Below are positions 1 to 64,000 of a stretch of DNA of 64,000 nucleotides, in pieces. This DNA is from Fibrobacteria bacterium (GTDB lineage: Bacteria; Fibrobacterota; Fibrobacteria; UBA11236). The translations under genes and the position numbers were made by a program. The notes under the pieces are model-generated. The model worked only from the letters and a program-made list of their open reading frames with translations. It ran no database searches and was not told the origin of the DNA. Each line of letters opens with the position of its first letter. Positions within the stretch are counted from its first letter, which is position 1. The stretch is from positions 1 through 64,000 of the forward strand of contig JANYDA010000007.1 in assembly GCA_025360005.1 (NCBI GenBank), in the 5' to 3' direction.

Positions 1-141
1 CTCTTATGGTTTTCATTGGCTCGCCTCGAGCTGCTGATTCACCAATGGACGAAGGCCATTCACATCAATTCCAAATCCTCATTCTTCAAGTGTGTTTGCT
101 TTCACTTCTTTAGAATGGATTACCTCAATGGTCCGTATAAC
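1..141 (-). repeat. Copy of the first-cassette leader (start of cassette 5)
   Basis: This stretch matches 3632-3774 at roughly nine bases in ten. On the minus strand both begin with the recombination core GTTATAC and run into a new cassette. Here it is the start of the fifth cassette, whose body lies left of the window. Both copies contain an open frame of 16 codons with a stop (13-63 here, GTG start; 3646-3696 in the other copy, ATG start), differing at a few codons and using different stop codons. Either the cassette was duplicated or a shared leader was captured twice; the rest of cassette 5 is not visible. Confidence 0.75.
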
Positions 142-298
142 GCCGGATTGAGCGGCAAGCACGGCCGGAGGGGTTGGCCCGGAGGGACAGCTCCGGAGGG
201 TACCGGCGCGACCCTTGCTTATGGACCACAACGAAGAGACAGACCAAGAGCAAGGGGCGTGACGGCCGCGCGCAGTCCGCTCGAATCCGTTGTTATGC
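135..298 (-). other. attC site of integron cassette 4
   Basis: Imperfect palindrome of 164 bp bounded by GTATAAC (135-141) and GTTATGC (292-298). The arms pair as CGGATT-GAGCGG against CGGATTCGAGCGG, the right arm having one extra base. In known attC sites the extra base lies in the L'' box beside R'', and it leaves an extrahelical G on the recombining bottom strand. That places R'' on the right and R' on the left, so the site reads on the minus strand and follows the gene at 389-775. Inner GGCCG-rich stems are also visible. Confidence 0.85.
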
Positions 299-388
299 GG
301 CTTTTCTTTCGTTCGATACACCTGGCCGGAGACCCATTTTGCTTTCCACTTATCGTACATCAAATACGAAAGCAAACTTCGAATTTCA

Positions 389-775
389 CTAAATATTTTC
401 CCAATTTATTCTTGGCTCATCTTTTTTGATTTGCTCCTCATCAATTTGCCATGATTCTGAGTTTTGGAACAATGGCCGTGTATTCTCCAAAATCTCAGCA
501 ATAAATTGGACACCTAGTACAACTTGTTCTTCTAAAGACTTCGCACCTAGCTGAAATAGGTGGGCGTGCCAAGTGGTTTTCTTGATTTTTTCGTCGGCTA
601 AACCAATTGAGATTTCATTACTTTGGGAATCTATCCACAAAATAACATTCTTGTTTGGACTTTCGAATTCTATTTGGATTGATTTTTCAACCCAGAATTC
701 AGTTTTAGGGAAAGCAGCGAGTACTTTCCCTACCTCGCTCTTTAATCGAGTCGAAAGTTCAAATTGTTTCATCAT
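389..775 (-). CDS. Cassette 4 hypothetical protein, 128 aa
   Basis: Not recognised. The product is a soluble, charged protein of 128 residues with no signal peptide or membrane segment. It has an N-terminal helix-like part, a central part rich in alternating hydrophobic residues that looks like beta strands (around residues 30-60), and an acidic and basic tail. The gene is clearly AT-richer than the chromosome right of the integron, as expected of a cassette gene. It starts with two consecutive Met codons and ends about 90 bp before its attC site. Small strand-plus-helix proteins of this kind in integrons can be immunity or antitoxin-like, but nothing here demonstrates that. Confidence 0.65.
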   Translation of the reverse strand: MMKQFELSTRLKSEVGKVLAAFPKTEFWVEKSIQIEFESPNKNVILWIDSQSNEISIGLADEKIKKTTWHAHLFQLGAKSLEEQVVLGVQFIAEILENTRPLFQNSESWQIDEEQIKKDEPRINWENI

Positions 776-803
776 GATAAACGCCCTACTTTTGAATCAG
801 CGC

Positions 804-838
804 CACCCTTCGGAAACCTCTGAGGTGGTGTTTTTTTT
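804..838 (+). terminator. Possible intrinsic terminator
   Basis: A six-base stem (GCCACC pairing with GGTGGT, one G-U pair) is followed by a run of eight T on the plus strand. It lies in the leader of cassette 4 and would stop transcription running against the cassette genes. The stem is short, so this is tentative. Confidence 0.25.
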
Positions 839-944
839 CCCCTTGATTCTTCAGCCGATCCGCCAATTCGAAGTCCTATCTGCTCCTCTCTTCATTTCTT
901 AAATCTCTTCGCATTACATCTCTTGGTTTTCATTTCTTCAGTCC

Positions 945-1081
945 GTATAACGCTCGATTCACCTGCAAACGAGGCTGAAGGGCTTGGCCGGGACGGACAA
1001 GCCCTGAAGGAACCGGCGCAGCGATTGCGCAAACAATCGATGTGACGGCCGAGGCTTGGCAGGTGGAATCGATTGTTATAC
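945..1081 (-). other. attC site of integron cassette 3
   Basis: Palindrome of 137 bp bounded by GTATAAC (945-951) and GTTATAC (1075-1081). The left arm CGATTCACCTGC pairs with CGATTCCACCTGC from the right arm, again with one extra base on the right. The stop codon of the gene at 1076-1618 lies inside the R'' box (GTA-TAA-C), a common arrangement in integron cassettes. The site reads on the minus strand. Confidence 0.87.
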
Positions 1082-1618
1082 GGCGGCGTGCCATTGAGAC
1101 CGCGCAGTTTTGACTAGGCCTGGATTGACCCAAAGAGACTCCGGACATTTTTTATTCCTATTAGATTTTATTTGACTCATCTTTATTAGGCTCACCAGAA
1201 AATCGAAAGAGAAAAGTTGTTTTAATTCGGTAATTGCCGAGTCAGATATTATTTGCCTAGTTTTGTATCCGCCCTCGATGTATCCATTTCCCCCTTCAAT
1301 TTTTCTTCCGTCTTCAAATTGAACTTGGATTTTGTAATCTGCTTCGCCTTCTAAATAGAACCGCACGATATTAGAATCTCCAGTTGGGATCGGATCAAAT
1401 TTCATTGTGCTTTTGAACCCACCGCTACTGTGTTGGAGAACTATTTCTTTTATTTTCAATTTGCTTTGATTTGTTATTTTCACAGTGGCCAATGGTACGC
1501 CGCACACGGATGGGTAAAACAATGAAAGGGGCCCGGCTGTAATAACACCTACAGCATAGGCAACGACTAAGCTTAAACTTAAAATGACAATTATTGCAAC
1601 TTTATTCGCGCGTCCCAT
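1076..1618 (-). CDS. Cassette 3 membrane-anchored protein, 180 aa
   Basis: Residues about 7-30 form one hydrophobic segment, so the protein is probably anchored in the inner membrane with a periplasmic domain. Residues about 45-135 form a beta-rich domain that aligns by eye with the product of 5959-6357: both have an I-x-N-x-S motif, a G-D-S near the middle, F-x-DGR, a GGY turn and a late SDS or NDS. The last 25 or so residues are less similar and end at the stop inside attC. Function unknown. The gene is AT-richer than its chromosomal paralogue. That a cassette gene and a gene just beyond intI share this fold is unusual. Confidence 0.75.
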   Translation of the reverse strand: MGRANKVAIIVILSLSLVVAYAVGVITAGPLSLFYPSVCGVPLATVKITNQSKLKIKEIVLQHSSGGFKSTMKFDPIPTGDSNIVRFYLEGEADYKIQVQFEDGRKIEGGNGYIEGGYKTRQIISDSAITELKQLFSFDFLVSLIKMSQIKSNRNKKCPESLWVNPGLVKTARSQWHAAV

Positions 1619-1653
1619 TTTCTAAGCCTTCGTCTTTTTAATTTTTCTTATTC

Positions 1654-2979
1654 TTATTTATGAATTTTCGTGGGCTTTTTCCGAGTTCCATTTTCCCGTC
1701 CGTATAACGTGCTGATGAGCGGTGAACGAGGCCGAAGGGCTTGGCCTGGAAAGGACAAGCCCGGAGGGTCACCGGCGCGGGCCTTGCCTTCGCAAGGGCC
1801 GTGACGGCCGAGGCTCATCCACTCGATCAGCTTGTTATGCGCCGGTTTTTTCATCTCTTTTTCGGATTCCGGATTTCTCGTCTTATGAATAGAGAATTTC
1901 CTCCCCCACTTCTCTCTCCGTTGGAACCAGGGCTGGAACTTCGCGACTACCACCAAAGGTACTTCACATTCTTTGCATTTGGTTTCCGATTCCTTCTCTT
2001 CCATCTCTTCGAGGGTCTCTTCTCCGTTTTCCATGCGGATTTTTTCAAGGGACGCCGACCAATAGGGATGGAGCAACCCATAGTACCGAAGCCGGACAAA
2101 CCCTTTGGGAAGAATGTGTTGTAGATATCGACGCAAGAACTCCTCTCCCGATATCGACATCTCCCGCATTTCACTTTGGTGCCGGTTCAGACGGTGCCGA
2201 ACCTTGAAAACCACGCCTCCCTTGTCCACTTTCACGATGCGCGAAGCGCCTATTCCTATCCGCTTGATATACCGGCCGAGATATTCGACTACGTTGTGAT
2301 GGCTGGCGAAGTTCTTCTTCGTATAAACCACCCAGGCCAATTTCCAAAACGAGGAGGGGATCTTTTCGCCCAATTCTTCACGCAGCGCATTCAGAAACCG
2401 GGTTTTGAACCACTTGGCCAGGCAGTTGTTGGGGAAAATCACCTTCCTTTGGACCCGCTCGAATTCGCCTTCCTGGTTCAGAAACCCACCGAGCATCATC
2501 ACATGGACGTGCGGAAAGAAGCCCAGCTTTGAATCCCAGGTATGCAGCACGGCCATAAAACCTATCTGGCCTTGAACCCAACGTGGACTGGCACCAAATG
2601 CACCTAGGGTTTCACCCACAGCCTTTAATAACTTGTCGTAAAACACGGATTGGTTTTTCCGCGCTATATAATGGAGTTCGGTCGGAACCGTGAACACCAG
2701 GTGGTAATAGTCCGTCTTCGGAAGACGGCGCTTCGCCGTGTCGATCCATTCTTGGGTGCGGCTGTTGTTGCATTTGACGCAAGCGCGATTCCGGCAGGCT
2801 CCGTTTTTCTCCTCGACCAAGCCACAATTGGTGCAGGCCAGAATAGTCTTTCCGTAGGTTTCCGTGCGGCATTCATTGAAGTTGAGCAGGGCTTTCTTGT
2901 GGCTCGAAGGCATATCCTCTCCGAATTGTCGCAGGTACTTTGGTCCAAACCGATCGAAAATCTCTATGAGCTTGTTCAC
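1654..2979 (-). CDS. IS91-family (HUH, Y2-type) transposase in cassette 2
   Basis: A single-strand DNA transposase of the IS91/IS801 type. Visible in order: an N-terminal zinc-binding region with paired Cys (CTNC near residue 49, then CRNRAC and CVKC), the HUH metal-binding motif in FFPHVHVM (near residue 157), and the catalytic tyrosine motif EYLGRY (Y-x3-Y, near residue 235). Length to the attC boundary is about 380 residues, close to the 400-430 usual for the family. The frame continues through attC (1840-1702) and stops at 1654, so the last 60 or so residues are translated recombination site rather than transposase. It sits alone in its cassette, 154 bp after the cassette start; I could not identify IS ends. 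Confidence 0.85.
   Translation of the reverse strand: MNKLIEIFDRFGPKYLRQFGEDMPSSHKKALLNFNECRTETYGKTILACTNCGLVEEKNGACRNRACVKCNNSRTQEWIDTAKRRLPKTDYYHLVFTVPTELHYIARKNQSVFYDKLLKAVGETLGAFGASPRWVQGQIGFMAVLHTWDSKLGFFPHVHVMMLGGFLNQEGEFERVQRKVIFPNNCLAKWFKTRFLNALREELGEKIPSSFWKLAWVVYTKKNFASHHNVVEYLGRYIKRIGIGASRIVKVDKGGVVFKVRHRLNRHQSEMREMSISGEEFLRRYLQHILPKGFVRLRYYGLLHPYWSASLEKIRMENGEETLEEMEEKESETKCKECEVPLVVVAKFQPWFQRREKWGRKFSIHKTRNPESEKEMKKPAHNKLIEWMSLGRHGPCEGKARAGDPPGLSFPGQALRPRSPLISTLYGRENGTRKKPTKIHK
1702..1840 (-). other. attC site of integron cassette 2
   Basis: Palindrome of 139 bp bounded by GTATAAC (1702-1708) and GTTATGC (1834-1840). The arms GCTGATGAGCGG and GCTGATCGAGTGG pair with one extra base on the right, matching the other three sites. 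Orientation is minus strand, directly behind the transposase domain, whose reading frame passes through the site. Confidence 0.85.
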
Positions 2980-3000
2980 GCATTAGAATTAAATCAGATG

Positions 3001-3017
3001 CATATCCTATGGATATG
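3001..3017. repeat. Perfect inverted repeat upstream of the transposase
   Basis: CATATCC, a three-base loop TAT, then GGATATG. It lies about 20 bp upstream of the transposase start codon at 2979. It could be a transposase-autoregulatory site or part of an IS terminus; the sequence alone does not decide. Confidence 0.4.
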
Positions 3018-3091
3018 ACCGCGCGCACAGACGATGGTTCCAGAGCGAATTATTTTGGTTGGAAGCAGCGAGAATCGTGGAATCAGAGTCT

Positions 3092-3388
3092 TCAGTTACG
3101 GAATTTCTTCTGCTTTTCATTCCGTGCGTATAACACGGGGATAACTTGTGAGCACGGCCGGAGCCCCGCCATTGCGGGGCAATGGGTACCGGCGCGCCCT
3201 TTGCCCTTAGACACCAGAGAATTGCCCGACCCAAAGCAAAGGGCGTGACGGCCGCGCGCAATCAAGTTGATCCCCTTGTTATGCGGAAGCTGTGAGATGC
3301 CGTGCGGTACGATTAAAGGTTCCATGGCGGCGGCCCCTCCAAAGCCCAAACATAAGATAAAGGCGATTAGGCGGACAGGGAGCGGACC
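3092..3388 (-). CDS. Doubtful cassette 1 ORF with a signal-peptide-like start
   Basis: The frame begins with a short hydrophobic stretch (about residues 7-22) ending in GGAAA, like a Sec signal peptide, followed by some 15 residues before the reading frame enters attC at 3284. If real, only a stump of a secreted protein remains and the rest is translated attC. An overlapping frame (3279-3563) stops inside R'' as cassette genes often do, but its sequence looks non-coding. No ribosome-binding site supports either. Cassette 1 may be non-coding or decayed. Confidence 0.22.
   Translation of the reverse strand, partial: GPLPVRLIAFILCLGFGGAAAMEPLIVPHGISQLPHNKGINLIARGRHALCFGSGNSLVSKGKGRAGTHCPAMAGLRPCSQVIPVLYARNEKQKKFRN
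3128..3284 (-). other. attC site of integron cassette 1
   Basis: Palindrome of 157 bp bounded by GTATAAC (3128-3134) and GTTATGC (3278-3284). The arms GGGGATAACTTG and GGGGATCAACTTG pair with one extra base on the right. Inner hairpins include GCCCCGCC-ATT-GCGGGGC and a GCAAAGGGC pair. This is the site closest to the integrase and defines the first cassette as 3134-3773. Confidence 0.87.
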
Positions 3389-3632
3389 CATAATCGCACT
3401 TACAAAGTGAGCGGCTAATGGTTCCGCGGACCGTGGCTCTGAAGCCAGGCCGAGCTCCAACCCGGACTGTTTGTCCCGCGTACGACAGATGACTCGCTTT
3501 GAGTATGAGCCGAACCAAATTACTCGTTGTACGCGGGATCTTAGCCACGGACCCAGTGGGCAAAGCGCCCAGATGCGACCAGTCGCGGAGAATAGACCTC
3601 CAGCGGACGATTAAGCACCGCCGTACCGCACG
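3301..3632. repeat. 330-bp segment bounded by 11-bp inverted repeats in cassette 1
   Basis: CGTGCGGTACG at 3301-3311 is repeated exactly in inverse orientation at 3622-3632. The enclosed DNA has no clear gene. The right repeat abuts the end of the region shared with window position 1. This could be a small non-autonomous element inserted in the cassette, or a regulatory or structured cassette. I see no flanking target duplication. Confidence 0.4.
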
Positions 3633-3774
3633 TCTCTTATGGTTTTTATTCGCTCGCCTCGAGCTGCCGATTCACCAATGGCCGAAGGCCATTCATTTCA
3701 ATTCCGATTCCTTATTCTTGAAGCGTGTTTGCTTTCACTTCTTCAGAATGGATTACCTCAATGGTCCGTATAAC
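3632..3774 (-). repeat. Leader of cassette 1, also found at 1-141
   Basis: This is the integrase-proximal start of the first cassette and matches the DNA at 1-141. On the minus strand it starts at the attI crossover. It includes a 16-codon open frame (3646-3696, ATG to TAA) that keeps its length and most residues in the other copy. It also contains a small palindrome, GGCCTTCGGCC. Whether the micro-frame is translated is unknown. Confidence 0.7.
3768..3774 (-). other. attI: attI crossover of the integron
   Basis: On the minus strand GTTATAC occurs here and is identical to the R' boxes of all four attC sites, but has no palindromic partner on its integrase side. It lies about 255 bp from the most likely intI start and marks where new cassettes enter. 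The adjacent DNA on the intI side is AT-rich, as is common for attI and the cassette promoter. Confidence 0.65.
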
Positions 3775-4030
3775 AATAATATTAACCTTCCCCACATACC
3801 TCCTTCGCAACAGCTTCTTTACCCGAACCGCTCTGTTTGACGGTTTTGGGATTCCGTGTATTGCGATGAACGGAAATTGTTGGCGGTTTGGTGTTATGGC
3901 TGTAAGGCCTTTTTGCATTTGGATTTGGAGGGAGGGATGTGAGGGTCGGCACGGATACTTATGGGCCTGGCGATTCTATTTATTCAAAGTGAAGGCGCGA
4001 AACTGGCTGGGAAAGAGGAAAGAGGGCGGA

Positions 4031-5518
4031 TTGAACGATTCGGTAATCGGGGTTGAACGGAATGAGGGGGTTGGAGTGGAGCGAGGAGTCCTGTTGGAAG
4101 GGGTCGGGGCAAAGTATGAGGAAATATTGGCGCGTGAGCTGGGTATTCCGGGAAACCGGCGGCCTTATTTCTTGAAATGGTTGGGGGAGTTCCTTGAGTT
4201 CTGTCGCGTGCGTCATTTGGGGGAAGGGAATGGGGCGGGACTGGATGTGTTCTTGGAAGGGCTGCGCAAAAGGGGGCGCTTGGGTTTTCAGGTGGAGCAG
4301 GCCCGGATTGCCGTGGAGGTGTATTGGAAACATTTTCGCGTCGGGAAGAGAGGAGGTGTAGGCCTGGAAAGAGTTGCGGTTGTTGCACCGGTGGGAGCCG
4401 GTTGGAAGGATAAGAGGGTAAGCGGCAGTGGGGCGGATGCATCGGTAACCGGTTCGAGCGGGGTGCCGGGATGGGATGCGGAGAAAACTCCGGTGATAGT
4501 TGGGATGGGAGTTACCGAATCGCTGAACGATGAACCCGGATCGAAGGTCGACGCGACGGGGGATTGGAGGATGGCTTTCGCGGCCTTGGCTAAGGAGATA
4601 AAGTTGCGGCATTATTCGGGCCGGACTTTGAAGGCTTACCTGCATTGGGTCAGGGATTTTTCGAGGTATGTGGGCGGGCTGCCGGTGGCGGGTCTGACTT
4701 CAGCGCAGGCGAAAGCGTACATAGCCGATTTGGCCACAGTGAAGAAGGTTGCCGGTTCCACCCAGAACCAGGCATTCAGCGCGTTGTTGTTTTTTTACAG
4801 TCATGTTTTGGGGCTGGATTTGCAGGGGTTGGAGAAGATTCCCAGGGCGGTGCGGCGTCAGGAGATTCCTAGTGTTCTGACGCGCAGCGAGGTGCAGGCG
4901 ATGTTAGCGGGATTGGAATACCCTTACAAATTATTCGTTCAGCTACTCTATGGTTGTGGGTTGCGATTGAATGAGTCGTTGACGTTAAGGGTGCAGGATG
5001 TGGATTTGGAGGGAAGCGCGCTCCGGGTCCATAATGGCAAGGGGAACAAGAGTAGGGCATTGCCTTTGCCAAAGTCGTTGTTGCCTCAGCTCAGGGATCA
5101 TTTGCAATCCTTGCGCGGGTTGTTTGAATCGGATTTGAAGGTGGGATTCGCAGGCGTCTTTTTGCCGGAGGCGCTGGAGCGGAAATATCCGGGCGCTTCC
5201 AGGAGTTGGCCCTGGCAATGGGTTTTTCCGGGCGGGCGGCTTAGCGTATCGGAATCGGACGGACGGCTAAGGCGTTTCCATCTGCACGAGTCCAGCGTCC
5301 AGAAAGAGATCAAGGCGGCTGCGGATGCGGGGCGGCTGTCCAAGCGGGTGACGGCGCATACCTTTCGGCACAGTTATGCCACGCATTTGTTGCAGATGGG
5401 GTATGACATCCGGGTGGTGCAGGACTTGATGGGGCACAATGATTTGGAGACCACCATGATATACACCCATGTCTTACAGTCTTTGGCGGGAAGGGTTGTC
5501 AGCCCGCTCGACGTCTGA
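4031..5518 (+). CDS. intI: Integron integrase with an extra N-terminal domain
   Basis: A tyrosine recombinase that would insert and excise the cassettes at 1-3774. Using the TTG at 4031 (495 aa), the catalytic set is complete: Arg near 312 (CGLRLNE), Lys in GKGNKSR, HTFRH near 443-447, His near 469 (GHND) and nucleophilic Tyr near 478 (IYTHV). The integron-specific insert is present (ALERKYPGA and WPWQWVFP before the HTFRH box). A second, extra N-terminal helical region (about residues 25-105) precedes the usual core-binding domain (from about 165), making the protein some 150-170 residues longer than typical IntI. The TTG has GAGG-rich sequence just upstream; ATG at 3896 is an alternative start. 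The gene is divergent from the cassettes, the canonical layout. Confidence 0.88.
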   Translation: MNDSVIGVERNEGVGVERGVLLEGVGAKYEEILARELGIPGNRRPYFLKWLGEFLEFCRVRHLGEGNGAGLDVFLEGLRKRGRLGFQVEQARIAVEVYWKHFRVGKRGGVGLERVAVVAPVGAGWKDKRVSGSGADASVTGSSGVPGWDAEKTPVIVGMGVTESLNDEPGSKVDATGDWRMAFAALAKEIKLRHYSGRTLKAYLHWVRDFSRYVGGLPVAGLTSAQAKAYIADLATVKKVAGSTQNQAFSALLFFYSHVLGLDLQGLEKIPRAVRRQEIPSVLTRSEVQAMLAGLEYPYKLFVQLLYGCGLRLNESLTLRVQDVDLEGSALRVHNGKGNKSRALPLPKSLLPQLRDHLQSLRGLFESDLKVGFAGVFLPEALERKYPGASRSWPWQWVFPGGRLSVSESDGRLRRFHLHESSVQKEIKAAADAGRLSKRVTAHTFRHSYATHLLQMGYDIRVVQDLMGHNDLETTMIYTHVLQSLAGRVVSPLDV

Positions 5519-5641
5519 AGGGGTTCCGCGCGGATTCGCTTTCAAGAGCGGTCGCGTTGAATCCGCTTGGAATCGAACCGGCTTGGCGCCATGGAAAAGG
5601 ATTTTGATTTAAATTGGAAGGGAGGAAACAGGGGGATTGGG

Positions 5642-5962
5642 ATGAGCAGGAACAAAAAAGTTTTTTATCTCATGTTGGGATTCGGCCTTGCCTTAGCGGC
5701 GTATTTGGCTTGGCGGGCCTGGAAGAATCGGGATACCCGCCCCACCTTGGAAGCCGCCGAAGCCAAGTTCAAGGAGCTGTATCCGGGTGTGAAAATCGTG
5801 AACCTGAAAATCACGGTGGATGAGATTTACGCGCGCAATTTCCTGTTCCAGTACCTTAAGCCGGGGAGCGGATCGGAGAGGAGCATCGAGATACAATTCA
5901 TGAAAGACCCGGGGTCGCAGGAATGGGTCCCTGCGCCTCGGCCTCCCGTGGAATTGAAATGA
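5642..5962 (+). CDS. Small membrane-anchored protein, 106 aa
   Basis: Not recognised. An N-terminal hydrophobic segment (about residues 7-27) is followed by a charged domain with alternating hydrophobic residues, probably periplasmic. I chose ATG 5642 because it puts the membrane segment at the N terminus and follows a G-rich stretch; in-frame starts at 5567 (TTG) and 5591 (ATG) would add a polar leader. Its stop overlaps the start of the next gene (ATGA), so the two are probably translated together and may act together. It lies just downstream of intI, outside the cassette array. Confidence 0.6.
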   Translation: MSRNKKVFYLMLGFGLALAAYLAWRAWKNRDTRPTLEAAEAKFKELYPGVKIVNLKITVDEIYARNFLFQYLKPGSGSERSIEIQFMKDPGSQEWVPAPRPPVELK

Positions 5963-6357
5963 GGAAAAATTCCCGCACCTTGCTGGCCGTGCTCGCGCCC
6001 TTGGGCTTAGGGGTGTCCATGGCTCTGGTTTTCCTGGCCAATTACCTCACCAAGAATAAGGCGATCGTGACCATCAGGAATGAATCGGGGTACGATTTGG
6101 TGGGTTCCCAGTTGCGGATATCCTCACAGCCCAAAGAGCAGGAAGCGGGGGAAATCAGGAACGGCGACAGCGCAAAGGTCCAATTTGAAAAATTTGGTGA
6201 CGCGCATTACGAGTTCACGGGCCAATTCCGGGACGGAAGGGCCATGCGGGATTCGGGCGGCTATTTGACTTCCGGCTCTTCTTATAAAGACAATATCCTG
6301 ATTCGATCGCGGAACGACTCCCTGGTGGCGGAATTCCGGCAAGTGGTTTTCAAGTAG
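5959..6357 (+). CDS. Membrane-anchored beta-domain protein, paralogue of the cassette 3 product
   Basis: 132 residues: one N-terminal membrane segment (about residues 8-30), then a beta-rich domain. It shares with the cassette 3 product (1076-1618) the I-x-N-x-S motif, a central GDS, an F-x-DGR motif, a GGY turn and a late NDS. The start at 5959 overlaps the previous stop by four bases, implying translational coupling. Function unknown. The base composition is like the surrounding chromosome, unlike the cassette copy, so this may be the resident version of a family that also travels in cassettes. Confidence 0.7.
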   Translation: MRKNSRTLLAVLAPLGLGVSMALVFLANYLTKNKAIVTIRNESGYDLVGSQLRISSQPKEQEAGEIRNGDSAKVQFEKFGDAHYEFTGQFRDGRAMRDSGGYLTSGSSYKDNILIRSRNDSLVAEFRQVVFK

Positions 6358-6399
6358 CGCCGGCCCTGGAAAGCGGCTCCGGCGGCGGAGGACGATGGT

Positions 6400-6762
6400 T
6401 TGGCTTCCCACACTTTCAACCTGGTCTTCGCGGAGGGATATCTCAAGCTCGAGTGCGGCGGGATCATGGACAAGGAGGGATTCGTGGATCTGGTGCGCGT
6501 GGTAGGGGAAGCCGGCGCTCAGGCGGGCGGGGTGAAGCGCTGCCTGGTGGATCTGCGGCAAGCGGAATCCCGCATTACTACCTTGGATCGCTATGATTTG
6601 GCGGCGCTGGCGGCGGAAAAATTGCCCGCCTTCAAAATGGCAACCCTGGTGCGGGAAAAGCAGGCGCAGAACAATCTGTACGAAAATGCGGCCAACAACC
6701 GCGGCTTGAAGTCTCTGGTGACGGATAACGAAACGGCGGCCCTGGAATGGCTTCTGCAGTGA
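6400..6762 (+). CDS. Hypothetical protein, possibly STAS-like, 120 aa
   Basis: A soluble protein without a signal peptide. It begins with a short beta strand, then GGIMDKEGF and an amphipathic helix, then CLVDLRQAES followed by another helix. This alternation resembles STAS or SpoIIAA-like single-domain proteins, but no diagnostic motif fixes it. The start is TTG 6400, supported by GGAGG eight bases upstream; a nearby ATG at 6395 is in another frame. Confidence 0.55.
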   Translation: MASHTFNLVFAEGYLKLECGGIMDKEGFVDLVRVVGEAGAQAGGVKRCLVDLRQAESRITTLDRYDLAALAAEKLPAFKMATLVREKQAQNNLYENAANNRGLKSLVTDNETAALEWLLQ

Positions 6763-6779
6763 CTCAAAGCCGGGCGGGG

Positions 6780-7001
6780 TCAGGGAGCGGCGATTTTATC
6801 GACTTCCAGGCGGTACTTGGCCGTGAGCGCAATGACGTGCTTGGGGACATCGGGGCAGTTGGAAAGGTCCTTGCCCAGGCTCTCGAAAAGCGAATCCATT
6901 TTGGCGCGCTTGGTACCGCTGGAAAAGCAGTTCTTGCCATCGGCGTATTCCGTGATCGCGGTGCGGAGGCCGGCTTTTGAATTGGGTAGGGGGGTTGCCA
7001 T
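6780..7001 (-). CDS. Small hypothetical protein, 73 aa
   Basis: Not recognised. A short, mostly helical, charged protein with two Cys. The ATG at 7001 follows AAAGGAAAACG, which contains a plausible ribosome-binding site. It is convergent with the gene ending at 6762. The frame stays open further upstream, but that part is low quality and lacks a good start. Confidence 0.5.
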   Translation of the reverse strand: MATPLPNSKAGLRTAITEYADGKNCFSSGTKRAKMDSLFESLGKDLSNCPDVPKHVIALTAKYRLEVDKIAAP

Positions 7002-7302
7002 CGTTTTCCTTTGGGTCTGGAACGGTAAATATAATCCATCATCACTCCCAACGGATATTTCCGGCGCGTGCGCATGCGCAGGGGCGGATGCCAACCTGAC
7101 AGCCTGGTCATCAATGCGGCTGGTACCAGTATTTCGCCACGCCGGCATTCAGCAGCATGCGCGATATGCCGGATGCCATCTATCCATACTTCCGAAGCTT
7201 TTTGGCATGGGAAAGATTGAGAGGCCCCTTTCAAGCACAAAGCCCAAGTCCCGGGCCCGGCTCCCGGTCCACGGCTGCATGAGACCGCCCGCCGGCCTCC
7301 GC

Positions 7303-7797
7303 ATGGTGGCCAAGTCCTTGGCCCTGTTTACTCTGCTTGCCATTCCCGTGCGGCCGCGCGCGGCGCCCAACAGCATAGCCGTGGCCGGCACCATGGTGCA
7401 TTTCAATTTCGGAAACCAGGCGCACGCGATCAGTTATGGATTGGAGTTTTCCGAATGGTACTACGCCAGCTGGCCCGTGGGGCTGGACGTGGGAGCGGAA
7501 TACGGCGGACACCGTTTCCGCATCTACACGGAAGGGGAGACGGGAATCGGCGTGACCGGTGCGGCCTGGGGGCCGGTGGTGGAATTCTCCCCGGGAAAAA
7601 ACGCTGCTTTAGGCATCCAAACTTCCCTTTGGGCCAATTTCTTCGGCGGAATCGATTTCAGGTGGAGGTTCCTGGACCACAAAACCTATTATTGCCCAGG
7701 CGTTTATGCGAAGATCCCATTGGTGCCGGGTGAACTGGACTCCCTCTCGGCTGACGGGGAAAACCATCACCATCATCATTTCCATTGGGGTGATTGA
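7303..7797 (+). CDS. Secreted beta-barrel-like protein with a His-rich tail, 164 aa
   Basis: Begins with a Sec signal peptide (hydrophobic residues 4-15, probable cleavage after RAA). The mature part has many aromatic and glycine residues in alternating patterns, typical of small outer-membrane barrels. The C terminus holds five consecutive His followed by F-H-W-G-D, which may bind metal or simply be a coincidence of low complexity. An in-frame ATG at 7279 is an alternative start. Function unknown. Confidence 0.55.
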   Translation: MVAKSLALFTLLAIPVRPRAAPNSIAVAGTMVHFNFGNQAHAISYGLEFSEWYYASWPVGLDVGAEYGGHRFRIYTEGETGIGVTGAAWGPVVEFSPGKNAALGIQTSLWANFFGGIDFRWRFLDHKTYYCPGVYAKIPLVPGELDSLSADGENHHHHHFHWGD

Positions 7798-7858
7798 ATG
7801 CGCCCGTCCATCGGCGGGCGGGCCGGCGGCGGCGCCGAAACGAAAAAGGATACGGACA

Positions 7859-8116
7859 GTGATTACCAGGGAAAAATTGGATCGATACAGGAAATTCAAG
7901 GGTGATTTGGACAAGTGGGTATTATCGCAGAAAGACGGGGCCGATGCGGTTTTGAGCGGCGCCGATTGGAATGAGATCGATAAGCTTTCCCAACGTTTGA
8001 AAATCGAGAAGAACGGCTTCGCCAGCCAGGACTATCGGACCGAAACGGAAAGAGTCCTGAAAAAGAATCTCGAAAACGGCGAGACCATCAAGCTGTTCCG
8101 GGAAATGGATCTTTGA
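7859..8116 (+). CDS. Small hypothetical protein, 85 aa
   Basis: Not recognised. Highly charged and probably all-helical; no membrane segment or signal. GTG 7859 was chosen because AAGGA lies about ten bases upstream; GTG 7790, overlapping the previous gene, is the other candidate. It may be co-transcribed with the upstream barrel-like gene. Confidence 0.45.
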   Translation: MITREKLDRYRKFKGDLDKWVLSQKDGADAVLSGADWNEIDKLSQRLKIEKNGFASQDYRTETERVLKKNLENGETIKLFREMDL

Positions 8117-8332
8117 CGGGTAAGGGGAAGAGTAACACGCAAGAGGCCTCCCTGGCCCGGTTGCGAAGGTTGGGGATTGCTTCATTTTCTCAAGCAGAGA
8201 AAAAATTCCCAAATGCGAAAATACGGCTCATGAAACTCCGGTTTACCCCCTTCCCGGCCTGCGATCCCGGGGTTTCGCCGCGATTTTAATCGAGCTACAG
8301 CGTATCTTTCCCTATCTACAATCGGGTGGGGT

Positions 8333-10102
8333 ATGATGTTCCGTTCCAATCGGCGGGTATCCGCAATCCTAGGCATCCTTTCAATCGGCGCGGAAGTTAA
8401 CGCGCAAACGCCGGGGGATCGCGATCATCTCAAAGGCGTGCATCCGGGCTATACGCTTCATGGCGTGGCTCCGGCGGGCTTGCAGCCGGGCGTATCCGGC
8501 ATCGATTTCCTTTCGGACGGGCGCATTGTCATCTGTACTTGGGGCGGGGATCACAGGACGCTGGTGCCGCCTTCCAAAAAAGGCGATGTGTATATCCTGA
8601 GCAACGTGGCGCAGGACGATTCCAGCAAGGTCACCTACAAGAAATTCGCGACCGGGATGCAGGAGCCGCTCGGGATCAAGGTCGTCAACGACACCATCTA
8701 CCTTTCCGAACGCCAGGCGCTGGCCATGCTCGTCGATAAGGACGGGAACGGCCTGATCGAAGGGAGCGAATACAGCAAGCTAGCCCCTTATTCCGACGGG
8801 GCCGGCCGGCACGAGTTCTTCTTCGGCTTGGTCTATAAAGACGGGTATTTCTACGGCGCCCACTCCATGTCTCTCGCCAACGGCGGGCTCGCCGCGGTTC
8901 CGCAACCGGACGCCAATCGGGGCACCTACCTTAAGATCGAGAAGGCCACCGGCAAGACGGAATACATCGCCGGGGGGGCGCGCGAGCCTTTTGGGATGGT
9001 AATGAATCCGGCGGGCGAGGTTTTCAGTACGGAGGTGCAGGGCGGTTGGAACCCCGCCTGCGCGTTTACGCAGGTGAAAGCGGGCCGGTTCTACGGCCAC
9101 CCGCAACCCGGTCAAGTGCCGCCCAATCCCTGGGACAGCAAGCCCTACCAGGCGCCGGCGGTCTTGCTTCCGGAAAGCGAAATCGCCAACGCTCCGGGCG
9201 AACCGGCTTATGTTCCCGGCGGCATCTTCCAGGGCCAGTACCTTTACGGTGACGTCACCTACGGCGGCATCCAACGCGTATACCTGGAGAAGATAGGCGA
9301 GGATTACCAGGGCGGCGTGGTCCGCTTTTCCGCCGGTTTCACCAGCGGCGTTAGCCGCCTCAAGTTCGGTCCCAACGGGGATTTGTACGTGGGGGAAATC
9401 GGCGATGCGGACGGCAACTGGAACGAGCCGGGCAAGAGGCTGTATGGATTGCAAAAGCTGAAAGCCAATGGCAAGACCACCTTCGAGATGTTGAGCGTGC
9501 ATTCGCGTCCCAAGGGGATGGAAATCGAGTTCACGGAACCGGTGGCCTTGGATGCGGATCAGACCGCCAAGTACGAGGTGAAAAGCTGGACCTATACGCG
9601 CACGGCCGCGTATTACAACAACAAGGAAAATACCAAGACTCTTGCAATCACCAAGGTGCAAGTGGACGCTTCCCGCAAGAAGGTCTATCTGGAAATCTCC
9701 GGGCTGGCCGCCGGGAATCTTATTTATATCCGCCTGGTCGGTCTCAAGTCCGCCACGGATGGGGCCGCCTGGTCCACGGAAACCTGGTACACCTTGAATG
9801 CGTTCGGTTCCGGCGACCCTTTCACGCCACCAACCGGATTGGTGGTTCCCTTAGCTGCCGACAGGCTGGCCGCGAATGCCATCTCCATTAGCAGGGCGGG
9901 CGGAGAAATGATCTTCCGCGTGGAATCCGATCGCCCCTATGCTTTACGGATCACGGATGCGCGCGGCGCCTTGGTGAAGGAGCTAAGCGGCATGGCTACG
10001 GGAACGCATTCCGTCCCGGTCCACGAACTCGCTCCCGGCCTGTATGCGGCCACCTTGGTCTCGCAGGGGAAATCGGTCAGCAAGGCTTTCGCGAACTACT
10101 GA
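8333..10102 (+). CDS. Secreted sugar-dehydrogenase-like beta-propeller with C-terminal sorting module
   Basis: 589 residues. An N-terminal signal peptide probably cleaves after NAQ (about residue 25). Residues about 40-375 resemble the six-bladed propeller of PQQ-dependent glucose/sorbosone dehydrogenase-like proteins (GISFLSDG-type and PFGM, GDLYVGE motifs), probably a large secreted oxidoreductase or carbohydrate-binding propeller. Residues about 400-500 look like an Ig-like or SusE-like linker domain. The last 75 residues end in LRITDARGALVKEL and a LAPGLYAA motif, the pattern of FlgD-like or type IX secretion sorting modules. Three other secreted proteins here share it. The start ATG follows GGTGGGG. 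Confidence 0.72.
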   Translation: MMFRSNRRVSAILGILSIGAEVNAQTPGDRDHLKGVHPGYTLHGVAPAGLQPGVSGIDFLSDGRIVICTWGGDHRTLVPPSKKGDVYILSNVAQDDSSKVTYKKFATGMQEPLGIKVVNDTIYLSERQALAMLVDKDGNGLIEGSEYSKLAPYSDGAGRHEFFFGLVYKDGYFYGAHSMSLANGGLAAVPQPDANRGTYLKIEKATGKTEYIAGGAREPFGMVMNPAGEVFSTEVQGGWNPACAFTQVKAGRFYGHPQPGQVPPNPWDSKPYQAPAVLLPESEIANAPGEPAYVPGGIFQGQYLYGDVTYGGIQRVYLEKIGEDYQGGVVRFSAGFTSGVSRLKFGPNGDLYVGEIGDADGNWNEPGKRLYGLQKLKANGKTTFEMLSVHSRPKGMEIEFTEPVALDADQTAKYEVKSWTYTRTAAYYNNKENTKTLAITKVQVDASRKKVYLEISGLAAGNLIYIRLVGLKSATDGAAWSTETWYTLNAFGSGDPFTPPTGLVVPLAADRLAANAISISRAGGEMIFRVESDRPYALRITDARGALVKELSGMATGTHSVPVHELAPGLYAATLVSQGKSVSKAFANY

Positions 10103-10116
10103 TCATCCGTGCCGGC

Positions 10117-11052
10117 TCAGGTGATGATGCGGGAGTCTTCCGGGGCTTCCGGGCCGCCGCCGCGCAGGAGGCTGTTGCCCTCGAACTCCTTCTTGCTGTC
10201 CACGGTCTTCAGGTCCAGCCAGTCCGATTCCTTCATCTGCCCGCTCTGGCCGTAGGCCGCCAAGGCATTGTAATAGCACATGGCGTCCACGGCCGCTTCC
10301 GATAGGCCGCTGGCGATCATCAGATCCGCGGTCTTGGGCACGGCCAGCGCGTCGCTGATGCCCCAGTCCGCGCTGGAGTCCACGATCACCCTGTCCGATC
10401 CGTAGCGCTTGGCGATTTCCACCATGCGCTTGTTGCCCATCTTGGTCTTGGGATAAATGGTGAAGGCGGCCCAGAAGCCGCGGTCCAGCACTTCCTTGCA
10501 GGTCTCCTCGTTATTGTGATCGATAACCACCTTGGAGGGCGCGATGCCGTGCTCCATGCACACGTCCATGCTGCGCGAAGTGCCCACCTTCTTATTGCGA
10601 TGGGGCGTATGGATCATTACGGGCAGATCCATTTCCTTGGCCAGCTCCAATTGCACGCGGAAGAATTTCTCCTCAGCCTTGGTCATCTCGTCGTAGCCTA
10701 TTTCGCCGATGGCGACCACGCCTTCCTTGCCGGCGAAGCGCGGCAGCAGTTCGATGACCTCTTCGGCCAGCGCTTCGTTGTTGGCTTCCTTGGAGTTGAG
10801 GCCGATGGTGCAATAATGCTTGATGCCGAACTGGGAGGCGCGGAAGCGCTCGAAACCGACCAGGCAGGAAAAGTAATCCTTGAAGGTGCCTATCTCCGTG
10901 CGCGGCTGCCCGGTCCAGAAGGCCGGCTCAATCACGGCGACCACGCCGGCATCGGCCATGGCCTGGTAATCGTCCGTGGTGCGCGAGACCATGTGGATAT
11001 GCGGATCGATGAGCTTGCGTTTTTTAGCGACCGGGCGGGATTCGTTGGCCAT
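10117..11052 (-). CDS. eboB: EboB-like TatD-type metal-dependent hydrolase
   Basis: 311-residue TIM-barrel hydrolase of the amidohydrolase/TatD type. Metal-ligand motifs are visible: DPHIHM near residue 16, GEIGYDE near 127, IHTPHR near 159, IDHNNEE near 186 and DSSADWG near 240. It starts one base after the stop of the EboA-like gene, so the two form an operon. In ebo clusters this hydrolase accompanies EboA, a UbiA-type prenyltransferase, a dehydroquinate-synthase-like enzyme and others; in cyanobacteria that cluster is tied to export of a scytonemin precursor. None of the other partners is here. The exact substrate is unknown. Confidence 0.75.
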   Translation of the reverse strand: MANESRPVAKKRKLIDPHIHMVSRTTDDYQAMADAGVVAVIEPAFWTGQPRTEIGTFKDYFSCLVGFERFRASQFGIKHYCTIGLNSKEANNEALAEEVIELLPRFAGKEGVVAIGEIGYDEMTKAEEKFFRVQLELAKEMDLPVMIHTPHRNKKVGTSRSMDVCMEHGIAPSKVVIDHNNEETCKEVLDRGFWAAFTIYPKTKMGNKRMVEIAKRYGSDRVIVDSSADWGISDALAVPKTADLMIASGLSEAAVDAMCYYNALAAYGQSGQMKESDWLDLKTVDSKKEFEGNSLLRGGGPEAPEDSRIIT

Positions 11053-11053
11053 G

Positions 11054-11896
11054 TCAGAGGTTCTCCCAAGTGAGGCTTCCGGCGCGCGCGGCCGCCGCCA
11101 GGGCGGGTTCCGCCTGGAGGAGGGTGGCCGCCCGCGGCAAAGGGCATGATGCGAGCGCGAGCACGGCGGCGCGTTTTTCCACGGGCGATCCGGCCAAGGC
11201 TTTTTGCAGGCCGTCCAATCCGCGGTCGTCCGCACAGGGACCCAGGCAACGCCAGAGCTGGGGACTGAAGGTGCGTCCGGCGGCCCAACGTTCCTGGGCC
11301 AGGTCCGTGAGCATGCGCGAGAGAGGCGGATTGGCGCGGCGATCCAGGCCTTCGATTTCCTGCGTGGGCGATTCCACGAAAAAAGTCTTCACCACCATCT
11401 GGTTCCAACCGATCACGTCGAATTGGTCGGCCGGGTATGGATTGCGCAGGGTTATGGCTTCAAAGACTTCTTTGATGTTGCTGCGGATGGCTTCGCGCGC
11501 GCGCGCCAGGTGGCCTTCCGGGAATGCGAGCACGGCCGCGGCCTTCTGCAGGGCGACCGCCTCCGCCACATCGGCGGTTTGATACAGGCGGTCCATCATC
11601 TTGGCGGAGTCGGATCCGGGCGGAAGGCTGACGAGCAGGAAGATGCGGGCCGCCTGATCGCAGGTCCAATCGCCGGGGTTCCAGCCCGGCACGGCGGCGC
11701 GGGCGGCTTGCAGATCCGCGTGGGCCAATGCCAACGGGGATTTGCCGGAGTAGCGCAGGCAGGAGCTGAAGGAAAGGGAAACGGTTTTTTCCTGGGCGCC
11801 GGTGGCGAGCAGGGCGGCTTTTTCCTCCAACCAGGCTACGCCCTGCGGAGCCATGCGGGATTTCAACCAGTCCAGCAACAGGGTTTGCGCCGACAC
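11054..11896 (-). CDS. eboA: EboA-like protein
   Basis: 280 residues, soluble and helical. The family-defining stretch around residues 135-210 contains HLARAREAIRSN, then ITLRNPYPADQFD, WNQMVVKTFFV and GLDRRANPPL, which I recognise as EboA. No enzymatic motif is known for this family. It is the upstream gene of a two-gene operon with the TatD-type hydrolase (one base between stop and next start). A complete ebo cluster would have more genes downstream, but the next gene there is on the opposite strand. Confidence 0.75.
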   Translation of the reverse strand: MSAQTLLLDWLKSRMAPQGVAWLEEKAALLATGAQEKTVSLSFSSCLRYSGKSPLALAHADLQAARAAVPGWNPGDWTCDQAARIFLLVSLPPGSDSAKMMDRLYQTADVAEAVALQKAAAVLAFPEGHLARAREAIRSNIKEVFEAITLRNPYPADQFDVIGWNQMVVKTFFVESPTQEIEGLDRRANPPLSRMLTDLAQERWAAGRTFSPQLWRCLGPCADDRGLDGLQKALAGSPVEKRAAVLALASCPLPRAATLLQAEPALAAAARAGSLTWENL

Positions 11897-12185
11897 GGGG
11901 TCCTTTCCTGAGGTTGCTCCGCGGTTTTAATGATATCCCTCTCGATTGCCGGGCCAGAGGGCCGGACCGGGTGGGATGTCCCCGTAGGGATCCTCCTGCG
12001 GAGGGGTAAAGATACTAATATGGCCATCCCAAATCGAAAACCGGGGGGATTTTCGCGCCGTAAAAGGCGCCAAAGAAGCGCGAAAGGGGGATATGCCCGA
12101 TGCGGCCGCCGGAGGGAAAGGATCGGATCCTTCCCGAGGGACAAGTGTGGCGAAGGCCGTGAGGGTTTGCGGGCGGGTCCGGCCG

Positions 12186-12710
12186 TTACAGGTGGCAGCC
12201 CGACAGGCCCCGTTTCGCCAGGTAACGTTGATGATACTCCTCGGCCCGGTAGAATCTAGAAGCGAGTGTGATTTCGGTGACGATAGGTCTGCGATGCTTG
12301 CCGGAAGCCTGCCTCCTTTCCTTGGATGCCTCCGCCTCCAGGCGCTGGGCTTCGTCATGGGCATACACGGCCGAACGGTACTGCGTGCCCGCGTCCGGGC
12401 CTTGCCGGTTCAGGGTGGTGGGATCATGGTTCTCCCAGAAGATCTCCAGCAGATCCTTATAGGCCACCCGGGCCGGATCGAATACCACTTCCACCGCTTC
12501 CGCATGGCCGGTATCGCCGCCGCAGACGGCGCGGTAATCCGGATCCTCCGATTGGCCTCCGGTATACCCCACCGCGGTGGAAAGGACGCCCGGGGTGCGC
12601 CGGAAAGTCTCTTCTACGCCCCAGAAACAGCCGGCCGCGAAAGTGGCCACCCGGGTGGCAGGGTTTTTCGCATCGATGTGGGTCTGGCTTGGTTGCGTTC
12701 CGTTGTCCAT
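12186..12710 (-). CDS. msrA: Peptide-methionine (S)-S-oxide reductase
   Basis: Repairs oxidised methionine in proteins. 174 residues with the active-site motif GCFWG near residue 26 followed by [11 protein letters not shown] and VGYTGG, and the conserved [12 protein letters not shown] and [14 protein letters not shown] stretches. The CHL ending supplies a candidate resolving cysteine. The start ATG 12710 follows GGGAGAAGATC, a good ribosome-binding site. It is a stand-alone gene with no msrB fusion. In the 290 bases downstream, up to eboA, I see no gene. Confidence 0.93.
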
Positions 12711-12881
12711 GATCTTCTCCCGCGGCCTTCCGCTCATTGGATGGAATTGGATGAAAGAGTACCCTTTAAAATACCTATAAGTCCGGACCCGGGGTCCGAT
12801 GTGACAGCGGTACGGCCTCATCGGCACCGGCGAGTGCGGGGAAGGTTTCCTTTCCGAGCTGTTGCAATTCCGGCAAGCAAC

Positions 12882-13136
12882 ATGCTGAAATGGATCATCA
12901 TCGTCCTGCTCCTGATCCAAACCCTCAATCTGTCCGCTGAACCGGGCCATGCGGATAGCCTTCCTGGCGGCCTGTCGGATACCTTGACAAATGGAATTTG
13001 CCGGTCCAAACCGGGATTCCCCGCAATCGGGTCATTCGGCTTAAAATCGCAGTCCCGCCCGCCGACCCAACTAATCCGGGGGGCCGGGCACCGAAAGCGG
13101 CCCGAGGAACAGCCTGATTTCCATTCCCCCAGGTGA
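12882..13136 (+). CDS. Possible small secreted protein, 84 aa
   Basis: Starts with a hydrophobic stretch (residues 3-16) resembling a signal peptide with cleavage near SAEPGHA. The rest is low in hydrophobic residues and matches nothing I know. No good ribosome-binding site. It lies in the 450-bp space between msrA and the histidine kinase, which otherwise shows no gene. It may be spurious or a frameshifted remnant. Confidence 0.28.
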
Positions 13137-13163
13137 TACAATTATTTGTCCGTTCCGGGAGCG

Positions 13164-15290
13164 ATGAAGACGATGGTCCAAAAGAAATCCGCATCCGGCG
13201 GGGTTACCGCCGCCCCAGGCGTCCCGGAGAGTCCGGTCCTCTCCAAGGACTCGGGTGTTCCCAAAGAATCAAGCGTTCCCAAAGAGCCAGGAGTTCACAA
13301 AGGATCGACCGCGCCTGCCGGTTCCGCGGAAGAGGCCGCCCTGCGCCGCCGGGTGGCGGAGCTGGAAGCGGAATTGGGTTCCTTGCGGAAATCCCTTACC
13401 GTGGCCGACGGAGTATTGCCCGTGCGGGAAGCTCTTTTGAGCGAAGCGGAAAAAGTGGCGCACCTGGGAAGTTGGTTCCTGAATCCGGTTAACAATGAAG
13501 TGAAATGGTCGCATGAATTGTTCCGGATCCTGGGCTATGACCCGGCCAAGGACGTTCCTTCGGCGGAAAAATTCTTCCAAGTCCTGCATCCGGAGGATTT
13601 GCCGCGCGCCTTGGCGAACATGCAAGTCCTGATCGACAAGGGGCAGATGACTCCCAGCGACTTGCGCGTGGTGTGGAAGGACGGTACCGTCCGCGAGACC
13701 CGGACCGACGGCATGGTGGTGCGGGACGAAGACGGTGTGCCTTTCCGGATAGTGGGAACCGTCATGGACGTCACGGAATCGCGCGAGGCCGAAAGGAACG
13801 CGTCGCGCGTCGCCCGCTTTCTGCAGGAGGCGCAAAGCGTGGCCAACGTAGGGAGCTGGCTATGGGACTCCGCCGCCGGGACGATGGAATGCTCGGATGA
13901 ATTGGGCCGCATTTTCGGCATGACCGGCGAAGACATTATGGATGAGCGCAACCTCATCGCGCGCATCCATCCGGAAGATCAGGCCAAGGTCAAGAAATAC
14001 CGCGAGGACATCCTGGCGACCGGTTTCAGCGGGCCGATGGAATTCCGCATCTTGCGTCCCGACGGTAGCCTGCGGCATACCTTGGTGCAATCCAAGCGCA
14101 TAGAGGACGGGGGCGGAGCCTCGCGCTTTCTGGGTACGGTGTGGGATATTACGGAGCGGAAGCAATTGGAAGAGCAATTGCGCCAATCGCAGAAGATGGA
14201 AGTGGTGGGGCGCGTGGCGGGCGGCGTGGCCCATGATTTCAACAACCTGCTGACCGTGATCGCCGGCAACGCGGATCTGATGCTGGAGGATTACGACGAT
14301 GATCGCCTGCGCCGCATCCGCGACGCTTCGGACGTGGGCGCTGCGCTCACGAGGCAGTTGCTGGCCTTCAGCCGCCAGGCCGTGGTCAAGCCCGTCGCCC
14401 TGGATCTCAATGCCGCCATCCGCGACATCGTGCGCATCGTGGACAGGCTGATAGGCGAGGACATCAACATCAAGCTGGACCTGGACGCCGGGCCCATGGT
14501 CATCCTGGCGGACGGGGCCCAGGTGCAGCAGATCCTTTTGAACCTGGCCGTGAACGCGCGCGATGCGATGGGGAACGGAGGCGATCTGTTCTTCTCCACG
14601 CGGCAAGCGCCCGGCAACCCGTTGCTGATGGGCGCCGGGCCCGCACGCTGGGTGGAACTGATAGTGCGGGATACCGGCAAGGGCATGGACCCGCTCACGC
14701 GTGAACGCGCCTTCGAGCCTTTCTTCACCACCAAGGAACCTGGTAAAGGCACGGGCTTGGGGCTTTCCACCATCGCCGATATCGTGACCGCGATGAAGGG
14801 CACCATCGCCATCGCCTCCGAGCCCAACCGCGGCACCCAGGTGACCATCCGGTTTCCCCACAGCTCCATCAAGGTGGACTCCCCGGCTCCCGTGCAACTC
14901 AAGTCCCGCAAGGGCGCCGAGTCCATTCTGCTGGTGGAGGACAATGCCGAGCTGCGCGAACTGGTCCGCCTGTTCCTGACAACGGCCGGCTATAAAGTGC
15001 AGGCGGTGGGGCGGCCCGGCGAGGCGGAAACGATATGGTCCACGGAGAGGGATTCCATCGACCTCTTGATCACGGACATGGTGATGCCGGAGAAGAGCGG
15101 CACGGATTTGGCCAAGGCCCTGCTAGCCAAGAAACCCGGCCTGAAAACCCTCTTCATCTCCGGCTATACGCCCAACCGGAACGGTTTCGGGGAATGGGGC
15201 TTTTTGCAAAAGCCGTTCACCCGCAACGAGCTTCTGGACGCGGTGAAAGCGTTATGCGGCGGCAAGGGCGCGCCCAAACCCAACGCCTGA
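13164..15290 (+). CDS. PAS-PAS hybrid sensor histidine kinase with receiver domain
   Basis: 708 residues, cytoplasmic (no membrane segment). Residues 1-65 are a low-complexity Ser/Pro/Lys stretch with repeated VPKE-like units, then a short coiled coil. Two PAS/PAC domains follow (about 95-210 and 215-335). The dimerisation and phosphoacceptor helix carries His 357 in GGVAHDFNNLL, then the ATPase domain with NARDAMGNGG and GTGLGLST. A C-terminal receiver has its phosphorylated Asp near 638 (LLITDMVMP). Probably a soluble redox or ligand sensor relaying through its own receiver. ATG 13164 follows GGGAG; TTG 13146 is possible. It is 144 bp upstream of nuoA, but no promoter or partner ties it to complex I. 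Confidence 0.85.
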   Translation: MKTMVQKKSASGGVTAAPGVPESPVLSKDSGVPKESSVPKEPGVHKGSTAPAGSAEEAALRRRVAELEAELGSLRKSLTVADGVLPVREALLSEAEKVAHLGSWFLNPVNNEVKWSHELFRILGYDPAKDVPSAEKFFQVLHPEDLPRALANMQVLIDKGQMTPSDLRVVWKDGTVRETRTDGMVVRDEDGVPFRIVGTVMDVTESREAERNASRVARFLQEAQSVANVGSWLWDSAAGTMECSDELGRIFGMTGEDIMDERNLIARIHPEDQAKVKKYREDILATGFSGPMEFRILRPDGSLRHTLVQSKRIEDGGGASRFLGTVWDITERKQLEEQLRQSQKMEVVGRVAGGVAHDFNNLLTVIAGNADLMLEDYDDDRLRRIRDASDVGAALTRQLLAFSRQAVVKPVALDLNAAIRDIVRIVDRLIGEDINIKLDLDAGPMVILADGAQVQQILLNLAVNARDAMGNGGDLFFSTRQAPGNPLLMGAGPARWVELIVRDTGKGMDPLTRERAFEPFFTTKEPGKGTGLGLSTIADIVTAMKGTIAIASEPNRGTQVTIRFPHSSIKVDSPAPVQLKSRKGAESILLVEDNAELRELVRLFLTTAGYKVQAVGRPGEAETIWSTERDSIDLLITDMVMPEKSGTDLAKALLAKKPGLKTLFISGYTPNRNGFGEWGFLQKPFTRNELLDAVKALCGGKGAPKPNA

Positions 15291-15434
15291 TCCGTTTCTT
15301 TTGACCCTTTCCAGAACCTCCGATTCCTTGCCGATACCCCCCCATTTTCCTAGCTTTGCCCCTGAAAACGGACTGTAAAACCCCCTTTTCCGGCCCGGTC
15401 TGCTGAAATTTTCCCGGGGGAAGCAGAAACTGCC

Positions 15435-15797
15435 ATGTTGAGCGAATACCTGTCTTTCATCCTGTATGGATTCCTGGTCGTTGCCACCGGCGTGGGCGCC
15501 ATCGCCCTCTCCTCGCTGTTGGGCCCAAAAAAAACCTACAGCAAGGTCAAGTTCGAGCCTTACGAATGCGGCGTGGATCAAACCGAAAATCCGCATAAGC
15601 CTTTCGCGCTGAAGTTCTACACCTTCGCCCTCCTCTTCATCCTTTTCGACATCGAAACCATTTTCCTGCTCCCCTGGGCCTATGGTTTTAAACGTCTTTT
15701 GCATACGGGCACCTTGCCGGCCGTGCTTTTTTTCCTGGTCCTGTTGGGGTTGGGCCTGTTCTATATCATCAAAACGAGGGCGCTGGAATGGGAGTAA
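15435..15797 (+). CDS. nuoA: NADH-quinone oxidoreductase subunit A
   Basis: Membrane subunit of complex I. 120 residues with three hydrophobic segments (about 8-30, 60-80, 92-112) and the conserved loop motif KFEPYECG followed by [14 protein letters not shown]. First gene of the operon; its end overlaps nuoB by ten bases. Upstream, 144 bp separate it from the histidine kinase gene and should hold the operon promoter, though I could not identify a convincing one. Confidence 0.95.
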
Positions 15798-16381
15798 GCG
15801 GAACCACCAACGACTGGGCCACCACCACGCTGGACACGGCCGTCAACTGGGCGCGCGCCAACAGCCTGTGGCCCATGCCTTTTGGCACGGCCTGCTGCGG
15901 CATCGAGATGATGGCCGCCTTCATGGCCAAGTACGATACCGCGCGCTTTGGGTCGGAAGTGATGAAATTCAGCCCGCGCCAATCCGATCTGCTGATCGTT
16001 TCCGGCCGCATCTCCCTGAAGATGATGCCCGTGCTCCAGCGCATCTGGGAACAGATGCCGGAACCCAAGTGGTGCATTTCCATGGGCGCCTGCGCCAGCA
16101 GCGGAGGCGTGTTCGATACCTACACCCTGATCCAGGGCGTGGACCAGTTCATTCCCGTGGACGCCTATATGCCCGGCTGCCCGCCGCGCCCGGAAGCCTT
16201 CCTGGACGCGTTGATGATGGTGCAGGAGAAGGCCAAGAAGGGCCAGGCCAAATCGCAGGAATACGTGACCGGGGACGCCTCTTCGGATCCGGCGCGCTCG
16301 GTGGCTTTCCGCACGCCGGACACGCATTACCGCCACGGCGCCGATCGCAGCACGCCGGCCAAGGAAAAATCGGGCGGCTGA
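15788..16381 (+). CDS. nuoB: NADH-quinone oxidoreductase subunit B
   Basis: Carries the terminal iron-sulfur cluster N2 beside the quinone site. 197 residues. Cluster ligands are visible as the tandem Cys in TACCGIE (near residue 36), the Cys of MGACASSGG (near 100) and [10 protein letters not shown] (near 130). The last 45 or so residues form a polar tail beyond the conserved core. The start overlaps nuoA. Confidence 0.96.
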
Positions 16382-16415
16382 TGCGCACGCGCCGCCCACC
16401 CAGGATGGAATCCGC

Positions 16416-16964
16416 ATGATCGTCTACACCCCCGAGAACCATCTTCCCCTCATCGCCAAGGTGGAGGCCCATTTGGGCGAACGCCTGCTGGGCCGCGAGG
16501 AAAAATCCCATTACCACCAATTCAAGGTGCTGGCCAAGGACGCGCGCGCCCTGATCCAATTCCTGCGCGATGAACCCGGCCTGGGCTTCGCCATGTTCAT
16601 CGACCTTACCGCGGTGGATTACCTCAAGTACCCGGTGGCGCAACCGGAACGCTTCGCCGTCATCACCACCTTGCTGTCCCCCTCTCTGGGCATCCGCGTG
16701 CAGGTCAAGGCCTTCGTGGCCGGCGGGGAGCCGCGCATCCCTTCCCTTGCGGATCTCTACGCGGGCGCGAATTGGACCGAGCGGGAAGTGTGGGATCTGT
16801 ACGGCATAGAGTTCCTGGGCCATCCGGATCTGAAGCGCATCCTGATGCCGGACGATTTCGACGGCCATCCCCTGCGCAAGGATTATCCCCTGCGCGGCCG
16901 CGGCGAGCGGGGCAACTTCCCCGTCTACCATGCCACCACCCAGAAGCCGCAGGGAGACGCCTGA
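16416..16964 (+). CDS. nuoC: NADH-quinone oxidoreductase subunit C
   Basis: Peripheral-arm subunit near the quinone site. 182 residues with the family signature WTEREVWDLYGIEFLGHPDL and the following DDFDGHPLRKDYPL. Separate from nuoD, unlike the E. coli NuoCD fusion. One base lies between its stop and the nuoD start. Confidence 0.95.
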   Translation: MIVYTPENHLPLIAKVEAHLGERLLGREEKSHYHQFKVLAKDARALIQFLRDEPGLGFAMFIDLTAVDYLKYPVAQPERFAVITTLLSPSLGIRVQVKAFVAGGEPRIPSLADLYAGANWTEREVWDLYGIEFLGHPDLKRILMPDDFDGHPLRKDYPLRGRGERGNFPVYHATTQKPQGDA

Positions 16965-16965
16965 G

Positions 16966-18177
16966 ATGTACTCCTACGAGAAGGAAATCGTCGAGCGCGA
17001 CGAGAATACCGTCCACATGAACGTGGGCCCCTCGCACCCGGCCATGCACGGCACGCTGCGCGTGAAGATGGAAGTCAAAGGCGAGCGCATCATGAACACG
17101 GAACAGGAAATCGGCTTCCTGCACACCGGTTTCGAGAAGCTGGGCGAGTACCGCAGCTATAACCAGTTCATCACCCTGACCGATCGCCTCAACTACTTTT
17201 CGCCCCTGTCCAATAACATCGGCTTCGCTTTGGCTTCGGAAGAATTGCTCGGCATCACCGTGCCGCGCCGCTGCCAGGTGATCCGCACCATATTGGCGGA
17301 GATGTCCCGCTTGGCGGATCATTCCTTATGCGTCGGCGCCATGACCATGGACCTGGGGGCGTTCACCAGCATCCTGTGGACGTTCGTGGAACGGGAGAAG
17401 CTCTACGACGTGTTCGAAGCCGTGACCGGCACGCGCCTCACCAGCAGCTATACCCGCGTGGGCGGCCTGGCGTTCGATCTGCCCGCCGATTTCGAGAAGC
17501 GCGTTTCCGCCATCCTCGACAGCATGGACAAGACGCTGGACAACCTGCGCGGCAGCTTCTACCAGAACCGCATCTTCCTGGACCGCACCGAGGGCATCGG
17601 GGTGATCACCAAGGAAGACGCCATGTCCTACGGCATCACCGGTCCCATGGCCCGCGCCAGCGGCGTGCCGTACGATATCCGCAAGTTCCGCCCGTACCTC
17701 ATCTACAACGAGCTCAAGTTCGAGGTGCCCCTTTACCAGGAAGGCGATACCTTGGCGCGCTACAAAATCCGCATCGACGAGATGGCCGAGTCCATCTCCC
17801 TGGTGCGCCAGGCCATGAAGCTGCTGGAGCCTGGTCCCATCAATTACGAGGATCAGAAGCGCACCCTGCCGGACAAGACCTCCACCTACCGGGACATGGA
17901 ATCGCTCATCCACCATTTCAAATTGGTGATGCCGGGCGAAGACCACGGCATCCATGCGCCCGTGAGCGATATCTATTCGTCTACGGAAGCGCCCAACGGC
18001 GAGCTAGGCTGGCATCTGGTATCCGATGGCACCTCCAATCCCTACCGCGTGCGCATCCGCGGCTGCTCGTTCATCAACTACCCCGTGCTCAAGCAATTGC
18101 TCAAGGGGTCCATGCTGGCCGATCTGGTGGCCATCCTGGGTTCTTTCAATATCATCGCCGGAGAGTTGGATCGATGA
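16966..18177 (+). CDS. nuoD: NADH-quinone oxidoreductase subunit D
   Basis: 49-kDa subunit forming the quinone-binding cavity with NuoB. 403 residues. Conserved parts include VGPSHPAMHGTLR near the N terminus, QEIGFLHTGFEKL, LTDRLNYFSPL and the C-terminal PYRVRIRGCSFIN and GSFNIIAGELDR. I start at ATG 16966 because it gives the family N terminus. The stop overlaps the nuoE start (ATGA). Confidence 0.96.
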   Translation: MYSYEKEIVERDENTVHMNVGPSHPAMHGTLRVKMEVKGERIMNTEQEIGFLHTGFEKLGEYRSYNQFITLTDRLNYFSPLSNNIGFALASEELLGITVPRRCQVIRTILAEMSRLADHSLCVGAMTMDLGAFTSILWTFVEREKLYDVFEAVTGTRLTSSYTRVGGLAFDLPADFEKRVSAILDSMDKTLDNLRGSFYQNRIFLDRTEGIGVITKEDAMSYGITGPMARASGVPYDIRKFRPYLIYNELKFEVPLYQEGDTLARYKIRIDEMAESISLVRQAMKLLEPGPINYEDQKRTLPDKTSTYRDMESLIHHFKLVMPGEDHGIHAPVSDIYSSTEAPNGELGWHLVSDGTSNPYRVRIRGCSFINYPVLKQLLKGSMLADLVAILGSFNIIAGELDR

Positions 18178-19004
18178 GCACTCAATCTACGGTCGCGCGG
18201 AGGACCGAGTTCTCCCCGGAGCGCATGGCCAAGTTCCACGAATACGCGGAAGAGTATCCCAACAAGCGCTCGGCGCTGATGATGGTGTTGCGCCTGGCCG
18301 AAGAGGAATTCGGATCCATTACGGACGAAGCCATGGAAATCGTGGCCGGGCTTTGCAACGTGGCCGTTTCCCATGTGCAGGGCATGGTGACCTTCTATAC
18401 GCATTTCAAGCGGCCGTTCCACGGCAAGCATCGCTTTATGGTGTGCGCCACCTTGATGTGCGCGCTGGAGAACAACACGGACGCGGCGCTCGATCAGATC
18501 AAGGCCAAGCTCGGCATCAAGCCCGGCCAACGCACGCATGACGGCCTCTTTTCCTGCGAGAAGGTGGAATGCCTGGCCGATTGCGATCAGCCGCCCGTGG
18601 TGCAATGCGACAACGAGCATTTCTGTTCCATGAAAGGCGCGGTCCTGGATCAATACCTGGACAAGCTGCTCAAGGAAGAAGGCAAGAGCGCGGCCGAGTA
18701 CGCGGCCAAGGCCCCGGTGGCCATGGATACGCGCGTGCCCACCTTGCCGGCGCATTACAACTTCCAGGGCGGGACCGAAAAAGGCGCGCGCCATTTCGAC
18801 GACAAGGATCCTTACTTCAAGGCCGGCGAGGGCGACTTGCACACCCAGGTTCCCGGCCCTTTGGCCACGCCGCTCACCGTTCCCGTGGCCGACGGCGTGA
18901 ACGGCAAGGGCACGGTTTCCAACGGCCGCAGCGGGCATGATAGCGCGGGCGGCGCCTTCAACGGCAACGGCGCCAACGGTAAGAACGGAGCGAAGCATGT
19001 CTGA
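18174..19004 (+). CDS. nuoE: NADH-quinone oxidoreductase subunit E with a long C-terminal tail
   Basis: 24-kDa subunit binding the 2Fe-2S cluster N1a. The ligands are C-ATLM-C and ECLADC (C-x4-C and C-x3-C). The conserved thioredoxin-like domain ends near residue 160, whereas the protein has 276 residues. The extra 110 residues are polar and end in a Gly/Asn/Lys-rich low-complexity tail (from about 240). Such a tail is unusual for NuoE and may pack on NuoF or be disordered. The start overlaps nuoD and the end overlaps nuoF by eight bases. Confidence 0.94.
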   Translation: MSTQSTVARRTEFSPERMAKFHEYAEEYPNKRSALMMVLRLAEEEFGSITDEAMEIVAGLCNVAVSHVQGMVTFYTHFKRPFHGKHRFMVCATLMCALENNTDAALDQIKAKLGIKPGQRTHDGLFSCEKVECLADCDQPPVVQCDNEHFCSMKGAVLDQYLDKLLKEEGKSAAEYAAKAPVAMDTRVPTLPAHYNFQGGTEKGARHFDDKDPYFKAGEGDLHTQVPGPLATPLTVPVADGVNGKGTVSNGRSGHDSAGGAFNGNGANGKNGAKHV

Positions 19005-20553
19005 CGCGAGCAAGCCCAATCCGGCGGGTTCCGGGGATGTGCCTCCCGTAAAGAAGGCGGATGAGTCCGCGGCGCAAAAGGCCGCCGGTGCGCCGCAGCC
19101 GGCTCCGGTCTCGGCCCCCGCCGTTCCGGCCGCGCCGGCAGAACCGAAACCCAAGGTTCCCTTCAGCCCGGTGCTGCTGAAGCATATCCACGAACCCGGA
19201 TCGCATACGCTGGCGCATTACGCCGCGCGCGGCGGGTACGAGACCGCCCGGAGTCACGTAGGCGTTACCCCTCCCGGCGACCTGATCAAGCTGGTGGACG
19301 ATTCCGGCCTGCGCGGCCGCGGCGGCGCGGGTTTCCCCACCGGCAAGAAATGGAGCTTCCTGGCCAAGGGCACGGGCAAGCCCATTTACCTGGCCATCAA
19401 CGGCGACGAGAGCGAGCCCGGCACCTTCAAGGATCGCTATCTCCTGGAGAAGGATCCCCATCAATTGGTGGAAGGCGCCATCCTCACCTGCTACGCCATC
19501 GGCTCCAAGCACGCTTTCATATACCTGCGCGGCGAGTTCATCTTAGGGTTCCAGCGCCTGCACGCGGCGGTCGAAGAGGCCAAGGCCAAGGGCTATGTGG
19601 GCAAGAAGATCTTCGGCACGGGCTCGCGCGGAGACGCCAGCCCCGAAGTGGATTTGACCATCACCGTGGTGCGCGGCGCGGGCGCCTACATCTGCGGCGA
19701 AGAAACCGGCATGCTTTCCTCCATCGAGGGCGGGCGCGGCTACCCCAAGATCAAGCCGCCCTTCCCGGCGGTATCCGGCCTGTTCGGCTGCCCCACCATC
19801 GTCAACAACGTGGAGACCATTTCCGCCGTGACCCACATCGTCAAGCACGGCGTGGCCTGGCACAAGCAATGGGGCACGGAGAAGAGCCCGGGCTTCAAGA
19901 TCTTCTGCCTGTCCGGCGCGGTCAGGAAACCCGGCGTCTACGAGGTCCCGCTCGGCATCACCATGCGCGAGATGATCGACACCTACGGCGGCGGCATGAA
20001 GGACGGGCGCAAGCTCAAGGCCGTGATCCCGGGCGGCCTGTCCGCGCCGGTGCTCACCGCGGAGATGGTGGACAAGGCCACCCTCGATTACGAAAGCCTG
20101 GCCTCGCTGGGGTCCATGCTCGGTTCCGGCGGCATCACCGTGCTGGACGAACAGGTGGACATGATTTCCACCATCTACAATACCATGCGCTTCTACCATC
20201 ACGAGTCCTGCGGGCAATGCACGCCTTGCCGCGAAGGCACGGGCTGGCTGGAGAAGGTATCGCACCGCTTCCACCATAACCAGGGCCACCAGGGCGACAT
20301 CGAATTGCTGGGGGACATCGCCAAGAACATGCGCGGCCGCACCATCTGCGTGCTGGCGGACGCGGCGGCCATGCCCATGCAGGGCTTCCTGCAGCATTTC
20401 CGCAAGGACTTCGAGGCCAAGGTCAAGGAAACCGCCTTCGTGGAAAAGCAACGCACCTACCGCGATGAGATCACGCCTACGGCCAAGACCATCACGGCGA
20501 CGGGAGCGGGCCCCAGCGCCCTGGATGTGGGTTCCAACGGTTCCAAGGGTTAA
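18997..20553 (+). CDS. nuoF: NADH-quinone oxidoreductase subunit F with an Ala/Pro-rich N-terminal extension
   Basis: NADH- and FMN-binding 51-kDa subunit. 518 residues. An N-terminal stretch of about 50 residues is rich in Ala, Pro and Lys and absent from typical NuoF. The core shows the FMN/NADH motif GLRGRGGAGFPTG, NGDESEPGTFKDR, GAYICGEET and the N3 cluster motif ESCGQCTPCREG with a fourth Cys in TICVLADAA. The last 30 residues are again low complexity. It overlaps nuoE by eight bases. Confidence 0.95.
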   Translation: MSDASKPNPAGSGDVPPVKKADESAAQKAAGAPQPAPVSAPAVPAAPAEPKPKVPFSPVLLKHIHEPGSHTLAHYAARGGYETARSHVGVTPPGDLIKLVDDSGLRGRGGAGFPTGKKWSFLAKGTGKPIYLAINGDESEPGTFKDRYLLEKDPHQLVEGAILTCYAIGSKHAFIYLRGEFILGFQRLHAAVEEAKAKGYVGKKIFGTGSRGDASPEVDLTITVVRGAGAYICGEETGMLSSIEGGRGYPKIKPPFPAVSGLFGCPTIVNNVETISAVTHIVKHGVAWHKQWGTEKSPGFKIFCLSGAVRKPGVYEVPLGITMREMIDTYGGGMKDGRKLKAVIPGGLSAPVLTAEMVDKATLDYESLASLGSMLGSGGITVLDEQVDMISTIYNTMRFYHHESCGQCTPCREGTGWLEKVSHRFHHNQGHQGDIELLGDIAKNMRGRTICVLADAAAMPMQGFLQHFRKDFEAKVKETAFVEKQRTYRDEITPTAKTITATGAGPSALDVGSNGSKG

Positions 20554-20604
20554 GAGGCGATTGGCCATTAAAGGGCCCGGTAACATGCCGGGAACGGGGA
20601 CGAG

Positions 20605-22107
20605 ATGAGCATTAAAGAAGTGAAGATCAAGATTGATGACAAGGAAGTCACGGTTCCCTCCAATTGGACCGTGATCAAGGCTTGCCACGAGAACGGCATC
20701 GAGGTGCCGCATTATTGCTACCACCCGGATCTCTCCATCGCCGGCAATTGCCGCATTTGCATGGTGGGCGTCAAAGGCGCGCCCCGTCCCGTGGTCGCCT
20801 GCGCGCAGCCCATCACGGAAAACATGGAAGTCACCACCAAGGGCAAGGACATCGAGGAAGCCCGCAAGTCCGTGATGGAATTCATGCTCATCAACCACCC
20901 GCTGGATTGCCCCGAATGCGATCAGGCGGGCGAATGCCGCTTGCAGAACTACAGCTACACCTACGGCCGCGATCATGGCCGCTTCCACGAAGAGAAGGTA
21001 GTCAAGTCCAAGGCCACCATGGGCCCGCACGTCAAGTACTGGGGTTCGCGCTGCATCGTATGCACGCGCTGCGTGCGCTTTACGGACGAGGTGAGCGGCA
21101 CCGGCGATCTGGGCGTCATCTACCGCGGCGACAGGAGCGAAATCGCCTTGTTCCCGGGGAAGACCATGGACAACCCGCTCTCTATGAACACCGTTGACAT
21201 CTGCCCCGTGGGCGCGCTGGTCTCCTCGGATTTCCTGTTCCAGACGCGCGTGTGGAACCTCAAGTCCGCCGAATCCATGTGTTCGGATTGCGCCGTGGGC
21301 TGCAATACCCGCGTGGACCTGGACGCCAAAGGCAATATCAAGCGCATCGTGCCCCGCCGCAACGATAAGGTGAACAAGGAATGGATGTGCGACTACGGCC
21401 GCCTTTCGTTCCCTTACGTGCAGGAGAACCGGCTGATGAAGCCGTTGCTGGAAGGTAAGGACGCGCCGTACAAGGATGCGCGCAAGGCTGCCCTGGAGGC
21501 GCTGGCCAAGAAGAACGTGGTGGTTTTGGCGAGCGCGTGGAATACCAACCAGGCCTTCGCCGCCATCAAGGAGTTCGCGGAAACCCATTTGCCGGGCGCC
21601 GGCATCGCCGGGTACGCCAATCCGGGCCGCGCGGACGAGGCCTTCCCAGGCTTCACCATCAGCGGCGACAAGAATCCCAACCGCAAGGGCATGCAGGAGA
21701 TCCTGGGCATCGATGCGGACGTTTCCCTTAAGGAGCTGGCCGCGGATAGCGCGCGCATCGGCACCCTGCTGCTGGTCCACAACATCCCGGGCTATGCCAT
21801 GACGCCGGAATTGAAGGCGGTCCTGGATCGCACCGAGACGGTGATCCTCATGGATCATGCCAAGTCGGATCTGCTCAAGTACGGTAACGTGGCGGTTGCC
21901 CTGCCCACGCTGACCAGCTTCGAGAAATCCGGCACCTTCGTGAACAAGGACGGCATCCCCCAGCATTTCCAGCCCGCCATGGAGCCGGTCAACTTCGGCC
22001 GCAGCGAGGTGGAGATGTTCCACGATCTGGGCCGCGAGATCGCGGCAGCCGCGGTGCAAGCTGCCGCCCACGCGGCAACCCCCGCCGGCGCGAAGGCGAA
22101 GGCCTGA
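20605..22107 (+). CDS. nuoG: NADH-quinone oxidoreductase subunit G, short form
   Basis: 75-kDa-type subunit carrying the relay clusters. 500 residues against about 900 in E. coli, so the molybdopterin-like domain is truncated. Ligands seen: the N1b 2Fe-2S set (HYC, NCRIC, VACA), N6a-type HPLDCPECDQAGEC, N6b-type CIVCTRCV with DICPVGA, and MCSDCAVGC with a later WMCDYG, which matches the four-Cys N7 motif. An Ala-rich tail ends the protein. A 51-bp gap separates it from nuoF. Confidence 0.94.
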   Translation: MSIKEVKIKIDDKEVTVPSNWTVIKACHENGIEVPHYCYHPDLSIAGNCRICMVGVKGAPRPVVACAQPITENMEVTTKGKDIEEARKSVMEFMLINHPLDCPECDQAGECRLQNYSYTYGRDHGRFHEEKVVKSKATMGPHVKYWGSRCIVCTRCVRFTDEVSGTGDLGVIYRGDRSEIALFPGKTMDNPLSMNTVDICPVGALVSSDFLFQTRVWNLKSAESMCSDCAVGCNTRVDLDAKGNIKRIVPRRNDKVNKEWMCDYGRLSFPYVQENRLMKPLLEGKDAPYKDARKAALEALAKKNVVVLASAWNTNQAFAAIKEFAETHLPGAGIAGYANPGRADEAFPGFTISGDKNPNRKGMQEILGIDADVSLKELAADSARIGTLLLVHNIPGYAMTPELKAVLDRTETVILMDHAKSDLLKYGNVAVALPTLTSFEKSGTFVNKDGIPQHFQPAMEPVNFGRSEVEMFHDLGREIAAAAVQAAAHAATPAGAKAKA

Positions 22108-22108
22108 T

Positions 22109-23230
22109 ATGGGATCGCTGATGACGGTATTGACGAATCCCTGGGTCATCATGGCCATCAAGATAGGCGTGGGGCTGGGCCTGGTGATGGGCATGGTGCC
22201 GATGATGGTATGGATGGAGCGCAAGGTGAGCGCGCGTTTCCAATTGCGGCGCGGCCCCAATCGCGTGGGGCCTTTCGGGCTGTTCCAGTTGATCGCCGAT
22301 TCGTTGAAGCTGTTGTGGAAGGAGGATTTCCTCCCGCGCAACACCGATCGCATCATCTTCCTGGCGGCGCCCATCATGGCCTTCCTGCCGGGCGTGCTGT
22401 CTTTCGCGCTCATCCCCATCGGCGTGGCCGGCGGTAACGAACTGCTGGGCCCGGGCGGCGTGATGGCGGTTTCCTATATCAGCATGGGCCTCTTGGTGGC
22501 CATGGCGGTCTCTTCCGTGGCCGCGTACGGCATCGCCTTCGCGGGCTGGGCCTCCAACAACCAATACTCCCTGCTCGGCGGCATCCGTTCTTCCGCCCAG
22601 CTCATCAGCTATGAAATCGTGATGGGCATGGCCGTGGTCTCCCTGCTCATGATGACGGGAACCCTCAACCTGGGGGAAATCGTCCAGCAACAGCAGGAGC
22701 TTCTCTTCGGGTTCATCCCGTCCTGGAATATCATCAGGCAGCCGTTAACGTTCATCCTTTTCCTGGTGGCCGCCTTCGCGGAGACCAACCGCGCGCCCTT
22801 CGATCTTCCGGAAGCGGAACAGGAGCTGGTGGGAGGCTACCATACCGAATACACCGGCATGCGCTACGCCTGGTTCATGAACGGCGAATACGCCGCCATG
22901 TTCACCATGTGCTCCATCCTCACCACCCTGTTCCTGGGAGGCTGGGGATTTCCCGGGCTGGGACGTCTCTCGGGCATCCTCCACTTAGTGGTCCTGGGGC
23001 AGGATATCCAATGGATGCTAGTGGGCCTCATCACCTTCGGCGCCTTCTTCACCAAGGTGGCCCTGCTGGTTTTCTTCTTCATGTGGGTGCGCTGGACCTT
23101 GCCGCGCTTCCGCTGGGATCAGCTCATGAAACTGGGATGGAACGTACTCATCCCGCTCGGGCTGGCGAACATCATCGGCACCGCGCTGTTCCTGGAATAC
23201 GTGGCGTCCCGTTTCGGATTCGGAGGTTGA
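22109..23230 (+). CDS. nuoH: NADH-quinone oxidoreductase subunit H
   Basis: Membrane subunit at the foot of the peripheral arm, lining the quinone channel. 373 residues with about eight or nine hydrophobic segments. Conserved motifs: ERKVSARFQLRRGPNRVGPFGLFQ near residue 35 and NRAPFDLPEAEQELVGGYHTEY near 230, holding the charged E-channel residues. One base precedes it after nuoG and one follows it before nuoI. Confidence 0.95.
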   Translation: MGSLMTVLTNPWVIMAIKIGVGLGLVMGMVPMMVWMERKVSARFQLRRGPNRVGPFGLFQLIADSLKLLWKEDFLPRNTDRIIFLAAPIMAFLPGVLSFALIPIGVAGGNELLGPGGVMAVSYISMGLLVAMAVSSVAAYGIAFAGWASNNQYSLLGGIRSSAQLISYEIVMGMAVVSLLMMTGTLNLGEIVQQQQELLFGFIPSWNIIRQPLTFILFLVAAFAETNRAPFDLPEAEQELVGGYHTEYTGMRYAWFMNGEYAAMFTMCSILTTLFLGGWGFPGLGRLSGILHLVVLGQDIQWMLVGLITFGAFFTKVALLVFFFMWVRWTLPRFRWDQLMKLGWNVLIPLGLANIIGTALFLEYVASRFGFGG

Positions 23231-23231
23231 A

Positions 23232-23732
23232 GTGAACGTCGAAAACACCGGCACGGGCACCCGCGATAAGGACAGCCGAGCGGATCTCCCGGGCAGCCGC
23301 CTGGCCTGGTTTACGCGCCTGTACCTGCCCACCATCGCCAAGGGCATGTTGATTTCCTTGCGGCACTTTTTCAAAAAGCCCGTGACCATCCAGTACCCGG
23401 AACAGAAGCCCAAGATCAGCGAACGTTTCCGCGGGGAACATCGCCTGACCAAGGACGCCGCCGGCAACATGAAATGCGTGGCCTGCTACATGTGCGCCAC
23501 CGCATGCCCGGCCCATTGCATCACCATCGAGGCCCAGGCCGCGCCGCCGGAATGGGACAACCGCGACAAGATCCCCAAGGTATTCGAGATAGACATGCTC
23601 AAGTGCATCTATTGCGGGTATTGCGTGGAGGCTTGCCCCAAGGAAGCCATCGAGATGACCAACAAGGTACCGCAGGTGCACGACAACCGGCAGGCCTTCA
23701 TCTACGGGCTGGAAAAGCTCCTCAACAATTAG
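23232..23732 (+). CDS. nuoI: NADH-quinone oxidoreductase subunit I
   Basis: Binds the two 4Fe-4S clusters N6a and N6b between NuoG and NuoB. 166 residues. The two cluster motifs are CVACYMCATACP (near residue 79) and CIYCGYCVEACP (near 122). GTG start one base after nuoH. This ends the first nuo block; the next nuo gene (nuoJ) lies 7.9 kb downstream. Confidence 0.95.
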   Translation: MNVENTGTGTRDKDSRADLPGSRLAWFTRLYLPTIAKGMLISLRHFFKKPVTIQYPEQKPKISERFRGEHRLTKDAAGNMKCVACYMCATACPAHCITIEAQAAPPEWDNRDKIPKVFEIDMLKCIYCGYCVEACPKEAIEMTNKVPQVHDNRQAFIYGLEKLLNN

Positions 23733-24068
23733 CGCGGTGTCCGGGGGCGGGGCGGCCCTTTGCGGGCAAGCACTCCGCCCTAAGGCTATCCGTACTTCGC
23801 GGGCGTTCGCACGGATCCGGGCGTAACGTGTGGGTTACTTGCGCTCGCTCGCGCATTCGCCTGTCCCTCCATTGGGTCCTTGGGAAGAGCGCTCGTTGCG
23901 CGCCCCGGACCGGGCCGTCGCCCGGCTCCATGATTGCCCGCGTACGCTGGCCGTACCCGCCGCAAGCGCTTCTATCTTGAAGTCGTACTGATCCCTGCAG
24001 TCGCGGGCTTGGGAAGGCGCGCCGCTCGCTTCGCAATAGGGTTGCGGATCGATGGACTCCTTCAGCCC
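23733..24068. other. Intergenic region after nuoI
   Basis: 336 bp without a credible gene, between nuoI (+) and a convergent lipoprotein gene (-). GC-rich, with several short inverted repeats such as CCGGGCCG around GTCGCCCGG, but I see no stem followed by a T run. It marks the left junction of the DNA that separates the two nuo blocks. Confidence 0.6.
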
Positions 24069-24545
24069 TCAACCGCAGAGCGGCCGGGCATGGCATTTGG
24101 CGAGCGTGGCAGGGCCTTGCCGGATAACGGTATCCCGCGCCGCGGAAATGTTGCGGATCCGGAAAGTCCCGAAAACCTTGTCCCCATCCACGCGCTCCAC
24201 ATCCAACCGGTACTCGGTAGACTCGCCGCAGGCCGTTTTGGCGGCTGCGCGCACGGGGTTACCGCACAATGTCTCCAATGCCCAAGCCACCACCTTGCCC
24301 GCTTTCAGGCTATCCACATCGCCCAGGTCCGAAACGATACCGTAAGCTCCCGGGTGAGTGGTATCCGCGCATCCGGAATAGGATGTGGTATCCAGGGAAA
24401 GGGAAACGGTCAGGCCGTCGGCGGGGCCGCAGGAGTTTTGGGCCAAGCCGTACCATGTTGGCCCGGCTTGGGGGGAGGTGGGATCCTTACAGGCGTATAG
24501 CAGCAAAGCCACGCAGCCGGAAGCGAGAAGAGGCGCGGATTTCAT
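24069..24545 (-). CDS. Lipoprotein of unknown function, 158 aa
   Basis: Starts with a lipoprotein signal peptide with the lipobox LLYAC (Cys near residue 19). The mature part contains several Cys, which may pair in the periplasm, and looks beta-rich. It lies 44 bp downstream of the chitobiase-domain lipoprotein and is probably the third gene of an operon that starts with the TIGR02147 regulator at 26730. The start at 24545 has AGG about ten bases upstream. Confidence 0.65.
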   Translation of the reverse strand: MKSAPLLASGCVALLLYACKDPTSPQAGPTWYGLAQNSCGPADGLTVSLSLDTTSYSGCADTTHPGAYGIVSDLGDVDSLKAGKVVAWALETLCGNPVRAAAKTACGESTEYRLDVERVDGDKVFGTFRIRNISAARDTVIRQGPATLAKCHARPLCG

Positions 24546-24589
24546 GGAGAACCTTTCGGGTTGCGGGGATGGGAAGCGCATCCGCAAGC

Positions 24590-25900
24590 TCATGGCTGCG
24601 GCGCTGCGAGCGAGTCCGTCACTAGGATGTATTTCTCCTCCAGGATGCGGCTCTCGCCCAATCCGGGCAACTTCACCACCGCTTTCACGGTAGTGGTCGC
24701 CTTGACGACGAACGGCCGCACGTATTGGGTCGCGGCCGAATCCGTCGGCAGGCTGCCGTCCAAGGTGTAATAAATGGAAGCGCCCTTGGACTTGCAAGAC
24801 AGCGCCACCATCACGGAATCGCGGAAGCCTTTGCCGGCGGGCGCGGCCACGGGCAGGTCCGGGACCAGATCGTAATTGTTCACGGAGATGGGGCTATGAT
24901 TCCAGCCTTTGAGATAGGCCACGGCCATGATGGTGGTGTTCACGCGCAGGACTATTGGATGGGTATAGGGCGGCGAGGCGGGGCCGGGAGCGATGCCGTC
25001 CAAGGTATAGTAGATCTCCGCGCCGGATTGGGCGGTAAGCGTTACGGCCACGGAATCGGTAAAAGCATAGCGGCCCAGCGGCGAAGCATCCGGAGGGGCG
25101 AGCGTTGGGATGGCGGGAGGCAGATAGATGGAGTCGATGCGGGAGCCGGGCCGCAAAGGGCCGGTCCAGGTTGCGCCCAGCGAATCGGGCATGGCGTGGA
25201 CATGGCCGTTTGCGGATACCCAGCGGAGGGGCAGCTTGCCGTCCGGCACGCCTTCAAAGGTGAAATCGCCGCCATGCACGGGCGCGAAAAAGGTGGTGCC
25301 GGGCACGAATAGCGCCACCGCCGCGCGGGCTTCGGTGGTTGTATCCACGCTACCGGAATAGCTGTGTTCCGGCGAAACCCGCACGATCAAAGTATCCCCG
25401 TTCCCCTCTTGTCCGCTGAAATGCATTGTAGCCGGATCAAGATGAACGTTGGCCAACAATCCCACGGTGTTATCGAATCCATAGAAGACCACATTGAAGT
25501 CCGGAATGGATTTGACGGCCTCCGCCGTAGCCGAGGATTTACCCAGGGGTAGAGACGGGATTTTGATCTGTTGGGAAAGGAGGTCGGCGGGAATGGCTAT
25601 GGTTTTGCCGGCAAGGAAAATGGCTGCGGCGGGATCGTTACGGATCTCCACATGCGGCGCGGTGTTACCGTCATCCGGGGGCAAGGTGAAAAACTCGGGA
25701 TTGGAATTGTTGGGAAAGATTTGGATAAACCCTTTGAAGTCCACCGGCTTTCCGTCCCGCTCCACGCGTAGGATGAGATCGGGATTGTCGGCGCCGGTGC
25801 TGGTTCCTCCGTTGCAGCCGGAGAACTGAAGACAGGCGGCAAGGGCGCTGAAAGCCCCGGCCAATATGGGATTGACGAGGCCGGCACGCTTTGGCTTCAT
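24590..25900 (-). CDS. Lipoprotein with two chitobiase C-terminal-like domains
   Basis: 436 residues. A lipoprotein signal ends in the lipobox FSGC (near residue 29). A long N-terminal beta-rich part has no recognised motif. Two beta-sandwich repeats follow at about 275-355 and 355-430; each contains the signature IYYTLDG (with G-P or P-T-D-S after it), as in the C-terminal domain of chitobiase/beta-hexosaminidase. Such domains are structural or carbohydrate-binding; no catalytic domain is present. Its start codon overlaps the regulator's stop (ATGA), so production is coupled to the regulator. Confidence 0.75.
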   Translation of the reverse strand: MKPKRAGLVNPILAGAFSALAACLQFSGCNGGTSTGADNPDLILRVERDGKPVDFKGFIQIFPNNSNPEFFTLPPDDGNTAPHVEIRNDPAAAIFLAGKTIAIPADLLSQQIKIPSLPLGKSSATAEAVKSIPDFNVVFYGFDNTVGLLANVHLDPATMHFSGQEGNGDTLIVRVSPEHSYSGSVDTTTEARAAVALFVPGTTFFAPVHGGDFTFEGVPDGKLPLRWVSANGHVHAMPDSLGATWTGPLRPGSRIDSIYLPPAIPTLAPPDASPLGRYAFTDSVAVTLTAQSGAEIYYTLDGIAPGPASPPYTHPIVLRVNTTIMAVAYLKGWNHSPISVNNYDLVPDLPVAAPAGKGFRDSVMVALSCKSKGASIYYTLDGSLPTDSAATQYVRPFVVKATTTVKAVVKLPGLGESRILEEKYILVTDSLAAPQP

Positions 25901-26730
25901 GGAATCCGGGCTCCCGGGAACAATTGGATGTTGAGTACGTTCACTTGGTTCATGTCCTGGTCCCTATCGATGATCTCGCGCACTTCCTGGATGAACGCGT
26001 CGATGCGCTGCTTGACGGTGGCGAACCCCTTATCCGATATCGAAAAGGCCAACACGTTGAATTGGCGCCGCTCGGGTCCGTACTTATCCAGCGCCGCCGA
26101 GGCCAGGCGCATGAATTCGCGATGGTATTCCTTGGCCACCTGCCCTTTGAAAACCTTTTGCGACGCCAGGTGCCGATCGGTAACGGCGAATCCATTGGCG
26201 GTCTTCTTTATCAATCCCATCGACAACAGCAAATCGAGCGACTCCTGCACTTCCGCGGCGGAAAGATCCTCGGCCAGATGCTTGGCGATGCGGGCGGGCG
26301 ATGCGTCCGCCTTCCCCAGGCCCAGATAATTATAGATGACACTATGATGCCATTTGGAGAAAAAGTCATGCTGTTTTTCCAGGAGTATTTTCGCCTGGGA
26401 TCCGCGGTACTTGGAAAGGTGGGAAAAGAAATAATTCTTCTCCTCGATGGTTTTGGCCTGGTTGAACTGGACCAGAAAATCGAAGTACTCCGCCTCGGTT
26501 CCGTCCAGCTTCAAGGCGGTGATGAACTGCAAGCGTTGGCGCTGGGTAAGATTGCGCGTGCCCTTGAGCAGGTTGGTCATGTAGCTGGTGCTGGAAATGG
26601 CCAAGGCGGGAATGGCCGCGAAAGTCCGCATGGAGTAGCCCGGTTGGATTTCCTTTTTGCAACGGAACCATTCTTTAAGGAAGCTGCGGAAATCCAGATA
26701 GTCAATGACGGCGGGCAGCTTCGGTTTCAT
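25897..26730 (-). CDS. TIGR02147 family protein (copy 1)
   Basis: 277 residues. Family features: an N-terminal YLDFRSFLKEWF, then FAAIPALAISSTSYMTNLLKGTRNLT, then a D/E-x-EYF..FNQAKT stretch, and a winged-helix-like region around residues 145-200 (SLDLLLSMGLIKKTANGF-like). The family is known mainly from Fibrobacter and its relatives, with no firm function; the helix-turn-helix character suggests transcriptional regulation. It is the first gene of a tightly coupled set with two lipoproteins. A second copy lies at 27670-28509 in the opposite direction. Confidence 0.85.
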   Translation of the reverse strand: MKPKLPAVIDYLDFRSFLKEWFRCKKEIQPGYSMRTFAAIPALAISSTSYMTNLLKGTRNLTQRQRLQFITALKLDGTEAEYFDFLVQFNQAKTIEEKNYFFSHLSKYRGSQAKILLEKQHDFFSKWHHSVIYNYLGLGKADASPARIAKHLAEDLSAAEVQESLDLLLSMGLIKKTANGFAVTDRHLASQKVFKGQVAKEYHREFMRLASAALDKYGPERRQFNVLAFSISDKGFATVKQRIDAFIQEVREIIDRDQDMNQVNVLNIQLFPGARIP

Positions 26731-26894
26731 GGGAATACCCTAAGATAGCACCCGGGCTTGCCGCGCATCCGCCGTTTTTCTCCCGCTGCGCTCTCAATTA
26801 GAGAGCAGTATTTGCGGAGCGGAAAGTCCCCTCGCCCGGGAACGGGTTATTTTATATCCGTGCCCGCGCAACGGATTAGTCCACCGTAGCGCAT

Positions 26895-26935
26895 AGAGCC
26901 CCGTCCGAGCCCTTCGGTCGGGGCTCTTTCTTTTC
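26895..26935 (+). terminator. Strong intrinsic terminator without an upstream gene
   Basis: AGAGCCCCG and CGGGGCTCT form a perfect nine-base stem, extended by an inner CCGA/TCGG pairing, and TTTCTTTT follows on the plus strand. Both flanking genes are on the minus strand, so no known plus-strand gene ends here. A short transcript starting around 26860 (TTATTTTATAT just upstream could be a -10 region) is one explanation. Confidence 0.7.
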
Positions 26936-26986
26936 AGGGTTCGATTTTCAGGGTCGGAATCGGTTGCGGATTGAGGCCGCGGCGTT

Positions 26987-27499
26987 TCAGGAGGCGGAGT
27001 ATTCCTGGTAGTCGGAATCATCCGGCGGGGTTAGCAAATCGTCCAGATCCTGGAACAGGGACCAGATGCCGGGCTCATCGGTATAGCATTTGCCGGAACG
27101 CTCCGGAAGGCTGCGGTAGAATTTCCCCGCCGCGGTTTCCACCATGTAGAAGCGCATGTCCCTACCGAAGCAGGTGCCGAACGGGGAGTAACGCTGAAGT
27201 TCCCCCAGGACGCCGTTTAGCGCCTTGCGCCTGTTCCCGCCCAGGAGCAAGGCCTTGCGGGTTTCCAAGGGGCCGGCATCGGGACGGTAGGCCACCTCGC
27301 TGTAGTAAAGAGAATCGCCCACGATGCGCAGATGGATCTTGGATCCGTTGCGCGTGTCCCCTTTCATGAAGGACATCTCCATGGGTTGGGTCGCGTCGAT
27401 TTCCTTCCCGGGCGCAGCCTCACCGGCATAAGCGTTCCCCAAGGCGATTAGGCAGAAGGATTTGCAAATGATTTTGGCGAAGCGCGCGTTCCACCCCAT
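26987..27499 (-). CDS. Small secreted protein between the two TIGR02147 modules, 170 aa
   Basis: Not recognised. An N-terminal signal peptide (hydrophobic residues about 8-22, cleavage after AYA) precedes a mature domain of about 145 residues with two Cys (TCFGRD, KCYTDE) and alternating hydrophobic residues. The acidic C terminus is DDSDYQEY-like. It is transcribed away from the second module; 170 bp containing both promoters separate it from that regulator. Confidence 0.65.
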   Translation of the reverse strand: MGWNARFAKIICKSFCLIALGNAYAGEAAPGKEIDATQPMEMSFMKGDTRNGSKIHLRIVGDSLYYSEVAYRPDAGPLETRKALLLGGNRRKALNGVLGELQRYSPFGTCFGRDMRFYMVETAAGKFYRSLPERSGKCYTDEPGIWSLFQDLDDLLTPPDDSDYQEYSAS

Positions 27500-27669
27500 T
27501 TCAAAAGGATAGTTCCCCTAAGGGATTAGTTAAAGGAAATTCCCAAAAGGCATCCCCCGGAAGCGCTTCGCTCTCTGTCCGGGAGCGAGATTTTGCCCCG
27601 GTCGCCCCATTATTGCCCGCCCCAAGGATATACTTTGAGGGGACCCTATCCCTGGTCCGGATCGCAACC

Positions 27670-28509
27670 ATGCCTGATTTATTCGCCTATACCGACTACC
27701 GCAAGTTCCTCAAGGATTATTATGAGGAACAAAAGGGGAAGGACCCCAAGTTTTCCCATCGCTACTTCACCATGAAGGTGGGGTTCAGTTCTTCCGGCTA
27801 TTTCTCGGACGTGCTTTCCGGTAAGAAGAATCTCTCGGGCGCGTTCATGTTGAAGTTCGCCAAGGCGCTCAAGCTGGCCAAGGATGAAGAGGAATATTTC
27901 CTGAACCTGATCAGTTTCAACCAGGCCAAGACCCTGGAGGAGAAGAACCGGTTCTACGAAAAGATGATGACCGGCGGCAAGGTCAAGTTCGATGTGCTGG
28001 AGCCGGATAAATACGAATACTTCAGCAAGTGGTATTATGCTGCGGTACGGGAAATCCTCCACTACCTTCCTTTCCAGGAGGACTATAAGACGCTCGCCAA
28101 GATCCTGGACCCGCCCATATCCGCCAAAGAGGCGCGCAAGGCCATTGAGCTGCTCGCCTCCCTCGGCTTCATCGCCAAGGACGCCTCCGGGAATTGGCGA
28201 CCGGCATCCGCCAACATCAGCACCGGAGGTGGATTCAACGGTCTCAACGTCGCCAACTTCCACCACAATACGCTTAAGCTCGCCATCCGCGCGCTGGATG
28301 AGTTCCCGCCGGAGCAGAAAGGATTTTCCACCCTCACGCTCCCGCTCACGGGCGAGAAAATCCGCAAGGCGAAGTTGGCGATCAAGAATCTGCGGATGTA
28401 CCTTTTGGCGCTCTCGGAAAACGGCAGCAAAGCCGATCGCGTGTACCAGTTCAATTTCCAATTGTTTCCCGTGACCCGGATTGAAAAGGCGGAGGGGGAT
28501 GGCGCTTAA
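27670..28509 (+). CDS. TIGR02147 family protein (copy 2)
   Basis: 279 residues, with the same layout as copy 1: YTDYRKFLKDYY at the N terminus, then SSGYFSDVLSGKKNLS, DEEEYFLNLISFNQAKT, FSKWYYAAVREIL and a winged-helix-like region, ending in VYQFNFQLFPVTR (copy 1 ends similarly in VNVLNIQLFPGAR). I chose ATG 27670 because the family alignment starts there. Its end overlaps the start of the following lipoprotein gene by 11 bases, the same kind of coupling as copy 1. Probably a regulator of, or dedicated partner for, the linked surface protein. Confidence 0.85.
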   Translation: MPDLFAYTDYRKFLKDYYEEQKGKDPKFSHRYFTMKVGFSSSGYFSDVLSGKKNLSGAFMLKFAKALKLAKDEEEYFLNLISFNQAKTLEEKNRFYEKMMTGGKVKFDVLEPDKYEYFSKWYYAAVREILHYLPFQEDYKTLAKILDPPISAKEARKAIELLASLGFIAKDASGNWRPASANISTGGGFNGLNVANFHHNTLKLAIRALDEFPPEQKGFSTLTLPLTGEKIRKAKLAIKNLRMYLLALSENGSKADRVYQFNFQLFPVTRIEKAEGDGA

Positions 28510-29818
28510 GGGAAAGAATCCCATCGGTGTTTTGCGACGCGGCTGGCTTGGCCTGGCCGCGTTTTTCGCTTTGGCATTCCTTTCCGCCGACCTGGGCTGC
28601 CAAACCGGGACGGAAGTGTCGGATCCCCATGAGTTGTTGGGTTTGGTGCAATTGGAAGATGGGACGCCGGCCGTCGGGGCAAAGGTGGTCGCAATTGCCA
28701 CTTCGGTGGAAGAAAACCCGGCCGTGAAAGGGGCTGACAGCCAACGTGCCGGATTGAAATCCACCGATATCGCCTACACCAATGGGGAAGGCAAATTCCA
28801 TTTCGATTCCCTGCTCAGCGGGAGATATGATTTGACCTTTGAAGATTCTTCCTCTAACCTCAATTTGAAGAAGGTGGGAATCAAGCGGAACCTCAGACCC
28901 ATTCTGCCCTATGAAGGCGAAGGCCTACCCTTTATCATCAATCTCAGGACCCCGGGGCAATTAGAAGGTACCGTAACGGACGTGGACAACGGTTCCGTTC
29001 TGGATAGCGTGATTTGCCAAGTGGATGGCACGCCTTATTGGGCCTCCACGCAAAATGGCAAGTTCCACTTCTTTCTTGCGGAAGGTGGGTACCGGGTACT
29101 TTGCCAGAAGCCCCCCTATACGAGTGTTTCCATGTACACGGAGGTGAATTCCGGACAGTCCAAAGAGATCTCCTTCCAACTGGACCAGGGACCCTCGGGA
29201 AAACCGAAACCATTTCCGGATACGGTCATCGCCGTGTACAATCCCATCACTGGAGTGGTGACCCTCACCTGGTCCAAGGTCAACTTTCCGCAGCTTGTCA
29301 TGTATGGCATACGGGCCCGGGATTCCGCGCAAACCGGAGCGCCCAGGACCCTGTTGAGCACGGATACCACCACTATCGATCAACCTTACAAAGATCAGTC
29401 CGACACGGTTGCGAAAAAAAACCTCTACTATTCGGTCTATTGCTTGAAAAGCGACCATGTATTCGGGACGGGAACCGAACCGATAAAGGTAGTCGCCACG
29501 CGGCCCACCTCCTTCGGCGCGGACCTGGACGTGCGCATTCTTCCCGCGGATTCGGCCTACAAAGTGGGCGATACGGCGCGCGTCGTGGGGACCTTCACCA
29601 ACCCATTCCGGGACAACCGCCTGTTGCAATGGAAGATCAAAAATTCCAACGACAGTTTGCGCGACCTGGAACTGACCGGGCGCGCAGGCAGCGATACCTT
29701 GCTTTTCCCTTGCGACTCGGCGGGCACGATGCAAATCGGGATCCAGGTCACGGATGTTTCCGGAATCGTCACATCGGCCTATAAACAGCTGATTATCAAC
29801 CCGAGAATCGTGCCTTAG
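28499..29818 (+). CDS. Lipoprotein with carboxypeptidase-regulatory-like domains, 439 aa
   Basis: A lipoprotein signal peptide ends in SADLGC (Cys near 35). The mature part has two transthyretin-like beta domains: one at about 45-115 (GLVQLEDGTPAVGAKV, then GKFHFDSLLSGRYDL) and one at about 150-225 (GTVTDVDNGSVLDSV, then GKFHFFLAEGGYRV). A fibronectin-like part follows (about 240-330), then a PKD-like end. No catalytic domain. ATG 28499 follows GGAGGGGG and lies inside the regulator's last codons. Likely outer-membrane-attached and perhaps carbohydrate-binding. Confidence 0.72.
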   Translation: MALKGKNPIGVLRRGWLGLAAFFALAFLSADLGCQTGTEVSDPHELLGLVQLEDGTPAVGAKVVAIATSVEENPAVKGADSQRAGLKSTDIAYTNGEGKFHFDSLLSGRYDLTFEDSSSNLNLKKVGIKRNLRPILPYEGEGLPFIINLRTPGQLEGTVTDVDNGSVLDSVICQVDGTPYWASTQNGKFHFFLAEGGYRVLCQKPPYTSVSMYTEVNSGQSKEISFQLDQGPSGKPKPFPDTVIAVYNPITGVVTLTWSKVNFPQLVMYGIRARDSAQTGAPRTLLSTDTTTIDQPYKDQSDTVAKKNLYYSVYCLKSDHVFGTGTEPIKVVATRPTSFGADLDVRILPADSAYKVGDTARVVGTFTNPFRDNRLLQWKIKNSNDSLRDLELTGRAGSDTLLFPCDSAGTMQIGIQVTDVSGIVTSAYKQLIINPRIVP

Positions 29819-30304
29819 CCGGAGCGGGACGGGCGCGCAAGGGTTGCCCACCTTGGCTTGTCGGCTGGATAAAACCTGACCGCTCCTCCTGCTTCCTCCT
29901 TCGCTCCCAATCCATCCGCCGCCATTGACGCCCCTTTTCCCAGTGGGAAACCCCGCTTCCATACGCTAAGGATATTGGTCCCGTTTTTGCGCTGCTCTAA
30001 GCATCATGAATTACCATGGGCTCGTATCGGCAAAACATTCGCCCCGCGCTTGCGGGGATTGGCCCCGGACTGACCGCAGGCCGGATCGGCGTGTCCCGTC
30101 GGGAGAATTTCTGTCCCAGGTTCGGGAATTGGAAACGTCCAAAGGGAAGGTGCTGAAAAAGGATGGGCACTTTCCGGGAGCCGGATCGTCTAACCCAACG
30201 GGAGCTTGCTGCGGATTCCGCCCTCGCGATCGCTCTGAAAAAAAGAGCGGGAAGTGCAAGTGCGGGGACATTAACTGGCTTGGCCAAGGAATAGATTTCC
30301 CATT
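29819..30304. other. Intergenic region before the histidine kinase
   Basis: 486 bp without a convincing gene. An open frame at 30006-30311 exists but has no family resemblance, low-quality composition and no ribosome-binding site. The region should contain the kinase promoter. Confidence 0.5.
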
Positions 30305-31330
30305 ATGGTAGCACATAAGATGACGACTGGAATGTCCTACATAACCCTGGGAGCCTTGGCCTCTTTCTTGGGTTTCTGGGGAAGCTCCGCGGGAGCCCGA
30401 TTCCCCCTGTTCCACGCCTACCCCACGCTTTTCGTATTCGGCATGGCGTTGACGGGAATGGCCTTGCTGATCCGCAGAGGCAAGCGTTCGCATTGGCCGG
30501 AAGCCTATCCCCCGCAGCGTTCGGGAACGGCCAGGTATGATGCCGGAGCGGCACCCGCGATCCGCGGCGGCGAGCAGAGGAGAGAAGCAGAGCGCGTGGG
30601 GGACGCGGCACTGCTGGGCCATGAGATGAAGAATTACCTGTGCACGCTCCGGGGCAATGCCCGCTTGTTGCGGCAACGGGTACAAGGAACCGATAACGAA
30701 ATCATCGATCGCATCGACCGGGTGGTGGAAAAATTGGAGTCCTTCACCCGGAACATGGAGAAGGCTCCCGATGCCACCGCCAGCGGCGTGCTTTGGCGCC
30801 TGCATATGGGCGATGCGGCCAAAGCCTGCGTCAAGACCCACTTCTATGGGGAGACGGAAGGATTCCGTTGGGACATCCAGGATTCCGCGCCCACCCTGCT
30901 GGGGGATCCCGATCGTCTGGAGCAGGTTTTCCTGAACCTGTACGCCAATGCCATGGAAGCGGATGCCCGGGAGGTGATCACTTCCCTGCATCGGGCGGAG
31001 GGGGCCCTGCAACTGCGCATCGAGGATGATGGGCGCGGTTGCGCTCCGGAAGATCTGGGGCGAATCTTCGAGCCGTTCTTCACCACCAAATCCGGTCCCA
31101 CGCGCCGGGGATTGGGGATGTTCATCGTACAATCGATAGTGGAGAATCACGGAGGGCGCATCCGGGTGGAAAGCAAGAATGGATCGGTCGATGGGGCGCA
31201 TGGCCTGGTCTTCACCCTGGATTTCCCCTTGTCCCCGGAAGCTCCCGGAGCGCCGGAAGCGCTTTTCCACAACCGCGCTATCGAACCTTCCTCCCTGCCT
31301 TGGCTTTTGCCTTTGCCAAAGACTTTCTGA
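30305..31330 (+). CDS. Membrane-bound sensor histidine kinase
   Basis: 341 residues. Two membrane segments (about 11-30 and 42-58) with almost no periplasmic loop, then a linker. The phosphoacceptor motif is LLGHEMKNYL (near residue 104), the N box LYANAMEADA (near 216), and the G boxes EDDGRGCAPEDLG and RRGLGMFIVQSI. It belongs to the NtrB-like group that ends with FEPFFTTK. No adjacent response regulator. It lies between the second TIGR02147 module and nuoJ. Confidence 0.82.
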   Translation: MVAHKMTTGMSYITLGALASFLGFWGSSAGARFPLFHAYPTLFVFGMALTGMALLIRRGKRSHWPEAYPPQRSGTARYDAGAAPAIRGGEQRREAERVGDAALLGHEMKNYLCTLRGNARLLRQRVQGTDNEIIDRIDRVVEKLESFTRNMEKAPDATASGVLWRLHMGDAAKACVKTHFYGETEGFRWDIQDSAPTLLGDPDRLEQVFLNLYANAMEADAREVITSLHRAEGALQLRIEDDGRGCAPEDLGRIFEPFFTTKSGPTRRGLGMFIVQSIVENHGGRIRVESKNGSVDGAHGLVFTLDFPLSPEAPGAPEALFHNRAIEPSSLPWLLPLPKTF

Positions 31331-31588
31331 TCTCGCCCGGACGGCGGCCCGCGCTCCGATGGAAATTACCCGATTCCGTCCAGCCTGCGGCCGCCGTCAC
31401 TACCTCTCCTGACACTTTAAGCCAGTACCGCGGGGCGTTCCGGAAGAGCGCCTTGCCTTTATTTTCCCGGGGTTTCTTTCTAAATTCCAGCCGGAAATGG
31501 GAGAACCCGGCGGTTCTCCGCAGGTTTTCCGCCCCGTCGGCTAAGTTTAATCCGGGAGCGGGCCCATACTCCATAAGGTCAGGGAATA

Positions 31589-32236
31589 GTGCCAGTTTCA
31601 CCCGTCGTCGAGATCACCTTCGCCCTGTCCGCCCTCGTCATCCTGCTGAGTTCCTTGGCGGTGGTACTGGTCAAGAATCCGGTGCGCGCCACGCTTCTGC
31701 TCATCGTAGCCTTCATCCCCACGTCCCTGGTGTACATCCTTTTGCAGGCCGCCTTCGTCGGTATCCTGCAAATCCTGGTGTATGCCGGCGCCATCATGAT
31801 GCTGTTCACTTTCGTTATCATGATGATCAACCCTTCCCCCAAGGACGGCGAATCGCCGGCGGGCGGATCGGAAGGCGGCGAAGGCGGGTTTTCGGGAATG
31901 CGCGGCGCCTTGATCGGGCTGCTGGTGGTAGGCGCGCTGGGGGCGCTGCTATTGCCCAAGGTTTACCATGCGGCGTCGCAGGTTTCCGTGGCACCCGTGA
32001 CCAAGCCCGGATTCGGCGAACTCTCCTCCATCTCGGCGCTGTTGTTCGAGGATCCCGCCAACAATCCCCTCACCGTTTCCTTTGAACTGATCTCCTTTCT
32101 GATCCTGGTGGGAATCATCGCCGCCCTGAACTTCTCCCGCCGCAAAGGCGCGGAAGCCCGCATGGAAAACTCCATCACCACCCGTCCCACGGAGGCCCTG
32201 CCGATTCTACAGCGCGAGGCCCTGGAACCCAAATGA
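31589..32236 (+). CDS. nuoJ: NADH-quinone oxidoreductase subunit J
   Basis: Membrane subunit of complex I. 215 residues with five hydrophobic segments and the conserved NPVRATLLLI and LQILVYAGAIMMLF (pi-bulge region of TM3). A Gly/Ser-rich loop lies near residue 90. GTG start. First gene of the second nuo block, so it needs a promoter of its own within 31331-31588. Confidence 0.93.
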   Translation: MPVSPVVEITFALSALVILLSSLAVVLVKNPVRATLLLIVAFIPTSLVYILLQAAFVGILQILVYAGAIMMLFTFVIMMINPSPKDGESPAGGSEGGEGGFSGMRGALIGLLVVGALGALLLPKVYHAASQVSVAPVTKPGFGELSSISALLFEDPANNPLTVSFELISFLILVGIIAALNFSRRKGAEARMENSITTRPTEALPILQREALEPK

Positions 32237-32559
32237 GCGTATCCCTGTTCAATCTTCCCGATTGCCTGATGCTTTCCCTGGCGCTGGTTTTGATCGGCAG
32301 CTACGGCGTGTTCCGCCGCCGCAGCCTGATCCTTGTGCTGCTCTCGATCGAAGTGATGCTGAACGGGGTGAACCTGTCCCTCATCTCCTTCAATTTCTTC
32401 CGCTGGGGAACGGTTGAGAACAGCCATTACCTGTACATGCTGTCCATCGGCGTGGCCGCCGTAGAAGCGGCGGTGGGGCTTTCCATGGTCATCGTGCTGT
32501 TCAAGAATTACAACGACATCACCCGCAACCGGATTTCCCAGCTGGGAGAACGCGCCTGA
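32233..32559 (+). CDS. nuoK: NADH-quinone oxidoreductase subunit K
   Basis: Small membrane subunit; its glutamates are part of the proton path. 108 residues with three membrane segments, including the conserved IEVMLNGVNL (Glu near 36) and VAAVEAAVGLS (Glu near 76). It overlaps nuoJ by four bases and nuoL by one. Confidence 0.95.
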   Translation: MSVSLFNLPDCLMLSLALVLIGSYGVFRRRSLILVLLSIEVMLNGVNLSLISFNFFRWGTVENSHYLYMLSIGVAAVEAAVGLSMVIVLFKNYNDITRNRISQLGERA

Positions 32560-34571
32560 TGAATCCCTGGCTGTTGCTGCTCATCCCCCTGTTACCCGGC
32601 CTCTCCGCGGCCCTGCTGGCCTTGCTCGGCGGCCGCCTTCCTTATAACGCCATCGGCGGCCTGGCGGCGGCGGCGGCGGGCGGCTCCTTCGCCATCGTGC
32701 TTTCCTTTTGCGGGGCCGGCGTGTTCGGCGCGGGCCAGCCGATCGATTTCGACGCGGGTCCCTGGATCGCCACGCAAGGTTTCCAGGCGGGATTGCATTT
32801 GCACCTGGATTCCATTTCGCTCTGCATGTGCCTGCTGGTCACCTTCTTCGGCTTCCTCATCAGCGTCTATTCCATCGGCTACATGCGGCACGATTCCGAG
32901 CAGGGCCGGTTCTTCGCCAGCCTCAACCTGTTCGTGGCCTCCATGCTCACCTTGGTGCTGGCGGATAACCTGGTGCTCATCTTCCTGGGTTGGGAAGGCG
33001 TGGGGCTGTGCTCCTACCTGCTCATCGGGCACTATTGGCGGCAGAAGGATGTCCCCCTCGCGGCCTTCCGCGCTTTCTTCGTGAACCGCATCGGGGACGT
33101 GTTCTTCCTGCTGGGCGTATTCTCGATGTTCTCCCTGTTCGGCACCGTGTCCCTTTCCGAATTGGCCGCGCATGGGCCTACCCTCGCCAGCATCCATTCC
33201 GGCCAGGCGGCGTTGGCGGCTTTCTTCCTGCTCGGCGGCGCCTTCGCCAAATCCGCTCAGGCCCCTTTGCACGTGTGGCTGGCCGATGCCATGGCCGGTC
33301 CCACGCCGGTTTCCGCGCTCATCCACGCGGCCACCATGGTCACGGCCGGCGTCTATTTGCTGGCCCGTCTGGATTGGCTGTACGCCGTTTCCCCGGAAGC
33401 GCGGCTCATCGTCGCCATCTGCGCGCTGGTCACCCTGGTGCTAGGAGCGGTGCTGGCGCTGGTGCAAACGGACATCAAGAAAATCCTGGCCTACTCCACG
33501 CTCTCCAACCTGGCCCTGATGTTCCTGGCCCTGGCGGCGGGCTCGACGGGCGCGGGCATGTTGCACCTGTTCGGCCATGCCTTCTTCAAGGCACTCCTGT
33601 TCCTGGCGGCCGGCAGCGTCATCGTCGCGGCGCATCATGAACAGGACGTGCGCAACCTGCGCGGCGTGCTCAAGAAGCTTCCCGTCACCAACATCGCCTT
33701 CCTGGTCGGCTGCATCGGCGGCGCGGGCCTGATCCCCTATCTGGCCGCCGGGTTTTTCAGCAAGGAGGCGGTGCTGGGCGCCATTGAGGAAGCGGAGTTC
33801 AGCGGTTTTGGATTCACTTTGTCCGGCCGCCTGGTCCACGCCATCGTGGTCGCGGTGGAGACGCTTTCGGTGGTCTATCTGTTCCGCTTGTACGGATACC
33901 TGCGCAGCGATGCCATCGCGCCGGAAATTCCCCGGCCGGCTCCCGGCGATCATACGCCTGCGGCCCATGCCTCTCACGCGCTCCACGCCGATAGCAATAG
34001 CGATCACCACGATGCAGGCCGCCATGGCGGCGCGATCAAGGAAACCAGTCCGGCCATCCGTTTGGTGCTCGGCATCCTGATCCTGGCGGCGCCGGTATTC
34101 GGCGTGCTGAGCGCGTCCCGCGCCTTCGGCGGCAAGGGCTTCATCTGGTCCATCATCACCGGCGGCGGCGCGGAACCGGAAGGCGTGAGCCTTATCCATG
34201 CCTTGCCTTTCCTGATCGCGAATATCGCGCTGGCCGGATTGGTCTTCGCGGCCTTCTCCAATACCAAGCGGCGGGAAGCCTTGCTGGGCAGGCTCAAGGG
34301 CCTGAAGCTGGGCGCATACGGCCCCTTGTCGCGCAAATTCTATTTCGACGATCTGTACGAAGCCGTCATCGTGGTCCCCCTGAAGGCCGCGGCCTATTTG
34401 AGCCGCCTGATCCTGGAGAACGTTTTCACCGGTATCATCACCGTTACCGGGTGGCTGGGGCTGGGATTGTCGCTGGGATTGCGCCGCCTGCAAACCGGCA
34501 AGGTCCATCAATACGCCGTGGCCGTGCTGCTCGCCATCTTCATCCTGGCCTTCTACCTGGGAGGGCATTGA
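32559..34571 (+). CDS. nuoL: NADH-quinone oxidoreductase subunit L
   Basis: Distal antiporter-like proton-pumping subunit. 670 residues with 14-16 membrane segments and the lateral helix at the C terminus. The conserved core includes GWEGVGLCSYLLIG (Glu near 146), APLHVWLADAMAGPTPVSALIHAATMVTAG in pieces, and the KKILAYSTLSNL stretch. A His/Ala/Asp-rich loop (about residues 465-490, many His) interrupts the C-terminal part and looks specific to this lineage. Confidence 0.95.
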   Translation: MNPWLLLLIPLLPGLSAALLALLGGRLPYNAIGGLAAAAAGGSFAIVLSFCGAGVFGAGQPIDFDAGPWIATQGFQAGLHLHLDSISLCMCLLVTFFGFLISVYSIGYMRHDSEQGRFFASLNLFVASMLTLVLADNLVLIFLGWEGVGLCSYLLIGHYWRQKDVPLAAFRAFFVNRIGDVFFLLGVFSMFSLFGTVSLSELAAHGPTLASIHSGQAALAAFFLLGGAFAKSAQAPLHVWLADAMAGPTPVSALIHAATMVTAGVYLLARLDWLYAVSPEARLIVAICALVTLVLGAVLALVQTDIKKILAYSTLSNLALMFLALAAGSTGAGMLHLFGHAFFKALLFLAAGSVIVAAHHEQDVRNLRGVLKKLPVTNIAFLVGCIGGAGLIPYLAAGFFSKEAVLGAIEEAEFSGFGFTLSGRLVHAIVVAVETLSVVYLFRLYGYLRSDAIAPEIPRPAPGDHTPAAHASHALHADSNSDHHDAGRHGGAIKETSPAIRLVLGILILAAPVFGVLSASRAFGGKGFIWSIITGGGAEPEGVSLIHALPFLIANIALAGLVFAAFSNTKRREALLGRLKGLKLGAYGPLSRKFYFDDLYEAVIVVPLKAAAYLSRLILENVFTGIITVTGWLGLGLSLGLRRLQTGKVHQYAVAVLLAIFILAFYLGGH

Positions 34572-34574
34572 TCC

Positions 34575-36134
34575 ATGCACTCGTTCGCGGCCTTTCTGCC
34601 TTTGGCCATCCTCCTCCCCTTGGCGGCCCTGCTGTTGCACGGGGGAGCGCCCGCGCGCTCCGGTTCCTCCAAATCGTCCCACCCAAAATCATCCAACCTA
34701 GTCCATGCCAAGGCCGCGCTCCTGTTCCAGTGGGGCTACGGGATTTTCCTGATCTGGATCTCCATCATGGCCATGACCGTTCCGGAAGGCCTGGTGCTGC
34801 GCGGCGGCAGCCTGCCGTTCGGGGCCACCAATATCATCCTGCAACCCACCCTCTACATCGACGGGCGCAATGCGCCCTTCCTGCTGTTGCTGGGAATCTG
34901 CCTGCCTCTGATCTTCACCTGGCTGCGCGACCGGGAAGGCCGGTACGGCTCTTCCTATTACGTCTCCGCCAACCTGTTGTCGCTGAGCCTGGCCGGCGTC
35001 TTCATCTCGGACAGCCTATTGCTTTTCTACCTGTTCTGGGAAACCGCCTTGCTGGGCGCGTATTTCTGGATCGGCATGCACGGGCGCGCCAACATCCACA
35101 CCGGTTCGGTCTATACCGCCTTGGTGCGTTTTTGCCTGGTCACCTTGCTGGGCAGCTTGCCCATGCTGGTCTCCATCATCGCCCTCTGCGCGATAGCCGG
35201 CAAGGATCCCGGCATCGGCGGGATCGCCGCCATCGTGAACGATATGCCTGCGGTCCAGCGTTGGTGGGTATTCGCGGGCTTCGCGCTGGCCTTCGCCGTC
35301 AAGCTGCCCTTGCTGGGCTTCCATGGCTGGCTGCGGGATACCTACAACGTCTCCGCGCCGGCCTGCCGCGCAGTGCTTTCCGCTCTCATGTCCAAAATGG
35401 GCGCCTACGGTCTCATCCTGGTGTTGGCTCCCGGGTTCCCGCAGGAGATCGCGCGACTGGCCCCGTACTTGCAGACTTTATGCGTGATGGGGGCCGTGTA
35501 CGGCGCCTTCCTGTGCCTGGCGCAGGATAGGCTCATCGACATCCTGGTCTACTCTTCTTTGTCGCATTTGAGCCTGGTCGCCTTGGGCGTGTTCTCGGCC
35601 TCCGGCGACGTGGCCACCACGGGCATGACGGGCGCCATCTTCCAGGTCTTCAACCACGGCCTCATCATGGCGGCCCTGTTCTCCTTCGATGCCCGCATCT
35701 TCACCAGCGGCGATAGTCCTTCGCTATCGGCCGGCGGCGGCCTGCGCAGCGGCCAACGCCGTTTGGCGGCGGTATTGCTCACCGCCATCTTCGCTTCCGC
35801 CAGCCTGCCCGGCCTCAGCAATTTCGCGGGGGAGATCCTGGTCCTGTTCTCGGCCTTCCGCTCTTCGCCCTGGATCACCTTCCTGGCCTCCCTGGGCGCC
35901 CTGATCGGCGCGGCGGCCCTGGTACGGGCCTTCCACAGGATTTTCCTGGGCGCCCCCAAGGGCGACGGCGCGGGCTTTACCCAAGCGGCGGATTTCTCGC
36001 TGGGGGAAACCGGATTGGCCCTGGGCCTTATCGCCTTGTGGCTGGTGCTGGGACTCTATCCCATGCTCTTCATCCAACCTGTGGAAAAGACCCTCCTCTC
36101 CATCGGGGCCGGCGGCCTGGCGGGACTGCAATGA
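34575..36134 (+). CDS. nuoM: NADH-quinone oxidoreductase subunit M
   Basis: Antiporter-like proton-pumping subunit. 519 residues with about 14 membrane segments. Conserved positions: FWETALLGAYFWIG (Glu near 155), KLPLLGFHGWLRD and the SSLSHLSLVALG stretch. The NuoM-typical FHGWL (others have FHTWLP) with RDTYNVSAPACRAVLSALM is slightly divergent from the usual DAHVEAPTAGSV. Its stop overlaps the nuoN start. Confidence 0.93.
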   Translation: MHSFAAFLPLAILLPLAALLLHGGAPARSGSSKSSHPKSSNLVHAKAALLFQWGYGIFLIWISIMAMTVPEGLVLRGGSLPFGATNIILQPTLYIDGRNAPFLLLLGICLPLIFTWLRDREGRYGSSYYVSANLLSLSLAGVFISDSLLLFYLFWETALLGAYFWIGMHGRANIHTGSVYTALVRFCLVTLLGSLPMLVSIIALCAIAGKDPGIGGIAAIVNDMPAVQRWWVFAGFALAFAVKLPLLGFHGWLRDTYNVSAPACRAVLSALMSKMGAYGLILVLAPGFPQEIARLAPYLQTLCVMGAVYGAFLCLAQDRLIDILVYSSLSHLSLVALGVFSASGDVATTGMTGAIFQVFNHGLIMAALFSFDARIFTSGDSPSLSAGGGLRSGQRRLAAVLLTAIFASASLPGLSNFAGEILVLFSAFRSSPWITFLASLGALIGAAALVRAFHRIFLGAPKGDGAGFTQAADFSLGETGLALGLIALWLVLGLYPMLFIQPVEKTLLSIGAGGLAGLQ

Positions 36135-37567
36135 ATCCCTATCTGCTGACGCAATTGCCCTTGGTGGGCGGCTTCATCTTTCTGCTGTTCCTCGCCTCCA
36201 TCAATCCCTTCCGCAAGGAAGGCGCGTCCACGCTCATCGCCGTAGTCGCTTTGTGCTCCACGGCCGCGGCCATCTGGTTTTTCCTGCCGGAAGGGGCGCA
36301 ATATTTCGGGGGCGCCATCCGGGTTACCTCGGTGGGCAAGGTCATCGCCTATGTCTGCCTGGGCCTCACCGCCATCGGCATGGTGCTCTCGGAAGAATAC
36401 CTGGATAAGGTGCGCGTCAACGGCATCGATTGGCGCATGGTGGTTTTGGCGCTGGCCTTAGGCATGGTCAACCTGTGCCTGGCCAACGATATCGCCACGC
36501 TGTTCATCGCCTACGAGCTGGTCTCCATCCCATCCTATGTGCTGGCGGGCTTCAGCCATGGGGATCCGCGCTCCAACGAGGCGGGCATGAAATACCTGAT
36601 GCTGGGCATTTTCACCAGCGTACTGTTCCTGCTGGGGCTTTCCTTCATCTACGGCGCCACGGGGGAAATCCATTTGGTGGCCATCCATGACAAGCTGGCG
36701 CGCGCGGTGGAAGCGGGCGCTACGGGCGATTTGACCTTGGCCAAGATAGGCCTGGGCTTCCTGATGGGCGCGGTGCTATTCAAGGTGGCCGTGGCCCCGT
36801 TCCATAATTGGTTGCCGGACGTGTACCAGGGCACCAACCTCGCCTCGCTCGCCATCATCTCCTCGCCCGTGAAAGTGGCCGTGTTCGGCATGCTGGGCAT
36901 GCTGCTGTGGGGCGTGTTTGAACCGCTGGCGGATTTGTGGAAGCCGGTGCTGTTGGTGGCCGCGGCCATCTCCGCGGTACTGGGCAACCTGCAGGCCGTC
37001 TCCCAGACCAATCTCAAGCGGCTGATAGCCTATTCCGCCGTGGTCAACGCCGGGTTCATCCTGCTCGGCATCCTGGTCAACTCCGTCTCCATCGTGGTCT
37101 TCTACCTGGGCTCCTACGGCATCATGACCCTGGGATCCTGGGCCGCGCTCATGTCCATGGGCACCAACCAAGCGGATGTGGATGAGCTTTCCGATCTGGC
37201 CGGCATGGGCAGGACCCATCGTTGGTCGGCGCTGGGGCTCACCGTAATCCTGCTCAGCTATGCGGGCATTCCGCTCACTTCCGGATTCGCGGCCAAGTTC
37301 GGCGTGGTGCTGGAAGCCTTGAAGCCGGACGCGGCTATGCCTCCCATGACCTTGTGGGTGGTGATGCTCTCGGTGTGCGGGGGGCTGGTTTCCTTCTACT
37401 TCTATTTCCAGATCATCCGCGCCCTGTGGTTGCAATCCCCGGCCCCGGAATCGGCGGATCGCCGCCTGGGCGGTTCCGGCCTGCGCTGGAACTACGCCTT
37501 CGTGCTCATCCTGAGCGTGGTGGTCATCCTCTCGTTGGGGATGTTCGTGAGGTTGCCCGGCCTTTAA
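36131..37567 (+). CDS. nuoN: NADH-quinone oxidoreductase subunit N
   Basis: Antiporter-like subunit, last gene of the second block. 478 residues with about 14 membrane segments. Motifs: FIAYELVSIPSYVLAGF (Glu near 127), KVAVAPFHNWLPDVYQG and KRLIAYSAVVNAGF. ATG 36131 overlaps the nuoM stop. No terminator is visible before the convergent gene at 37592. Confidence 0.95.
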   Translation: MNPYLLTQLPLVGGFIFLLFLASINPFRKEGASTLIAVVALCSTAAAIWFFLPEGAQYFGGAIRVTSVGKVIAYVCLGLTAIGMVLSEEYLDKVRVNGIDWRMVVLALALGMVNLCLANDIATLFIAYELVSIPSYVLAGFSHGDPRSNEAGMKYLMLGIFTSVLFLLGLSFIYGATGEIHLVAIHDKLARAVEAGATGDLTLAKIGLGFLMGAVLFKVAVAPFHNWLPDVYQGTNLASLAIISSPVKVAVFGMLGMLLWGVFEPLADLWKPVLLVAAAISAVLGNLQAVSQTNLKRLIAYSAVVNAGFILLGILVNSVSIVVFYLGSYGIMTLGSWAALMSMGTNQADVDELSDLAGMGRTHRWSALGLTVILLSYAGIPLTSGFAAKFGVVLEALKPDAAMPPMTLWVVMLSVCGGLVSFYFYFQIIRALWLQSPAPESADRRLGGSGLRWNYAFVLILSVVVILSLGMFVRLPGL

Positions 37568-37591
37568 TCGGCAATCTCAAAACCCGGATTG

Positions 37592-38041
37592 TCAGCGTTT
37601 CCGAGTACGTGGGGTCGTCCCTGGCGCCTCCTTACCCCCGGTCTTGATTTTCGGTTTCGCGCCCTCCTTCACTTCCTTCATGACTTGGATCTGATCCCGC
37701 AGGCCTTTGAATTCCCGCTCCAGCCTCTCGATTTCCTCATCCGACAAATCCTCCAGATCCAGCAGGCTGTTGCGGGCCGGATCCAGGGCGCGAATCAGCT
37801 CGTCGAGCTTGAGATGCATCACGCGCGCGTCGCGGTTCTGGGTGTTCTGGATCAGGAAAACCATCAGAAAGGTCACGATGGTGGTACCGGTATTGATTAC
37901 CAATTGCCACGTGTCCGAGTAGTGGAATAACGGACCGCTGCAGCCCCAAACAAGAATGGTTAGAATGGCGAGGAGGAATGCGGCCGGCGATCCCACGGCG
38001 GCGGAAACCTTCTGGGCCAATTTGTGGAAGAGGTCTTTCAT
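37592..38041 (-). CDS. Low-affinity iron permease family protein
   Basis: 149 residues. Two membrane segments (about 18-36 and 45-65) and the family stretch FSDTWQLVINTGTTIVTFLMVFLIQNTQNRDA (here with HYSDTW), followed by KLDELIRAL and an acidic coiled coil (EDLSDEEIERLEREF). Bacterial members are small relatives of yeast Fet4; transport of iron has not been shown for most of them. It is convergent with nuoN. ATG 38041 was chosen because the hydrophobic segment sits at the usual distance. Confidence 0.8.
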   Translation of the reverse strand: MKDLFHKLAQKVSAAVGSPAAFLLAILTILVWGCSGPLFHYSDTWQLVINTGTTIVTFLMVFLIQNTQNRDARVMHLKLDELIRALDPARNSLLDLEDLSDEEIERLEREFKGLRDQIQVMKEVKEGAKPKIKTGGKEAPGTTPRTRKR

Positions 38042-38090
38042 GGCGAGCGCTCCTTGATGAAACCGGCCTGCAATCCCCAATTAAAATTTT

Positions 38091-38468
38091 TCAGCGCCCG
38101 CCAGCGGGCCTTTTCCCAACGGAAAGCAAAACCAACCCCATCAATACGAATTGCAAAGGCAACCGCAACCAGAGCAATGCGGGCTGGAACATGGGATAAA
38201 GGGAAGGATGCAGGGCCATGTGGATATTGGCGGGGAAAACAAACAACAGCAGCGCGACCAATCCCCATGCGGCCGCGCGCTTACAAACGGGAGGGATCAA
38301 GCCGAGTCCGAATGCGGATTCCAGGAACCCGCTCAGGTAGACCAGGGGGAGCGGGAAAGGCAGATAGGGCGGCATGATGCGGAGATAGATGTCCGGATGC
38401 AGGAAATGGTTGGCGCCCGCCAACGCGAAGAAGACCGCCAGCAGGTACCGGAGGATGCGTGGGAACAG
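38091..38468 (-). CDS. DoxX-like membrane protein
   Basis: About 125 residues with four membrane segments. Family motifs are GANHFLHPDIYLRIMPPYLP near the N terminus and VYLSGFLESAFGLGL. The good coding sequence reaches back to the stop of the upstream gene in the same frame, and no ATG, GTG or TTG lies at the expected start; the first codon after that stop is CTG (38468). TTG 38423 is the nearest standard start but would cut the first membrane segment. Initiation at CTG or by reinitiation after the upstream stop is likely. Confidence 0.7.
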   Translation of the reverse strand: MFPRILRYLLAVFFALAGANHFLHPDIYLRIMPPYLPFPLPLVYLSGFLESAFGLGLIPPVCKRAAAWGLVALLLFVFPANIHMALHPSLYPMFQPALLWLRLPLQFVLMGLVLLSVGKRPAGGR

Positions 38469-38897
38469 TTAGGCTTTTTCTTTTTCGAACTGGTTTTTAA
38501 GTTCCGCGGATTTGCCGTGGCCGGTGCCCATCTTGATCAATTCGCGGGAGAAGGCTTCGATGGCGGCCGCGTCCAGGTAATCGATGGGAAAGAAGGCTTC
38601 GGCGGTCTGGCCGGCCTCTTCCTGGAGGCCCTTGATGCGGACCCAGCATTCACAGAGGCCGGTGCCGGCCACGGTCTGGAAAGAAAACTCCGCGCGGCCC
38701 ATGCCGGTGCCGATGGAATAGTCCTCTTTCTCGCCCAAGGATCCGGAAAAGCCCTTGATGGCCTTGCCGAAATCCAGCAGCGCCTTGCTGAGGCAACTGA
38801 AACTGGTGGTTGCGGAATAGGAGGGGCTCCGGGCCAATGCCTGCAGGTAGCATTGATCCTTATCCTGGGATACGATGGTTAAGACGACTTTGCCCAT
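38469..38897 (-). CDS. Hypothetical cytoplasmic protein, 142 aa
   Basis: Not recognised. Soluble, no signal peptide. It starts with a beta-like KVVLTIVSQDKD, has a Ser/Thr-rich centre, then GRAEFSFQTVAGTG and a WVRIKGL strand, and a helical, Lys-rich end. ATG 38897 follows the RAYT-like gene stop by 11 bp, and its own stop is directly followed in frame by the DoxX-like gene, so these three genes probably form an operon. Confidence 0.6.
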   Translation of the reverse strand: MGKVVLTIVSQDKDQCYLQALARSPSYSATTSFSCLSKALLDFGKAIKGFSGSLGEKEDYSIGTGMGRAEFSFQTVAGTGLCECWVRIKGLQEEAGQTAEAFFPIDYLDAAAIEAFSRELIKMGTGHGKSAELKNQFEKEKA

Positions 38898-38907
38898 TCG
38901 CCGGTGA

Positions 38908-39456
38908 CTACCGCGCCTGCAGGCCCTTGAGGGCCTTACGCGCTTCCGCCAACTCCGCGGAACCGCCGATCGCCATCTCCGTAAACCCTTTTTTCCACAA
39001 TGCGGACGGGCTTTGCGCGCCGCGCGCCGGAGACGATCCGGCCTTGGTAACCGGCGTGTTACGGGCGGTCCCGGCGTTACTGGCTGCATTGGCGGCTTTA
39101 CCCAACTGGGCCAGCCTCAGGGACGAGAGGACCTTGAAAAGCTTGATGACTTCCTCCAGGGACACTTGATCTTTCTTCTTGGAGGAGAGCAAAAGGATGC
39201 CCTGGAGCCGCCGCGGTCCGATGACCATGGCATCCGGTTCCACGGCGGGACGGATGTCGGCCATCTCCCGCCACGTGGCCGCCAGCGCTTTGCCGCGCGC
39301 ATTGAGGATGGTTTCGCCGCCGCGTAAGGTTCCGAAAGGCTTGGCTTCGTCCTTGGCGGAAAGGGTGACCCAGTACACTTCGCGCCCCAGGGAATCGGCT
39401 TTATTCCTGAGCCCCGATCTCTTCCCCTTGGGTTGGGAAGGGTTGGACGTGTCCAT
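38908..39456 (-). CDS. RAYT-like protein lacking the catalytic residues
   Basis: 182 residues. The layout follows REP-associated tyrosine transposases: VYWVTLSAKD (usual YFVTICT), FGTLRGGETILNARG (usual FGxIxxGxMxLNxxG), W-x-EMADIRPAVEPD, then MVIGPRRLQGILLL where active enzymes have MPNHVHGI, then SLEEVIKLFK and LWKKGFTEMAI where they have W-x-RNYYEHII. Both histidines of the HUH motif and the tyrosine region are replaced. The frame is intact, has a good ribosome-binding site (GGAGGAG), and is in an operon, so it looks like a domesticated, catalytically dead descendant, not a decaying gene. A nucleic-acid-binding role is possible. Confidence 0.65.
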   Translation of the reverse strand: MDTSNPSQPKGKRSGLRNKADSLGREVYWVTLSAKDEAKPFGTLRGGETILNARGKALAATWREMADIRPAVEPDAMVIGPRRLQGILLLSSKKKDQVSLEEVIKLFKVLSSLRLAQLGKAANAASNAGTARNTPVTKAGSSPARGAQSPSALWKKGFTEMAIGGSAELAEARKALKGLQAR

Positions 39457-39589
39457 GGTACTCCTCCACGGGTCGGATTGCCCGGTCCCGTACGTCACCG
39501 ACGGCGCCAAGAGCGCCGTTTCCACAAAATAGCACAATGTGACGGGATTTCCCCGCCGAAAATGGGATGGGTGCTTGCCGCGCCCCCTT

Positions 39590-41182
39590 TCAGATCGCGT
39601 AAGCTTGTACCAGGAAGTTATGCAGCTCATCGGTCACCTCCCGGCGCAGCGCGGAACGTCCGCGGTACAAGGCCTTCATCTCCGTGAAAGAGACCAGGGA
39701 GGGATGGATAAGGGGCCGTATCAAGCCGGTGGCTATGGAAACCGGGCTGCGCAGCAGGGCCAAGGGTACGCGGCCGTTGACGGGACCGGAATGCAGTTCG
39801 CGGCGGGAGGCTATTTTGCTCTGGACCAAGGGCGAGCGGCTGCCTTCCACGATGGCCTCCACCACTCCCGAGGCCCCATAAACCCGGGGGTTGTCCAGCA
39901 TTTTCAGGATGATGGCGTCGCGATGGATGTTGGCCATCACCGTGGTGCGCAGATCGGGCGCGATGCGATCCGGATTGGAACTGCGGAAGGGCCGGGTGAG
40001 GTCGTCGCGGGCGATCCAGGGCGAGTACGGATTCTCACCGAAATTGCCGAGCACGGTGCTGCCGTCCCGTTCGACCTTGGCTTCCGAGAGCAGGACTTCC
40101 ACTGCCGGCCGGCCGGCCGCCACGTCCAGGCGGAAATGCCCGCGATCATAGGATTGCAGCGCCATGCGCGCCCATTCCAATGGGCCCGCCGGGGATCCGC
40201 GCCCTTCCATCAGCCACCGGCACAGGGACGACAAAGCGATGAGGTCGCGGGTGGGGATGCGTTTGGCTTGCTGCAATTCCAAGGTTTCCCTGAGGCCCGC
40301 CAGTGCAGGCGATTTGGCCAGGCATTCCTTGAGATGGGAAAAGAAGGACGGGCCCATGGCCTTTTCCAATCCCATGGGGGCTTCCTGGATGGGGCCGAAT
40401 CCGCCGATGCGTTGGGCCAGCTCCTGCGCCTTCTGCATGCGCTCTTCCAGGAGGTGGAGATGCGGGGACAAGCGCGCCACCGTGTCCGGATCGCCGGAGG
40501 CATGTTCGGTCTCAAGCCAATTCTTGCGTTCGCCCATGGCCATGCATTCGCAACGGATGAGGTAGATGAGCAGCCCCAGGTCTCCGGAAACGGGAATCAG
40601 CCCGACTTGCAGAGTTTTGAAGGCATCGGCGGCAAGGCGGCAGTAGGGATCGAAATCCAGGAACTGCGAAAGCGATAACGCGGCAATCAGTTCCCGGGCC
40701 AGGCCGGACTCCACCGTGTTCAAGGGCGTCCTGCGTTCTACCCGCAAGAGCAGGCGTTTCAGGTGCCGGAATTGCAGGGTATAGGCCGCGGTCTGCGAGT
40801 CGGAAGTTTGCACGTCCAACAGGAGGAAAATGAACCGCTCCATCCACACGCGCGGGAACCGCGCCTGCATCGCTTGGGACAGGACGTCTTCCAAGGGATA
40901 TTGGCCGCATTGCCGCTTAAGGAACTCGGCGAGCCGGATGCAACCGGTGGGATAGTCCCGATGGGAGTCGACTAAAGCGAAGAGGGCGCTGAGCGGATAG
41001 GGCAGGGTGCTTTTAAGAAAAACATCCGACTCCGAACCCGGAGTCCCGGCAGTCGCCCCGCCATTGGTCCAAGAGGCGGGCTCGCGGACCTCCTCGGCGC
41101 CGGTTGAACCGTTGTCTTTGTTACCGGATTCACAGGAGTTCCGGTTACGGGTTTGCAGGTAGTTTAAAAGGACTTCTTCCAT
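39590..41182 (-). CDS. Large hypothetical protein, 530 aa
   Basis: Not recognised. Soluble, no signal peptide. Residues 10-55 are a polar, low-complexity linker. Residues about 65-330 are helical with Leu-rich and acidic stretches. Residues about 400-520 contain repeated motifs of the type ILKMLDNPRVYG and LLRSPVSIATGLI, like HEAT-type helical repeats. ATG 41182 was preferred to the earlier ATG at 41209. It is transcribed from the region with the two DnaA boxes. The gene has 133 bp to the RAYT-like operon downstream. Confidence 0.6.
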   Translation of the reverse strand: MEEVLLNYLQTRNRNSCESGNKDNGSTGAEEVREPASWTNGGATAGTPGSESDVFLKSTLPYPLSALFALVDSHRDYPTGCIRLAEFLKRQCGQYPLEDVLSQAMQARFPRVWMERFIFLLLDVQTSDSQTAAYTLQFRHLKRLLLRVERRTPLNTVESGLARELIAALSLSQFLDFDPYCRLAADAFKTLQVGLIPVSGDLGLLIYLIRCECMAMGERKNWLETEHASGDPDTVARLSPHLHLLEERMQKAQELAQRIGGFGPIQEAPMGLEKAMGPSFFSHLKECLAKSPALAGLRETLELQQAKRIPTRDLIALSSLCRWLMEGRGSPAGPLEWARMALQSYDRGHFRLDVAAGRPAVEVLLSEAKVERDGSTVLGNFGENPYSPWIARDDLTRPFRSSNPDRIAPDLRTTVMANIHRDAIILKMLDNPRVYGASGVVEAIVEGSRSPLVQSKIASRRELHSGPVNGRVPLALLRSPVSIATGLIRPLIHPSLVSFTEMKALYRGRSALRREVTDELHNFLVQAYAI

Positions 41183-41302
41183 GGGGTTATCTATCGGCCA
41201 TCTTACCATTCCTTGCCGACGCGATCACCACAAGAAAATCATTTGCAGAGGCGAAAAATTGGGTCAAAACCTATCAACAGGCTGTTGAAAAGATGTATCA
41301 AC

Positions 41303-41377
41303 TTGTGGATAACCCGGGGATTGCCAGTCTAAATTTGAAAGAATTCGCCCGATAATTCCACGGTCAGCTGTGGATAA
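41303..41377 (-). promoter_or_regulatory. Pair of perfect DnaA boxes
   Basis: TTATCCACA occurs exactly at 41304-41312 and 41369-41377 in the same (minus-strand) orientation, 65 bp apart, in an AT-richer stretch upstream of the gene starting at 41182. Weaker matches (CTATCAACA near 41270, TTATCCATC near 41435) flank them. It could control the downstream gene through DnaA, or be part of an origin, though no origin-linked gene is present. Confidence 0.5.
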
Positions 41378-41506
41378 CTCCCCGTCCTTCCGGTATCTAT
41401 CCCCAAGCGGATGGGGAAAACTTTTAAGGTGAGATGGATAAGTAGAGCGCCCTTTTCAGAGCGCCCGTTTCGGAAGGAGGCAGGATCTTCCGGAAGGAGC
41501 GGGTCT

Positions 41507-42106
41507 CTAACCGGCTGGGAAGCGATTTTCAAAAAACAATTCGGACACGGGCCTGCGTCCGTTGGGCTTCTCGAGGGCGCGCAGGTTTTCCGGCAAGACG
41601 GCCGCATCGCCCGGATAACCGATGGCGCACATCGCTTCCACGGAGTAACCGTCAGGTAACCCCACCGCATCGATGGCGGCGCCGTAATCGAATCCGGCCA
41701 TGCCATGCGCCGTCAGTCCCAGCAGGGAGGCCTGCAAGGCCAGGCTCATCCACGCCGCCCCGGTGTCAAAGGAGTGCGTCTTATTGGGCTTGCCGTTGTA
41801 TTCAAAATCGTTCCTGGACGCCATGACTATCAGCGCGCCCGCGTTGGCGCACCAGGTTTGGTTCCCGGGAGCGAGCAAGGCCATCATGCCGGCCCAGGCC
41901 TCGCCGCCGCGCAGAGCGTATACGAAGCGCCAAGGCTGGCCGTTATTGGAGGAGGGCGCCCAATGCGCGGCCTCGAAAAGGGTGAGCATGGTCTCGCGGG
42001 AAACCTTGGCCCCGGTCATTGCGCGCGGCGACCAGCGGTTGGGAAACAGGGAGTCGACCGGGTATTGGGGCTGGCGATGCGGTGCGGTCTTGAGCTTCTC
42101 GTCCAT
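41507..42106 (-). CDS. Nitroreductase family protein
   Basis: FMN-dependent NAD(P)H oxidoreductase reducing nitro or quinone compounds. 199 residues. FMN-site features: RWSPRAMTG near residue 24, AAHWAPSSNNGQPWRF near 47, and GAAWMSLALQASLLGL in the middle, with an AIGYPGD near the end. It is 61 bp downstream of the pirin gene, on the same strand, with MarR ahead. In the 324 bp downstream I see the two DnaA boxes and no gene. Confidence 0.87.
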   Translation of the reverse strand: MDEKLKTAPHRQPQYPVDSLFPNRWSPRAMTGAKVSRETMLTLFEAAHWAPSSNNGQPWRFVYALRGGEAWAGMMALLAPGNQTWCANAGALIVMASRNDFEYNGKPNKTHSFDTGAAWMSLALQASLLGLTAHGMAGFDYGAAIDAVGLPDGYSVEAMCAIGYPGDAAVLPENLRALEKPNGRRPVSELFFENRFPAG

Positions 42107-42167
42107 GTGCGTCTCCTAAGATTTGTTGCCTGCCGGACAGGCGCGGGTTAGTGAATGGAAATTAAGT

Positions 42168-42923
42168 TCACGCGAGATCGAATACCAGGATTTCGGCGCC
42201 CGACGACGAGCGCAGCGAAAACCGCGTTTCGCCTTCCAGGGACGCGCCGTCCCCGGCGGAAAGGCTTGTCCATTCCCTGGGAGAGCCGTCTTCCGTATCG
42301 GAACCGTGGCCGATTTCCGCCTCTCCCTTGGCTATCTGGATCCAGGCCCCGCGCCCGCTTGCGATCCCGAAGGTGACCGGAGCCGCGGATGGATCGGCGG
42401 CCGCATCCGATTCCAGCAGCACGGAATGGATGATGGCATCCTGCCGCAGCCGTACCGATCCGTCGCGGCCGTCAGGGGAGGCGATTACGTGCGCGCGGTT
42501 GCGCCGCTCTTGGACCGGGAAATGCTTCTGCTCATAGCCGGGTTGGATGCCCCGTTCCGAGGGTACGATCCAGATTTGCAGAAAGTGCACCGGTTCGCTT
42601 TTGCTGGCATTGGCCTCGCTATGCATGATCCCGGATCCGGCGCTCATGCGCTGGGCGTCCCCGGGCTTAATGATGCCTTGCGTGCCGGTGCTGTCCTTAT
42701 GCTCCAAGGCGCCTTCCAGCACATAGGTCAGGATTTCCATGTCCCGGTGCCCATGCCGCCCGAATCCCTGGCCCGCCTGGACGCGATCCTCGTTGAGCAC
42801 GCGCAGGGAACGGAATCCCATGCAGGACGGATCGTGGTATTCCCCGAAAGAAAAGGTATGGTAGGTATTGAGCCAGCCGAAATCGAAATGGCCCCGTTGT
42901 CCCGCTTTGCGTAAGGTGATCAT
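42168..42923 (-). CDS. Pirin family protein
   Basis: Bicupin. 251 residues. The N-terminal cupin has the family metal site: HTFSFGEYHDP, GFGRHGHRDMEI (His-x-His) and the later MHSEAN. The C-terminal cupin ends in FDLA. Some bacterial pirins are quercetin dioxygenases or regulators of redox or nitrosative stress. The ATG overlaps the MarR stop by four bases, so the two are coupled. Confidence 0.88.
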   Translation of the reverse strand: MITLRKAGQRGHFDFGWLNTYHTFSFGEYHDPSCMGFRSLRVLNEDRVQAGQGFGRHGHRDMEILTYVLEGALEHKDSTGTQGIIKPGDAQRMSAGSGIMHSEANASKSEPVHFLQIWIVPSERGIQPGYEQKHFPVQERRNRAHVIASPDGRDGSVRLRQDAIIHSVLLESDAAADPSAAPVTFGIASGRGAWIQIAKGEAEIGHGSDTEDGSPREWTSLSAGDGASLEGETRFSLRSSSGAEILVFDLA

Positions 42924-43426
42924 CCGGTTTTCTCCCGGGCCGTTTCCAACAGCCTGATGAGGGTTTCCTGCTGCCTGGGTTCCAGATGCCCCAACTGCGC
43001 CTTATGCGCCTGCACCACCGGTTCGTCGAGCTTCTTCAAAAGCTCCAGGCCGCCCGGGGCGATGCGCGCCGTCACCACGCGCCTATCTTCCCTCTCTCGC
43101 GCGCGCGCCACCAAGCCGCGCTTTTCCAGGCGATCGAGCAAGCGGGTGATGTCCGGATCGCGGGTCACCATGCGCTCGCTGATTTCGCCGCAGGCCAGGC
43201 CTTCGGCGCCGGCGCCGCGCAGGATGCGCAGCACGTTGTACTGGGTGCCGGACAGCTCCGCCGTCTTCAAAAGCTCTACCATGCGGCGCTGCAGTTGATC
43301 GGCGGTGCGGAGGATATTCAACATCAATTCCTCTTCCCTGCAGGTGAAAGGTTTGCGTTGCTTGATCTCGCTTTGGATATCCCGGGCCATGAGGACAATA
43401 TATTCGTTGTAACGATAATTGTCCAT
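42920..43426 (-). CDS. MarR family transcriptional regulator
   Basis: 168 residues. A winged helix-turn-helix at about 75-130: LSGTQYNVLRILRGA, ISERMVTRDPDITRLLDRLEKRGLV in pieces and the wing AREREDRRVVTARI, all typical. The N-terminal 45 residues and the C-terminal helix form the dimer interface. First gene of a three-gene set with pirin and a nitroreductase, which it probably represses until a phenolic or electrophilic ligand binds. The next gene (43514) points away; the 87 bp between them hold both promoters. Confidence 0.9.
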   Translation of the reverse strand: MDNYRYNEYIVLMARDIQSEIKQRKPFTCREEELMLNILRTADQLQRRMVELLKTAELSGTQYNVLRILRGAGAEGLACGEISERMVTRDPDITRLLDRLEKRGLVARAREREDRRVVTARIAPGGLELLKKLDEPVVQAHKAQLGHLEPRQQETLIRLLETAREKTG

Positions 43427-43513
43427 AGGGATATATCGGGGTGGGTGGACAGGACCGCTGTGGGCGGGAAAAACCTATGCTTTCTGGTCCGCGCCGGACG
43501 GAGAGGCCATGGC

Positions 43514-44638
43514 ATGCAATCAGCAAACGCGAATCAGGCGACCGGGGACCTGGCTAAGGCCAGGGACCTGGTATTGCGGCATGGCTGGATCGCAACCGGC
43601 TATCAGATCCTCAACCCCGGGATCCGCCTTTGGTTCCCGGAGCAGGGCGAAGCCGTAGCCGGCTATGCGGCTTGGGGCCGCGTGCGCGTGGTGGCGGGCG
43701 CGCCCATCTGCGCGCAGGAAGATTTGGCCGGCATGGCGGCTCGCTTCGAGGCGGACTCCGCGGCGCAAGGGATGAGCGTGTGCTACTTTGCGGCGGGTTC
43801 CCGCCTGGAGGATGCCCTGAACGGCAGCCCGGGACATGCCAAAATCCTGCTAGGAGCGCAGCCGGCCTGGAATCCGGCCGCATGGCCGGGTATCCTTTCG
43901 GAACGGCCGTCCCTGCGGGCGCAGCTTTCCCGCGCCCGTAACAAAGGTGTTACGGTAGGGGAATGGGCCCGGGACAAGGCCGCCGCGGACCCCGGGCTCC
44001 GGAATGTCCTGAAGCAATGGTTGTCCCGCCGGCGCATGCCTTCCATGCATTTCCTGGTGGAACCGCAGACGCTAGGGCGCTTGTGGGACCGGCGCATCTT
44101 CGTGGCGGAACTGGAAGGCGCCCCCGTCGCGTTCCTGGTGGCCTCCCCCGTTCCCATGCGCCGGGGCTGGCTGATTGAGCAGATAGTGCGCGCCCGCTCC
44201 GCGCCCAACGGCACCGCCGAGCTCATGGTGGACGCGGCTTTCCGCGTCGCGGATAAGGAGGGCTTACGGTACTTTACCTTGGGCCTTTGCCCTTTGTCCG
44301 GCCTGGCGCAGGACCCTCAGGCCCAGGGGCCCTGGTGGCTGGCCTTGATCTTCCGCTGGCTGCGGTTGCATGGGGGCCGCTTCTATAATTTCCGCGGGTT
44401 GGAGCGCTTCAAGGCCAAATTCATCCCCGCCGAATGGGAACCCATCTACGCCATCTGCAATCGGCCCGCTTTCACGCTGCGCCAACTCTTCGCCATCGCC
44501 GCCGTGTTCGGAGGGATCTCGCCTTTCCTCTTCACGGCGCTCGCGTTGGGCAAGGCCGCCAGGCTGGAAGCGTATTGGTTGTCGCGCTGGTTCGGGGACC
44601 GGGTGTTTCCCGCCCGAAAACGGGGAGGCGCCGCGTAG
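43514..44638 (+). CDS. DUF2156 / MprF C-terminal-like protein
   Basis: 374 residues of the phosphatidylglycerol lysyltransferase C-terminal type (tandem GNAT fold). The first GNAT-like half has GYAAWGRVRVVAGAPICA; the second has VAELEGAPVAFLVASPVP, RARSAPNGTAELMVDAAF and the late NFRGLERFKAKFIPAEWEPIY, conserved in this family. Bacterial members attach amino acids to lipids or small molecules from charged tRNA, or act as acyltransferases. It lacks the flippase half of MprF. A C-terminal hydrophobic segment (about 330-350) may anchor it. Confidence 0.8.
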   Translation: MQSANANQATGDLAKARDLVLRHGWIATGYQILNPGIRLWFPEQGEAVAGYAAWGRVRVVAGAPICAQEDLAGMAARFEADSAAQGMSVCYFAAGSRLEDALNGSPGHAKILLGAQPAWNPAAWPGILSERPSLRAQLSRARNKGVTVGEWARDKAAADPGLRNVLKQWLSRRRMPSMHFLVEPQTLGRLWDRRIFVAELEGAPVAFLVASPVPMRRGWLIEQIVRARSAPNGTAELMVDAAFRVADKEGLRYFTLGLCPLSGLAQDPQAQGPWWLALIFRWLRLHGGRFYNFRGLERFKAKFIPAEWEPIYAICNRPAFTLRQLFAIAAVFGGISPFLFTALALGKAARLEAYWLSRWFGDRVFPARKRGGAA

Positions 44639-44747
44639 CGTCCCGGCGAAGGAGCCGATCCCGTAAATCCTCGCCATGGAATCGAACGGCCGAGTAATTT
44701 ATAATCGATGGCATCCGGGAGGATTGCCCGGAACATCGGAGTTACGC

Positions 44748-46145
44748 ATGCGATACTTCAGCAGACCCGGCGTCTTAGCGTCCGCCGCCTTCGCGGCCGG
44801 CATTTCCCTTTTGGGCTGTCCGGCATCGGGCGACATATCCTTCCAGGATGCCTTCCCGGGGACCCGCTTCGACAGGCCCGTCTACTTCGGCGCCTTTCCC
44901 CTCAAGGAAAAGACCTACGTGGTGCTGGAATCCCATCAGGGCCTGGCCTTGATAATCTCCCGGCAAGGGAATGCCTGGGTGAAGGACACCTTGGTCAAGA
45001 TAGACGTGCACCAGGCCAACGAGATGGGCCTGCTCGGCATCGCCTTCCATCCGGATTACAAGAACAACCATAAGTACTACGTGAGTTACGATCCGCCCGA
45101 TACCTTGTACAACATTGTCGAAGAACGTATCGCGGACGCCAGCGGGATGAAGGACTCCGGGACCAAGCCGCGCATCCTCATCAAGATCGCGGACAAGTAC
45201 GAGAACCATAACGGCGGCACCATCGCCTTCGGTCCCAAGGACGGGTTCCTTTACTACGGCACCGGCGACGGGGGCAGCGGCAACGATCCGGACGGCAACG
45301 GCCAGAACACCAACGCCTTGCTGGGAAAATTCCTGCGCATCGACGTGGACAGGAAGGATGCCGGGCTGGAATACGGCATCCCCGCCGACAATCCTTTCGC
45401 CAAGGGCGGCGGTCGCGGCGAGATCTTCGCGTACGGCGTCCGCAATCCCTGGAAGTGGAGCTTCGATCCCGTGAACGGGGATCTCTGGGCGGCGGATGTG
45501 GGCCAGGATCATGTCGAAGAGGTGGACCTCATCACCCTGGGCGGCAATTTCGGCTGGAGCGCCATGGAAGGCCCCGGCGGAGTCAACAACGGGAAAATGA
45601 CCCTGCCGGTTTTCTCTTACGATCATACCGTGGGCACCTGCATCATCGGGGGCGTGGTGTTCCGCGGCAATCCCGCGTCCAAGTATTATGGCACCTATTT
45701 CACCGCGGACATCAACACCAGGAAATTCTGGGCGCTCAAGAAGAACGGCGCCGGCCCGGCCACGGTGGAGGACTTGCCGCCCGCGCCGACCAACATCTCC
45801 TCCTTTGGGACGGACGCGGAAGGGCGCATATACATGGTGGGCATGGACAACGGCACCATCTACTCGGTGGATAGCCCCGATCTCAGTCCCGCGGCGGCCG
45901 TCCGCTCCGTAACGTTCCAGTTACCTAAGGGTTACGCCAGGAGTTTCACGGTCGCGCGGGGCGGCCGTCCGGACGCGGGAATGTTCCGCCTGGCCGCGCG
46001 CCTGGGAATCTTCGGGATGGAGGGGAACCGTCTCGGCGCCCTTGACCAGGGCGATGCCCGCCTGCCGGACGGCCTGGTGCCCGGCTTTTACTTGGCGCGT
46101 CCCTACGGGGGAACAAGCCTTCCGGATCTCCTCCTGGTCCGCTGA
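44748..46145 (+). CDS. PQQ-type sugar dehydrogenase-like lipoprotein (copy 1)
   Basis: 465 residues. A signal peptide ends in the lipobox SLLGC (Cys near 24). The propeller matches soluble glucose/sorbosone dehydrogenases and the Hhip type: EMGLLGIAFHPDY, NHNGGTIAFGPKDGFLYYGTGDGG (in pieces; catalytic-type His), and VRNPWKWSFDP (Arg that binds substrate or PQQ in active enzymes). The last 70 residues (LGIFGMEGNRLGAL, then PDGLVPGFYLAR) are the C-terminal module shared with other secreted proteins here. A paralogue follows 345 bp downstream. Confidence 0.83.
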   Translation: MRYFSRPGVLASAAFAAGISLLGCPASGDISFQDAFPGTRFDRPVYFGAFPLKEKTYVVLESHQGLALIISRQGNAWVKDTLVKIDVHQANEMGLLGIAFHPDYKNNHKYYVSYDPPDTLYNIVEERIADASGMKDSGTKPRILIKIADKYENHNGGTIAFGPKDGFLYYGTGDGGSGNDPDGNGQNTNALLGKFLRIDVDRKDAGLEYGIPADNPFAKGGGRGEIFAYGVRNPWKWSFDPVNGDLWAADVGQDHVEEVDLITLGGNFGWSAMEGPGGVNNGKMTLPVFSYDHTVGTCIIGGVVFRGNPASKYYGTYFTADINTRKFWALKKNGAGPATVEDLPPAPTNISSFGTDAEGRIYMVGMDNGTIYSVDSPDLSPAAAVRSVTFQLPKGYARSFTVARGGRPDAGMFRLAARLGIFGMEGNRLGALDQGDARLPDGLVPGFYLARPYGGTSLPDLLLVR

Positions 46146-46490
46146 AGGTGCGTCGGCTCCGCCAGATCCGCCGGCAACTCGCCCGCATGGAGCCTTTCCC
46201 GGGCCAGTAGCCCGCAAGTTACTATGGATCAGCGTTGCCCGGCAGGCGACACGTCCCGCTCCATATTGCCCAGGCCGTCGCGGAATCCATAGCCTTCACC
46301 AGGGTATAGGCGCGTTATCCGCTGTTTCGGGCGGGGTTACGCATTTTCCCCAATTAAGCGTTAGTAATCCGCGCGCGCCGATGCTATTTTGATTCCGGGG
46401 TAGCCGCCGGAGTCCAGCTCCGTAGGTTCATGTGGGATTCATATCAGTAGTCGTGCGTGGTGGAAGAGGTGTTTTTTTCCTTGGGGGGTT
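46146..46490. other. Intergenic region between the two dehydrogenase-like genes
   Basis: 345 bp with no credible gene. TGCTATTTT near 46380 could be an extended -10 element, with a stem GGAGTCCAGCTCC shortly after it in what would be the leader. The downstream gene thus probably has its own promoter and is not only read from the first copy. No T-run terminator is visible. Confidence 0.4.
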
Positions 46491-47891
46491 ATGTCCATGT
46501 TTATCCGATCCGGGTTGCGAATGCTTTTTTCCGCCGGTCTCCTTTGCGCCCATGCGGCGAAGGCGCAGATAGGCTTCAAAGACGCCTTTCCGGGCGTGAC
46601 CTTTAACCGTCCCGTTTGCATCGTACAGATGCCCGACGCTCCCGTCAAAACCATGGTGGTGGTGGAACAGCATTTGGGCCAGGTGTCCCTGGTGCGGAAA
46701 ATGAACAACGTCTGGACCAAGCAGACCTTGTTCCAGATGAACGTGAGCCAACAGGCCGAGATGGGCTTGCTCGGCATCGCCTTCCATCCGGATTTCAAGA
46801 ATAACCACAAGTATTACATCACTTACGATCCCCCGGCATCGGATTTCAACGTCGTGGAAGAGCGCCAGACGGACGCTACCCTGATGAAGGACGCCGGCCT
46901 GGCGCGCGCCCTTATCCGCCAGCCGGACAAGTACGCCAACCATAACGGCGGCACGCTGGCGTTCGGTCCCAAGGACGGATTGCTGTACGTGGGCATGGGC
47001 GACGGCGGCAGCGCCAATGATCCGGACGGCAACGGCCAGAACAAGAACGTACTGCTGGGCAAGATGCTGCGCATCGATGTGGACAGGAAGGACGCGGGGC
47101 TGGAATACGGCATCCCCGCCGACAATCCTTTCGCCAAGGGCGGGGGACGCGGGGAGATCTTCGCGTACGGTTTGCGCAACCCGTGGAAATGGGCCTTCGA
47201 TCCGCTGAACGGGGATTTATGGGTGGGGGACGTGGGACAGAACGCCACCGAGGAGGTGGACATCCTCAAGCCGGGCGGCAATTACGGTTGGGGCAGCATG
47301 GAAGGGCCCAACGGCAAGAACGACGGCAGCATGATCCTGCCCGTCTATTCGTACGGCCACGGCGTGGGCCTATGCGTCATCGGCGGTATGATCTACCGGG
47401 CCAGCAGCGCCTCCAAATACTACGGAACGTATTTCATCGCCGACTATTCCAAGCACCAGCTGTGGAACCTCAAGAAGAACGCTACCGATCCGGCCACGGC
47501 CACGGCCACGGCCACGGAAGTGGGCAAGGTGCCCTACGGCCCCACCACTTTCGGTACGGACGCAGAAGGCTTGATCTACGTGGGCACTGATCAGGCCGCG
47601 GGCCCGGTCTACTATCTGGACAGTCCGGATTTGGCCGCCGCTTCCGCAGGCATCCGGCGCGGGGGGTTGGGCGAATGGTCGGACGCGTCTTACGCCGCCC
47701 GGCCCGGAAGCGCGCTCCCTCCGGCAGCCTTCGGCGATGCCGCAAGGGCGGGGATTTTTTCTTTGGCGGGAGAATCGGTGACGGAGGTTTCCCGCCAGGC
47801 ACCTTCCCTGCCCGCTTCGCTCAAGCAAGGATTGTATGCTTTGAAGCCGCGCAGCGCGGGTTCCAAAGCAACGCTCATCCTAGTGAGGTGA
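46491..47891 (+). CDS. PQQ-type sugar dehydrogenase-like secreted protein (copy 2)
   Basis: 466 residues, closely similar to the preceding gene through the whole propeller: EMGLLGIAFHPDF, KYANHNGG, GMGDGGSANDPDGNGQ and LRNPWKWAFDP. It differs at the N terminus: an ordinary signal peptide cleaved near AKAQ with no lipobox Cys, so this copy is soluble or sorted differently. It carries the same C-terminal module (ARAGIFSLAGES, then LKQGLYALK). An Ala-Thr repeat near residue 335 comes from four copies of GGCCAC (47492-47515). ATG 46491 follows GGGGGG; ATG 46497 is also possible. Confidence 0.83.
   Translation: MSMFIRSGLRMLFSAGLLCAHAAKAQIGFKDAFPGVTFNRPVCIVQMPDAPVKTMVVVEQHLGQVSLVRKMNNVWTKQTLFQMNVSQQAEMGLLGIAFHPDFKNNHKYYITYDPPASDFNVVEERQTDATLMKDAGLARALIRQPDKYANHNGGTLAFGPKDGLLYVGMGDGGSANDPDGNGQNKNVLLGKMLRIDVDRKDAGLEYGIPADNPFAKGGGRGEIFAYGLRNPWKWAFDPLNGDLWVGDVGQNATEEVDILKPGGNYGWGSMEGPNGKNDGSMILPVYSYGHGVGLCVIGGMIYRASSASKYYGTYFIADYSKHQLWNLKKNATDPATATATATEVGKVPYGPTTFGTDAEGLIYVGTDQAAGPVYYLDSPDLAAASAGIRRGGLGEWSDASYAARPGSALPPAAFGDAARAGIFSLAGESVTEVSRQAPSLPASLKQGLYALKPRSAGSKATLILVR
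47492..47517. repeat. GGCCAC simple repeat, four copies
   Basis: Four tandem six-base units inside the second dehydrogenase-like gene, encoding an Ala-Thr run. Unit gain or loss would keep the reading frame. The first copy of the gene lacks it. Confidence 0.8.
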
Positions 47892-47920
47892 GATGGGAAT
47901 GTTATCCGCGATCCCCGGGT

Positions 47921-49336
47921 TCATCCGTTGCTGGTGAGCCTGACCGGGTCGAGCAGGACATTCAACTCCTCCGTTTTCACGATCCCCTTTTCCTGCGCCA
48001 CTTGCCGCACGGTTTTGCCCGTGACATAGGCCTCCTTGGCAAGCGCGGCCGCGTTGTCGTAGCCCAGCTTGGGTACCAGCGCCGTGGCCAGGGCCAGGCT
48101 GCGCTCCAACTGGGACTTGCAGCGGTCGGTATCCGCTTCGATGCCGCGGATGCATTTCTCCTCGAAGGCGGCGGCGGCGGCGGCCATGATTTGCAGGGAC
48201 TGCAGCAGGTTGTGGGCCAGCAAAGGCATCATCACGTTCAACTCGAAATTGCCGGAGGCTCCCGCGAACGTGATGGCCGTATCGTTGCCGATCACCTGTA
48301 CGCAGGCCTGCAACAGCGCTTCCGCCATCACCGGGTTGACCTTGCCGGGCATGATGGAGGAGCCGGGCTGCATAGCGGGAAGCTTGATCTCGCCCAGGCC
48401 GTTGCGGGGCCCGGAGCCCAGCCAGCGGACATCGTTGGCTATCTTGATGAGCGAGACGGCCACGGTCTTGAGGGCGCTGCTGGTCTCCACCACCGCATCG
48501 CGCGAGCCTTGCGCCTCGAAATGGTTTTCGGCCTCGCGGAATTCCAGCCCGGAAAGATCGTTCAGGCGTTCGATGACCTTGGGCGCGAATTCCTTGGGGG
48601 CGTTGATGCCGGTGCCCACCGCGGTGCCTCCCAAGGCCAGTTCCCCCAGATGCCAGCGCACGTTCCCCAAGCGGCCGATGCCGTGCGCCACCATGGCGGC
48701 ATAGCCCGCGAACTCCTGTCCCAACGTGACGGGCGTGGCGTCCTGCAAATGCGTGCGGCCTATCTTGAGCACGTCCCGGAAGGCTTTGGCCTTTTCGTCC
48801 AGGGCCGCGCGCAAACGGTCCAGGGCGGGCAGCAGATCCTTTTCCAGCGACACCAGCGCGGCGATATGGATGCAGGAGGGGATGACGTCGTTGCTGCTCT
48901 GGGACATGTTCACGTGATCGTTGGGATGCACGCGTCCCGCAACGGCGCCCGTGGCTTCCGAGGCGCGTTGCTTGCCCGCAAGGATTTCGTTGGCGCGGTG
49001 CGCAATCACCTCGTTGGCGTTCATGTTGGTGGAGGTGCCGGAGCCGGTCTGGAAGATGTCCAGCGGGAATTGATCGTCCCATTGGCCTTCGGTCACTTCC
49101 ATGGCCGCCTGGGAAATGGCGGCGGCCATGGCGCTGTCCACCAAGCCCAGATCGCGGTTCACCTGGCAAGCCAGGTATTTGATCATGCCCAGGGCGCCGA
49201 TAAAATCCCGCGGGAAGCGGATGCCGCTGATCTGGAAATTGTCCAGGGCCCTTTGGGTTTGCGCGCCCCACAGCGCGCCATTGGGGACCTGCACCTCGCC
49301 CATCGAATCCTTCTCCGCCCGATAGCCATCGGCCAT
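47921..49336 (-). CDS. fumC: Fumarate hydratase class II
   Basis: Interconverts fumarate and malate in the citric acid cycle. 471 residues, normal for the family. Signature GSSIMPGKVNP near residue 318; also QTGSGTSTNMNANEV near 98, SSNDVIPS near 141 and GRTHLQDA near 186 (catalytic His region). ATG 49336 was chosen because AAGGAGCAGG precedes it; the frame is open to 49399. It is convergent with the sugar-dehydrogenase-like gene ending 30 bp away. Confidence 0.95.
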   Translation of the reverse strand: MADGYRAEKDSMGEVQVPNGALWGAQTQRALDNFQISGIRFPRDFIGALGMIKYLACQVNRDLGLVDSAMAAAISQAAMEVTEGQWDDQFPLDIFQTGSGTSTNMNANEVIAHRANEILAGKQRASEATGAVAGRVHPNDHVNMSQSSNDVIPSCIHIAALVSLEKDLLPALDRLRAALDEKAKAFRDVLKIGRTHLQDATPVTLGQEFAGYAAMVAHGIGRLGNVRWHLGELALGGTAVGTGINAPKEFAPKVIERLNDLSGLEFREAENHFEAQGSRDAVVETSSALKTVAVSLIKIANDVRWLGSGPRNGLGEIKLPAMQPGSSIMPGKVNPVMAEALLQACVQVIGNDTAITFAGASGNFELNVMMPLLAHNLLQSLQIMAAAAAAFEEKCIRGIEADTDRCKSQLERSLALATALVPKLGYDNAAALAKEAYVTGKTVRQVAQEKGIVKTEELNVLLDPVRLTSNG

Positions 49337-49506
49337 GCCTGCTCCTTGGGAACCGTCCGGAATTTCTCCCGCCGCGGCCGCCCCTAAGGGATGTATCACT
49401 TTGAAGGGGAAGTCCGCCCCTACGCGCCTAAATGTAAATCCAAGGGAGGTATAGTACCGGAGAAACTCGCGGCCGAAAAAGCCGCATGCGGTTCCGAATC
49501 CCTAAT

Positions 49507-50526
49507 TTACCACATCCAGGCCCAGTCCCAAGCGAGCGATTGCGACAGGCGGGAATTGTCGGAGGGAAAGGAGGTGGTCCGCCCGGGGAATTGCGGTACG
49601 GCCTGGTATTTGATTTCAAAGCGCCAGAAAATATGGTCGCCGGAGCCGCCCCCGTATCGGCCCAGGGCCAGATCCAGAGCGGGCCGCAGGGTGGTGCGCA
49701 CCTCCGCGTGGGCTACCCGGGAGTCGCCGAGGCCTTCCTTACGCTCGAAGTCCAGCGTCTCCTTCTGAAAGAGCGCGCCGCCCCCGCCGGCCAGGTAGAA
49801 ACCGGCGCTTCCCGGTTGCCAGAGGAAATCCGCCAACAGGGGCAGGCCGTATTGCTTATAGCCGGTGATTGCGTCGTGCTGCAGGGCGACGGGCACGCCA
49901 TCCGCATAGACGGTGCGCTCGTAGTCGACGGAAGTCCCGAGCCAGGTGGCGCGCAGACCGGTTTGCAGGCGCACTTGATCGCCCGCGAAAGCCCCAGAGC
50001 GGATCCCATGCGCAACCTCAAAGTGAAAGTTGGAGATGAGGCCGCCCGCCGCGCCCGGCAGCCATGCGCCTCCTATGTTGAAGCCGGCGCCGTAATGCCA
50101 ACGGTTCTGCGACCAGCGCCCCATATCCGCCTCACCCGAGAAGATATGCGCGGGCCCGTGGAAGGCCTGATAACCTGCCGAGCATATCCCCATCCAAAAC
50201 GGCATCAATAAGATGGCGGCGGCAACGCCCCCCAGGGTTTCCGCATGCACGTCCGCGTCAAAGCAGTACCGGATTCCCTTGGCGTTGGAATGGTAGCTGA
50301 ACCCGGCGTTCCCGCCGCCATTGTCGTCCTGGTCGTCCTGGTCGTCCGGTGCGGCGGATTGCGGATCGGATCCCCGGGCCGGTTCGGAGGCGTTTTGCTT
50401 GGGAACCGGGCGGGTCCGACTGTAGGTGGTGTCCGCGGCGTCGGCGGGAAGGACGGCCATGCAGCCCATGCCTGCGGCGAGGCAAGTCAAGAAAACCGGG
50501 CGGGAAGGGAAGCTGCTTAAACGCAT
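49507..50526 (-). CDS. Secreted beta-barrel-like protein, 339 aa
   Basis: Not recognised. Signal peptide with probable cleavage after ADA (about residue 30), then a low-complexity Asp/Gln-rich linker (DDQDDQDDN near 63). The rest is rich in Gly, aromatic residues and alternating hydrophobics with strands such as RWHYGAGFNIGGAWL and GFYLAGGGGALF, typical of an outer-membrane barrel. It ends in alternating aromatics (LAWDWAWMW), as many barrel proteins do. It resembles the smaller protein at 7303-7797 only in general character. Confidence 0.6.
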   Translation of the reverse strand: MRLSSFPSRPVFLTCLAAGMGCMAVLPADAADTTYSRTRPVPKQNASEPARGSDPQSAAPDDQDDQDDNGGGNAGFSYHSNAKGIRYCFDADVHAETLGGVAAAILLMPFWMGICSAGYQAFHGPAHIFSGEADMGRWSQNRWHYGAGFNIGGAWLPGAAGGLISNFHFEVAHGIRSGAFAGDQVRLQTGLRATWLGTSVDYERTVYADGVPVALQHDAITGYKQYGLPLLADFLWQPGSAGFYLAGGGGALFQKETLDFERKEGLGDSRVAHAEVRTTLRPALDLALGRYGGGSGDHIFWRFEIKYQAVPQFPGRTTSFPSDNSRLSQSLAWDWAWMW

Positions 50527-50748
50527 CTCCGCCTTTGACGAGCATAAGCGGGGAAAGCGCTACCGACCAGGCGACCGTTTCCATCCAGGCCAAGCGCAAG
50601 AACCATTCCGGCCGCCTTTCCCTCCCTGGCAAGGGGGGTGCCCGATTGCTATTTTGCTCCATCCATCCACCAAGGAAGAATTCCCGGGGCCAAGCCTGGG
50701 GCCGTCCGGCCCCGCTTAGGGCTGTTCCCGCGGAACAGCAAGGTTTTT

Positions 50749-52368
50749 ATGATCAGCGCAAACGAAGTCTCCCTGGCCCACGGCAAACGCGTTCTCTTCA
50801 AGGAAGTGGACATCAAGTTCACGCCCGGCAATTGCTATGGCATCATCGGCGCCAACGGCGCGGGCAAATCCACCTTCCTCAAGATCCTCTCGGGCGAAAT
50901 CGAACCGGACTCGGGCAGCGTGCATATCGATCCGGGCATCCGCATGGGCGTGCTCAAGCAGAACCAATTCGAGTTCGACGAAGTCACCGTGCTGCAAACC
51001 GTCATCATGGGCCACAAGTTCCTGTACGATGTGATCAAGGAGAAGGACGCCCTCTACGCCAAACCGGATTTCTCCGAGGCGGACGGCGTGCGCGCTTCCG
51101 AACTGGAAGGCGAGTTCGCCGATCTCAACGGCTGGAACGCCGAGTCCGAGGCCGCCTCCATGCTGAGCGGCCTGGGGGTGCGGGAGGAGAAGCACGGCCT
51201 CTTGATGAAGGAATTGACGGGCGGCGAAAAGGTGCGCGTGCTCCTGTGCCAGGCCCTCTTCGGCAATCCCGGCATTTTGCTGCTGGACGAGCCCACCAAC
51301 AACCTGGATATGGATTCCGTGATCTGGCTGGAGGAGTTCCTCTACCAGTTCGAGAATACCGTGATCGTGGTATCGCATGATCGCCATTTCCTGGACAAGG
51401 TGTGCACGCACGTATGCGACATCGACTTCCAGAAAATCCAGACCTACACCGGCAACTACACCTTCTGGTACGAATCCAGCCAATTGGCGCTGGCCCAGAA
51501 GCGCGATCAGAACAAGAAAAAAGAAGACAAGATCAAGGATTTGCAAACCTTCATCCAGCGCTTCTCCGCCAACGCCTCCAAGTCCAAGCAGGCCACCTCG
51601 CGCCGCAAGCTGATGGACAAGATCACCTTGGATGACATCCGGCCCTCCACACGCCAGTACCCTTTCATCGTATTCAAGTCCGAGAAAGAGGCCGGCAAGA
51701 TCATCCTGGAGATCGAAGGGCTGTCCAAGTCCGTGGAAGGCAAGCCTTTGTTCAAAGGCTTCGAGCTGAACGTGCGCGCCGGCGATAAAATCGCCTTCGT
51801 GGGCCGCGACGATACTCCCGCGTCCACGCTGTTCAAGATCCTGATGGAGGAGGCCAAGCAGGATGCGGGCATATTCCGCTGGGGCGGATCCACTTCGCGA
51901 TCCTTCTTTCCCCGCGACAACGCCTCCTATTTCAACACCGACATGAACCTGGTGGATTGGCTGCGCCAGTATTCCAAGGAAAAGGAAAAGGACGATCAGT
52001 TCATCCGCGGCTGGCTGGGAAAGATGCTGTTCTCCGGGGAGGAATCCCTCAAGAGCGCCAATGTGCTTTCCGGCGGCGAGAAGGTGCGCTGCATGCTGGC
52101 GCGCATGATGCTGCTGCAAGCCAACGTGCTGGTGTTGGATGAGCCCACCGGCCATCTGGATCTGGAAGCCATCACGGCATTGAACAACGGCCTCAAGGAG
52201 TTTACCGGGACCGTTCTCTTCGCCTCCCAGGACCACCAGTTCGTGCAGACCATCGCCACCCGCATCATCGAACTCACGCCCAAGGGTTGCATCGACAGGT
52301 CCATGAGCTACGATGAATACCTGGCGAACGAGGACGTGAAGAAGCTGCGCGAGAAGCTCTACAGGTAA
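50749..52368 (+). CDS. ABC-F type ATPase with degenerate second Walker A
   Basis: Soluble, ribosome-associated ABC protein of the YbiT-like group. 539 residues, two nucleotide-binding domains. NBD1: Walker A GANGAGKST (near residue 41), signature LTGGEKVR, Walker B LLLDEPTNNLD, switch SHDRHF. Linker with a charged coiled coil (about 250-300). NBD2: VGRDDTPASTLFKI stands where GxxGxGKST should be, so the Gly and Lys of Walker A are replaced; its signature LSGGEKVR and Walker B LVLDEPTGHLD are intact. One ATP site is thus probably non-hydrolytic. ATG 50749 was chosen at the family start. Likely role in translation. Confidence 0.85.
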   Translation: MISANEVSLAHGKRVLFKEVDIKFTPGNCYGIIGANGAGKSTFLKILSGEIEPDSGSVHIDPGIRMGVLKQNQFEFDEVTVLQTVIMGHKFLYDVIKEKDALYAKPDFSEADGVRASELEGEFADLNGWNAESEAASMLSGLGVREEKHGLLMKELTGGEKVRVLLCQALFGNPGILLLDEPTNNLDMDSVIWLEEFLYQFENTVIVVSHDRHFLDKVCTHVCDIDFQKIQTYTGNYTFWYESSQLALAQKRDQNKKKEDKIKDLQTFIQRFSANASKSKQATSRRKLMDKITLDDIRPSTRQYPFIVFKSEKEAGKIILEIEGLSKSVEGKPLFKGFELNVRAGDKIAFVGRDDTPASTLFKILMEEAKQDAGIFRWGGSTSRSFFPRDNASYFNTDMNLVDWLRQYSKEKEKDDQFIRGWLGKMLFSGEESLKSANVLSGGEKVRCMLARMMLLQANVLVLDEPTGHLDLEAITALNNGLKEFTGTVLFASQDHQFVQTIATRIIELTPKGCIDRSMSYDEYLANEDVKKLREKLYR

Positions 52369-52390
52369 GCCGTTTCCCTCAGAAGAGCCT

Positions 52391-52699
52391 TCAAGCGGCC
52401 TTGAGCCGACGCTGGGCGTGGTATAGATCCCATGCATTCTGAAGATTCATCCAGAACTCCGGGCTGGTTCCGAACTCCCCGCTCAGCAAAATAGCCGTTT
52501 CCGCGGTCACGCCCCGCTTACCGTTGACAAGCGTATTGATCCTCTGGATGGGGACGCGGAGCTTTTGGGCCAAAGCCATCTGGGTCAAATCCTTGCGCGA
52601 GAGGAATTCGTGCAGAAGGATTTCGCCGGGGTGGGTGGGTGGGTGCGCTCTCTTCCGGAGAACGGAAACCCAGCGCGTTCTCCCGCGGAGAGCGCTCAT
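52391..52699 (-). CDS. higA: HigA family antitoxin-like protein without a HigB partner
   Basis: 102 residues. The family opening is PPTHPGEILLHEFLSRKDLTQ, then a helix-turn-helix ALAQKLRVPIQRINTLVNGKRGVT and LSGEFGTSPEFWMNLQNAWDL, all diagnostic. In the usual higBA operon the toxin gene lies just upstream; here the upstream DNA belongs to an opposite-strand cytochrome gene starting 48 bp away, and downstream is the convergent ABC-F gene. So it is an orphan that may regulate another promoter, possibly the divergent cytochrome gene. Confidence 0.85.
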   Translation of the reverse strand: MSALRGRTRWVSVLRKRAHPPTHPGEILLHEFLSRKDLTQMALAQKLRVPIQRINTLVNGKRGVTAETAILLSGEFGTSPEFWMNLQNAWDLYHAQRRLKAA

Positions 52700-52747
52700 T
52701 TGCGGGCCCTCGGTCCTACCCGGCCGGAGTGGAAATATGATTGCCGC

Positions 52748-54319
52748 ATGAGACACACGCCCGCACGCCGCAATAACCGCTTAACCCCCGACCACGGAGC
52801 TGCCAGGCCCCGCCAATCCGCTTCGCCCGGTTGCTTGATCCTCTGCGCCTTCCTGTGCGCGCTGGCCTACGCGCATTCCCGCGCGGAGCCGCAAGCCATC
52901 TCCGGATTCCGGTACTGGGACGTGGCGGAAACCGCCCAGACGCCCATGTTCCTTTCGGCCACCGGACTTTACGCGGACATCAAGACCGGCAAGATGATCG
53001 CGGATGCGCATCCCTTCGAAGTGAATTCCCCGTTGTGGAGCGACGGCGCGCATAAGCAACGCTGGGTGCTGCTCAAGCCGGGCCGCTCCATCGCCTTTGC
53101 GGAGAAAGACGACTATTGGGGCTATCCCGATAGCACCGTGTTCGTAAAGCAGTTCGCCATCGACACCGTGGCGGGCGATACCGCCTCGCGCCGGTTGTGG
53201 GAGACGCGACTGCTCATCAACAAGCGGGAGGTGATCGATTCCGCCACCATGGCCAGGATGGATCGTTGGTACGGATTCAGTTATAAATGGAACGCGGCCC
53301 GCACGGACGCGAAATGGGTGGGAAAGTACGACCTCGACGATACCATCCGCACGTATCCGCAAGGCAAGAGCAAGCCCGCCGTGCTGAAAAAGTGGACCTT
53401 TCCCGCCGACGAATGCGGGCGCTGCCATCTGAGCGAGCAACTCGACACCGTCCATTCCCGCTCCGTGCTGGGATTCTTCACCGCGCAATTGAACCGGCCC
53501 GCCGCCAGCAATCCCAACTTGAACCAGTTGGATGATTTGTTCGCCAAGGGCGTTCTTAAAGGCGCCAAGCCCCCGAACTGGAACCGTTCCCCGCGTTGGA
53601 GACCCATCGAGGACAGCACCGCCACCATCAATGTGCGGGCACGCTCCTACATCGCCGCCAATTGCTCCGGATGCCACGGTCGCCGCGGCAACGCCAATTT
53701 CGCCGCCGAACAATGCTCCCTGCTTTACGATTACCAGGCCATGGACGATTCGCTTTTCGAATTCCGCCATCACGGTACGGCCGATTTCTTCGGCATGAGC
53801 GACAGCCTGCCGCGCTTCTACCCGGTCTCCGACAAAGGCAACAATCCCCGCGGTCTGGACAACCTGGAAATATGGCCGGAGCTGGTGGTGCCGGGCTACC
53901 CGCAGAAATCGGCCGTGCTGGCGCGGCAGCGGGCCCGCAACACCGCACCGGACCAATACGGCGGCATCCGCGATCAGATGCCGCCCTATGGATCCTATGA
54001 AGTCAATGAACCGGCCATCGCGCTGCTGACGAAATGGATCCTGGAGATGCCGCGCATCCCGCCGCAAGACTGGCAGGGGACAGCCCTTATGGCAGGCCGC
54101 GCGCATACGGGCGCCGGACCCCTGCTCAAAGGCGATCGTATCCTGGTGGTTCCGGAAGGAACCCCGGCCGGAACCGGCATTTCGATGATCGGGATCGATG
54201 GGCGGGTGATATTATTGCGGCCGCTGGGAGGCGATGTATATGCCGTTCCTGAGAATGCGCCGCGCGGGATTTACATCGTCCGCATCGGGAACCGGGGTTT
54301 TAAGCGCGCTCTTCCTTAA
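52748..54319 (+). CDS. Secreted diheme c-type cytochrome, SO2930/HNE_0200-like
   Basis: 523 residues. A signal peptide (hydrophobic stretch about 28-42, cleavage near SRA). Two heme c motifs: CGRCH near residue 223 and CSGCH near 306. The pattern GFRYWDVAETAQTP, PFEVNSPLWSDGA, KQRW and later PGYPQKSAVLAR, DQMPPYGSYEVNE matches the SO2930-type family as I know it. The C-terminal 60 residues (GISMIGIDGRVILL, then APRGIYIVRIG) are the module shared with three other secreted proteins in the window. A candidate electron acceptor for the dehydrogenase-like proteins, by inference only. Confidence 0.78.
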   Translation: MRHTPARRNNRLTPDHGAARPRQSASPGCLILCAFLCALAYAHSRAEPQAISGFRYWDVAETAQTPMFLSATGLYADIKTGKMIADAHPFEVNSPLWSDGAHKQRWVLLKPGRSIAFAEKDDYWGYPDSTVFVKQFAIDTVAGDTASRRLWETRLLINKREVIDSATMARMDRWYGFSYKWNAARTDAKWVGKYDLDDTIRTYPQGKSKPAVLKKWTFPADECGRCHLSEQLDTVHSRSVLGFFTAQLNRPAASNPNLNQLDDLFAKGVLKGAKPPNWNRSPRWRPIEDSTATINVRARSYIAANCSGCHGRRGNANFAAEQCSLLYDYQAMDDSLFEFRHHGTADFFGMSDSLPRFYPVSDKGNNPRGLDNLEIWPELVVPGYPQKSAVLARQRARNTAPDQYGGIRDQMPPYGSYEVNEPAIALLTKWILEMPRIPPQDWQGTALMAGRAHTGAGPLLKGDRILVVPEGTPAGTGISMIGIDGRVILLRPLGGDVYAVPENAPRGIYIVRIGNRGFKRALP

Positions 54320-54357
54320 ATGGGTGTTGGAAAAGTCCCGCTGAGTCGGCCGCGGTT

Positions 54358-54399
54358 CCGCTTTCGCAGGCAGCCGCCGCTAATACCGCTTTCGCAGGC
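54358..54399. repeat. 14-bp direct repeat at the 3' end of the helicase gene
   Basis: CCGCTTTCGCAGGC occurs at 54358-54371 and again at 54386-54399. The second copy lies across the last codons of the helicase gene, so the end of the gene seems to have been duplicated on a small scale. No function is evident. Confidence 0.6.
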
Positions 54400-57300
54400 T
54401 AACCGTCCGGATACCCTTCTCGAACCCCGCGTCCAGCATATCCTCCAGGTAGGGGCTGCCCGCAACGGATTCCCCGTTGACGGTTTCCGTCTCCAGAACC
54501 TTGACGGGCAGGAAGGCCCTGTCCACCAGGCCGCGCAGGGCCCCCAGGTAACCGGCAAGGTACGGGTGGCGCGGGGGCACGCGGATGAGGAGATCCCGGC
54601 CCAGGCGGCGGGAAACCAGGGCCAAATCCGCGCCATGGAAAACCAGGTGCGTAGACGCCAGGCGCGGCGGAAGAGCGTAGGGAAGACCCGCCAATCCCAA
54701 CGCGCAGGGAGAAGCCGGATCCGTGGCCGACATCCAATATACGGCGTCTCCGGGAAGACCCGCCTGGAGGGACCTAAAAGCCTGGGGAGACAGGAATTGC
54801 AGTCCCGGGATGCCGGCGAAGAAATGCCCGGAGAGTACTTCGCCGGAGAGTTCCAGCAACCGTAAGGACCGGAAGACCGCGCCCCATTGCAGTGCCGGCA
54901 TCTCATGGACCAGCAACTCCCGGAACAGCAGCCCGTAACGCCGCAGCAGTTGGCGGACACGGTCTTTCGCCAATTCTTCCGCCTCCAGGGCGTCTTCGTC
55001 GGCGGGTTGCCGATCCAAGGCCAGCCAGGCGCCCGCCAGCGGCCGGGAGGCCTTCCAACGTTGGAAGCGCTTGCGCGGCCCGGATCCGGCGCTCTCCCTT
55101 TCGCCCGGAGAAGCCGCAGGCTGGAATCCCGTCTCGATGCCCTTCCGCAAGGCCGCGTAGGTATCGTTGCTGATACGTCCCCGCCATGCCAGGTCCCACA
55201 GGGCGTTTCCGATGCGGTCCGAAGCCAGCGGGCAGCGCATGGAGAGGGTCTGGAAATCCAAGCGGCCGGGAGCCGCATCCGTCAGCAGGGCGAGCACTTG
55301 CCTTTGGTCCGGGGAAAGCGGGGCGTCCCCATCCGGGTGGGGAGGGAAAAGCTCCAGGTCTTCCGGAAAGGCGAAGGCGGTCTTTTCCTTCCCCGCGCCG
55401 AACCAGAGCAGGCCGCTGTCGCGGAAAAGCTCATCCAGCCGCGAAGGCAGATAGGGCATGGCGCGCGCCGGCAGGATATCGGTTTCCCAGGCAGAGGCCT
55501 GGGCCGGGTAGCCGAAAAGTTTTTCCAACGCATTTTGCAGGCCCTCCACGTCAACGGCCGGGCCCGTGAGCCCTTGCCAGGCGGCCAGGAAAAGGGGCAG
55601 CTTTTCCGCGGGCAAGGTCCGGAAATCCGGCCGCGCGCGTCGCCGCATCAAACGCAGCAGGATCTCCAGGTTGGCCGCATCGCAGATTTCCATCTCCGCC
55701 GCATCCGTCCGGTCCCCCGCTTCCGCGGGCGCTTCGCTCAATGCTCCGAGTACCGCTTGATCCCCTTCGCACAATTCCCTGATGGCTTCCTCCGCCTCCG
55801 GGAAAGCCGCTCCGAACAGGCGCCTGGGTAACTCCAAAGTTACGGGCCCGTACCCTCTCAACCATTGCGAGAGGATCCGCGCCAGGCTGGGACCCGTGGA
55901 TGGCGATGTTTCCCCGGCCGCATTCCCGTCCCCCTCCCCATCTTTTTCGCGTCCCGCTCCCATCCTATCCAGGTTGGCGAGCGCTGCCGGCGGCGCGGGA
56001 ATGTCCGGATCCGGTTCGGTGCCCGTTCTTCCCAGCGCGGCAAAGAGGCGCACGTCCTCCGGGCGGTACCCCAATGCCGCCAATACCCGCGGCAAAGTCT
56101 CCACCGCGGCCACCGCGGCCAGGTCCGATCCGGGCAGGCTTACGCCCAGCAAGCGACCGGCCAAATGCCGGAAATGATCGGCGCGCGCTTCGCCATCGGG
56201 AGGCGTTCCGCAGGCCGGCAATAACGCCTGCCATTCCGGCCAGGGGATCAGCAAACGTTCCTTGGCCCACTCCACCAGTTCGCCCGCGTCCTGCGGGGCA
56301 TAGCCGGGCTCCAGGCGCTGGGTCTTGGCTTGGAAATCCCGGATCACCTCGCGCGGGATGCGCGGCCGCAGCGGCGCGGAGAAGGCTATCTCGCGCAGCA
56401 GGTCCTCGCGTCCAGGAATTCCGCCTACCACGGGTTTGTCCTGCGCGTACATGAAATTGTTGGTCTGCTTCCAGATCACTCCGCCCGCGAACGGGGACGG
56501 GGAGGGGCTGCGCGCTTCGGTAACCCGGATGGTACCTGCCTGCACCTCTTCCAGCATGGCCTTGAGGGAAGGCAGATCGAATTCATCGCGCAGGCATTCG
56601 CGCCAGGTTTCCAGCACGATGGGGAAATCGGCGAAGCCGGACACGGCCTGCAACAGGCTTTGCGAACGCAGGCGATTGAGCCAGAGCGGCGTGCGCGAGC
56701 GCGTGGTGGATTTGGGCAGCAGCAGGGCGCGCGCCGCGTTCTCCCGGAAATGGGCGGCGAAGTAGCCGGTGCGCTCCAGGCGCTTGCGCAGCATGGCTTC
56801 CAGGTTTTCCCCATGCACAAGATCCAGCAGGCTTCCGGCCGCTTCGCCCGGAGGCAGATGGATCAGGAGGCAATCGTCCCCGGTGACGATTTCCAGGCGC
56901 GCTCCCATGCGCTCTTCGTAGGCGGCGGCCATGGCGTATGCCCAGGGGCGCATCAGCTTTCCGCCCCACACGGCATGCAGGATTATCAGGCGCATTGCGT
57001 CCTGGTTTCCGCCGCCCGAGTCGGTACCGCCCGCGCCGGGCGCGATGCCGGCATCCTCGATGAGGAGATGATGGCGATGCGGCAAAGGGGAACGGGTAGC
57101 CTCCCGTTGCTTGCGCAGGAATCCGATCAAGGCGTCCGCGCCCGCGGGATCCAGGCCTCTTGTGCGAACCAGACCTTCCCTCCAGGCGGGATCGTCCAGG
57201 CGCGCATCCGCCGCTTCCAGGAACTCCCCCAGCCGCAGCGAGAAATGGAAACCGCGATCGCGCTCGTCCGCCCGCCAGAAGGGCGCCATTTGCGCGCTGC

Positions 57301-59086
57301 GATCGGCGTGCACCGCCTCCACCTCATTGGCGGTGATACGGACGATGCGCCAGCTCTGGCCGCCCAGGGCGAAGATCTCGCCTTCCCGCCGCTCCCATAC
57401 GAACTCCTCATCCAGTTCGCCGATCTTGGCGCGCGTGTCCGCATGGCGCAAGGTATACAGGCCGCGATCGGGGATGGTCCCGCCGGAAAGGCCCAATAGC
57501 AGCACCGCGCCCTTGCCCGCCGTGATGCGCCCGTCCACGGCGTCCACGGAGAGACGCGCCTTAAGCTCGCGGATGCGCGCATCCTCGAATCGGCCGGCCA
57601 GCATCTCCAGCACCAGATTGAATTGGCTGCGCGGCAGGTTGCGGTACGGATGGCTGGTGCGGATGAACGCGTATAACCGATCGACGGTCCAATCGCCGGA
57701 AGCGGCCATGCCCAGCAGGATCTGCGCGAGCAGGTCGAGCGGGCCTTCCACCACCCTGGTCGCTTCCAGATCCGCGGTGAGCACGCATTCCACCGCCACC
57801 GCGGCGTCCAATAGGTCCCGGCCATGGGATGCGAACAAGAGGCCGCGGCTTACCTGCCCCACGCCATGGCCGGCGCGCCCCAGCTTCTGCAGGGCGGAGG
57901 CTATCGAGAAAGGCGTTTGCAACAGGATCACCTGATCCAAGGCGCCCACGTCGATGCCCAGCTCCAGGGAGTTGGTGGCGACGATGGCCGGCAAGGCGCC
58001 TTCCTTCATGCGCGCCTCCACCACGTTGCGTATTTCCCGCGACAAAGAACCGTGGTGGGCGTAGGCGAGCGGAAGATCCTCGCCCTCGTTGAGGAGGCGG
58101 GCCATGCGCTCGGAGAGGCGGCGGTTGTTGGTGAAGATGAGGGTGGAGCGGGCCGCCTTGACGCACTCCTTGATCTCCGCGGCCAGCACGGTCCAGATAT
58201 CCGGTTTCTCCCCGTCCGGTCCCGGCTCCGCCCCCAAGCGGTCTTCCGGCGCGCGCGCGGAGGCCGCCGCCGGATCGGCTCCGGTGGTGGGGTAACGTAC
58301 GTGTAACTCATAGGCCTTGGCCGAGCGGGAGACGATGGTTTCCACCTTGCGGGGTACGTATCCCGTTTCCCCCAGCGTATAGCCGCCCACCAAGGCCGCC
58401 ACGGCTTCCGGTGGCCGGATGGTGGCCGAGAGCGCGATGCGCTGGAACTCCCCCGCCAACGGAACCAGCCTGTCCACGGCCGTGATGAGATGCGTGCCGC
58501 GCTTGGTCCCCGCCACCGCGTGGATCTCGTCCAGGATCACAACTTGCAATGCGGACAGGGAATCCCTGCCCGCCTGGGAAAGCAGCATCAGATTGAGGCT
58601 TTCCGGGGTGGTGATAAGGATCTCGGGAGGATGGCGGAGCATGCGCCGACGCTCGCCCGCGGGCGTATCCCCGCTGCGCACCAGCGCGCGGATGTCCGGG
58701 AAGACCGCCGCTCCGCCTGCGCGGGCGCCCGCTTCCGCGCCCTTATCTTGATCGCCGCCGCCCTCCGTGAACCGTTCCGGAAAAAACCCGCGGATGCCTT
58801 CCAACGGCGCCAGCAGGTTCCGCCGGATGTCGTTGTTGAGCGCTTTGAGAGGGGAAACATACAGGATACGGGTGGCCCCGGGCGCCCAGGATCCGGTGGC
58901 GAAGCGATCCAAGGCCCAGAGGAAGGCGGTGAGTGTCTTGCCGCTGCCCGTGGGCGCGGTGAGCAGCACATGCGCGCCGGCGGCGATGCGCGGCCAAGCC
59001 CGGTTTTGGATATCGGTGGGGACGCCCACCTTCGCGCGGAACCAGGATTGGATAAGGGGGTGGAACAGGCTCAGAGGTTCAGGCAT
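54380..59086 (-). CDS. lhr: Lhr-type superfamily 2 DEAD/DEAH helicase, 1568 aa
   Basis: Large 3'-5' DNA/DNA-RNA helicase of the Lhr group. Motif I TAPTGSGKT near residue 43, Ia YVSPLKAL, TPESLN, motif II VILDEIHA (DEIH) near 187, motif III ALSATIRPP, motif V TNSLELGIDVGALDQV and motif VI QKLGRAGHGVG near 410. The conserved Lhr-core domain and winged helix follow to about residue 870. The large C-terminal half (about 870-1568) is the Lhr-CTD type, with a low-complexity insert near 1090 and 1330. Length is near E. coli Lhr (1538). Two CDSs follow upstream on the other strand. Probably acts in DNA repair. Confidence 0.92.
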   Translation of the reverse strand: MPEPLSLFHPLIQSWFRAKVGVPTDIQNRAWPRIAAGAHVLLTAPTGSGKTLTAFLWALDRFATGSWAPGATRILYVSPLKALNNDIRRNLLAPLEGIRGFFPERFTEGGGDQDKGAEAGARAGGAAVFPDIRALVRSGDTPAGERRRMLRHPPEILITTPESLNLMLLSQAGRDSLSALQVVILDEIHAVAGTKRGTHLITAVDRLVPLAGEFQRIALSATIRPPEAVAALVGGYTLGETGYVPRKVETIVSRSAKAYELHVRYPTTGADPAAASARAPEDRLGAEPGPDGEKPDIWTVLAAEIKECVKAARSTLIFTNNRRLSERMARLLNEGEDLPLAYAHHGSLSREIRNVVEARMKEGALPAIVATNSLELGIDVGALDQVILLQTPFSIASALQKLGRAGHGVGQVSRGLLFASHGRDLLDAAVAVECVLTADLEATRVVEGPLDLLAQILLGMAASGDWTVDRLYAFIRTSHPYRNLPRSQFNLVLEMLAGRFEDARIRELKARLSVDAVDGRITAGKGAVLLLGLSGGTIPDRGLYTLRHADTRAKIGELDEEFVWERREGEIFALGGQSWRIVRITANEVEAVHADRSAQMAPFWRADERDRGFHFSLRLGEFLEAADARLDDPAWREGLVRTRGLDPAGADALIGFLRKQREATRSPLPHRHHLLIEDAGIAPGAGGTDSGGGNQDAMRLIILHAVWGGKLMRPWAYAMAAAYEERMGARLEIVTGDDCLLIHLPPGEAAGSLLDLVHGENLEAMLRKRLERTGYFAAHFRENAARALLLPKSTTRSRTPLWLNRLRSQSLLQAVSGFADFPIVLETWRECLRDEFDLPSLKAMLEEVQAGTIRVTEARSPSPSPFAGGVIWKQTNNFMYAQDKPVVGGIPGREDLLREIAFSAPLRPRIPREVIRDFQAKTQRLEPGYAPQDAGELVEWAKERLLIPWPEWQALLPACGTPPDGEARADHFRHLAGRLLGVSLPGSDLAAVAAVETLPRVLAALGYRPEDVRLFAALGRTGTEPDPDIPAPPAALANLDRMGAGREKDGEGDGNAAGETSPSTGPSLARILSQWLRGYGPVTLELPRRLFGAAFPEAEEAIRELCEGDQAVLGALSEAPAEAGDRTDAAEMEICDAANLEILLRLMRRRARPDFRTLPAEKLPLFLAAWQGLTGPAVDVEGLQNALEKLFGYPAQASAWETDILPARAMPYLPSRLDELFRDSGLLWFGAGKEKTAFAFPEDLELFPPHPDGDAPLSPDQRQVLALLTDAAPGRLDFQTLSMRCPLASDRIGNALWDLAWRGRISNDTYAALRKGIETGFQPAASPGERESAGSGPRKRFQRWKASRPLAGAWLALDRQPADEDALEAEELAKDRVRQLLRRYGLLFRELLVHEMPALQWGAVFRSLRLLELSGEVLSGHFFAGIPGLQFLSPQAFRSLQAGLPGDAVYWMSATDPASPCALGLAGLPYALPPRLASTHLVFHGADLALVSRRLGRDLLIRVPPRHPYLAGYLGALRGLVDRAFLPVKVLETETVNGESVAGSPYLEDMLDAGFEKGIRTVSLRKRY

Positions 59087-59214
59087 TGCGCATACTCGGG
59101 ATCCGTCGCAGGGGAAAATAGCTTTTCCGACTTACGCGCGCCAGGTAACCGGCAGGTTTCGCCCGTGGCCCCCATCACTTCCACGCTCCCCGCTTAGTTG
59201 TTAAATTCCCTCCC

Positions 59215-59490
59215 ATGCAAGACGATTGGGTCGCCTGCCCCCATTGCGGGGAAAGCATCAAACGCAACGCCAGGGCCTGCAAACATTGCGGCTCGGACGA
59301 ACGCACCGGTTGGTCCCGGGACACCTACCTGGACGGCCTCGACTTGCCGGAACCGGAGGATTACCAGGACGGTTTGGCGTCGGAAGGCTTCCGCAAACCG
59401 CCCAAGGCGCCGGGCAAATCCATCCTGGCCGTGGTATCCGCCCTCCTGATCTTGCTGTTCGCGCTATGGCTGCTGCGGGGTCTTTTTTAA
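59215..59490 (+). CDS. Zinc-ribbon membrane protein, 91 aa
   Basis: An N-terminal zinc ribbon with CPHC and CKHC (C-x2-C twice, residues 8-11 and 22-25), an acidic linker and one C-terminal membrane segment (about 69-89), so it is tail-anchored with the ribbon in the cytoplasm. Function unknown. Starts 129 bp from the divergent helicase gene and precedes the DUF3592-like gene by 38 bp, so these two probably form an operon. Confidence 0.7.
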   Translation: MQDDWVACPHCGESIKRNARACKHCGSDERTGWSRDTYLDGLDLPEPEDYQDGLASEGFRKPPKAPGKSILAVVSALLILLFALWLLRGLF

Positions 59491-59527
59491 ACCGAACCAG
59501 GGCGGCCTTTCCGCTCCCGAGGATTGC

Positions 59528-60235
59528 ATGGGACGATTGAAAGCGATCGGTCTGATCTTTTTTTTCCTCGGCCTCGCCCTACTGCTGGGCATGGGCGCTA
59601 CCTTCGCGCATACGCGCGCCTTCCTCCGGAATTCCATCCTGGCGGAAGGCAGGATTGTCGGCTTCGCCCTCCCATCGGCGCAAGACGCGGACGGCCGCGC
59701 CGTCACGGGCCGTTTCGCCATCATCCGATTCCTGGATACGGAAGAAAGGACCGTCGAAGTGGCCGCGTCCACTTCTGTTTCCGGAGAGGGAATGCCGGGC
59801 GATTTTGTGAGTATGCGCTACTTGCCGGAGAAGCCTTCCGGAGCCAAGCCGGATTCCTTCGGGGAGATCTGGGCGGAAACCCTGGTGCTGGCGGGGATGG
59901 GCGCGCTATTTTCGGGCCTGGGCGGATTGTTAACCTGGTTCGCATTCCGCGAACGTTTCCAGGAGAAACGCGCCCGCGCCTATTCGCTGGAGATCGAGGC
60001 GCGCGTTACGGAGGTGGTGCGGAACGCCTCCTTGAGCGCCAACGGACTCTCGCCTTACCGGATCATAGCGCAATGGCTCAATCCGGAGACGAATGAATTG
60101 CATCGCTTCCAGAGCAAGGATATTTGGTTCGACCCCGCCGGATTCGTAGGCGAGAATATCCTCATCAAGGCGGACGCCCGCAACCTCAAGAAATATTGGA
60201 TGGACGTTTCTTTCCTGCCCAAGGTCGCGGCCTGA
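59528..60235 (+). CDS. DUF3592-like membrane protein, 235 aa
   Basis: Two membrane segments (about 7-26 and 116-136). The periplasmic domain between them (about 30-110) has EGRIVGF and GDFVSMRYLPEKP, the DUF3592 pattern. A second soluble domain of the same kind follows (about 150-225) with EARVTEVVRN and VGENILIKADARN, possibly a repeat of the first fold. Function unknown. Confidence 0.72.
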   Translation: MGRLKAIGLIFFFLGLALLLGMGATFAHTRAFLRNSILAEGRIVGFALPSAQDADGRAVTGRFAIIRFLDTEERTVEVAASTSVSGEGMPGDFVSMRYLPEKPSGAKPDSFGEIWAETLVLAGMGALFSGLGGLLTWFAFRERFQEKRARAYSLEIEARVTEVVRNASLSANGLSPYRIIAQWLNPETNELHRFQSKDIWFDPAGFVGENILIKADARNLKKYWMDVSFLPKVAA

Positions 60236-60255
60236 GCCGCGCATAAAGCCGCGCT

Positions 60256-60759
60256 TCAGCGGGAGGCCGGTGCGGTATCGGCCCGGAACCCGGCTCCTGC
60301 CCCTGCGCCCGCGGGGGGCGACACCGCCGCCCGGGGAAGCCGCTGACCGTAGGTGGCGAATTGTCCGAAAGCCACTTCCAGCGGATCACTGCATTCCCCG
60401 CCCAGGCAGAACTCGTAGGTGCCCGGCGCCAAGTTCACGCGATAGCTCCCTTGCCCATCCAAATCGCCCTTCACTTTTTCGTCCGTCCCCACATTGCGGA
60501 TCAGGTAGGGGCTTTGCATCGGGGATTCAATCACGCGGCCGTTCTGCTTCTTACAGGTGTCCTTTTCCGCCTGTGTGACCAAAGGCCCGCAATTGATCAG
60601 GATGGGCGGCGGACCATAGATGGTGAAAGTCCCGGAGAGGCCCTGCTGGGGCTTCTTCATGCCGCCCCCTCCGCCGCAGGCTATCAGGAAAGCCGCGCAG
60701 AAAAGGGAAGCGGACGGTATCGGCGCGGAAAAACGGGGTGGCGCAATAGGCATCGCCAA
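60256..60759 (-). CDS. Small lipoprotein, 167 aa
   Basis: A lipoprotein signal with the lipobox FLIAC (Cys near 28) followed by a run of five Gly. The mature domain has four or more Cys, a GTYEFCLGGE strand pattern like a transthyretin-type or SdrD-like beta domain, and an Ala/Pro/Gly-rich tail. Not recognised. It is 19 bp downstream of the gene at 60779-62572, so the two are probably an operon. ATG 60753 is an equally plausible start. Confidence 0.6.
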   Translation of the reverse strand: MAMPIAPPRFSAPIPSASLFCAAFLIACGGGGGMKKPQQGLSGTFTIYGPPPILINCGPLVTQAEKDTCKKQNGRVIESPMQSPYLIRNVGTDEKVKGDLDGQGSYRVNLAPGTYEFCLGGECSDPLEVAFGQFATYGQRLPRAAVSPPAGAGAGAGFRADTAPASR

Positions 60760-60778
60760 AATATAACCTATGCCTGGA

Positions 60779-62572
60779 TCAACGGCCTTGCAGGGGAAAC
60801 AGGAAGGGTACGGTGATGAACTTGGGGCGCGATTCTGGGAAGGCGCGCAGCCGCCAATCCAACACCTTGCGCAGCAGCTCCTGGTCGAATGCTTCTACTC
60901 CCGTGGTGCTGCTTATGATCGATCCTTCCAACACCCGTCCGCCCGGATCGACGGTCAAGCCGATCACCACTTCGCCGGAAAGTCCGGGGAAACCCAGCGC
61001 GTAGCGGTTGTACATCGCCTGCAGATTGTCCGCATCGATATTGGCGGCGGCCTGCACGGAAGCGCGCAGGATGATTTCCCCAAGATTGGAAACCTTGGGC
61101 TTGGCCCTGGCATAGGATGGGATCTCGCCGCCATCCTCCGAAGCGGCGGGGGCCGGGGCCGGCGCCACGGCGGCGGTTTTCCGGGCCTTGGCCTGCGCGG
61201 CCGCGCGGCTTTGGACCGCGGCATTCGGCTTGGACGCAACGGGTCGCGCCGCTGCGGGTCCGGCCGCGGGCTTTACCGGCGAGGTTTTGGCCAACACCGG
61301 GATCGCTGCGGGTGGGGAAGGCGTGGAAGCGGCGGAAGGGGCGGCAAGAACAGGCACAGTAACCGTGGGGTTACGTACGGGATCGGCCGGCGTTGCGGAT
61401 ACCGGACTGACGGTCACCGCGGGGGCCGCGGGCGCGGACTCCGGGGGAGGATTCAAGCGTTGCTGCACGGACATTTTGGGCCGCAGGAAGGGAACGCGGG
61501 TTTCCAGCCCGTCGAAAAGGCCGGCTTGCGTGGCCGCGAATAAACCCAGTCCCAGCACACCGATGGCGATGATTACCACCGCGGCGATGGCGAAATGCAG
61601 GGCGGTGCGTTCCTGCGGGTCATCCCCCATGTTTTGCGGCGCGGCTGCATCTAGGTCTTCCGCCACTTTGCGCAACTGCGCCACCTTGCGGGTGAGCGCC
61701 TGTTCCCGCGTCATGGGCGCCGGGATCTGATCCATTTGGATTTCCCCGGAGGGATAAGGCTGATCGCTTTTCGTGCTTTGGACCTTGGCTTCTTCCTCCT
61801 CCTTGGCCAGCCGCGCGGCCGTCTGCAAATGGGAAACGTGTTGCGCCGTGGCCTGCTGGGCGGCCTGTCGCGCCAAAGCCTGCTCGCGGACGGTGGGTTG
61901 CGCGGGGGCTTCCAGGGTAAGGAATTGCTCCGCGGACACGCAAATGGTGGCCATGGGATCGGGGGGCGCCGCCGGAGGCTCGCCCTTGGCATCCGCTATG
62001 AAGGTGCCGTTGGGAGATTGCGAGAGGGTGGCTTCCCCTCCCGTGATGATGGTTTTCTGCATTTCCGCCAGGCGGTAGAGGCTGGGAGAGTGATCCTTAT
62101 GGATGCGCACGCGGGCGGAAGGCCCGGTCAGATCGGCATCGGCCTTGAGCAGGCGCGCGCGCGCGTTGGCCATCCATTGCTCCAAGCGTTCGCGCTGGGA
62201 GCTTTCTTCCCTTTCGGCTTCCAGCTTGGCCAGCTTCTCCGCTTCCGCTTCCGCATCCATCTTGGCGCGGATGCGGGAGAAATCATCGGCCAGCGGATCC
62301 AGGCCGGGCGCCGCCATCTCCAGGGTGGCCGGATTGTCCGGCTTGCCTTCCGCATCTTCGCGAGCGGGTTCGGCGGGAAACGTTCCCGGTTGGACGTCAT
62401 ATTCCTCGGCCAAGGCCTCCGATTCCTCGCGGGGGAGGATCTCCGATCGGGCGCCTGGTGCGACCTCCGCTTCCGGAGGATGGGGAGGGAATTCCGGATC
62501 GATGAAACCCAACGGCACGGGATTGGAAAGGTTGTTCCAATCCAGTTCTTCTTGGGGGGATTTATCGATCAT
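60779..62572 (-). CDS. AgmX/PglI- or TonB-like protein with internal membrane segment, 597 aa
   Basis: The N-terminal half is cytoplasmic and acidic, with coiled coils (about 100-145 and 215-325) and a forkhead-associated-like stretch (DADLTGPSARVRIHKDHS near 150, like an FHA beta core). One membrane segment lies at about 330-352. Then a long Pro/Ala/Lys-rich spacer (about 365-490), like TonB, crosses the periplasm. The last 95 residues hold the AgmX/PglI or TonB C-terminal fold (GEVVIGLTVDPGGRVLEGSIISSTTG in pieces, LLRKVLDWRLRAFP). Probably links an inner-membrane or cytoplasmic signal to the outer membrane or a gliding-type machine. I start at ATG 62572. Confidence 0.78.
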   Translation of the reverse strand: MIDKSPQEELDWNNLSNPVPLGFIDPEFPPHPPEAEVAPGARSEILPREESEALAEEYDVQPGTFPAEPAREDAEGKPDNPATLEMAAPGLDPLADDFSRIRAKMDAEAEAEKLAKLEAEREESSQRERLEQWMANARARLLKADADLTGPSARVRIHKDHSPSLYRLAEMQKTIITGGEATLSQSPNGTFIADAKGEPPAAPPDPMATICVSAEQFLTLEAPAQPTVREQALARQAAQQATAQHVSHLQTAARLAKEEEEAKVQSTKSDQPYPSGEIQMDQIPAPMTREQALTRKVAQLRKVAEDLDAAAPQNMGDDPQERTALHFAIAAVVIIAIGVLGLGLFAATQAGLFDGLETRVPFLRPKMSVQQRLNPPPESAPAAPAVTVSPVSATPADPVRNPTVTVPVLAAPSAASTPSPPAAIPVLAKTSPVKPAAGPAAARPVASKPNAAVQSRAAAQAKARKTAAVAPAPAPAASEDGGEIPSYARAKPKVSNLGEIILRASVQAAANIDADNLQAMYNRYALGFPGLSGEVVIGLTVDPGGRVLEGSIISSTTGVEAFDQELLRKVLDWRLRAFPESRPKFITVPFLFPLQGR

Positions 62573-62798
62573 AGGCGATCCGCTTTTCAACCTAACCGGG
62601 CAGTTAGAAGGCAGTACCCCACAAGGTATTAATCCAGGCAGGGAGCCGCAATATCGCTTCCTGGAATTTAAAACTTCAGAGATTTTGCACAGTCTCGCAT
62701 GCTCTTTGTATGAGTGCAGTTATTTTCCGCCCTTTGAACTCACGCTCTAAAAACTGAATCGGCATAAGCAGGGTGATGGCTATTTAAACGGAAGAAAT
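62573..62798. other. Intergenic region between divergent genes
   Basis: About 226 bp with no gene, AT-richer than the surroundings. It must contain the promoter of the AgmX-like gene and upstream elements of the toxin-antitoxin pair. Confidence 0.5.
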
Positions 62799-62816
62799 TA
62801 CGTATACTTATACGTA
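62799..62816 (+). promoter_or_regulatory. Palindromic operator and -10 of the toxin-antitoxin operon
   Basis: TACGTATA-CT-TATACGTA is a perfect eight-base inverted repeat with a two-base spacer, ending on the A of the antitoxin start codon (62816). It contains TATACT (62803-62808), a good -10 hexamer. With initiation 6-8 bases after the -10 the mRNA would be nearly leaderless. A ribbon-helix-helix dimer bound here would block RNA polymerase. Confidence 0.75.
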
Positions 62817-63073
62817 TGGGTAAATCAAAACGGGCGCAAATCCCCATGAATCCCGAGGAATACGAGCATCTCCGCCTTTTGGCGGAGCGGGAAGGAAAAT
62901 CCGTCGCGGAATTGGTACGTGTGGCGGTTGCGGCACGGTATTTCCTGCCAAGCGGTACGGACCAAAAGCAAAAAGCGTTGGCGAATTTGTTTTCCCTGCC
63001 TGCCATCCCGGTCGAGGATTGGGGACTAATGAAAAAGGAATTGTCCGAGCGTTATGGCCCCTCTCTTCCTTGA
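62816..63073 (+). CDS. Ribbon-helix-helix antitoxin, VapB-like
   Basis: 85 residues. The N-terminal KRAQIPMNPEEYEHLRLLAEREGKSVAELVRVAVAARY in pieces matches a CopG/Arc ribbon-helix-helix: a short strand RAQIPM, then two helices. The C-terminal 40 residues (PVEDWGLMKKELSERYG) would wrap and inhibit the toxin. No ribosome-binding site fits in front because the operator abuts the ATG. It overlaps the toxin gene by 20 bp. Confidence 0.85.
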   Translation: MGKSKRAQIPMNPEEYEHLRLLAEREGKSVAELVRVAVAARYFLPSGTDQKQKALANLFSLPAIPVEDWGLMKKELSERYGPSLP

Positions 63074-63473
63074 CGCGAATGTCTTCCTGTATGCCATGGG
63101 AAGCGAACATGCCGAGAAAGCTCCCTGCCGGAAGTTGCTCGAAATGGTGGCTGCCGGCAGGCTGGAGGCAGTCACCAGTTCCGAGGTGTTGCAAGAAGTG
63201 CTTTATGTCCGCCTAAGAAGGGGAAACCGGAACGATGCCTTGCTGGCGGTCCGCAGTATCCGGGAAATGGTCTCCGAGATCCTTTCCGTATCCGGAGAGG
63301 ACGTGATGTCGGCCTGTGAACTGCTCGCCCACTATCCTTCCCTCGACGCCCGGGATGCCATTCATGCAGCCGTAGCCAAAAGGATTCGGACCTCCGGAAT
63401 CGTTACCGTCGGTAAGGGTTTTGATGGTCTCGAGGGGTTGCGCAGGCTTACTCCGGCGCAAGCGGCGGCCTGA
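63054..63473 (+). CDS. PIN-domain toxin, VapC-like
   Basis: 139 residues. A metal-dependent RNase fold: Asp in FLDANVFLYAMG (residue 6), Glu in TSSEVLQEVLY (near 43), and Asp in LDARDAIHAAVA (near 98-101), followed by VGKGFDGLEGLRRL. These are the usual PIN acidic residues. The start overlaps the antitoxin gene by 20 bp. The target RNA is unknown. Confidence 0.88.
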   Translation: MAPLFLDANVFLYAMGSEHAEKAPCRKLLEMVAAGRLEAVTSSEVLQEVLYVRLRRGNRNDALLAVRSIREMVSEILSVSGEDVMSACELLAHYPSLDARDAIHAAVAKRIRTSGIVTVGKGFDGLEGLRRLTPAQAAA

Positions 63474-63486
63474 CGGCGCCGGCGGC

Positions 63487-64000
63487 CTACAACTCCGTGG
63501 TCGCCGCCAATACTTGCTCAATGGTGGTATCCCCCCGCAGCACCAACTCAATCCCCGCCTGCCGCAAGGTCTTCATGCCTTCCTTTTCCGCGCATGCCTG
63601 TATGTCCATGGTGGGCGCGTTCTTGAGGATGAGCTTCTTGATCTCGCGCGAGCAGTTCAGCATTTCGAAAATGCCGATCCGGCCCTGGTAGCCCACGCCG
63701 TTGCAGGTCACGCAGCCTTCGCCCATGTGGAACTTGACATCCGAACCGTTGATGCCGGGCAGGTGGAGCTGATCGATCATTTCCTGCGGCGGCGAATAGG
63801 GGACTTTGCAGCGCGAACAGATCTTGCGGACCAGGCGCTGGGCCACCACCAGGTTCAGGGAAGAGGCCAGTAGCAGGGGCGGGATGCCGATGTCGACGAA
63901 GCGGGCGATGGCGCTGGATGCGTCGTTGGTGTGCAGGGAGGAGAAGACCATATGGCCGGTCAGGGCCATCTTCACCGCGATGTCGGCGGTTTCGTTATCG
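63487..64000 (-). CDS. pilB: Type IV pilus assembly ATPase PilB, C-terminal part (cut by window edge)
   Basis: The last 170 or so residues of a PilB/GspE-type secretion ATPase; the gene begins beyond the right edge. Visible: the end of the Walker B/His-box region as DNETADIAVKMALTGHMVFSSLHTNDA in pieces, the arginine-finger part VVAQRLVRKICS, and the tetracysteine zinc site CSRC and CVTC (near 54 and 90 from the first visible residue) typical of PilB. It powers pilus extension. Both the toxin and this gene end within 14 bp of each other. Confidence 0.93.
   Translation of the reverse strand, partial: DNETADIAVKMALTGHMVFSSLHTNDASSAIARFVDIGIPPLLLASSLNLVVAQRLVRKICSRCKVPYSPPQEMIDQLHLPGINGSDVKFHMGEGCVTCNGVGYQGRIGIFEMLNCSREIKKLILKNAPTMDIQACAEKEGMKTLRQAGIELVLRGDTTIEQVLAATTEL

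Follow-up and report, generated by a model that had tools for sequence, protein, structure and literature searches.

The DNA analysed here (hereafter the window) makes up the opening 64 kb of the 149,894-base contig C17, which belongs to a draft genome of 4.98 Mb. It carries what is very probably a sedentary chromosomal integron of the ordinary kind in a little-surveyed lineage; we infer its activity, strand choice, and crossover point from the known integron family. The added interest beyond an earlier, sequence-only reading of this DNA is the long integrase with its conserved extra domain: the N-terminus of the integron integrase (IntI) carries a second core-binding-type domain, which profile comparison, a confident structural model, and purifying selection mark as real and conserved.

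No fewer than four complete cassettes are stored in the array, together with a fragment of a fifth (at least 4.2 cassettes), all on the minus strand, with boundaries set by the R' crossover of known integrons. Specifically, cassette 1 (3134–3773), whose boundary follows the known R' crossover point, is without a clear gene and is common to the sister species G159; cassette 2 (1708–3133) holds an IS91-family transposase; cassette 3 (951–1707) encodes a 180-aa protein with a hydrophobic N-terminus (open reading frame [ORF] 1076–1618, minus strand); cassette 4 (141–950) encodes a 128-aa protein of unknown family (ORF 389–775); and cassette 5 (1–140) is partial, being cut by the contig end, with a start 91 per cent identical to that of cassette 1. 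The sequence-only reading had the array continue beyond the left edge: the partial cassette 5 means that at least one further cassette began there, but the continuation itself is not visible, because window base 1 is also the first base of the contig. Contigs break off in or near attC sites both here and in the genomes of several relatives, as is expected because short-read assembly should break at such repeats, and breaks of this kind probably account for the short look of the array.

The claim that cassette DNA is AT-richer than the chromosome held, as the cassette bodies have GC contents of 39.6, 39.7, 50.0, and 53.8 per cent versus 61.5 ± 3.5 per cent per 600-bp block elsewhere. The gene-bearing cassettes and all four attC sites lie on the minus strand, and the single cassette orientation read earlier from gene direction, the R'' stop codon, and the extrahelical base is borne out by all three, including the TAA within R'' that ends the cassette 3 ORF. 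Cassette 1 has 69 per cent DNA identity to a G159 cassette (locus L037) at a different array position, and cassette content differs between the two sister species. A structured RNA was considered for cassette 1 and is not supported: the window copy beats its shuffles (z = −3.3), whereas the G159 copy does not (z = +0.75). PADLOC assigned none of the cassette proteins submitted to it to defence, Rfam gave zero matches in the window (attC sites included), and a search for a cassette promoter identified none. A chromosomal ORF two ORFs downstream of intI (5923–6357) is related to the cassette 3 protein (30 per cent identity over 122 aa; E = 6e-10), a kinship that hints at exchange between the array and its flank or at one common small-protein family.

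The IS91-family transposase of cassette 2 had been missed in the earlier account of the array content. The protein matches NF033538 (321 bits), Y2_Tnp PF04986 (147 bits), and Zn_Tnp_IS91 PF14319 (75 bits), and inspection by eye shows an HUH-type HVH motif together with the two-tyrosine motif YLGRY. In its zinc-binding domain, HVH motif, and two-tyrosine motif it resembles other IS91-family transposases, from which it differs in being present as a single copy in the genome and in filling an integron cassette. Its ORF (1654–2979, minus strand) runs in frame across the entire attC b and ends about 50 bases into the next cassette. The ends of an IS91-type element were sought by comparison with relatives in the phylum and could not be set, because these relatives are at most 37 per cent identical.

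The four attC sites, all on the minus strand, are attC a (3128–3284; 157 bp), attC b (1702–1840; 139 bp), attC c (945–1081; 137 bp), and attC d (135–298; 164 bp), in agreement with the four palindromes of 137–164 bp described from the letters alone. In the minus-strand direction, every site combines R'' = GYATAAC with a two-nucleotide AA spacer, a 6-bp L stem, and an invariant R' = GTTATAC, in the pattern GYATAAC-AA-[6 bp]-C-[6 bp] ... [6 bp][6 bp]-NN-GTTATAC. The extra base that had been placed always in the same arm is a C at the same position of the L'' arm in four of the four sites, and the R' core reported as identical in all sites and at the presumed attI is indeed found in each of these places. 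The R and L boxes pair in the fold of every site, and each fold beats all 200 of its own shuffles (z from −4.6 to −8.2 for the plus strand and from −3.9 to −5.7 for the minus strand; −6.2/−5.0 for attC a).

The covariance check that had been proposed for these sites was run with two models. Model R1, built from the four attC sites of the window, recovered its own four sites in the genome and no other significant one (150 of 1730 candidates scored); elsewhere, it found two sites in the sister species G159 (E ~1e-28) and one attC of the gammaproteobacterium Simiduia (E = 2e-4). Model R2 was built from 11 gammaproteobacterial attC sites (of Vibrio tubiashii, Simiduia, and one class 1 cassette, the row of which is poorly aligned on its 3' side). 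In the 64 kb, R2 matched exactly the four attC sites at full length and nothing else, all on the minus strand, with E-values of 2.7e-6 (attC a), 1e-7 (attC b), 3.8e-7 (attC c), and 4.4e-8 (attC d). Sites without a covariance score, or folds without L/R pairing, would have spoken against attC sites; both outcomes were looked for and neither occurred.

The attI site (3764–3793, minus strand), which carries the R' core GTTATAC, adjoins intI. Its conservation extends over three species of the genus, in which the sequence GGTTAATA(A/T)TATTGTTATACGGA is kept upstream of intI. The stretch between attI and intI holds a near-palindrome with zero loop in four species, at window positions 3852–3875, L038 1370–1393, L037 2483–2506 (approximate), and L039 ~1033–1056; in G158 (TTCCGGCTATTGCAATAGCCGGAA), G159, and G155 its letters change and the symmetry is kept. 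It looks like an operator, and it differs from the putative LexA box of the genus. The latter is an inverted repeat, TACTGCAC-N20-GTGCAGTA, which brackets the promoter of lexA in each of the six genus genomes (L063–L068) and is likely the LexA box of the lineage. A search for this putative box at intI gave no match upstream of the gene, and SOS control of intI was rejected on that ground.

The gene itself, intI (4031–5518, plus strand), is complete, diverges from the array, and encodes an integron integrase of ~495 aa, matching the earlier description of a complete IntI-type recombinase that points away. The protein scores 376 bits against TIGR02249, the NCBI integron integrase model (cut-off, 265 bits), its IntI-type insert ALERKYPGASRSWPWQWVFP aligns with that of other IntI, and its AlphaFold model matches Vibrio cholerae IntI4 (E = 3e-24). 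The catalytic residues R312, K337, H443, R446, H469, and Y478 are all invariant, with a constant offset of 166 from the published IntI1 residues R146, K171, H277, R280, H303, and Y312. The frame is open from 3725, and a 597-aa ORF starting there was rejected: G159 has stops in the same stretch, and homology begins near residues 117–133 (~4070). For these reasons, translation likely starts at 4031 (TTG) or 4076 (GTG).

What the sequence-only reading, right as to an integron integrase, had missed is the second core-binding domain. This extra N-terminal, SAM-like domain is encoded at 4115–4351 (plus strand; residues 29–107 counted from 4031). Profile comparison within these proteins aligns the extra region to their core-binding domain (78 columns; 98 per cent probability), and a profile of 37 extra regions, run against all PDB sequences, hit XerA (E = 6e-6) and IntI4 (E = 6e-5) in their core-binding domains. 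Alone, 22 of the 37 regions match the Pfam integrase SAM-like domain. The predicted structure of the domain has four helices (pLDDT ~90), and a fold search with it returned Xer and IntI4 as top matches with probabilities of 1.00 and 0.97; their E-values exceeded 0.2, as a helical bundle this small would lead one to expect. Compared with G159, the domain has a dN of 0.23 and a dS of 1.5 (dN/dS ~0.15); its constraint equals that of the core-binding domain, whereas the linker is looser.

The extension could in principle be a functionless by-product, translated from a frame that happens to be open in GC-rich DNA. The start codon is not certain, and the stretch from 3725 to ~4030 is unlikely to be coding. 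Yet the domain is kept across the phylum and in Verrucomicrobiota, its dN/dS is low, and its confident four-helix model is related to the core-binding domain, all of which make a by-product highly improbable.

By frame length and alignment, the long form with two core-binding-type domains is the rule in the host phylum and common in Verrucomicrobiota, and not a quirk of one genome. In the host phylum, almost every full-length IntI is 410–506 aa long. Open frames in the Vibrio and Simiduia loci examined have 311–360 aa, those in a Chloroflexota genome have 348 and 373 aa, and the extra domain is absent from the gammaproteobacterial and Chloroflexota IntI examined. Among 387 Verrucomicrobiota genomes, 108 gave a match at E ≤ 1e-45, most of the frames listed are ~420–570 aa long, and most of the best matches share the same extra domain in an alignment. 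No description of the domain was found in the literature searched, which leaves out most subscription journals. We tentatively suggest, as a possibility for which we hold less than even confidence, a long class of IntI that would comprise those of the host phylum and of most Verrucomicrobiota, would carry two core-binding-type domains in tandem, and has no description in the searchable literature. In this class, the extra domain would alter the grip on DNA; it might clasp attI or the branched stem of long attC hairpins, for instance, or determine the architecture of the synapse.

Of 167 host-phylum genomes, 17 contain an IntI-like match (E ≤ 1e-30), which in some cases is partial or broken, and divergent intI genes with attC arrays recur in other families of the phylum. 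In another family (L046 258–2735; L043 15330–15817), near-uniform 138-bp attC sites lie beside a divergent long-form intI, an arrangement like that of Vibrio superintegrons. The G159 array (L037 68–642 and 1682–2181, minus strand) includes two two-gene toxin–antitoxin-like cassettes, one a clear Phd/ParE pair and the other with a DUF6290 antitoxin-like member and a partner without a clear family (RelE-like by eye); toxin–antitoxin cassettes are typical of sedentary chromosomal integrons. The family tree that had been called for places the window IntI in a clade away from the gammaproteobacterial ones. In this tree of 52 rows, IntI of the host phylum fall into three clades, two of them mixed with Verrucomicrobiota. 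The mixing would fit the movement of whole integron platforms between phyla, and it is suggestive only, because the Verrucomicrobiota rows were chosen as best matches.

A working integron of the known kind would use these parts as follows. IntI, transcribed away from the array, would recombine the folded attC bottom strand of an incoming cassette with attI (3764–3793), and the cassette would land beside attI with its gene pointing away from intI. Recombination between two attC sites would excise or reshuffle cassettes. The second core-binding-type domain, on a long flexible linker, would most likely add contacts to the DNA or within the synapse, perhaps to long attC hairpins or to attI.

Alternatively, the locus could be the relic of a once-active integron, the cassettes and sites of which persist without recombining. 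About one-third of the intI genes surveyed in 2008 were pseudogenes (PMC2426708), and the activity of the window IntI is a prediction. A relic is nevertheless unlikely given the intact frame with all catalytic residues, the low dN/dS across all IntI domains, the conserved attI, and the common cassette at different array positions in two species. It is less probable still, indeed very unlikely, that the integron is not sedentary but was carried in by a mobile element (a genomic island, plasmid, or transposon insert). An IS91-family transposase does sit within the array, and clades that mix the host phylum with Verrucomicrobiota imply past transfer of intI. However, the rest of the 64-kb window holds ordinary chromosomal genes (e.g. 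that for NADH-quinone oxidoreductase subunit L), attI is kept within the genus, and no plasmid match covering 80 per cent of the integrase was found among the best 5000 records. A sedentary chromosomal integron stays our preferred reading.

The long integrase, the usual form in the host phylum and in the Verrucomicrobiota sampled, offers a clean test of a second core-binding-type domain in a recombinase whose substrates are folded single strands; to our knowledge, bench work rests on the short-form integrase. A review from 2021 lists integrons in 14 bacterial phyla, including Verrucomicrobiota and without Fibrobacterota (PMC8618304), and a literature search for integrons together with Fibrobacter or Fibrobacterota turned up no publication on integrons in these bacteria. 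Should the host phylum prove to be Fibrobacterota, it would be newly added to the integron carriers, with IntI-like genes in the 17 of 167 genomes noted above; the claim holds only if that placement is right. The Fib_succ_major domain (TIGR02145) is absent from the genome, an absence compatible with Fibrobacterota.

Among known systems, the class 1 integron shares with the window locus a catalytic core ~48 per cent identical (IntI1) and the same attC logic; it differs in that the window integron is not on a plasmid or transposon, shows no resistance cassettes, and has an IntI longer by ~160 residues at the N-terminus. The sedentary chromosomal integrons of Vibrio (IntI4/IntIA, with VCR-type attC) also have a divergent intI, attI, and oriented cassettes, as well as attC sites of ~130–160 bp with R/L boxes and an extrahelical base, and their cassettes are likewise AT-rich and mostly of unknown function, with toxin–antitoxin cassettes that are seen here in the sister species. 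In contrast to these, the window IntI has the second N-terminal core-binding-type domain, its gene is without a match to the putative LexA box of the genus, and its array is seen only in part. The long IntI of Verrucomicrobiota, although from another phylum, share the same N-terminal extra domain, with 39–48 per cent identity over the matched part, and fall into neighbouring or mixed clades of the tree.

Follow-up and report, generated by a model that had tools for sequence, protein, structure and literature searches.

A conserved RAYT homolog with a degenerate catalytic site at a fixed locus in a genus of Fibrobacterota

REP-associated tyrosine transposases (RAYTs) are described as domesticated proteins of unknown benefit to their hosts, thought to act on REPs via an intact catalytic centre (PMC8049555, PMC8266576). 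A gene in the window (the whole 64-kb stretch of Fibrobacterota DNA that was analyzed) raises the question of what such a protein is, and what it may still do, when the family layout is recognizable and the catalytic residues are replaced. We addressed this question using the six sequenced genomes of the genus, several of them metagenome-assembled, and a set of 168 genomes of the phylum.

Ancestry, predicted fold and the former active site

The gene occupies positions 38908–39456 of the minus strand, stop codon included, and encodes a 182-aa protein with the N-terminus MDTSNPSQPKGKR; the ATG is at 39456 and the TAG at 38908–38910. The reading frame is also open farther upstream, and the start at 39456 is common to all six orthologs. 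A sequence-only reading of the window had given the same coordinates without a strand, and had described an intact frame, a strong ribosome-binding site and another gene 10 bp beyond. Each of these points was borne out: the uninterrupted frame runs from ATG to TAG, the GGAGGAG site (39461–39467, minus strand) lies 4 nt 5' of the ATG, and after a gap of 10 bp another minus-strand gene begins at 38897.

Comparison by hhalign of a profile of the six orthologs with a profile of 13 active relatives from the phylum, all 13 matching both NCBIfam REP_Tyr_transpos and Pfam Y1_Tnp, yielded a probability of 98.6, E=1.1e-15 and a score of 99.7 over 126 columns, which end at the helix of the catalytic tyrosine. 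Among the controls, 100 column-shuffled versions of the ortholog profile scored 12.0 ± 2.4 (maximum 21.2), and the reversed profile scored 12.1. An active-RAYT profile built without any of the six orthologs had its sole match in the window's genome at this locus (E=2.8e-10) and, in the five other genus members, exactly one match per genome, namely the ortholog. Weaker matches (E from 1e-7 to 1e-3) in other genera and families are the ordinary RAYTs of the phylum, which carry the MPNHVHG, WQRNYYEHIIR and YIxxNP motifs. The curated NCBIfam model REP_Tyr_transpos (NF047646) reaches two of the six orthologs (best E=0.0033), and the protein scores under the curated cut-offs of both NF047646 and Pfam PF01797. 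The window protein alone had no useful match in Pfam or PHROGs, searches of the PDB (phmmer with the protein, hmmsearch with the ortholog profile) returned chance matches only, and PADLOC gave no result for it. We regard descent of the protein from a RAYT as almost certain.

The fold was modeled by AlphaFold2 from the aligned sequences of the window protein, three orthologs and three RAYTs from viral contigs; since the latter are active RAYTs, the prediction is not fully independent of the homology. The model has an overall pLDDT of 75.6, with values mostly of 80–93 for the core up to residue 120, about 86 for residues 151–180, and low values in the N-terminal tail and the 121–150 linker. The order of elements is a strand (25–34), two strands (42–45 and 48–51) and a helix (53–68), followed by two strands (72–79 and 83–91), a long helix (100–128), a strand (159–163) and a final helix (166–181). 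All 30 PDB matches found by Foldseek with E<0.001 are Y1 transposases, including those of ISDra2, IS608 and Sulfolobus and TnpA-REP (4er8), and the top matches are IS200/IS605 TnpA proteins, the matched entries including 2xm3, 2f4f and 4er8. A fold unrelated to TnpA-REP had been named as the outcome that would speak against the relationship; the predicted fold instead agrees with the IS200/IS605 and REP transposases, and the model supports retention of the HUH (Y1) transposase fold.

The whole RAYT/TnpA-REP layout (HUH Y1 class 2; NF047646; 4er8) can be aligned from the first β-strand to the tyrosine helix, including the W-(Q/K) ahead of the last strand; the difference is that the protein lacks the HUH motif, the tyrosine, the asparagine ligand and the NP. 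The degenerate HUH site, IGPRRLQG (residues 79–86; 39199–39222, minus strand), aligns with VMPNHVHG of the active relatives, as the sequence-only reading had proposed. The first histidine column contains R, G, R, R, G and E in the six orthologs, and the second contains Q, Q, H, Q, E and R; the ortholog that retains the second histidine (IGPRRLHG in G004) has neither the first histidine nor the tyrosine. The same reading had placed the tyrosine motif at GFTEMAI. That segment does align with NYYEHII, but YYEH is not the tyrosine motif: the nucleophile of the family sits in the Y---NP motif, whose asparagine is the third metal ligand (PMC6006769), and is thus the tyrosine of YIxxNP. In E. coli TnpA-REP the two residues are Y115 and N119, respectively (PMC8266576). 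The corresponding segment here, ARKALKGLQAR (residues 172–182 at the end of the last helix; 38911–38943, minus strand; motif as defined in PMC6006769), has alanine at the tyrosine position (A175, 38932–38934), as do all six orthologs, and leucine at the asparagine position (L179), which is Leu, Lys or missing among the orthologs. With the motif so corrected, the claim that all catalytic residues are replaced stands, through A175 and the lost asparagine ligand.

The equivalents of H83, H85, Y175 and N179 are invariant in all 13 active relatives, as is the proline of Asn-Pro, and are replaced in all six orthologs with the exception of the one residual histidine. Judged from these residues, the protein very probably cannot carry out the HUH reaction. 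The residues kept (F41, G55, W62, D75, P81, G86, K108 and W154) are mostly structural and include one lysine, Lys108 (39133–39135, minus strand), which is located in the long helix 100–128 and is invariant among the orthologs and their active homologs. By ancestry the protein belongs to the RAYT superfamily, but the motifs examined forbid classing it among the RAYT enzymes.

Neighboring genes and a promoter-like element

The order of genes at the locus is the same in all six genomes: a nitroreductase gene, a gene for a 539-aa protein and the RAYT homolog, which converges on the last genes of the nuo operon from the opposite strand. Farther upstream are a MarR-type gene and, in five genomes, a pirin gene. 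The 539-aa gene (39590–41209, minus strand) has no family match and is adjacent to the RAYT homolog at all six loci; a second copy, 32–34% identical, is found elsewhere in each genome of the genus, and relatives of its product occur in two genomes of another family.

The intergenic region that separates the 539-aa gene from the start codon contains the promoter-like element TTGTGCTATTTTGTG, of the extended −10 type (39523–39537, minus strand). Its core TATTTTGT is identical at all six loci, and most of the surrounding intergenic DNA has diverged. The 15-mer is probably the gene's own promoter. We also considered that it might be a regulon operator and rejected this, as the genome contains a single copy, also when one mismatch is allowed.

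The downstream gene (38469–38897, minus strand) encodes a highly conserved, genus-specific protein of 142 aa. It is located directly downstream in five of the six genomes, with gaps of 5–11 bp, and among the 168 genomes it is present in exactly the six that possess the ortholog. In the remaining genome (G001) it is found elsewhere, between frames that resemble, by eye, those for siroheme synthase and methionyl-tRNA synthetase; given this separation, the two genes need not be adjacent. The best of the AlphaFold2 models of the 142-aa protein (pLDDT 64.9; the other four below 43) is built of two repeats, each a sheet plus a helix, and Whirly and PURA dominate among its best Foldseek matches, with probabilities mostly 0.8–0.99 but E-values of 0.015–0.1. 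Whirly and PURA are single-strand nucleic-acid-binding folds. The 142-aa protein matched nothing in the PDB by sequence or among family models, and an identity as DUF3276 (bacterial PUR-alpha, PF11680) was discarded for want of a sequence match. As a low-confidence lead from the model, the protein may resemble the Whirly/PUR single-strand-binding fold.

Possible roles of the protein

A protein with the HUH (Y1) fold and such replacements would be unable to cleave or rejoin DNA and could instead bind single-stranded or hairpin nucleic acid without cleaving it, perhaps acting together with the 142-aa protein encoded just downstream. The pI is 10.1–10.6 in the six orthologs versus 6.2–9.5 in active relatives, the basic charge being partly within the disordered N-terminal tail and linker. 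Because of this strongly basic pI and the retained lysine, nucleic-acid binding is the most likely residual activity, and we consider it a good deal more likely than its absence. Binding to DNA or RNA, which the sequence-only reading had suggested, is plausible in view of the pI, the preserved fold and Lys108 helix, the retention of Trp154, and the possible ssDNA-binding neighbor. Overall, the protein is probably an exapted, catalytically dead RAYT that most likely serves as a non-cleaving nucleic-acid binder. A more specific version, in which the RAYT homolog and a Whirly/PUR-like partner form a two-protein single-strand-binding module encoded in one operon, is at present rather improbable. 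If it were true, the transposase-derived component would sense, chaperone or regulate single-stranded or hairpin nucleic acid without cleaving it, and the module would have arisen in a lineage without any active RAYT left.

The strongest alternative is that the exapted protein has lost nucleic-acid binding and has a protein-protein or structural role, for instance as a dimerization scaffold. The columns of the catalytic pocket vary freely, a hydrophobic helix (LFKVxxxLRLxxL) among the best-conserved stretches is a possible interface, and the gene lies within a redox-type cluster (MarR, pirin, nitroreductase), away from replication genes. However, the strongly basic pI of all six orthologs, above that of active RAYTs, the retention of Lys108 and the neighbor with a possible ssDNA-binding fold all point the other way, and we regard this role as unlikely. 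Far less likely still is that the protein continues to act on single-stranded DNA via other residues or another metal site. Some polar positions are still conserved (D75, E160 and R173), but the histidine columns freely accept R, G, E, Q and H, the tyrosine is fixed as alanine and one species lacks the tail, which together indicate that there is no catalytic constraint at the old site.

Selection, descent and distribution

Orthologs with 43–78% identity were found in the five other genomes of the genus, one per genome, so that all six possess one; their frames are open and their catalytic losses match. The dN/dS ratio (NG86) is 0.21–0.40 in all 15 ortholog pairs, with bootstrap 95% ranges within 0.13–0.55 for six pairs. 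The dS values are 0.65–1.96, near saturation for the distant pairs, and the selection argument is therefore carried by the closer ones. The linker is looser (dN/dS 0.40–1.60) and the C-terminal helix, devoid of its tyrosine, is tight (0.08–0.22). In a neutral simulation with 0.33–0.7 changes per site, 1–5% of copies remained stop-free, as compared with six open frames out of six observed. The search for orthologs had been suggested in the sequence-only reading as a check, and its outcome agrees with the new role proposed there: selection persists without the active site, which argues for such a role. That the protein has a selected function is very likely.

The loss of the catalytic residues and the early end of one ortholog (G001; 43% identity, a 21-aa insert, five residues shorter at the end) could be taken as marks of a decaying RAYT pseudogene. 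This is contradicted by the dN/dS values at these dS levels, by indels in multiples of three with no frameshift, by a start, promoter-like element and position conserved at six of six loci, and by the placement of the tyrosine-less C-terminal helix among the most constrained parts, leaving decay highly improbable. Chance resemblance of an unrelated protein to RAYTs, which the lack of a Pfam match for the window protein alone and the empty single-sequence PDB search might suggest, is practically negligible, given a profile comparison far above shuffled controls and the agreement of the genome profile search, the curated NCBIfam match and the fold match.

The identity to the window declines in roughly the same order for the RAYT homolog and the neighboring genes, as vertical descent predicts. 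In the phylogenetic tree the six orthologs form one clade (100/100) whose stem measures 3.3 changes per site, with end branches of 0.09–0.78 inside the clade; the nearest active sequence, from the sister genus, is placed with weak support. Rapid change along the stem and constraint thereafter are the pattern expected from a shift in function. Most probably, a RAYT was captured once by the common ancestor of the genus and, after losing the metal site and the nucleophile, became fixed as a single-copy host gene.

The RAYT model matches (E<1e-4) in 85 of the 168 phylum genomes and in none of the six genomes of the genus. No active RAYT was found by the RAYT model and profile searches in the window's genome or in the other genomes of the genus, and a role as regulator of an active RAYT in its own genome was rejected on this ground. 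With one copy per genome at a constant position, the gene does not behave as a mobile element of the IS200/IS605 type. No relatives of the degenerate form were found in the plasmids and viral contigs searched; hence there is no sign of mobility. No REP-like palindromes were detected within the surrounding 4 kb. Single copy, fixed locus, vertical descent and purifying selection together characterize it as a domesticated gene.

We also looked for independent degenerate copies elsewhere in the phylum. The candidates, weak matches of about 160 aa in four genomes, are IS200-type TnpA proteins with HUH and tyrosine. Most of 30 other family loci show HUH and/or tyrosine motifs by a simple motif search, which is no exhaustive census. 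In another genome of the same class, a RAYT domain with HUH and tyrosine (G024:C60:47991-48272) is located inside a 1254-aa frame, a possible fusion.

Like classical domesticated RAYTs (PMC8049555) and those of other bacteria (PMC8049555, PMC8266576), the gene is a single-copy, vertically inherited host gene. Those RAYTs have retained their catalytic centre and act on REPs by processing or replicating them, whereas the protein described here, judging by its residues, cannot (PMC8049555, PMC8266576). It shares its predicted fold with IS200/IS605 TnpA (PF01797; 2xm3, 2f4f, 2vih), and differs in being non-mobile, single-copy and confined to a fixed locus, with no catalytic residues. Family members without the core motifs were also present in the TnpA-Y1 set of Quentin et al. 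2018, where motif absence was taken as a sign of a non-functional protein and such sequences were set aside (PMC6006769); here, in contrast, six motif-less orthologs are under purifying selection. We found no description of a conserved, catalytically dead RAYT in the open-access literature searched, and within that literature the clade is provisionally new. A clade under selection without catalytic residues suggests that the fold alone can serve the host, and it offers a clean system for studying non-catalytic RAYT function without interference from cleavage. Nuclease-dead TnpB proteins that turned into transcription regulators are comparable in kind.

The 64-kb window contains no high-copy short repeat. 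Two diverged copies of a stretch, 73–85% identical and 1.73 kb apart, were observed at 44970–47223, where they overlap long plus-strand ORFs (44676–46145 and 46491–47891). In addition, repeated stretches of 141 nt (91% identity) and 103 nt (76%) are found about 3–3.6 kb apart within positions 1–3774.
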